From positions 1 through 21,196 of IMG/VR virus record IMGVR_UViG_3300021197_000090: a DNA stretch of 21,196 nucleotides; one strand, written 5' to 3'. The position numbers and the translations under genes were made by a program. Numbering within the stretch: the stretch's first letter is position 1; each line of letters opens with the position of its first letter. Below, piece after piece: positions 1-21,196 of the stretch. The notes under the pieces were generated by a model that was not told the DNA's origin, ran no database searches, and saw nothing but the letters and a program-made list of their open reading frames with translations. The DNA is from a virus.

Positions 1-2276
1 CTGTCATACATAGCCTGTGCCTCTGGTGTGGCCGCTTCTGCTGGCCCTACGCTGCTTTCATTTGTTGAAGACGCCAACAGTGCAGCTTCCAAGAACCCAC
101 GGCCATCACTAATATTGAGAGCATTTGCCAGTCGTTTAAACGCAGGCGTTTTAATCGCAGCAGCAATTTCTGGTTCAGACGCTGAGACTGCAAGTTTTTT
201 AAATGTAGGACTATTTAAAAAGTCACCCGCCGCAGCAATTTTTTCTTTGCTGCTTTTATTTAAAAGCATATCACCTATAGTGTCCACGGCCATAGCCCCT
301 GCTGGGCCTCCCGCCGCCTGACCCACGCCAGCGCGAACTACCCTGTTGCCCATAATTCCTTGGAATATTCTTTTTACAAGACCTTCAGCCGTCAATGCTT
401 GTACAAGAGCCTGATTAGCCTTACCTGTCGTAATGACTGCCGCACGGCCCTGTGTAATCCGTTTAGAGATGTCATTAAGATCGTTAAAGACTTTTTCTGT
501 TTCGGGGCCAAGCACTTTAATGACCCGTTCATAAACATCTTTGTTTGTCTTGAGCGCATTAAAAATTGACGAAAACTTGGCAAAATCAAACGGCCCATCA
601 AATGCTTGATTATCAGACCTAGATATTGCGCCAAGTGCAGTTGCCAATGCCTCTCTCTGCATTTCTTGGGGAACTAATTTTAAAATCCTGTTTAGATTTG
701 TAATATCTCCCTTTTTTGATCCCTGTGACATTGCTGTTGTTAAAACGCTGGCTATACTTTTTTCGCCATCTTTAGCAAAAAAATTAATCATACGTTTTTC
801 TAGAGCTTTTTGTTTCGCCGTTGTTTGATTTGCCAAACGCAGTGTGGCTCTAGCTTCATCTCCACCAACCCTCTGCGCCGTTGCAAGATAATCTTCGGTT
901 AATGCTCCATATATACGTTTTGCGGTTCCTATATCCATATCAGCATATTCGCCTTCACCTTGATTTACGGCTCTTCCAATGCTGGTTCTGAATTTTTTCA
1001 GTGCGGCGTAAGTCAAAGGCGTGTTTGGGTCTGTTAATTTATCGAAAAGAATTTTTTCTTTGCCTGTCAAGCCACCTACGCCGCCAAGGTCTTCAAGCAT
1101 TTTATTCAAAAGCATCACACTATTTTGTGGCTCTACCAATGAGCTTGCTGGGACTGCTGCGTCAACTTCTTTGTACAACTCTTTTGCGGCTCTTTCTAAC
1201 TCTGCTCTTGTTTGCAAAACAGTTGTTTTAATTCTTGCAGCCACTGTCGAAATATCAGGCGTGGCATCCATTTCTGCCATTACTTCATTGGCGCGTCTAG
1301 ATGCAGCAACAACAACATTTCTAAAATCTGCTTCGGCTTCCGACCCTGCAATTGATCGGCTTAAACCAGCCGCGCTTTTTAGCTGTGTATTGTCGCTCAG
1401 AACGTCTGCTGGCACGTCAATGCCAAGGCGCTCTGCCGCTGCCGCTGCGTCTGGATTTACTTTGGCCGCTGCCGCTAGTGCTTCCGCTGCCTTCTGTGAA
1501 CCTCTGCCGCCAGTGGAAGCCACACGAATTAACTCGCCCAACGCATCTGGAGTTAGAGTAGGTGCCGCCTGTGCTGCGGCCTGTGCTGCCACAGGAGCCG
1601 TGGGGGCCGCTGCAACGGGGACAGGGGCTTGAGCAGTACGCATTGCTGTGATCTCGTCAGGCGTAAACTGTCTAGCCACCTGTGCCTCTGTTATGCCGCC
1701 CACGCTTGGATTAACCATTTTACGGCCACGCATTAGAGAGCTTGGAGAACCCATAAAGGCGTCTGGCATTGCCATCATGTCACGCGCAAATCTTGTTGCA
1801 TTTCCTTCGCTCATGCCTGCCTTCATAAACAGGTCTGCAATGCCGCCAATAACGTATCCAGCACCTTCTGAGGCGGTGCCTGCCACGGTTAACGCTGAAT
1901 CACCAATAAGCTCCAAAGCCAATTGAACGGCTTGAGGGATGGAAATCATGGGGCCGTCTTTTAGTGACGGGTCTTTGGCCTTCTGAGCATCGCTGTAGCC
2001 GTACAGCAAGACTTCATCAGGTACGTCAACAATGCCGCCCTCACCAGATAAGTTTACACCTGTTGCTGCCTGTTCAGCTAGATCACGCCCCTCTTGGGAC
2101 ATTTGCTGACGCAGTGGAACAGAGGCTTTTTTAGGTTGCACTGTGACCGTGCCATCATCAGCGCGTGGAATTATTGGGCCAGCAGTGACGGGTACGGCTT
2201 CTGTTTTTTTAGCTTCGGCTTGCCGTGCTTGCGCTTGACGTATTCTGGCCGCTCTAATTCTTTCTTCTTTTGTCAT
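1..2276 (-). CDS. Large internal virion protein candidate, C-terminus cut by window edge
   Basis: An uninterrupted minus-strand frame runs from an ATG at 2274-2276 (start MTKEERIRAARIRQ) to the left edge, about 758 codons, with no stop inside the window. It starts 2 bases after the stop of the upstream gene. The N-terminus is basic and helical (RQAQARQAEAKK). An Ala/Pro/Val-rich linker lies at about residues 215-240, followed by a long, mostly helical, Ala/Lys/Glu-rich body with no catalytic motif I recognise. A Gly/Ala stretch (GQAAGGPAGAMAV) near residue 655 could be membrane-active. Large helical proteins at the end of a podovirus late operon are often internal core or ejection proteins that leave the capsid with the DNA; that role is inferred from position, size and composition. 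The last visible residues (PEAQAMYD) suggest the true end may be close. I am sure of the gene and only moderately sure of the role. Confidence 0.85.
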   Translation of the reverse strand, partial: MTKEERIRAARIRQAQARQAEAKKTEAVPVTAGPIIPRADDGTVTVQPKKASVPLRQQMSQEGRDLAEQAATGVNLSGEGGIVDVPDEVLLYGYSDAQKAKDPSLKDGPMISIPQAVQLALELIGDSALTVAGTASEGAGYVIGGIADLFMKAGMSEGNATRFARDMMAMPDAFMGSPSSLMRGRKMVNPSVGGITEAQVARQFTPDEITAMRTAQAPVPVAAAPTAPVAAQAAAQAAPTLTPDALGELIRVASTGGRGSQKAAEALAAAAKVNPDAAAAAERLGIDVPADVLSDNTQLKSAAGLSRSIAGSEAEADFRNVVVAASRRANEVMAEMDATPDISTVAARIKTTVLQTRAELERAAKELYKEVDAAVPASSLVEPQNSVMLLNKMLEDLGGVGGLTGKEKILFDKLTDPNTPLTYAALKKFRTSIGRAVNQGEGEYADMDIGTAKRIYGALTEDYLATAQRVGGDEARATLRLANQTTAKQKALEKRMINFFAKDGEKSIASVLTTAMSQGSKKGDITNLNRILKLVPQEMQREALATALGAISRSDNQAFDGPFDFAKFSSIFNALKTNKDVYERVIKVLGPETEKVFNDLNDISKRITQGRAAVITTGKANQALVQALTAEGLVKRIFQGIMGNRVVRAGVGQAAGGPAGAMAVDTIGDMLLNKSSKEKIAAAGDFLNSPTFKKLAVSASEPEIAAAIKTPAFKRLANALNISDGRGFLEAALLASSTNESSVGPAEAATPEAQAMYD

Positions 2277-2278
2277 AA

Positions 2279-3694
2279 TTAAAGCCCCAATTCATCCATA
2301 CGTTTTTCCCAAGCATCAAATTGATCATCCGTTAAAGTACCAACATCAATTTCACTTAGTTCCGCAGCCAACATAGTAGTGAAATCATAATTTGTTCCAG
2401 ACTGTCTTCGCAACGCTTCTTGGCGGCGTTCTTCTAATTCTGCTTCTTCAGCAGCATCCTGCTCGGCTTTTTTGTATTTTTCCCAGTCTTTAAGGGTCGT
2501 GTCACCTTCAGAAAAGAAATACGCTTGCTCTAAGAGGTATGCAGAAAGTTTTAGCTGTGCATCTTTTTTTCGATCAATCCAATCTATTAAAGCTGGCCCT
2601 GCCATTGTTTCTGGAAGCGCCACTCTCAACGCAAGAGTTAATTCTTCTTGGCTAAGAGCGCCAAACGTAACAGAACCAACCACATCCAAGCCAAGCTCTC
2701 TTTGCACTTGTCTCAATGCAATTGTTGACGCCTTCCAATCGGGCAGGAAACTTGCGAGATAACCAGTGGTTGCACCTTCTTCAGCAACCAATCTTCTTGC
2801 TTCATCAAGATTTGTAATATTTTCTCGTATTCTGCCGACTTTTGTAAAATTGTCTCTGGACATATCCACTGTAAAGGTAGCCGCTCGTCTTGCACCCGCT
2901 CTGTTGCCTTGAATTTCAATGCCACGCTCTTCTGCTATTCTAATCGCATCGGCGCGTTCTTGACCCTCTGGCAATAATTGCCCCAACCCATTTCTTACAG
3001 TGACAGTATTGTCAGTAAGAATCGAAACAACAACGCCACCGTCGAGAATTTTGCTAGACTTAACTTCGGCTGCGTCAACAGAATCTGCTGGTGGCTTCCA
3101 ACCTTCTGGTGGGACTGTCACCCACCCATCTTCTTGAAACAATGCAGCATCTGTAGGATTTTTAATAACAGCAGCGTCTTGCCCTATTTTATAAAACTTT
3201 TGTTCTTTATATGTGCTGCCTGTCCCAGTTGGCTTTTCATAAGGCGAAACAGTCTTGCCTTCTTTTTTCGCCGCTTGAATTTCTGCTGATGTTAGAACTT
3301 GTGCCACACCGTCAACCATGACGTTGGTGTAGCCACCCTTGCCAACAGCCTTCGGCGCAAGACTTGGCGCAAGGGACATCGCCGTAGAGGCCACTTTCTG
3401 GTCTCTGTCGCGCTTCTCTTTCTTTTTGGCAGTCAGGTAGTCAAGCGGCACAAGGCCAGCCCCAACAGCCGACCCAAATAATGTGGAACCCGGCTCTGAT
3501 GCCTGCTTGCCCATTTCCAGAAAGTATCGCAGGGAAACCTCCCAAGGATTGGCCTCTTCAACGGGGGCGTACATGGCGCTGGCTGCGTCAAAGGCTTTTT
3601 GACCACCCGAAGAACTTTTTGCAAGCATTGCCAACGCACCCATTAATTCTTTATTTGGGTTTGTTCCGCTTACGCCATATGTTTCTTCTTCCAT
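2279..3694 (-). CDS. Putative internal virion protein, 471 aa
   Basis: The protein begins MEEETYGVSGTNPNKEL and ends in an acidic helix (DDQFDAWEKRMDELGL). The start is supported by an AGGGG ribosome-binding site upstream (CATAGGGGTAGAGCATG). Residues about 75-95 carry a small hydrophobic/Gly segment followed by a very basic run (KKKEKRDRDQK). Residues about 280-365 form a compact helical domain (GRIRENITNLDEARRL through LTLALRVALP) whose Gly/Asn/Leu pattern resembles a segment I have seen in structural proteins of marine phages. Residues about 410-440 are a highly charged coiled coil (EEAELEERRQEALRRQ). It lies between two other probable internal proteins, 9 bases after the 366-aa gene. A role in the ejected core is inferred; no enzyme motif is visible. 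Confidence 0.8.
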   Translation of the reverse strand: MEEETYGVSGTNPNKELMGALAMLAKSSSGGQKAFDAASAMYAPVEEANPWEVSLRYFLEMGKQASEPGSTLFGSAVGAGLVPLDYLTAKKKEKRDRDQKVASTAMSLAPSLAPKAVGKGGYTNVMVDGVAQVLTSAEIQAAKKEGKTVSPYEKPTGTGSTYKEQKFYKIGQDAAVIKNPTDAALFQEDGWVTVPPEGWKPPADSVDAAEVKSSKILDGGVVVSILTDNTVTVRNGLGQLLPEGQERADAIRIAEERGIEIQGNRAGARRAATFTVDMSRDNFTKVGRIRENITNLDEARRLVAEEGATTGYLASFLPDWKASTIALRQVQRELGLDVVGSVTFGALSQEELTLALRVALPETMAGPALIDWIDRKKDAQLKLSAYLLEQAYFFSEGDTTLKDWEKYKKAEQDAAEEAELEERRQEALRRQSGTNYDFTTMLAAELSEIDVGTLTDDQFDAWEKRMDELGL

Positions 3695-3703
3695 GCTCTA
3701 CCC

Positions 3704-4804
3704 CTATGGTACTTTTGTTGGAGTTGGGTTCATCAATTTATACGCGCTGTACAGGCTACCCAGACCGCCAAGTGTCTGGCCGTACACCGAGGGATTAGCA
3801 GCCATCTGTGTGCCTGTCTGATAGCCTCTTGACGCCTTAGAGTACGGAGTTTGGGCCAGCGTACCCAGAGCAAAGTTAAGCTGCTCTGCTGGATAATCCC
3901 GCTGATCCAAATAATCAGCATAGGCCAAATCAAGCGCCCGTTGATCAAGCAGGCGTGTGGCCTCGCCAGATGTAATGAGACCCTGCGCCGTTTGCGCCTG
4001 CAAGTCAGCCGCCAGTGTGCCAGCCGATCCGTATGCATCCATTTGGCCGCGCATTGCCGCCTCATCCGTTTCGTACGCACTTCTGAGCGCGTTTTCTGCG
4101 CTGAACCTGTTGGCACGTTCCGTGTCAAAGCGACTAGCGGCAAAGTCTAACGCCTCGCGGCCTGCCGTGGCTCTGAGGTCTCCAGCGGCCTCTGTGCCGC
4201 CCGTACCCAGTTCAGCCTCCACTAAGCCAAGACGTGAGCCGAAGGCACCACCTCCCCGCGCTGCGCGGCTTCTGGCTTCGTTCTGAGATCGAATGGTTTG
4301 CTCTTCAATTTCGCGCACCGCAGGGTCCATCGCGCCTTGGTAGATGTCCATATAAGTTGGAGCATATTCACCAGTTGGATTTCCTTCATCATCAAGAATT
4401 GGTTGAGCAGCGTCCATGCTAAATGGATCGCCCAAAAGCTCTTCGCGTGTTGCGGCGTCATAGCCTTGGCCCAACTTTCCAGCTATACCCTCATATTTTG
4501 TTAAATACGGCTGGAAGGTCTCGTTCATAGAACCAAGAAGGCCCAAGCCCTCTTGCTCTTGAATAGTTAATTTATTCGTACCATCGCTAATAAATGAGCT
4601 TTCATCACCGACTGATGGATTAAACGTATCATATGTCGCAATGCGATCACCCGAATATATTGGATAGTCGGACGCTGCAATTTCTGCTGATTTCTCAAAC
4701 AACGATCTGCCAGCGGAGGAGACCCAAGATGGAACTTCATCTGCGCTATATGTGTCAGATGAGCTTGGTAGCTCCGAATATGATGGTGTGCAGAAACTGC
4801 CCAT
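3704..4804 (-). CDS. Putative internal virion / ejection protein, 366 aa
   Basis: The protein starts MGSFCTPSYSELPSSSD and ends MNPTPTKVP. It abuts the stop of the GNAT-like gene with no intervening base. The middle (about residues 150-260) is a long helical region rich in Ala, Arg and Glu, with a Gly patch RAARGGGAFGSR at about 181-192. The C-terminal third has the sequence DYPAEQLNFALGTLAQTPYS, a form I know from structural proteins of marine phages, where a repeated helical unit precedes a Gly/Tyr-rich tail. No signal peptide or catalytic motif is seen. Its position, size and helical composition fit an internal core or DNA-ejection protein. It could also be a tail-needle or hub-associated protein. 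Confidence 0.8.
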   Translation of the reverse strand: MGSFCTPSYSELPSSSDTYSADEVPSWVSSAGRSLFEKSAEIAASDYPIYSGDRIATYDTFNPSVGDESSFISDGTNKLTIQEQEGLGLLGSMNETFQPYLTKYEGIAGKLGQGYDAATREELLGDPFSMDAAQPILDDEGNPTGEYAPTYMDIYQGAMDPAVREIEEQTIRSQNEARSRAARGGGAFGSRLGLVEAELGTGGTEAAGDLRATAGREALDFAASRFDTERANRFSAENALRSAYETDEAAMRGQMDAYGSAGTLAADLQAQTAQGLITSGEATRLLDQRALDLAYADYLDQRDYPAEQLNFALGTLAQTPYSKASRGYQTGTQMAANPSVYGQTLGGLGSLYSAYKLMNPTPTKVP

Positions 4805-5242
4805 TTAAGCCTCCGTAAACAGTGAGCCGACTTTGCATAATCCAAGCCGCTCGTAAAATTTATCTTTGCGATCTATATCGCCAGAATAGACGTGACCTAA
4901 CTTGACTGGGACGCCAGCCTCCTGACCAATTTTCATAAACTTCTTAATCAGTCGGGTGGCGATGGTAGACTTTCTGTGCTGTCGATAGACGAAAAACCAC
5001 TTATCAGCCAGATACTTTTTATCGCTCCACCAGTCGGTCATTTCTGCGCCACCAATTGATCCAATAATTCTGCCGTCTATTTCAGCGACCAGAACAACGC
5101 CATCGTGAATGGCACGGCTGATTGCTGCAACCATCTTGTCAGATCGGACAGGCGACACATCGTGAACTGTTTCGGAATGCATGACGTGCAGCATCCCGTA
5201 CAGTGCGGATATATCCAGAGGTGTCGCCGTTCTGATCAACAT
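4805..5242 (-). CDS. GNAT-family acetyltransferase-like protein
   Basis: This 145-aa protein has the layout of a GNAT (GCN5-related) N-acetyltransferase, which moves an acetyl group from acetyl-CoA to an amine. The first strand and helix are MLIRTATPLDISALYGML. A central hairpin follows (VVLVAEIDGRIIGSIGG, about residues 49-65). Motif A then follows a strand (KWFFVYRQHRKSTIATRLI, about 81-99). The C-terminal part is a typical motif B (KFYERLGLCKVGS). The usual Q/R-x-x-G-x-G/A acetyl-CoA loop reads R-K-S-T-I-A, with Thr at the first Gly position, so cofactor binding may be altered. The ATG overlaps the last base of the upstream gene's frame. The substrate is unknown. GNAT-like genes among structural genes occur in other marine phages, where the target is also unclear. 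Confidence 0.75.
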   Translation of the reverse strand: MLIRTATPLDISALYGMLHVMHSETVHDVSPVRSDKMVAAISRAIHDGVVLVAEIDGRIIGSIGGAEMTDWWSDKKYLADKWFFVYRQHRKSTIATRLIKKFMKIGQEAGVPVKLGHVYSGDIDRKDKFYERLGLCKVGSLFTEA

Positions 5243-5565
5243 TAGCCCATGCCGCCGAGTGCGCCCATTTGTGGCTCAGAAGCCATCTGACGGGGCATAG
5301 GGGCTTGTCCACCGCCTGCGCCACCCTCTATTGCCGCGATAAGCTCTGCAAGCTCTGGAAGCAGCTTCATAAGCACTGAAGCTATTTCTGGTGTGATAAC
5401 GCTGTCGAGCATTGCAAGTTCTTGCTCAGACATTGATCCAAGACGCTGAACAAGAGCAGCCGCGATTTCTGGCGATGCTTGGCCCATGTCTTTTTGTGGG
5501 CGTTTTTCCTGCCGCATATTAGCGCCACGCATTTCGGGCATTTCGGGCATTTGATCGGGTTCCAT
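5242..5565 (-). CDS. Small Met/Pro/Glu-rich protein of unknown function, 107 aa
   Basis: The ATG sits in a TAATG overlap with the stop of the 360-aa gene, supporting translational coupling. The N-terminus is a low-complexity Met/Pro/Glu/Arg run (MEPDQMPEMPEMRGANM). Residues about 30-80 are helical and hydrophobic with acidic positions (ITPEIASVLMKLLPELAELI), and the tail is Gly/Met/Pro-rich (GGAGGGQAPMPRQM). I see no transmembrane segment of normal length and no motif tying it to a known enzyme. Similar small linker-helix-linker proteins occur between internal virion genes in other marine phages, but I cannot name a function. It may be an assembly factor for, or minor component of, the ejected core. 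Confidence 0.7.
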   Translation of the reverse strand: MEPDQMPEMPEMRGANMRQEKRPQKDMGQASPEIAAALVQRLGSMSEQELAMLDSVITPEIASVLMKLLPELAELIAAIEGGAGGGQAPMPRQMASEPQMGALGGMG

Positions 5566-6647
5566 TATATTTCCTTTGTTTTGTATAAAACAGACCAGTC
5601 AGTTTTTTCGCAGAAGAAGCCAACCGACCAGCAGATTGGTTCCAGAATTTTTCGATAAATCTTGCCCAGATAGTCGGGCTTGTCACGCTTGCCGTAGATA
5701 TAGGCAATTTCGTTGGCTCTGTGTTGGGCTAGGTGACGCCAAAGTTTAACGCCTCTGCCTTTACGCATTTGCTTCACAACGTGTACGGCCCATACGTGAT
5801 ATCCATTGACGTGCTGAGTTGTCAGGTAATCTCTGGTGAAGCGATAGTCCAACAGCACATTCTGCCTGCTCATTACGCCCTGCCGCTGTAGTTCGTTGCA
5901 GATCACACGGCCACCAATGGACGCGCCGATAAAACCGCCAATTGGGCCACCAATGGCTGTACCAATTGCGCCACCGATCCCAGCCTTTACGCCGCCCTTT
6001 ACAGCGTCACCTGTATCTTCGCCTGCCAACAACCCGCCAACCGTGCGACCTATACCGTAGCCTGCCCCAGCATACCCATAATTTGTGTTTCCGCCGGGAA
6101 CCACAATTTCAGAACCGGGCAACATTGATTTACCACCAGACTTAATGGCTTCACCAAAACCCAACCCACTAGAACCGCTCATCAAACGGCCAACTCTACC
6201 GCCATACATACTGCCCAATTCGCCAGCCGCTGCGATCTTCATTGGCCCCATGTCAGTTGATTGTGCGTTTGCAGTGCGTGGCGAGGCCATCATTGTTTCG
6301 CCGTTAAGAGTTGTGCCACCAAAGTCTGGCACAGTGGGAAACGTGCGTGTGCCTGTCTTGACTGGCGTTACAAACTCATACATTGGCATCGCGGCAGTGC
6401 CGTAAACGTCTTGAAGGCGCAATCCTTGAGCAAGCTCTGGGGCTGGCTGGGACTGCATTTGGTAGACATCGACTGTCTCCATACCGTCCTCTGCTGGCAA
6501 TGCCCCTAGATTGCCATAGGGGTCTGGGAGAGCAATCCCACGCTCATCTGTCAGGGCGATGCCATTTGCGTCATACTTAACGCCATTGTTGCTTGCTAAT
6601 AGTCCAGCAGCAACGGCTTGATCCATAAAATCACCACTAAATGCCAT
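5565..6647 (-). CDS. Glycine-zipper virion protein with conserved C-terminal domain, 360 aa
   Basis: The start is in a TGATG overlap with the gene upstream. Three parts are visible. Residues 1-185 are a low-complexity, probably extended region. Residues about 190-247 are a Gly/Ala/Ile repeat with GxxxG spacing (AIGGPIGGFIGASIGG), the pattern of a glycine zipper that can insert in membranes. Residues about 249-345 form a Cys- and Trp-containing domain (ICNELQRQGVMS, QHVNGYHVWAVHVV, KLWRHLAQHRANEIAYI). I recognise this C-terminal domain as recurring at the ends of structural or internal proteins of marine phages, without a firm function. Inference: the zipper helps form a channel in the cell envelope during DNA ejection. 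It is followed by the 107-aa gene in a TAATG overlap. Confidence 0.8.
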   Translation of the reverse strand: MAFSGDFMDQAVAAGLLASNNGVKYDANGIALTDERGIALPDPYGNLGALPAEDGMETVDVYQMQSQPAPELAQGLRLQDVYGTAAMPMYEFVTPVKTGTRTFPTVPDFGGTTLNGETMMASPRTANAQSTDMGPMKIAAAGELGSMYGGRVGRLMSGSSGLGFGEAIKSGGKSMLPGSEIVVPGGNTNYGYAGAGYGIGRTVGGLLAGEDTGDAVKGGVKAGIGGAIGTAIGGPIGGFIGASIGGRVICNELQRQGVMSRQNVLLDYRFTRDYLTTQHVNGYHVWAVHVVKQMRKGRGVKLWRHLAQHRANEIAYIYGKRDKPDYLGKIYRKILEPICWSVGFFCEKTDWSVLYKTKEI

Positions 6648-6970
6648 CAGGTTATCTCCAATAGTGAAGCCACAACGTGAAGCCTGTTGGCCGTTGCTGC
6701 TGTGACCTTAATTATTTCGTCTTCTTGTACGACCAAGGGGGCCGTTAAAAGTTCAACAGTTGTGTTCGCCGCCACTGCCTTCACCTTATATAGCGAAAAC
6801 ACGGCTGCGGCAACGTCTGTAATTGTGACCGTAATTGTATCCGCATTCCCACTGTCTTCGGAAACTAGGATCGACTTGATCAGAGTGGTGGTTGCGCTGG
6901 GCGCGGTGTACAGTACGGTTGCCCCTGTGGTTGTCAGATCGACCTTGGCATTTTTATAATTATTAGCCAT
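6647..6970 (-). CDS. Small beta-rich structural protein, 107 aa
   Basis: I chose the ATG at 6970 (MANNYKNAKVDLTTTG) because it forms a TAATG overlap with the preceding gene's stop; an in-frame ATG five codons upstream would lie inside that gene. The protein alternates Thr/Val/Ile strands (ATVLYTAPSATTTLIKSILV, ADTITVTITDV, NTTVELLTAPLVVQ) and has no helix-rich or membrane segment, which predicts a compact beta sandwich. Such short beta proteins are common as decoration or tail-surface proteins in phage late operons. Position after the nozzle gene suggests a tail-associated role. No specific family is claimed. Confidence 0.75.
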   Translation of the reverse strand: MANNYKNAKVDLTTTGATVLYTAPSATTTLIKSILVSEDSGNADTITVTITDVAAAVFSLYKVKAVAANTTVELLTAPLVVQEDEIIKVTAATANRLHVVASLLEIT

Positions 6971-7152
6971 TATCCCATAAACCACGCTGTAGCTTCGGCC
7001 TGCTCTACAGCCGTATTTAGGCCGACAGACGCCGCAAAGTATGTCGCCTGCTTTTCAAGCTCCAGAGTATTAGTTAGCCGCGCCATGTAGCCCTGTTGAT
7101 ATTGTGAGGGTGGGCTTGGCAGGCGCAATACTGCGAGGGGTGATGTACTCAT
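6970..7152 (-). CDS. Short conserved phage protein, 60 aa
   Basis: The start ATG lies in an ATGA overlap with the 708-aa gene, and the stop lies in a TAATG overlap with the next gene, so it is locked into the operon on both sides. The protein reads MSTSPLAVLRLPSPPSQYQQ at its start, then a single amphipathic helix (ARLTNTLELEKQATYF). The form 'LP.PPSQYQQGYM..L...LE' is one I have seen in small proteins at this position in marine phages. Function is unknown. Its size and coupling to the nozzle-like gene make a small tail component or assembly partner likely. Confidence 0.7.
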   Translation of the reverse strand: MSTSPLAVLRLPSPPSQYQQGYMARLTNTLELEKQATYFAASVGLNTAVEQAEATAWFMG

Positions 7153-9275
7153 CTTGGGCCTTCCTGTCTTGCATTGACGCGAAAGTCGCCAAGCTGCCAG
7201 TCATCCGAAGTTCCTGTACTCTGAAATTTCAAGGCAATCTGGCGACCCTTTGCGCGAGTGCTGACGTTCTGCGTTGTTGACGTAATTGCAAACGGCCCTT
7301 TCACTGTTTCAGATGAATTTGGATATTTGCGCGTGTTCATATACACAGCAAGATTTGTATCTGCTGTCATTACTGCGTCAGGAACAATTCTATCGACCAT
7401 GTACAAATCATTTCCCTCGGCTGTAATTTCGCGGGGCGAACCTTCAATAAATGCATTCATAGCCGCACCATTGGCGCTGGTGCCTGTCTCATGGTCATAA
7501 AGGTATCCATCAGGATCGAATGCGAAAGGCTTGTTGCGTGAGCCAAAGCTATCCGACCAAACGGTTCTGTCCATTGTGCCAATTGTCCATGCATTTTCTG
7601 CGTAATTAAACGTAATATAACTGTCGTTTTCTGGATTTATTTCAACAGAATTGTCAGTTGAAACATAGAACCAAGTGATTTCTTTAAATGCCTTGTTGTG
7701 TCCCACAACAACTTTATCAAAATATCGATCCTGCAAGCGATTAAATAAATAATACTGAACAGAGCATGGCAATTCATTAACCACACCATCGTATTTAAAG
7801 AAATTACGCTTGCCCATCCAGAAGACATTACCATCAATGCTAATCATTGCATTCATTCCAGCAGCGCCACAATCTGTTGCCAGCAGTCGGAATGCAAAAA
7901 TAAATGGGGGGCCAACGAAGGTCATGCCATAAATTGCTTCGTCGGTGGATATGATTGTCTCCTCACGCGCCGAGATCATCGCCACTATTTTTGTGCCGAT
8001 TTGCAGTCTTTGATCACCAGCCGTGTTGAGTGCCGTTGGCGCAAATTTCGTGAAGTCTTCCTGCGTGGACCACCGCACTAGCATTTCGTCCAGCGCACCA
8101 CTTGATCCATCTGAGGCGTCATAGACACTGGCCCCACCAACCACAAAGTGCCGATCTGGAAACGATACGGTGGTGGTTCTGGCAATTTCTGGAACACTTG
8201 CGGCATTTGCAAGGTCAGACACTAGGGACGCCCGTGTTGTTGGCCCAGACGAAGTATCCCAATAGTAAATTGCGCCACCCCTGATCGTTGCAATTAAATC
8301 CTCGCCCCACAAGTTTAGGCTCCACAGGCTGTTGTCCAGATTAATTGTATCATCCGTAATTGCTCTGGCCGTTCCCCAAGTGCTTTCTCCCCAGCCGCCA
8401 ACGCCCCAGCCAAGTGCGGGGTCAGAGCTTTGAGACCCAAGGCCAGCCGCCGCTCCAATTAAATAATTAATAACAATTGCATTTCCACCGCCAGCCGACA
8501 CGGTTGAGGTGGCTGCGCTGCTGACAGTAATGCTGTAGCTGTTTGTGTTAATAAACGTAATTTGATAGCCAGCTTTTTGATTTAATTGATCGGCTGTGAC
8601 GCCGCCTATTGCCGCCGCGCCTGTAATTGCAATCCAGTCGCCGTTAACGGCACCGTGGTTGCTGTCTGTTATGGTCACCGTTGTGCTTTCATCCGCTGTG
8701 GCAAATGGAGCTATTAATACTTGAGTGACCGTTGCGCCACTGTCATGGGCTGCGGCTGACGTGCTATTTGTTCCTCTGGTGCATCCAGTTAAAGTTAGGG
8801 TGCTGATGCCAGTGTAGGTTATAATTTCGCCGTCAATCTTAATTACGCCAGCAGCTTTAAAGCCAGACACGCTCGTTAAATCAATTGCAGTTTCGCTATC
8901 GTCCAGTGCCTCTGTGGTTGTGGTTGTGGCGTTTGTGCTATCACGAAGGGGCGTGATGTCGTACAGCACACCGCCTTGGACGATGTATAGATGGTTGTGC
9001 GTTCCCACCGCGATCCTGTCCACACCATCGACAAACGCCCTCCAGAAAATCATTTTTCTGCCAATGCCTGTCAGAGTTGTTTCGGTGCCAGTAATATTAC
9101 CAGACGCATCAAGCTCGTTAATTTGTTCTTTTTGCCAGCCGCCAATTTTTTCTGCGTATCCATTTTTAAATCGAACCAGATCGCAGTCAACGTAGAACGG
9201 GCCGTTTTTCCCAGCAGAATATTCTGTGGTGTCTTTTACAATGCCAGCGTTGTATTTTAGCAATTGCAGCGGCAT
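7149..9275 (-). CDS. Tail nozzle / tail-tubular-B-like structural protein, 708 aa
   Basis: The protein begins MPLQLLKYNAGIVKD and continues with DCDLVRFKNGYAEKIGGWQ, GTHNHLYIV and LYDITPL at about residues 30-110. This is the opening typical of phage nozzle or stabilisation proteins (P22 gp10 and T7 gp12 class), which form a beta-propeller at the end of short tails. Residues about 119-187 are an inserted small beta domain (AAGVIKIDGEIITYTGI, LTGCTRGTN) known from many phage structural proteins. Residues about 289-300 carry a GWGVGGWGESTWG motif. The remainder (about 305-708) is a long series of WD-like strands. The ATG overlaps the endopeptidase stop (TGATG). The family assignment rests on sequence pattern and length and is moderately sure. 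Confidence 0.8.
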   Translation of the reverse strand: MPLQLLKYNAGIVKDTTEYSAGKNGPFYVDCDLVRFKNGYAEKIGGWQKEQINELDASGNITGTETTLTGIGRKMIFWRAFVDGVDRIAVGTHNHLYIVQGGVLYDITPLRDSTNATTTTTEALDDSETAIDLTSVSGFKAAGVIKIDGEIITYTGISTLTLTGCTRGTNSTSAAAHDSGATVTQVLIAPFATADESTTVTITDSNHGAVNGDWIAITGAAAIGGVTADQLNQKAGYQITFINTNSYSITVSSAATSTVSAGGGNAIVINYLIGAAAGLGSQSSDPALGWGVGGWGESTWGTARAITDDTINLDNSLWSLNLWGEDLIATIRGGAIYYWDTSSGPTTRASLVSDLANAASVPEIARTTTVSFPDRHFVVGGASVYDASDGSSGALDEMLVRWSTQEDFTKFAPTALNTAGDQRLQIGTKIVAMISAREETIISTDEAIYGMTFVGPPFIFAFRLLATDCGAAGMNAMISIDGNVFWMGKRNFFKYDGVVNELPCSVQYYLFNRLQDRYFDKVVVGHNKAFKEITWFYVSTDNSVEINPENDSYITFNYAENAWTIGTMDRTVWSDSFGSRNKPFAFDPDGYLYDHETGTSANGAAMNAFIEGSPREITAEGNDLYMVDRIVPDAVMTADTNLAVYMNTRKYPNSSETVKGPFAITSTTQNVSTRAKGRQIALKFQSTGTSDDWQLGDFRVNARQEGPR

Positions 9276-9727
9276 CAGAACATGGTCTCAAAATGTGGAG
9301 CATCGATAAAGGGCCTACGTCCCTGTGATCTGCGAATGTCTATATAGCTGTTCATAGCGTCCTCTGCGCTACCCTCCCAAGCACCTAGATCATTAACAGT
9401 CCACGCAGCGCCCCAGCGTAGCTTTACGCCCACAGCCTCTGCGCCTTCTTTCATAGCGTCTGCAATTTCATCATAGAGGTTCAGTTCCCATCTGCCGCCA
9501 TCGCAGTAAGCCATCAAATCAACGGCGTTACCGTCAATGTGTTTTGACTTCATGGTTTGCGAAGCCCCTTTTGCAACCAAAGCACGTTGTTCGTCTATTG
9601 TTCGCAATCCGCAAATTACCGAAAAGTCTTGTTTGGTAACACCGATAGCGTACTTAACAACAGCCACCATTTTTTCGTCTACACCGTCCAGCCTAGATAG
9701 ACTTCGTTTGCTTAACTTGTAGCCCAT
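9275..9727 (-). CDS. Peptidase M15-type endolysin (zinc peptidoglycan endopeptidase)
   Basis: This 150-aa protein has the M15 zinc-peptidase signature. SKHIDGNAVDL supplies ligands His63 and Asp70 (SxHxxGxAxD), and IDAPHFE near the C-terminus supplies His145, with Asp142 in the D-x-x-H position of the catalytic acid in T5-type L-alanyl-D-glutamate endopeptidases. The early segment GLRTIDEQRALVAKGAS is also typical. It would cut peptide cross-links of peptidoglycan at the end of infection. There is no signal peptide, so it needs a holin; membrane-protein genes lie immediately upstream. An AGGGA ribosome site precedes the ATG, 2 bases after the holin-like gene's stop. The peptide bond cut (L-Ala-D-Glu or D-Ala-containing) cannot be decided from sequence alone. 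Confidence 0.92.
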   Translation of the reverse strand: MGYKLSKRSLSRLDGVDEKMVAVVKYAIGVTKQDFSVICGLRTIDEQRALVAKGASQTMKSKHIDGNAVDLMAYCDGGRWELNLYDEIADAMKEGAEAVGVKLRWGAAWTVNDLGAWEGSAEDAMNSYIDIRRSQGRRPFIDAPHFETMF

Positions 9728-9729
9728 AA

Positions 9730-10185
9730 TTATTTCCCTGCATATTTACTGATTGCCCGATTTCCGAACCAGAATGCTAAAACTGCGCTCATAAGCCCAG
9801 CCGTTTCTTGATCCCACATTTTGTCAACAGCTTGCATCCAATCGCCACCAGCCTGTGTGACCTTCACCATGATTACAACTTTTGTGGCAATGAATAGAGC
9901 AAAAAACATATAAGTGATAACGGGCCGAACGGACCCACGTAAGGCGTTGATAAAACCTCCAGCGTCGATAGAACTGTCATGTAAATACAACCCTTTCGTT
10001 TCTTCAATGTCAGCTTGTTTATCCAACTCAACCAACTTCATTTCTGAACGTTTTTGCGCTAGTTCTGTCTCGATTTGCATCATTTCGATGCGGTGCTTCT
10101 GCTGCTGATTGGCCTTGAAGTAATCAAGCACAGACGGCAGAAACGATGATCCGAAGCCCAGCAGGCTTCCCAATAAAGCCATCAT
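9730..10185 (-). CDS. Holin-like membrane protein (3TM holin / GTA-release family), 151 aa
   Basis: The protein starts MMALLGSLLGFGSSFLPSVL, a hydrophobic N-terminal segment. A charged helical region follows (residues about 24-70: QQQKHRIEMMQIETELAQKR). Two hydrophobic spans come next, about 86-108 (RPVITYMFFALFIATKVVIM) and 128-143 (AGLMSAVLAFWFGNRAIS). This arrangement and the W-F-G-N-R ending fit the 3TM holin family also found in gene transfer agents. Its role would be to permeabilise the inner membrane so the endopeptidase reaches the wall. The ATG overlaps the upstream stop (ATGA) and has a GGAG ribosome site. It directly precedes the endopeptidase gene. Confidence 0.82.
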   Translation of the reverse strand: MMALLGSLLGFGSSFLPSVLDYFKANQQQKHRIEMMQIETELAQKRSEMKLVELDKQADIEETKGLYLHDSSIDAGGFINALRGSVRPVITYMFFALFIATKVVIMVKVTQAGGDWMQAVDKMWDQETAGLMSAVLAFWFGNRAISKYAGK

Positions 10186-10385
10186 GTTTTTTCTCCATTA
10201 ATGAAGATGCCAAAACAGCCAGTGAGTGCGCCCATACAGACGCTAACCAACCCCGCTTGGGCATTTGTCACAAGATCGGGTGGAATGGACATAAACCAGT
10301 GAACACTTTGATACGTTAGCACCGTGACAGCCAGCATCATCAGGCGCGGTAAAACTTTGAGTTTATCAAACGTCTCTGGTGTCAT
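10182..10385 (-). CDS. Small two-span membrane protein, holin-like, 67 aa
   Basis: Two hydrophobic spans are visible, about residues 12-32 (PRLMMLAVTVLTYQSVHWFM) and 42-62 (AQAGLVSVCMGALTGCFGIF), joined by a short PPD-containing turn and ended by a charged tail (NGEKT). The size and two-span layout fit a class II-type holin or a holin partner. It lies between a coiled-coil membrane protein and the 3TM-type holin, with an ATGA overlap to the latter. Whether this or the 151-aa protein is the pore former cannot be told from sequence. Confidence 0.7.
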   Translation of the reverse strand: MTPETFDKLKVLPRLMMLAVTVLTYQSVHWFMSIPPDLVTNAQAGLVSVCMGALTGCFGIFINGEKT

Positions 10386-10389
10386 AGTC

Positions 10390-10584
10390 TTACCCCATTT
10401 TTGTTAGTACAGTCATCAGCATTACGATTATCGCCGCACTGGCACCGATCATAATCGCCTCCAGACGCTTTACCCTCGTAAATAGCTCTTTGTGCTGTAT
10501 GGTCACCTCTGTGCGTAAAGACGCAAAGGTGACATTTAGATCATCGATGCGCTGATGGGCGCTGCTGACTGTGCGTTTGTCCAT
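10390..10584 (-). CDS. Small coiled-coil / single-span membrane protein, XhlA-like, 64 aa
   Basis: Residues 1-42 form a charged heptad-like helix (RIDDLNVTFASLRTEVTIQH, then RVKRLEA), followed by one transmembrane span (about 43-61, IMIGASAAIIVMLMTVL) and a very short tail. This is the layout of the XhlA haemolysin/holin-accessory family and of some phage lysis accessory proteins. The ATG is in a TAATG overlap with the 111-aa gene. It is followed after 4 bases by the two-span holin-like gene, so the three membrane proteins form a unit ahead of the endopeptidase. Membership of XhlA is inferred from architecture rather than clear sequence identity. Confidence 0.68.
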   Translation of the reverse strand: MDKRTVSSAHQRIDDLNVTFASLRTEVTIQHKELFTRVKRLEAIMIGASAAIIVMLMTVLTKMG

Positions 10585-10919
10585 TACGTCACCTCAACCC
10601 AACTCGTTGTATCTTCGTTCCAATTGTACATTTTGTCATCATCAGGGTACGCAACAGGCGGTTCCCACAAACAGGTTGTTTCGTTGAGCGTCCAACTTGG
10701 AAACGGCTGTGGTGTATAAAAAGCATCACGGGTGCTGTCATAAGTGTAGCCAATACCAGCAAAGTTTTTGCGTAGTGGTGTGTTGCCTAAAGTGTGTTGA
10801 CCGCCATGCGTATTGTAGCTGGTCTGAACCCATGTACCTGACTGAGTGTCAATAAAATCTTGTTCTGCCACAATAACTTGTGTTACAAGTCCATCAATTA
10901 TTTTTGCAAAATGGCTCAT
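10584..10919 (-). CDS. Conserved small phage protein (cyanophage-type 'MSHFAKI' family), 111 aa
   Basis: The start at 10919 (MSHFAKIIDGLVTQVIVAEQ) was chosen because its ATG overlaps the adhesin stop as ATGA; a longer reading begins inside the adhesin gene. The body contains GTWVQTSYNTHGG, PLRKNFAGIGYTYD and TTCLWEPPVAYPDD, Trp- and Pro-rich segments I recognise from a small protein family common in marine cyanophages and related phages, usually beside tail-fibre genes. Its function is not known to me. The position between adhesin and lysis genes suggests a tail-fibre-associated component. The family match is confident; the role is not. Confidence 0.8.
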   Translation of the reverse strand: MSHFAKIIDGLVTQVIVAEQDFIDTQSGTWVQTSYNTHGGQHTLGNTPLRKNFAGIGYTYDSTRDAFYTPQPFPSWTLNETTCLWEPPVAYPDDDKMYNWNEDTTSWVEVT

Positions 10920-11887
10920 ATTGCATACCTTATGATAACTGTTCCAGAGCCACCTGCCGCACCAGAGCGTTGCCATTCTTGGCAACCGCCACCGCCGCCG
11001 CCTGTATTAGCTGATCCAGCCGTTGGATTTACTGTACCAAGTGCTGGGTTATTTTCACTAGCTCTCAGGCCACCATTGCCACCGCCACCCGATCCCCCGA
11101 TATTCAATATATTATTGTTAGGTACGTTTAGACTGTAAGTCCCGCCGCCACCGCCGCCAGCTCTTGTAACTGACGAACCAGTAATTACAGAGGCTAAACC
11201 TGCACCCCCAGCACCTCCCTGCTCAGGATTGGTCCCCTGCCAGTCGCCAATTGTGCCTTGGTTGTTTGTGCCAACCGCTGATGCACCGCCGCCGCCGCCT
11301 CCATGCGGAACACCCGCCCCCGATGAAGTGGACTTACCTCCAGCAAAACCTTGCCCAGACGTACCCGCACCACCAGCAGCACCACCATAACCAGAGCCGC
11401 CGCCAGAGCCGCCTGCCGCACCTACAGTTGCGCTGGACCCATTTCGCCAAGAAGCACCACCGCCGCCGCCTGTAGATGTCACAGAATTAAATGAAGAATT
11501 TGAGCCGTTGGCTCCAAAACCACCATTACCATTTCCGACTGATGCCCCTCCTGCGCCACCTGCGCCAACGGTTACGGTATAATCCCCAGCACTTACACTC
11601 ATTCGGCTTTCGGTAGATGCACCGCCACCAGTATTTTCTGATCCAACAGAAGAACGATAACCGCCAGCACCGCCAGCACCTGAGTGCTGGGTTCCACCAC
11701 CGCCACCACCAGCAATTATTAAAAATTCAATATCGGAAGATTCGCCAGAGTTTACTGTAAAAGTACCACTACTTGTAAACGTGTGGATTTTAAAACCCCC
11801 TGCTTCAGTGATAGTTCCGCCAGTAGCATCTAATCCACCGCCGCTTGTAAAAGCACCGAAACCTAAAACTTGATAACCAAAGCTCAT
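10916..11887 (-). CDS. Glycine-rich tail adhesin candidate, 323 aa
   Basis: The N-terminus (MSFGYQVLGFGAFTSGGG) leads into a beta segment (GGFKIHTFTSSGTFTVNSG, then IEFLIIAGGGGGG), the well-known entry to glycine-rich phage proteins. Most of residues 75-310 is built of GGGGG, GGAGG and GGSGG blocks separated by short variable loops, and it ends with a strand (GTVIIRYAI). Such repeats resemble the polyglycine-helix receptor-binding domains of phage adhesins such as T-even gp38; no homology is claimed, only the type of design. The gene follows the tail fibre by 9 bases with a GAGG ribosome site. It would sit at the fibre tip and determine host specificity (inferred). Confidence 0.8.
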   Translation of the reverse strand: MSFGYQVLGFGAFTSGGGLDATGGTITEAGGFKIHTFTSSGTFTVNSGESSDIEFLIIAGGGGGGTQHSGAGGAGGYRSSVGSENTGGGASTESRMSVSAGDYTVTVGAGGAGGASVGNGNGGFGANGSNSSFNSVTSTGGGGGASWRNGSSATVGAAGGSGGGSGYGGAAGGAGTSGQGFAGGKSTSSGAGVPHGGGGGGASAVGTNNQGTIGDWQGTNPEQGGAGGAGLASVITGSSVTRAGGGGGGTYSLNVPNNNILNIGGSGGGGNGGLRASENNPALGTVNPTAGSANTGGGGGGCQEWQRSGAAGGSGTVIIRYAI

Positions 11888-11896
11888 TGCTCAACC

Positions 11897-13558
11897 TCAC
11901 GCATCATTGGCTGCATCTGTTGTGAAGAATAGTTTAATGCCCAACAAACGAGACACGCCAGTAAATGTATCGCCTCCCGCATTAGCATCTCTAAATATTT
12001 GGAAATAAGATTGCGTATCAACAGCAGCATTTGTAAGGGTTACGTCCCCGCTAACAGCAGAAACCTGTTGATCTTCTACCGTGCCTATCCCTGCGTCTGT
12101 AACCGTTACGGCTGTACCAAACGCAACATCTATAGTGGCACCATCGGCAACCGAAACGCCCTGCAATCCCCATATGCAATCCCCAGTATTTGTGGTGCTA
12201 GGTGTCCAAAATACTTGAAATTTTATCACTCCTTCATTCCAAGACTTGGGAAATCCGATTGAGAACTGAGCAAAGTCATCTGCATCGGCTGCAAAATCTA
12301 AGACTTTCATGTCAGGCCGTAACGCAGTTGTTTCAACTTGAGTGAGGTCTGAGCATGGGTTTGTCGTGCTGGGATACATTGCAGCGGCAGGAACCCAAAT
12401 AGTTTCCAAGCCAGCAACTTTGACTGCTGCACCGCCAGATGTAATATTGCCTACAACAGCTACATTTGTAGTGCCTGTAGGTATTTCAAGAACGTCAGCA
12501 TCAGCATCATTTTTAATGGTTACATCGTTAGTGCTACCCTGTCCTGTAAGAATAAGACCTTCTGCTGCAGTGTAACCAATAGCAGCATTATCACCAGCCG
12601 CCGTGTCACCAGCGGGTTCTACTGTGCCTGTAGCAATCACATTGCCTGTTACTGAAATTCCTGACGCACTTGTCGCCATTTTAATTGCATTGTTATGGTA
12701 TAGAGAAACTGCACCATCAGCTTCAAAATACCCCATTGTTTCACCAGTGTGCTTACCAATGGTCACTGCGGCATTGCCACGAAGGATTAGCCCTCCGGTT
12801 CCAGCGTCATCTACATAGCTATCAGACCCATCATGATAAATCTGCAAATCAGACCCAGCACCAAACATTGCTTTAGCACCATCAGGAAACAGAATATCAT
12901 CAGTGCCTGTAGGTACAGTAAACACCACAGCATCTGCGTCATTCTTCAATGTAATATCTGAGGTAGAACCCTGACCTGTAAGGATTAAGCCTTCAGCCGC
13001 CGTGTAACCAATAGCAGCATTATCACCAGCCGCCGTGTCTCCTGTGGCGTTTAAAGTGTCTCCTGTTATGTCACCAGCCGCGACCAGATCATCATCAACA
13101 AACAAATCAACAACAGACAGGGCCGCGAAGGTATCAATGACCGCGCCACCAGAGCCAGCACCATCGGTGTAGACGCACTTTGTCTGGCCGTTGGCAATCG
13201 TGATGTTTGCTCCAGAGCCGCTAGTTATAATAATGTTTTGCGATCCGCTGGTGGCGTTGTGGATGTACCACAGCTTGGACACTGTGAATGTCGAGGCATC
13301 GCCGCCAGATATTGTGATTGTACACGCGCTGTCTAGCGTCCCTGTGTACTTCAGCACCATTGCCCTGCCAGCGTCTGCTGCGCCGTCAGCTATAATTGTG
13401 GCGTGGGTGTCAGCGTTTGTGGTAATGGCCTCTGTGGCGTAACCAAAGGCATCCCCAATTAGCTCAAGGTTTGTGTTGGTGACTGTTCCCCATGCGCCCG
13501 ACTGGTCGCCAGTCGCCATCTCATTGAGGCGTAAGTCGTTTACATAAGTTGAAGCCAT
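11897..13558 (-). CDS. Tail fibre protein, 553 aa
   Basis: The N-terminus (MASTYVNDLRLNEMATGDQS, then GAWGTVTNTNLELIGDAFGY) is a virion-attachment segment common to marine phage fibres. The central part is built from duplicated modules beginning GDTAAGDNAAIGYTAAEG, and from a segment with SDLQIYHDGSDSYVDDAGTG and MGYFEADGAVSLYHN, typical of marine phage fibre and appendage proteins. The C-terminal domain (FSIGFPKSWNEG, WGLQGVSVADG, RLLGIKLFFTTDAANDA) is another recurring fibre-end domain. It probably forms a trimeric fibre that contacts the cell with the glycine-rich adhesin downstream. The ATG follows the 142-aa gene's stop after one base, with only a weak ribosome site (GGATAG). Confidence 0.88.
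   Translation of the reverse strand: MASTYVNDLRLNEMATGDQSGAWGTVTNTNLELIGDAFGYATEAITTNADTHATIIADGAADAGRAMVLKYTGTLDSACTITISGGDASTFTVSKLWYIHNATSGSQNIIITSGSGANITIANGQTKCVYTDGAGSGGAVIDTFAALSVVDLFVDDDLVAAGDITGDTLNATGDTAAGDNAAIGYTAAEGLILTGQGSTSDITLKNDADAVVFTVPTGTDDILFPDGAKAMFGAGSDLQIYHDGSDSYVDDAGTGGLILRGNAAVTIGKHTGETMGYFEADGAVSLYHNNAIKMATSASGISVTGNVIATGTVEPAGDTAAGDNAAIGYTAAEGLILTGQGSTNDVTIKNDADADVLEIPTGTTNVAVVGNITSGGAAVKVAGLETIWVPAAAMYPSTTNPCSDLTQVETTALRPDMKVLDFAADADDFAQFSIGFPKSWNEGVIKFQVFWTPSTTNTGDCIWGLQGVSVADGATIDVAFGTAVTVTDAGIGTVEDQQVSAVSGDVTLTNAAVDTQSYFQIFRDANAGGDTFTGVSRLLGIKLFFTTDAANDA
12474..12610 (-). repeat. Fibre-module repeat, copy 2 (downstream copy)
   Basis: This stretch encodes GDTAAGDNAAIGYTAAEG and following residues up to PTGT. 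It matches the module at about 12903-13042, 432 bases away (144 codons), so frame is kept. A 38-base run is identical (12570-12607 against 13002-13039); the rest differs mainly at synonymous or conservative positions. It is a tandem-type domain duplication inside the fibre gene. Confidence 0.85.
12903..13042 (-). repeat. Fibre-module repeat, copy 1 (upstream copy)
   Basis: Partner of the module at about 12474-12610, within the same fibre gene and frame. Both encode a GDTAAGDNAAIGYTAAEG core followed by LILTGQGST and KNDADA. The 38-base identical run is at 13002-13039. The two copies are separated by the YHDG and YFEADG segment, which is present only once. Confidence 0.85.
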
Positions 13559-13559
13559 A

Positions 13560-13988
13560 TCAATCTATCCTAATTATCGCATTGCTTGCAGTGGCCGCAG
13601 GGAATACAATTTTAAAGGTTCCTCCAGCAACCGTGAAGTCGCCACCAAAGTCCAAGATGGCAATTGCCAAGTCGCTCTCGGTGTCATTGTAAATCATCGC
13701 TCCACGCGCCGTGAATGTCGCGCTTGTCCAGCTTGGATCATCCGCATCAAAGCAGCCACTAGTGCTGTTGTTAACGACTGACGCATTCGCAAGCGTTACA
13801 CCGCCCGTGGTGTATCCATTTCCGTTTGCCACTTCATTAATCCCAGACGAGGCGTAGGCAGTTGTCGCCGCCCCAAGGCTTGCTGAACTGGTAAATAGGG
13901 CAATTTTAATTGTGTCGCTGTCGAGATCATGCAGCCCCAGCATTACATCTCGCTTGAACTGCGTACACATCGCTTGTGTGATAGCCAT
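13560..13988 (-). CDS. Conserved phage structural protein ('MAITQAMC' family), 142 aa
   Basis: The protein starts MAITQAMCTQFKRDVMLGLH and continues with DTIKIALFTSSASLGAATTA, GYTTGGVTL, TFTARGAMIYND and AILDFGGDFTV, ending NAIIRID. This order of strands is one I recognise as a very widespread small protein in phages of marine and other bacteria, commonly encoded next to tail or fibre genes. It is beta-rich and without membrane segments, probably a virion component. A strong GGAGG ribosome site precedes the ATG, which overlaps the adaptor-like gene's stop (TAATG). The exact role is unknown. Confidence 0.85.
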   Translation of the reverse strand: MAITQAMCTQFKRDVMLGLHDLDSDTIKIALFTSSASLGAATTAYASSGINEVANGNGYTTGGVTLANASVVNNSTSGCFDADDPSWTSATFTARGAMIYNDTESDLAIAILDFGGDFTVAGGTFKIVFPAATASNAIIRID

Positions 13989-14614
13989 TATATGCCTCCG
14001 TTGTATTCTGCTGCGTAATCGCGTTGCATCTCTTGTACCTGAGATTGCACCGCCTCGTCAAATTGCGTTTTATATAGTGACAGCGTCTCTGGCGCTTTTA
14101 AAAACGCAGACGCCTCGTAAAGAGCCGCAGCAAGCATAACCGCAGGCGCGTTGGTGTCTATCCATGTATTGGCATTAGACGAACTCAGGCCCGTCTCAGG
14201 CGCTATGAAGTCCACGCTGTAGGCCAAGGTGGATGACGGCGTTGGTGCCAATGTAATGACTGTCCCAGACGTTCCCGCGCTGTCTGTACTGTACATTCGC
14301 GGGGTGCCTTGTGTTGTCGAATTAGGCCAGTAATCTCGGATGTAAGAATCCACTCTGTGGTCAAGATACGTCACAACATTTGTGTCGGTAATTGATACCT
14401 GCCTAATCATCCGCGCCGTGGGAATTGTGTATGACGCCGTGCCTGCCACAAGATTGGCCGCAGCAGATGTCGAGCGAAAGCATGGCAGATTTGGCAGTCG
14501 CTGGAAAACCATCTCTTCAGCCTGTGCGATGATCGTGTCAATTGACGCGACGAACTCTGCTGAGTCATCCTCTAAGAAGTCTTGGATGTTGGCCTTTAGT
14601 GTTGTGTAGCTCAT
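13988..14614 (-). CDS. Adaptor-like head-tail connector protein, 208 aa
   Basis: I chose the ATG at 14614 (MSYTTLKANIQDFLEDDSAE): it lies one base after the stop of the 205-aa gene, while the longer frame would run 35 codons into that gene. The N-terminal half is helical (FVASIDTIIAQAEEMVFQRL), the middle is beta-rich (VAGTASYTIPTARMIRQVSI, PRMYSTDS, TVITLAPTPSS), and the C-terminus is a helical bundle (AVMLAAALYEASAFLKAPE). This helix-strand-helix order with a 'P..RMYSTD' turn is that of phage adaptor proteins joining portal to tail. It is the second adaptor-like protein in the window. The connector role is inferred from fold pattern and position. Confidence 0.82.
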   Translation of the reverse strand: MSYTTLKANIQDFLEDDSAEFVASIDTIIAQAEEMVFQRLPNLPCFRSTSAAANLVAGTASYTIPTARMIRQVSITDTNVVTYLDHRVDSYIRDYWPNSTTQGTPRMYSTDSAGTSGTVITLAPTPSSTLAYSVDFIAPETGLSSSNANTWIDTNAPAVMLAAALYEASAFLKAPETLSLYKTQFDEAVQSQVQEMQRDYAAEYNGGI

Positions 14615-14615
14615 T

Positions 14616-15233
14616 TTATTCGCCCCATCCATCTTCTCCCCAACCGTTTTGACCCCAGCCAGTAATTTCAACACTTTCGCTTCCGACAGCGCCCGTGCCA
14701 GCAACTCCAGCCTCTGCAATGGAAAGCTCTAGAGCCTCTGCCCCAACCGCTCCCGTGCCACCAACGCCAGTTTCAGCGATAGATATTTCCAGAGCCTCGA
14801 CGCCCACGTTGCCCGTGCCGCCACTACCAGATACGCCAGTGACATCTACAGCAAATGCTGCCGTTCCTATGCCGCCCGTTCCAGCCGCCCCTGTCGCCTC
14901 TGGGCCATACTCAAAGTCTGTGAAGTCTAGCCGTGCAGTGCCGCCTGCGCCATACACGCCGCTCCCCGGTCTCTGCCTTGGGTCTAGAAACGGGTCGTAA
15001 TTAAATCCAACGAAAAACGTGACATTTTCGGGATCGTTGTCGGGCCGTGGATTAAATAGGGCCGTGGCATCGACAACATTTTTAGCAGGCGTAAGCTGCG
15101 GTTGTTTTGGCTCCCAATCTTCTGGCGATACGCGCAGGCCGTCCCAAGTTGTTTTTAATTGCGTATAGGGAATTCGAAGGCCACTTCTATCGCTAATCGC
15201 TTGAGATTTTTTGCCCCGTGCGTATTTTGCCAT
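14616..15233 (-). CDS. Structural protein with TGV/TGAVG repeats and GWG tail, 205 aa
   Basis: The N-terminal half (MAKYARGKKSQAISDRSGLR, PEDWEPKQPQLTPAKN, ALFNPRPDNDPENVTFF) is a segment I know from structural proteins of marine phages. Residues about 113-190 are four imperfect repeats of about 20 residues with the core TGVxGTGxVGxEALEISIAE. The protein ends in three short GWG units (GWGQNGWGEDGWGE). The ATG overlaps the previous stop (TGATG). It is coded between the two adaptor-like proteins, so it may decorate the neck or tail. No enzyme function is visible. Gly/Val repeats of this type are common in phage surface proteins and may form a repeating beta structure. Confidence 0.8.
   Translation of the reverse strand: MAKYARGKKSQAISDRSGLRIPYTQLKTTWDGLRVSPEDWEPKQPQLTPAKNVVDATALFNPRPDNDPENVTFFVGFNYDPFLDPRQRPGSGVYGAGGTARLDFTDFEYGPEATGAAGTGGIGTAAFAVDVTGVSGSGGTGNVGVEALEISIAETGVGGTGAVGAEALELSIAEAGVAGTGAVGSESVEITGWGQNGWGEDGWGE
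14664..14897 (-). repeat. Four in-frame repeats of about 20 codons (TGV/TGAVG type)
   Basis: The stretch codes four imperfect repeats with cores TGAAGTGGIGTAAF, TGVSGSGGTGNVGVEALEIS, TGVGGTGAVGAEALELS and AGVAGTGAVGSESVEI. The three downstream copies are closest to each other. The plus strand shows the matching recurrence of the word cccgtgccrc before each unit. The array may vary in copy number between related phages. Confidence 0.75.
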
Positions 15234-15916
15234 CAGGATAAATTCAGCGCAGTTGGCTGAACCCTCAGACTGACGCCATCATTGTCAGACGCCGCCGCAA
15301 ACGTGAATGCCCTCTCGTAGATTTCGTTTAATATTTGAAACCTGTCGGGGGCGTTTTTCAACGCCAGCTTGCTTGCCAGCCCCGCGCAGATGCAGTCAGA
15401 CCAGCGGTACGGTACGTCAGCGTCTTGATTGCTGGCCGTGATATCATCTAGCTGATTTACTGACCAATAATTCAAGCTGTATGTGGTCACGTCTGGTATT
15501 TGCCAGATGTAAAGCAGGGGCGTGTATTGCTTGTCCAGCATATACTGGCTTGGCTTGCCCGAAGATGTTTTGTTTGGAAGTTGATTGTAGTCGGCAATCG
15601 ACACACGATTTATGATTTGGTCAGACGTGTCCGTGCCTGCGCTATCTCTAATGACGGCGTCCATGATGTCTATAGTGCCAACAGGCAGCGTGTAGGGCGT
15701 TGTCTGGCCGTTCACCAGTGTTAACGTCTGTTGCTTGACCGCCCAGTAATTAATGCCTCGGTTGGCCCACTCACTAAATAACAGGTTTAGGCTGCGCCTT
15801 GCCGACACAGCCTTGTATCCTGTTTGCGTCTGTGGATCGATCCCACACCGCTCGTAAGCCTCCGCGATGATTTCTTCAACATCTGGGCGAAACGCTACTG
15901 TGTCTGAAGTCGCCAT
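15233..15916 (-). CDS. P22 gp4-type adaptor / packaged-DNA stabilisation protein candidate, 227 aa
   Basis: The start MATSDTVAFRPDVEEIIAEA opens a helical region (VEEIIAEAYERCGI, SARRSLNLLFSEWANRGINY) that matches the pattern of P22 gp4-like adaptors: a first helix with ERCG, then a second with LN.L..EW...G. A beta section follows (KQQTLTLVNGQTTPYTLPVG, PLLYIWQIPDVTTYSLNYWS), and a final helical part (DCICAGLASKLALKNAPD). Adaptors of this class bind the portal after packaging and hold the DNA in. An AGGGG ribosome site precedes the ATG. Length is greater than P22 gp4 (166 aa), but longer members exist in marine phages. The assignment is by pattern. Confidence 0.83.
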   Translation of the reverse strand: MATSDTVAFRPDVEEIIAEAYERCGIDPQTQTGYKAVSARRSLNLLFSEWANRGINYWAVKQQTLTLVNGQTTPYTLPVGTIDIMDAVIRDSAGTDTSDQIINRVSIADYNQLPNKTSSGKPSQYMLDKQYTPLLYIWQIPDVTTYSLNYWSVNQLDDITASNQDADVPYRWSDCICAGLASKLALKNAPDRFQILNEIYERAFTFAAASDNDGVSLRVQPTALNLS

Positions 15917-15929
15917 GCTGCGCCCCTAA

Positions 15930-16343
15930 TTAATATTTCTTCACCGCTCGGATGATCACTTGGTATGCATCACCAGCCGCGCCAGCCCCAGTTGTTGTAA
16001 ACTTGATGTCTCCAGTACCGTTTGCACCATATGATGCGGTATTAGGCAAGCCACCAAATCTCTCAAAACTCTGATAACCCTGCTGATCTTCTGCCAGATG
16101 CATAACAATTATGTCAGTATCAGCGTCTGCCAATACTTGAACTGTCATGCCGCTTAGAACCCAGTGACATTCAATTATTTTAAGGCCCGTGCAAGTTGCG
16201 CCATCCGCACTTGCCACCAAGGCAGACACGTCTATTTTTGACACTGCGCTTTCGTTACCACCATCGACATATTGATATTGGAATGCAAGAACGCATTCAT
16301 GTGTGTTGTCGATGATTGTAGTCGATGTTGTAATATCAGCCAT
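15930..16343 (-). CDS. Conserved beta-rich structural protein, 137 aa
   Basis: The protein begins MADITTSTTIIDNTHECVLA and contains FQYQYVDGGNESAVSKIDVS, LKIIECHWVLSGMTVQVLAD, IIVMHLAEDQQGY and GDIKFTTTGAGAAGDAYQVI. It is nearly all beta, without membrane or signal segments. The pattern resembles a small virion protein I have seen in other marine phages near head-tail genes. The ATG has an AGGAG ribosome site at 16350-16354 that lies within competing stems (see the regulatory entry). The gene is followed after 13 bases by the adaptor. A head or neck decoration role is inferred. Confidence 0.78.
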   Translation of the reverse strand: MADITTSTTIIDNTHECVLAFQYQYVDGGNESAVSKIDVSALVASADGATCTGLKIIECHWVLSGMTVQVLADADTDIIVMHLAEDQQGYQSFERFGGLPNTASYGANGTGDIKFTTTGAGAAGDAYQVIIRAVKKY

Positions 16344-16391
16344 ATCAATCTCCTAGATTGTGGAGCGGGGGTTGCCCCCCGCCAGATTGAT
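16341..16391 (-). promoter_or_regulatory. Leader with mutually exclusive stems around the ribosome site of the 137-aa gene
   Basis: In mRNA order: AUCAAUCU (16391-16384), a strong hairpin (16382-16365), CAAUCU (16360-16355), AGG (16354-16352), AGAUUGAU (16351-16344), AUG. AGAUUGAU can pair perfectly either with the distal AUCAAUCU (8 pairs) or, in its first six bases, with the adjacent CAAUCU around a 3-base loop. Both pairings involve the AGGAG ribosome site. The pairings are read directly; a regulatory role is inferred. Confidence 0.45.
16365..16382 (-). other. GC-rich intercistronic hairpin with GCAA tetraloop
   Basis: In the mRNA the sequence is GCGGGGG-GCAA-CCCCCGC, a perfect 7-pair stem closed by a GNRA-type tetraloop. 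It lies between the 198-aa and 137-aa genes. No U-run follows (UCCACAAUC comes next), so it is not a standard terminator. It may protect the upstream mRNA's 3' end or act in the adjacent ribosome-site switch. Confidence 0.75.
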
Positions 16392-16988
16392 TTATTCAAA
16401 CGGTGTCGCAAGTGTCGCGTCACCTAACAGGAATGCCGCGCAATGCCAGCGCGTGGCCGACTGAGCGGTAAGCGTGATCTGGCCTCCAGAAAGCCACCCC
16501 TGCTCTACTGCGCCCAAATCAATCGTGTCATCGTTAGATTGATCTGGAATAAACGTGTTGGTGTCTCCAGCCGTTGCGGGGTCTGATAATATAGCAAACC
16601 CAGAATACAGATCGGCGGTAGCGCCCGTATTAATCTGGCCTGCGCCAGTGAATGTTGTTCCCACTATAAACGTGTATTGCTCACCGCTTGCCGCTGCGGT
16701 TAATTCTGGAAGCGTAACCACAATTCCTGCCGCCCTTGATAAAATAAACGTGGTTCCTGACTGGGCGGCTGTGACGGCGTAGGTTGCATCTGTAATTGTT
16801 ACGACTGACTTAATGCCTGTCGTGGCTCCCGTGACCGCGAGGGTTCCAGCGATGGTAACATTGCCGCCAATTGTGGCGTCATTATTATATGTTGAATTTG
16901 TGGTGTAAGCGCCTGTGGTGGCGTTTTTCGTTACGTCGATAAAGCCGTTTTCAGAACGTACCGCACCTGTAAAAGTAGTTGTACCCAT
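16392..16988 (-). CDS. Beta-rich virion protein, 198 aa
   Basis: I chose the ATG at 16988 (MGTTTFTGAVRSENGFIDVT) because an AGGAG site lies 7 bases upstream (ACAGGAGATCATCATG); a longer frame starting at 17030 adds 14 residues and has no such site. The N-terminal part has NATIGG-type turns (DATIGGNVTIAGTLAVTGAT) as in phage fibre and decoration proteins. The rest alternates strands (VVTITDATYAVTAAQSGTTF, GIVVTLPELTAAASGEQYTF, RWHCAAFLLGD). The C-terminal part recalls a beta domain that ends several marine phage structural proteins. It is the first gene after the second terminator. A virion-surface role is inferred. Confidence 0.78.
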   Translation of the reverse strand: MGTTTFTGAVRSENGFIDVTKNATTGAYTTNSTYNNDATIGGNVTIAGTLAVTGATTGIKSVVTITDATYAVTAAQSGTTFILSRAAGIVVTLPELTAAASGEQYTFIVGTTFTGAGQINTGATADLYSGFAILSDPATAGDTNTFIPDQSNDDTIDLGAVEQGWLSGGQITLTAQSATRWHCAAFLLGDATLATPFE

Positions 16989-17033
16989 GATGATCTCCTG
17001 TCTTGGGTTAAAGTCAGGCACGGGACGCACCTG

Positions 17034-17056
17034 TCAGGGATGTCGGCACAATACAA
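17034..17056 (-). promoter_or_regulatory. Motif shared downstream of both terminators (copy 2)
   Basis: On the minus strand this reads TTGTATT, 8 bases, ATCCCTGA, 20 bases after the second terminator hairpin and upstream of the 198-aa gene. The same arrangement, with 9 bases between, follows the first terminator at 17843-17866. A promoter for the downstream genes is possible, but no good sigma-70 -10 box is present at this copy (ACAGGT lies at 16-base spacing from TTGTAT). Confidence 0.25.
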
Positions 17057-17076
17057 CAGGTCTGAACAAAAAGAAA

Positions 17077-17102
17077 GGGCGATCCGAAGACCGCCCTTTT
17101 TT
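17077..17102 (-). terminator. Rho-independent terminator after the two-gene cassette (UUCG loop)
   Basis: In the minus-strand RNA the stem is GGGCGGUC-UUCG-GAUCGCCC (one G-U pair) with a C(UUCG)G tetraloop, followed by UUUCUUUUUG. The hairpin is 17077-17096. On the plus strand it is followed by six Ts (17097-17102), so it could also stop opposing transcription. The 20-base hairpin is identical to the one at 17911-17930. It lies 27 bases after the stop of the 89-aa gene. Confidence 0.88.
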
Positions 17103-17103
17103 G

Positions 17104-17126
17104 TAACGCTAACGGCGTTAGTGTTA
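17104..17126 (-). other. Inverted repeat over the stop codon of the 89-aa gene
   Basis: Arms taacgctaacg (17104-17114) and cgttagtgtta (17116-17126) are reverse complements except for one position that can form a G-U pair in RNA. The repeat includes the TAA stop (17124-17126) and is followed directly by the terminator. It would make a tandem hairpin ahead of the terminator, or could be a protein-binding palindrome. Confidence 0.5.
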
Positions 17127-17393
17127 TGTTTCGGCGTTATCTATGACCCAATCATCGGTAAGTGTTTCGTTTATTTCCCCATCGTTTTCTGAAAACATAT
17201 CAGGTTCGTTCATTTCCAATTCTTCTTGCATATACTCCTCTAGTATGTGTGGTTCATCCCACTCATACCCATGCTCACTGGGTGTACCATAAGTCTCGCG
17301 CAACCAATCTTTTACGTCCTTAACCCGAACCTTGATCTTAATTGTTTTTGTGCGTTGCACATTGACCGTTGCAGTTACATTGATTATTGCCAT
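17124..17393 (-). CDS. Unknown acidic protein, 89 aa
   Basis: The ATG at 17393 (MAIINVTATVNVQRTKTIKI) was chosen because of a perfect AAAGGAG site 7 bases upstream; a longer frame (to 17534) would overlap the 121-aa gene and its hairpin. The first 30 residues alternate hydrophobic and basic residues, as in a beta hairpin (RTKTIKIKVRVKDVKDWL). The C-terminal half is strongly acidic (ILEEYMQEELEMNEPDMF, then NDGEINETLTDDW). I do not recognise the family. It pairs with the 121-aa gene in a cassette bounded by two copies of the same terminator. A modulatory or binding role is possible; none is claimed. Confidence 0.72.
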   Translation of the reverse strand: MAIINVTATVNVQRTKTIKIKVRVKDVKDWLRETYGTPSEHGYEWDEPHILEEYMQEELEMNEPDMFSENDGEINETLTDDWVIDNAET

Positions 17394-17418
17394 TTTTTTC
17401 TCCTTTGGATTTTTAAAT

Positions 17419-17435
17419 GGGGGCGCGTGGCCCCC
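17419..17435 (-). other. GC-rich hairpin between the two cassette genes
   Basis: RNA: GGGGGC-CACGC-GCCCCC, a 6-pair stem with a 5-base loop, 7 bases after the stop of the 121-aa gene (17443-17445) and about 25 bases before the next ATG. AUUUAAAAAUCC follows, without a true U-run. It could attenuate transcription or stabilise the upstream mRNA. Confidence 0.6.
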
Positions 17436-17442
17436 GCTTTGA

Positions 17443-17808
17443 TTAACGGCCGAATGGAGAACGACCCATATCTTCTTCGATGAACTTATCTTCCCAGCCG
17501 CGATCTTCCCAATAACGATTAGCAGCCGCTTCATTTGCGCGATCAGCAGCCATATCTGCTTCGGTTTCTGCTTCTATTTCTTCATACGCTGAACGAAAAA
17601 CCCGAAGCTGCGATGTCAAATCGTAAATGCTAACTTCGTCAGCAGCTTCAAAATGACAATTATAATAATTGTTCAACTCTGGATCATCTGTTTCAAAAAC
17701 ATAACGACCAAACTCACAATCAGCAAATTTGCCGACCACAAACCATGTGTCGCCGTGAAGGGCGCTGATCTCATAATCTGCGCCGTTTTTTACTGCTTTA
17801 AGTTCCAT
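17443..17808 (-). CDS. Unknown acidic protein, 121 aa
   Basis: A strong ribosome site (AGAGGAG) precedes the ATG. The N-terminal half is a small alternating fold (MELKAVKNGADYEISALHGD, TWFVVGKFADCEFGRYVFE) with two Cys (C31 and C50). The second half is an acidic helix (SAYEEIEAETEADMAADRAN) ending in WEDRGWEDKFIEEDMGRS. No known family is recognised. It is the first gene after the capsid terminator and stands apart from the structural genes by its charge and by having its own leader. A role in modifying the host or capsid assembly cannot be decided. Confidence 0.75.
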   Translation of the reverse strand: MELKAVKNGADYEISALHGDTWFVVGKFADCEFGRYVFETDDPELNNYYNCHFEAADEVSIYDLTSQLRVFRSAYEEIEAETEADMAADRANEAAANRYWEDRGWEDKFIEEDMGRSPFGR

Positions 17809-17842
17809 TTTTGTCTCTCCTCTGTTTCGCTTATGATTGATA

Positions 17843-17866
17843 TAAGGGATACAGTCCAGAATACAA
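17843..17866 (-). promoter_or_regulatory. Candidate promoter / shared motif after the capsid terminator (copy 1)
   Basis: Minus strand: TTGTATT, 9 bases, ATCCCTTA. TTGTAT (17866-17861) with TATATC (17844-17839) at 16-base spacing would make a weak sigma-70 promoter for the 121-aa gene. The same TTGTATT/ATCCCT word pair recurs at 17034-17056. Together with the terminator and the AGAGGAG site at the 121-aa gene, this is the main content of the 157-base gap 17809-17965, which otherwise is AT-rich. Confidence 0.35.
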
Positions 17867-17900
17867 TAGACAGATACAAATAAAATGCATTTTTATTTAA

Positions 17901-17930
17901 AATAAAAAAAGGGCGATCCGAAGACCGCCC
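17901..17930 (-). terminator. Rho-independent terminator after the major capsid gene (UUCG loop)
   Basis: In RNA: GGGCGGUC-UUCG-GAUCGCCC (17930-17911) followed by UUUUUUUAUU. The C(UUCG)G tetraloop and the long U-run make this a strong terminator. It lies 35 bases after the capsid stop and would limit expression of downstream genes relative to capsid. The hairpin is the same 20 bases as at 17077-17096. Confidence 0.93.
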
Positions 17931-17965
17931 CAGTTTGACCCAACAGGAAGAGAAGATTGGGTTGT

Positions 17966-18874
17966 TTATGCTGCGCCTTCGGTGCCAAATACGCCGCGCC
18001 AATCGGTGAAGCCAAAGCTATATCTTTCGCGTACCTTGTAACGGACGTTGCCAGTCTCAAAGTCACCTTCCATGCCCTTTTTCATCGCTGAACGGGTGAA
18101 GTGCTTCAGACCATCTGGAACGTCAGTTGTAATGAAGAACGCATCAGGATCGGTCAGACGGCGCATGATGTGATAGCCCTTGGGCAGATAACCACCAGCC
18201 TTAATGGCGTTGATGTCGTTATCGGCTGTACCAACGCGAAGCTGGCTTTCCAACAGGCGCTCTGCGGTAAACTGATAGGCAGTTGGAATAACCAATTGCA
18301 TACCCTGTGCCGCAATACGAAGGCCACGATCATCTTTCATGTCGCTGATGTTAATCAGGATCGACTCAAGAGATGTCTCGGACAGATCAGCCGCCGTGGC
18401 AAGCACGTTAGACTGAACGCCGTTCTGTGTTGGGTGCGATGCACTCAACAAAGTTTGACCGTCACCACCAGTGTATCCAGCAGTCTGAGAGAAGTTTAAG
18501 ACGTTTGCAGCCTTAATCTCTTTGGTCGATGCCATAGACCGTGCCAGCGCCTTTGTGTAACGCGAGGCAAGCGAACCATACTGACCGTCCTCTTCAGCTT
18601 CCTCAGTGATTGAGAACGCCAAGGCGACAGTTTCGTGCTGATAACGCGCAGTCCACTGTTGGCTTGCGCTGTCATAAGAGACCGCTCCACCCTCAGTTTT
18701 TGTTGGCGCTTGGCCGAAACCACTCAAAAGTACGTCTTCTTCGTAAGCCTTTTGAGAGCTATTCGATTCAAAGACGGCCTCGTATTCAGCGGGATAGCTG
18801 TCGTACTCAAGTCCAAAGAGAGTATTCAGACCCGGCTCTAGAGTTTTCGCAAAACTCGCTCTATTCATTGCCAT
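17966..18874 (-). CDS. Major capsid protein (Mu gpT-type, HK97 fold), 302 aa
   Basis: The protein (MAMNRASFAKTLEPGLNTLF, then GLEYDSYPAEYEAVFESNSS) matches the pattern of Mu-like major head subunit gpT proteins, common as capsid proteins in marine phages. Diagnostic stretches include KAYEEDVLLSGFGQAP, TARYQHETVALAFSITEEAE, QTLLSASHPTQNG, MQLVIPTAYQFTAERLLES and the C-terminal RYSFGFTDWRGVFG. The length of about 300 aa is usual for this family. An ideal ribosome site (AAGGAGGG) precedes the ATG and a strong terminator follows, fitting high expression. It follows the scaffold and capsid-associated genes. No maturation protease is visible in the window. Confidence 0.93.
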   Translation of the reverse strand: MAMNRASFAKTLEPGLNTLFGLEYDSYPAEYEAVFESNSSQKAYEEDVLLSGFGQAPTKTEGGAVSYDSASQQWTARYQHETVALAFSITEEAEEDGQYGSLASRYTKALARSMASTKEIKAANVLNFSQTAGYTGGDGQTLLSASHPTQNGVQSNVLATAADLSETSLESILINISDMKDDRGLRIAAQGMQLVIPTAYQFTAERLLESQLRVGTADNDINAIKAGGYLPKGYHIMRRLTDPDAFFITTDVPDGLKHFTRSAMKKGMEGDFETGNVRYKVRERYSFGFTDWRGVFGTEGAA

Positions 18875-18882
18875 TTGTCATG

Positions 18883-18890
18883 CCCTCCTT
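18883..18890 (-). promoter_or_regulatory. Very strong ribosome-binding site for the major capsid gene
   Basis: The minus strand reads TAAGGAGGGCATGACAAATGG: the 184-aa gene's stop codon is fused to AAGGAGGG, and the capsid ATG follows 8 bases after GGAGGG. A nearer ATG within GGGCATGAC is out of frame and too close. It is the best match to the 16S rRNA anti-Shine-Dalgarno sequence that I see in the window, as expected for the most abundant virion protein. Confidence 0.8.
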
Positions 18891-19443
18891 ATATACCAGC
18901 GACATTGGTGCCAAGAAGATGCTCATTAATGGTCACCTCCATGACAGCATTTGCGCCGAATGCGTTGTCTGGAGTTTCATGCAGAGCAAGGATTTTACAG
19001 GTTGCGATGCCTGCTGCCATTGTTCCACTAATTTCAAAACCAGATTGACCAGTAATGGTCGAGCCTGCGCCTGCCACAACATCAGCGCAGTTGCCGATAT
19101 TTGTTTGGGCGGTTGTGCCAGCAGACTGAACCTTAAACACAGTGTACGGATCGTCATACACATACGCGATAATGTCTGTCGCGGTTGTGCCTGACGGCCA
19201 ATATTCACTGTATACATATGATCCGTCAGATGCTGTGTACGAACACCCATCAAACACACCAATGTTATTGGTTTCAGTTGCAGTGTGAGGTGTAAGCGTA
19301 CCCGCAGCGATAACAATCACCAGATCACCCTTAAAGATGTTCTCCGCAAGCTCACTTGCGATGGTGTATTTGTTTGTGCGAGGCGCATTACCGCTCATGT
19401 GACGGATCGGGACAAACCCGAATGCGGCGTCTACATTTGCCAT
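18889..19443 (-). CDS. Capsid-associated structural protein, 184 aa
   Basis: The protein begins MANVDAAFGFVPIRHMSGNA, a start I recognise from small proteins encoded directly upstream of capsid genes in marine phages. The body is beta-rich (YTIASELAENIFKGDLVIVI, AAGTLTPHTATETNNIGVFD, YVYDDPYTVFKVQ) and has late strands GFEISGTMAAGIATCKILAL. A role as head decoration or stabilising protein is inferred from position and fold. The ribosome site AGGAG lies in the loop of a 4-pair CGCU/AGCG stem. It follows the 160-aa gene by 23 bases. Confidence 0.82.
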   Translation of the reverse strand: MANVDAAFGFVPIRHMSGNAPRTNKYTIASELAENIFKGDLVIVIAAGTLTPHTATETNNIGVFDGCSYTASDGSYVYSEYWPSGTTATDIIAYVYDDPYTVFKVQSAGTTAQTNIGNCADVVAGAGSTITGQSGFEISGTMAAGIATCKILALHETPDNAFGANAVMEVTINEHLLGTNVAGI

Positions 19444-19466
19444 GTTTCGCTCCTATAGCGTAAAGA

Positions 19467-19949
19467 TTAATCGCTCATGGCAGACAATTGCCTGCCGCGA
19501 CTGGTTTCAGACTTGCGCTCTTGATAAAACGCCTGCCCACTACGCCGTCCTAACGCATCAAGTTCACCTGAGACTGCTTCATTTTGCTCTGTGTTTTTAT
19601 TCTGCCAGAACGCCTTTTGTGAGGCGTGTTTTTGTTCTGGCATTTCACATAGCAACATGCCTTCAATCCCTACTGATCCTGTCCACTGTCCGTGATTGAT
19701 CGTCGGAAACAACTTCTCTTTCACAGTGTCAGCGGAGCGTGGCTCCCAACCTTCGCGCATTCTTTTATACACGTTGTCGGGGGTGTCTTTCCCTTGAATC
19801 GAGGTTGCGACCCAGCGTTGGACATAGCCGGGACGGGCTTCTGGTGCGTCCAACAGTGCTGGTGGTTTCCACGCCGCTTCTGTGCGAGATTGCTCGTCGC
19901 GGGTGGAAGATCGTGATTGTTCTGCACGAACATTTCTTTTCTCAGGCAT
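19467..19949 (-). CDS. Conserved marine-phage protein in the head module, 160 aa
   Basis: The protein has an Arg/Ser/Glu-rich start (MPEKRNVRAEQSRSSTRDEQ), then WKPPALLDAPEARPGYVQRW, VATSIQGKDTPDNVYKRMRE and GWEPRSADTV, a run I recognise from proteins found between scaffold and capsid genes in marine podoviruses. A 'GVIGVGGLVLC'-like segment here reads GSVGIEGMLLCEMP. The C-terminus is helical and charged. No enzyme motif is seen. Given its position, it is probably a head-assembly or internal head protein. It begins 2 bases after the scaffold stop. Confidence 0.8.
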   Translation of the reverse strand: MPEKRNVRAEQSRSSTRDEQSRTEAAWKPPALLDAPEARPGYVQRWVATSIQGKDTPDNVYKRMREGWEPRSADTVKEKLFPTINHGQWTGSVGIEGMLLCEMPEQKHASQKAFWQNKNTEQNEAVSGELDALGRRSGQAFYQERKSETSRGRQLSAMSD

Positions 19950-19951
19950 GA

Positions 19952-20860
19952 CTATTGTTCCCTCTGTTGACGGCGAATTTCGGCTTCATATTTCTTGAGA
20001 CCACGTTCATCGTTTATACCAAGTTCCCTAGCCATTCTAAGCTGCTCTTGCGTCATACGCACACGATTGCCCTTGTAAGCTGAAGACCCGCCCGTAGTGG
20101 GGGCGACTGGAGACCTACCTTTTGGCCTTTGCTTCGGACTTGGCCCTGACTTTAACTCAGGAAATACTTTTTGTAAACGTCCGTTAAGTTGCGAATAATA
20201 TTCATCGCTATTCTTGTCGAACCCTTCCAAATCTAATTGCACATCTATGGCCCGTGCAGCGGCTGTTTCTCGTTCAAAACCTGTGGCATTAAACCAGTTA
20301 TTTTGCTGCCACCAGCCCATTGCCTTCTCAGGTGGCTGATTGCCCTGCGCCTGCTGTTGGCGCTGTGGCTGCTGTTGTTGGCGTTGTTGCTGTCTTTGCA
20401 CGTCCTGCCGCCGATATTGATCAGTGGCCTGTGCAACGCGCATTGCCGCTCTCATGTCGGCTATCTGCTCTTGGAAGTTAACTTGGGCGTCAGTGTCACC
20501 CTCCTCCACGGCCTTGTGCAGCGCCTGCTTGGTCTGCTGGTACTTCGCGTTAAACTCTTGCTCTGCGTTCTGCTGCGATCCCTGCTCAAGACGCTCTAGC
20601 CGCTTTTGCAGTTGCGCGTTATGTTCCTGTATTTGCCGCGCCTGTATTTCAGCCTCCCTGCGCTGCGATACGAGCTTGCTGATGCGCTTTTGCACCTTGG
20701 GGCCGTAGTCTGGCTCCTGCTCCTCCGCAACATCAGCGGCCTCCTCCTTGGCCTCTTTGACGGGATCGTCAGTGATTTCTATTTCAAAATCTTCTGGCTC
20801 ACCCTTGGCCGCTTGGATTTCGGCCTCGATTTCTTCAAGAATTTTCTCTTGTTCTGACAT
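19952..20860 (-). CDS. Head scaffolding protein candidate, 302 aa
   Basis: The protein is charged, helical and without hydrophobic core segments, as scaffolds are. The N-terminus is acidic (MSEQEKILEEIEAEIQAAKG). A coiled coil spans about residues 55-145 (KVQKRISKLVSQRREAEIQA). A Gln/Arg-rich run lies at about 155-172. A segment with GWWQQNNWFNATGFERETAA (about 182-201) and DEYYSQLNGRLQKVFPEL (about 219-236) is typical of phage scaffolds. A C-terminal Arg-rich helix (about 268-302) could bind capsid protein. It is encoded between the co-chaperonin and the capsid module, as expected for a scaffold. Removal by a protease cannot be judged. Confidence 0.85.
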   Translation of the reverse strand: MSEQEKILEEIEAEIQAAKGEPEDFEIEITDDPVKEAKEEAADVAEEQEPDYGPKVQKRISKLVSQRREAEIQARQIQEHNAQLQKRLERLEQGSQQNAEQEFNAKYQQTKQALHKAVEEGDTDAQVNFQEQIADMRAAMRVAQATDQYRRQDVQRQQQRQQQQPQRQQQAQGNQPPEKAMGWWQQNNWFNATGFERETAAARAIDVQLDLEGFDKNSDEYYSQLNGRLQKVFPELKSGPSPKQRPKGRSPVAPTTGGSSAYKGNRVRMTQEQLRMARELGINDERGLKKYEAEIRRQQREQ

Positions 20861-20864
20861 TGCC

Positions 20865-21191
20865 CTACCCCAAATATGCGGCGACTTCGACGCCCTCTGG
20901 CAGAATAGACGTTAGCTCATCGTCATTCAGCAGAAGGAATTTCACGCCCTTTACAACAATTTTCTGACCAGCGTATTTACCGTAGGTCACGCGATCTCCG
21001 ATTTGCGGCATAACGTCAGACTTCCAACGCTCCCCCGTGTCGCGGTCACGATATGCTAAATCACCCATCGCACAGACGGTGCCGTGGGCGGTCAGGTATT
21101 CCTCGTTGTCCTTTGAGGTGTCTGGCAGCAGAATGCCGCCTGCGGTCTTCATTTTTACCTGATTTGGCTGAACCAAGACCTTCCAATTCAT
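20865..21191 (-). CDS. groES: Phage GroES-type co-chaperonin, 108 aa
   Basis: The protein has the GroES (Cpn10) pattern: an N-terminal strand (MNWKVLVQPNQVKMK), the mobile-loop/roof part TAGGILLPDTS, then GTVCAMGDLAY, PQIGDRVTYGKYAGQKIVVK and FLLLNDDELTSIL. GDRV-x-YGKYAG is the most diagnostic stretch. GroES caps GroEL and encloses a folding chamber; the I-L-L at the loop corresponds to the hydrophobic tripeptide that docks on GroEL. Encoded next to scaffold and capsid, it probably helps host GroEL fold the capsid protein, as T4 gp31 does. The length is near the usual 95-100 aa plus an insertion (RDRDTGERW) between strands. The ATG lies 5 bases from the window edge, so its ribosome site is not visible. 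Confidence 0.92.
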   Translation of the reverse strand: MNWKVLVQPNQVKMKTAGGILLPDTSKDNEEYLTAHGTVCAMGDLAYRDRDTGERWKSDVMPQIGDRVTYGKYAGQKIVVKGVKFLLLNDDELTSILPEGVEVAAYLG

Positions 21192-21196
21192 GGGAA

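Follow-up and report, generated by a model that had tools for sequence, protein, structure and literature searches.

Unequal amounts of capsid or decoration proteins and of tail proteins from one operon are usually explained by promoters and terminators. In translational coupling of the MS2 replicase type, a ribosome site is masked by upstream sequence. Control at the level of message stability is described for the Rhodobacter puf operon: according to excerpts of PMC6238624, its segmental mRNA stability results from RNase E sites together with stabilising structures, with RNase E cutting inside the coding sequence of pufQ and of pufL as well as in the gap between pufA and pufL. The analogy to a limit on 3'-to-5' decay, as used below, is also drawn from an excerpt of PMC7509114. 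In bacteriophage T4, a hairpin is present at the intercistronic junction of gene 25 and was found only in close T-even phages (PMC3014915, in part). The question behind the present finding is how a single operon can yield capsid and decoration proteins by the hundreds but only a few tail proteins; phage GP4, with 540 copies each of the capsid and the cement protein, is an example of such stoichiometry (PMC9698820, in part).

Here, we analysed a virus record of 21,196 bases (IMGVR_UViG_3300021197_000090), referred to as the window, whose nearest annotated relatives are the Roseobacter phages CRP-901 and CRP-902. The leader under study separates a 198-aa gene from a 137-aa gene on the minus strand (Table 1). 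The major capsid gene (17966-18874), whose product matches Mu-like gpT, is located upstream of both. By its position the 198-aa gene is likely capsid-associated, and we infer a head-decoration role. High abundance of its product would be expected from this position and from a match in a relative: CRP-901 gp56 has 72% identity to a protein of DSL-LC04 that carries the annotation 'cement protein' and to which the 198-aa protein of the window gave no direct match in the same comparison. Proteins encoded at the place of the 198-aa gene have in common an N-terminal stretch similar to TTFxGxVRSENGF and diverge widely beyond it; since the first residues served to pick these proteins, conservation of the motif within that set is circular. 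Seen together, the window gene and its relatives combine a short common N-terminus with C-terminal parts of many kinds, reminiscent of a capsid anchor bearing exchangeable domains. The structure model of the 198-aa protein (mean pLDDT 59) was set aside. For the 137-aa protein, no sequence match was found in Pfam, PHROG or PDB. Its best model out of five is beta-rich and jelly-roll-like (pLDDT 87.8; the other four 63-74), with cupins, carbohydrate-binding modules and viral jelly rolls as best structural matches, none of them at E <= 0.001. Judged from this model, the 137-aa protein could itself be a cement protein. PDB sequence searches with the upstream, 137-aa and capsid proteins of the window as well as with the cement and capsid proteins of DSL-LC04 returned nothing significant.

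Table 1. Features of the leader between the 198-aa and the 137-aa gene and of the two flanking genes (window positions)
Feature	Position	Strand	Basis
Upstream gene, 198 aa	16392..16988	-	N-terminus common to genes at the same place in relatives; C-terminal part variable
UAA stop codon of upstream gene	16392..16394	-	sequence
Distal arm AUCAAUCU	16384..16391	-	pairs with 16351-16344 in the minimum-energy fold; two covarying pairs in the lineage
GC hairpin GGCGGGGG-GCAA-CCCCCGCU	16364..16383	-	8 bp, GNRA loop, -17.5 kcal/mol
Proximal arm CAAUCU	16355..16360	-	competing stem without covariation support
Shine-Dalgarno AGGAG of 137-aa gene	16350..16354	-	sequence
RBS arm AGAUUGAU, adjoining the start codon	16344..16351	-	sequence, folding
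Downstream gene, 137 aa	15930..16343	-	beta-rich confident model; weak jelly-roll-like matches

From 16394 to 16341, the minus strand reads UAA-AUCAAUCU-GGCGGGGG-GCAA-CCCCCGCU-CC-A-CAAUCU-AGG-AGAUUGAU-AUG. A preliminary description of this leader had pointed out that the arm beside the AUG can pair either with the distal arm, directly after the stop codon, or with CAAUCU. It had further noted that the two pairings are mutually exclusive, that both cover part of AGGAG, and that the GC hairpin has a GNRA cap. All of this holds. The distal arm is perfectly complementary to the RBS arm, which ends at the AUG, and CAAUCU to AGAUUG; AGAUUG is common to both pairings, both occupy the last AG of AGGAG, and the GCAA loop is of the GNRA type. 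The arms had also been said to flank the GC hairpin; the hairpin is present, but the distal helix encloses it, and the proximal helix lies 3' of it. An 85-nt leader folds with -27 kcal/mol (z -2.86), which none of 200 shuffles equalled; the GC hairpin outperforms 100/100 leader shuffles and the distal helix 299/300 flank shuffles. The minimum-energy fold contains both, stacked in a three-way junction, with the distal helix spanning from directly after the UAA to directly before the AUG; the proximal helix is absent from this fold. Over 16341-16394, no Rfam family reached its gathering score, the only hit being a sub-threshold CRISPR-DR10 (20.8 vs 39 bits).

Compared to puf, the locus likewise has a stable hairpin in one operon whose products are needed unequally, together with A/U-rich sequence as at the puf cleavage sites (PMC6238624, in part), and Roseobacter is the host of the named phages closest to the window; unlike puf, it contains a single short hairpin directly past a stop codon. 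With T4 genes 25 and 38 it has in common a phage mRNA structure that shortens a functional distance (PMC3014915, in part). The T4 structure, however, lies between Shine-Dalgarno and AUG, whereas the window hairpin lies upstream of the Shine-Dalgarno. A split ribosome site like that of T4 gene 25 was considered and rejected, as the window hairpin ends 9 nt before AGGAG.

To follow the leader across relatives, we collected loci encoding relatives of the 137-aa protein with four queries, taking the best 80 of 137, 413, 158 and 182 relatives, so that the sample leans towards close relatives of these queries. It comprises 218 sequences including the window and CRP-901/902; L008, whose contig starts 50 nt upstream, and the partial L163 were skipped, resulting in 216 leaders. 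Fourteen of these stayed unclassed (7 without assigned upstream stop, 7 with a negative gap) and 202 were classed. L059 was left unclassed because its contig is cut; the visible leaders of L059 and L008 both bear the hairpin. The stop-to-start gap is bimodal, with long gaps of 42-63 nt (57 distinct leaders, 124 loci) and short gaps of 3-22 nt (15 distinct leaders, 78 loci). A hairpin of -12 kcal/mol or better is present in 57/57 distinct long leaders collected, and a stable hairpin in 0/15 distinct short ones. With 100 shuffles per long leader, 51/57 hairpins beat all shuffles, five were reached by 1/100 and that of L218 by 3/100. CRP-901 has no second hairpin, its stop codon standing directly before GGAGG, and CRP-902 shows the same 12-nt gap; because CRP-901 does without it, the hairpin is dispensable.

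The hairpins are 7-12 bp long, start 2-22 nt (median 8) past the upstream stop and end 13-25 nt (median 20) before the start codon. They are followed by an A/U-rich linker and then by the Shine-Dalgarno, a match to AGGAG, GGAG, AAGGA or AGGA being present in 57/57 long leaders. Between hairpin and GGA, the linker is 81% A+U (410/509 nt), compared to 51% A+T for the window. Loops vary: UUCG occurs in 9 long leaders, GNRA tetraloops (GAAA, GCAA, GAGA, GCGA) in 14 and GUAAAA in 7, besides others. Across 21 representatives with identities below 75%, every cell at the 7 loop-proximal pairs holds a standard pair (100%); 1000 column shuffles of these pairs gave 64.5% on average and 72.8% at most. Compensated changes are also seen between similar leaders, from GC to UA in L080/L067 and from CG to UA in L203/L212. 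By this comparative evidence the GC hairpin is conserved as a predicted structure and not as a sequence: stems and loops differ strongly between leaders, and covariation is extensive. Treated as marginal in the preliminary description, it is the part of the leader that is conserved. Among the hits listed in a literature search, no title or abstract opening described this hairpin.

To see where such hairpins stand in the virion module, all loci were scanned, using greedy ORF calls, for hairpins of -10 kcal/mol or better within 60 nt past a stop. Two junctions stand out. After the major capsid gene, a hairpin is present in 85/87 distinct regions, 39 of them with at least 5 U's among the 8 nt that follow; before the 137-aa gene, it is present in 56/92 distinct regions, 13 of them with as many U's. 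The junction between the 137-aa gene and the adaptor gene bears a hairpin in 1/79 cases, the one after the adaptor in 0/82 and the one before the capsid gene in 0/57; three other junctions with at least one labelled structural gene gave 3/85, 0/61 and 0/58, and junctions between unlabelled genes 15/124. It was also observed that the 5' arm is richer in G than in C in all 156/156 hairpins of the three main junction classes (after capsid, before 137-aa, unlabelled-unlabelled), a count that leaves out the 4 hairpins at two other junctions (1/79, 3/85). Seven named phages with a related capsid gene were additionally scanned at -9 kcal/mol in 70 nt. The pelagiphages HTVC023P and HTVC027P and the seawater phage 023Pt_psg01, with capsid proteins 57-59% identical to that of the window, carry a hairpin past the capsid gene and a UUCG hairpin past a gene that follows it. 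These two sites hold all or nearly all of their hairpins, 023Pt_psg01 having one extra elsewhere. In DSL-LC04, Alcaligenes phage QDWS535 and Caulobacter phage RW, the hairpin past the capsid gene is accompanied by several at other places, and Pag-Yong1 yielded none in the same scan. Thus, the two-hairpin plan is clear in the pelagiphage relatives and unspecific in more distant ones.

The neighbouring genes are exchanged around the hairpin. Between the window and L001, the 137-aa gene has an identity of 1.00 as printed over 408 nt, whereas the 150 nt upstream have 0.59; of the 5 positions at which their leaders differ, 4 make up two compensated pairs, the first lying in the GC stem and the second in the distal helix. 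The 137-aa gene of L005 is 99% identical in DNA to that of L003, but L005 differs in its leader, which has a hairpin of its own, precedes a GTG start and gave no distal helix (tested as row L006, the same leader). Conversely, L012 and L052 have 99% of the upstream 150 nt in common and different hairpins. Leaders can hence travel with either neighbour gene, as these examples in both directions show, and across 99 representatives the rank correlations of the hairpin with its flanking genes are both weak and positive (0.26 upstream, 0.35 downstream). Judged from the leaders compared, the hairpin is retained through exchange on either side and the distal arm is not.

For the distal helix, we determined in each of the 57 long leaders the best helix that the stop-side flank can form with the last 14 nt and evaluated it against 300 flank shuffles. 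It reached p <= 0.05 in 6/57 leaders, with about 3 expected by chance. Five of these are leaders of the window's lineage; the remaining one, L095, has a weak helix of -1.0 kcal/mol. The lineage consists of 6 distinct leaders (WIN, L011, L003, L022, L017, L027) from 19 loci, plus L254; in L027 the distal helix has 7 bp and p 0.077. Within the 6 leaders, 97.9% of the distal-helix cells are paired, and two-sided changes occur at 2/8 pairs. The covariation score was reached by 37/500 shuffles in this small sample of 6 leaders, so that covariation support for the helix within its lineage may be called moderate. A pattern scan for more distal-arm variants covered 45 stretches, 26 of them encoding the 137-aa family, and yielded no new leader type, adding one contig, L254, with the L027 leader; in a genome collection, 2/76 stretches encode a relative, two MAG contigs that both have the short junction. 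Thus, the distal arm (AUCAAUCU/AGAUUGAU) is real but local, and elsewhere weak or no better than chance.

The proximal helix CAAUCU/AGAUUG fares differently: in the 6 lineage leaders, 0/6 pairs show a two-sided change, 3/6 pairs contain unpaired cells, and the outermost pair is unpaired in 3/6 leaders. Alternative-constraint folding, which had been proposed as a check, gave a divided answer. The proximal hairpin does act as a fallback, appearing in the minimum-energy fold of 5/6 lineage leaders once the distal flank is blocked (6 bp in 2, 5 bp in 3; not in L027). Blocking the proximal arm, however, costs the ensemble 0.01-0.05 kcal/mol only, compared to the 2.7-4.9 kcal/mol of ensemble stability that the distal helix adds. 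When the distal flank is masked, the predicted cost of opening the RBS arm falls from 4.1-6.8 to 0.7-3.6 kcal/mol in 6/6 lineage leaders (53-55 nt, each folded alone). Translational coupling is therefore reasonable in this lineage: a lineage-specific helix that closes the ribosome site against the upstream stop codon is plausible, and in 6/6 lineage leaders the ribosome site is predicted to pair with sequence that a terminating ribosome would cover. As in the MS2 replicase type, the post-stop arm of the lineage pairs beside the start codon and with part of the Shine-Dalgarno; unlike there, the coupling is lineage-specific and predicted, and the enclosed GC hairpin is independent of the coupling helix. 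When the folded stretch also takes in coding sequence, 20 nt from upstream and 30 nt from downstream, masking raises the unpaired probability of the Shine-Dalgarno from 0.28 to 0.46 in the window and lowers it from 0.56 to 0.41 in L003; with coding sequence on both sides, Shine-Dalgarno accessibility thus gives no consistent picture.

These data bear on the proposal of a translation-coupled switch. According to this explanation, the distal arm masks the ribosome site until a terminating ribosome covers it, whereupon the proximal hairpin takes over or dissolves, thereby setting 137-aa expression. It agrees with the two covarying pairs and the ensemble gain of the distal helix in 6 distinct leaders, with the lowered opening cost and the predicted fallback hairpin, and with the retention of the distal helix in the window and L001 despite differing 3' ends of the upstream gene. 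The uncompensated proximal arm, the 6/57 long leaders with a significant distal helix, the L005 leader lacking this helix beside a 137-aa gene 99% identical to that of L003, and the opposite accessibility shifts in the window and L003 argue against it. As an account of the element it appears unlikely. Since one of its two stems is not maintained, the competing-stem switch is unsupported as a conserved device; what survives is plausible coupling via the distal helix in the window's lineage. A lack of conservation or compensation of the three arms in related phages had been named beforehand as what would refute the switch; such conservation or compensation was found widely for the GC hairpin, in one lineage for the distal arm, and not for the proximal arm. 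A switch drawn by hand could thus be separated by covariation into widely conserved, lineage-specific and unsupported parts.

We tentatively regard the intercistronic hairpin at the 3' end of the capsid-associated cistron as a puf-like 3' barrier, to which the window's lineage would have added the outer coupling helix; we give this reading a chance somewhat below even. A stable hairpin between cistrons of one operon, as in puf, is found in 57/57 long leaders and, with -17.5 kcal/mol, in the window. By analogy to puf, protection of the upstream message from 3'-to-5' decay seems the likeliest function. Hereby, an endonuclease would cut in the A/U-rich linker, or transcription would partially terminate where lineages hold some U's, and the hairpin would then block 3'-to-5' exonucleases on the upstream cistron, so that the capsid-associated message would outlast the tail-proximal messages. 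As a second effect, the hairpin may compact the gap and bring the stop codon close to the next ribosome site. In the window's lineage, the outer 8-bp stop-to-start helix would close the ribosome site, so that it would probably need to be opened by ribosomes finishing the upstream gene.

If the hairpin were instead a weak intrinsic terminator or an attenuator lowering transcription into the tail genes, a strong GC stem past a stop codon would likewise be expected, and U tracts follow 39/85 hairpins after the capsid gene. Before the 137-aa gene, the 8 nt past the stem contain 5 or 6 U's in 13/57 long leaders, and partial termination is therefore possible in some lineages. In the other 44/57 there are fewer than 5 U's, and in the window the stem is followed by CCACAAUC, a place where the terminator scan is silent, yet it reports 17099-17074 and 17931-17910. 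We consider termination an improbable main function. For the window itself, a Rho-independent terminator was rejected, the tail CCACAAUCUA not forming a U tract.

About equally improbable is a hairpin that mainly serves initiation of the 137-aa gene, be it by compacting the gap, by keeping the ribosome site unstructured, or by joining stop codon and ribosome site for re-initiation. Such a role would fit the hairpin-to-start distance, which in long leaders is less variable (sd 2.5, median 20) than the stop-to-hairpin distance (sd 3.7, median 8), and the division into short leaders without and long leaders with a hairpin. However, the median predicted Shine-Dalgarno accessibility is 0.56 with and 0.56 without the hairpin, and falls to 0.39 if only the 5' arm and loop are removed. 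Such a fall would fit a C-rich 3' arm acting as an anti-Shine-Dalgarno once the 5' arm is gone, a candidate that was dropped as the effect is uneven across lineages. That the hairpin has no role in expression, being a by-product or joint of frequent upstream-cassette exchange, would accord with the variable C-terminal parts upstream and with leaders travelling with either neighbour, but is very improbable given that the hairpin is present whatever the sequence and that compensated pairs in otherwise similar leaders (including window vs L001) suggest selection on pairing.

Returning to the 3' barrier, a wider version of this reading is conceivable, although we hold it to be rather less probable. 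This group of marine phages would then punctuate its head module with hairpins free in sequence but conserved in structure, placed past the capsid gene and ahead of the 137-aa gene, which would help to set the ratio of head to tail messages. The hairpin at the second site would be replaceable together with the swapped cassette, and in at least one lineage a covarying outer helix would tie the 137-aa protein to translation of the exchanged upstream protein. Retained by pairing only at capsid-module junctions, through repeated gene swaps, such a hairpin offers a testable RNA-level contribution in marine phages.

Two further features of the operon were observed upstream of the leader. At 16986-17039 on the minus strand, the Rfam Mu-gpT-DE RNA (RF03012) matches with 56.7 bits (gathering 49). 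This RNA extends over both the start codon and the ribosome site of the 198-aa gene, with the AGG of the Shine-Dalgarno AGGAG engaged in the outer helix CCUG/CAGG, and it reaches the gathering score in 11/15 related loci scanned. Like the GC hairpin, it is a structured RNA of the same operon, located over the ribosome site of the preceding gene; place, sequence and fold are all different from those of the GC hairpin. Moreover, the two terminator-like sites at 17931-17910 and 17099-17074, also on the minus strand, have the identical core GGGCGGUCUUCGGAUCGCCC and enclose about 0.8 kb between the capsid and 198-aa genes, in which small ORFs are found (17808-17443, 17534-17124). At the same place, CRP-901 has a 140-nt gap only, with a similar terminator-like hairpin. 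The stretch of about 0.8 kb between the two sites looks like an insertion with a duplicated terminator.
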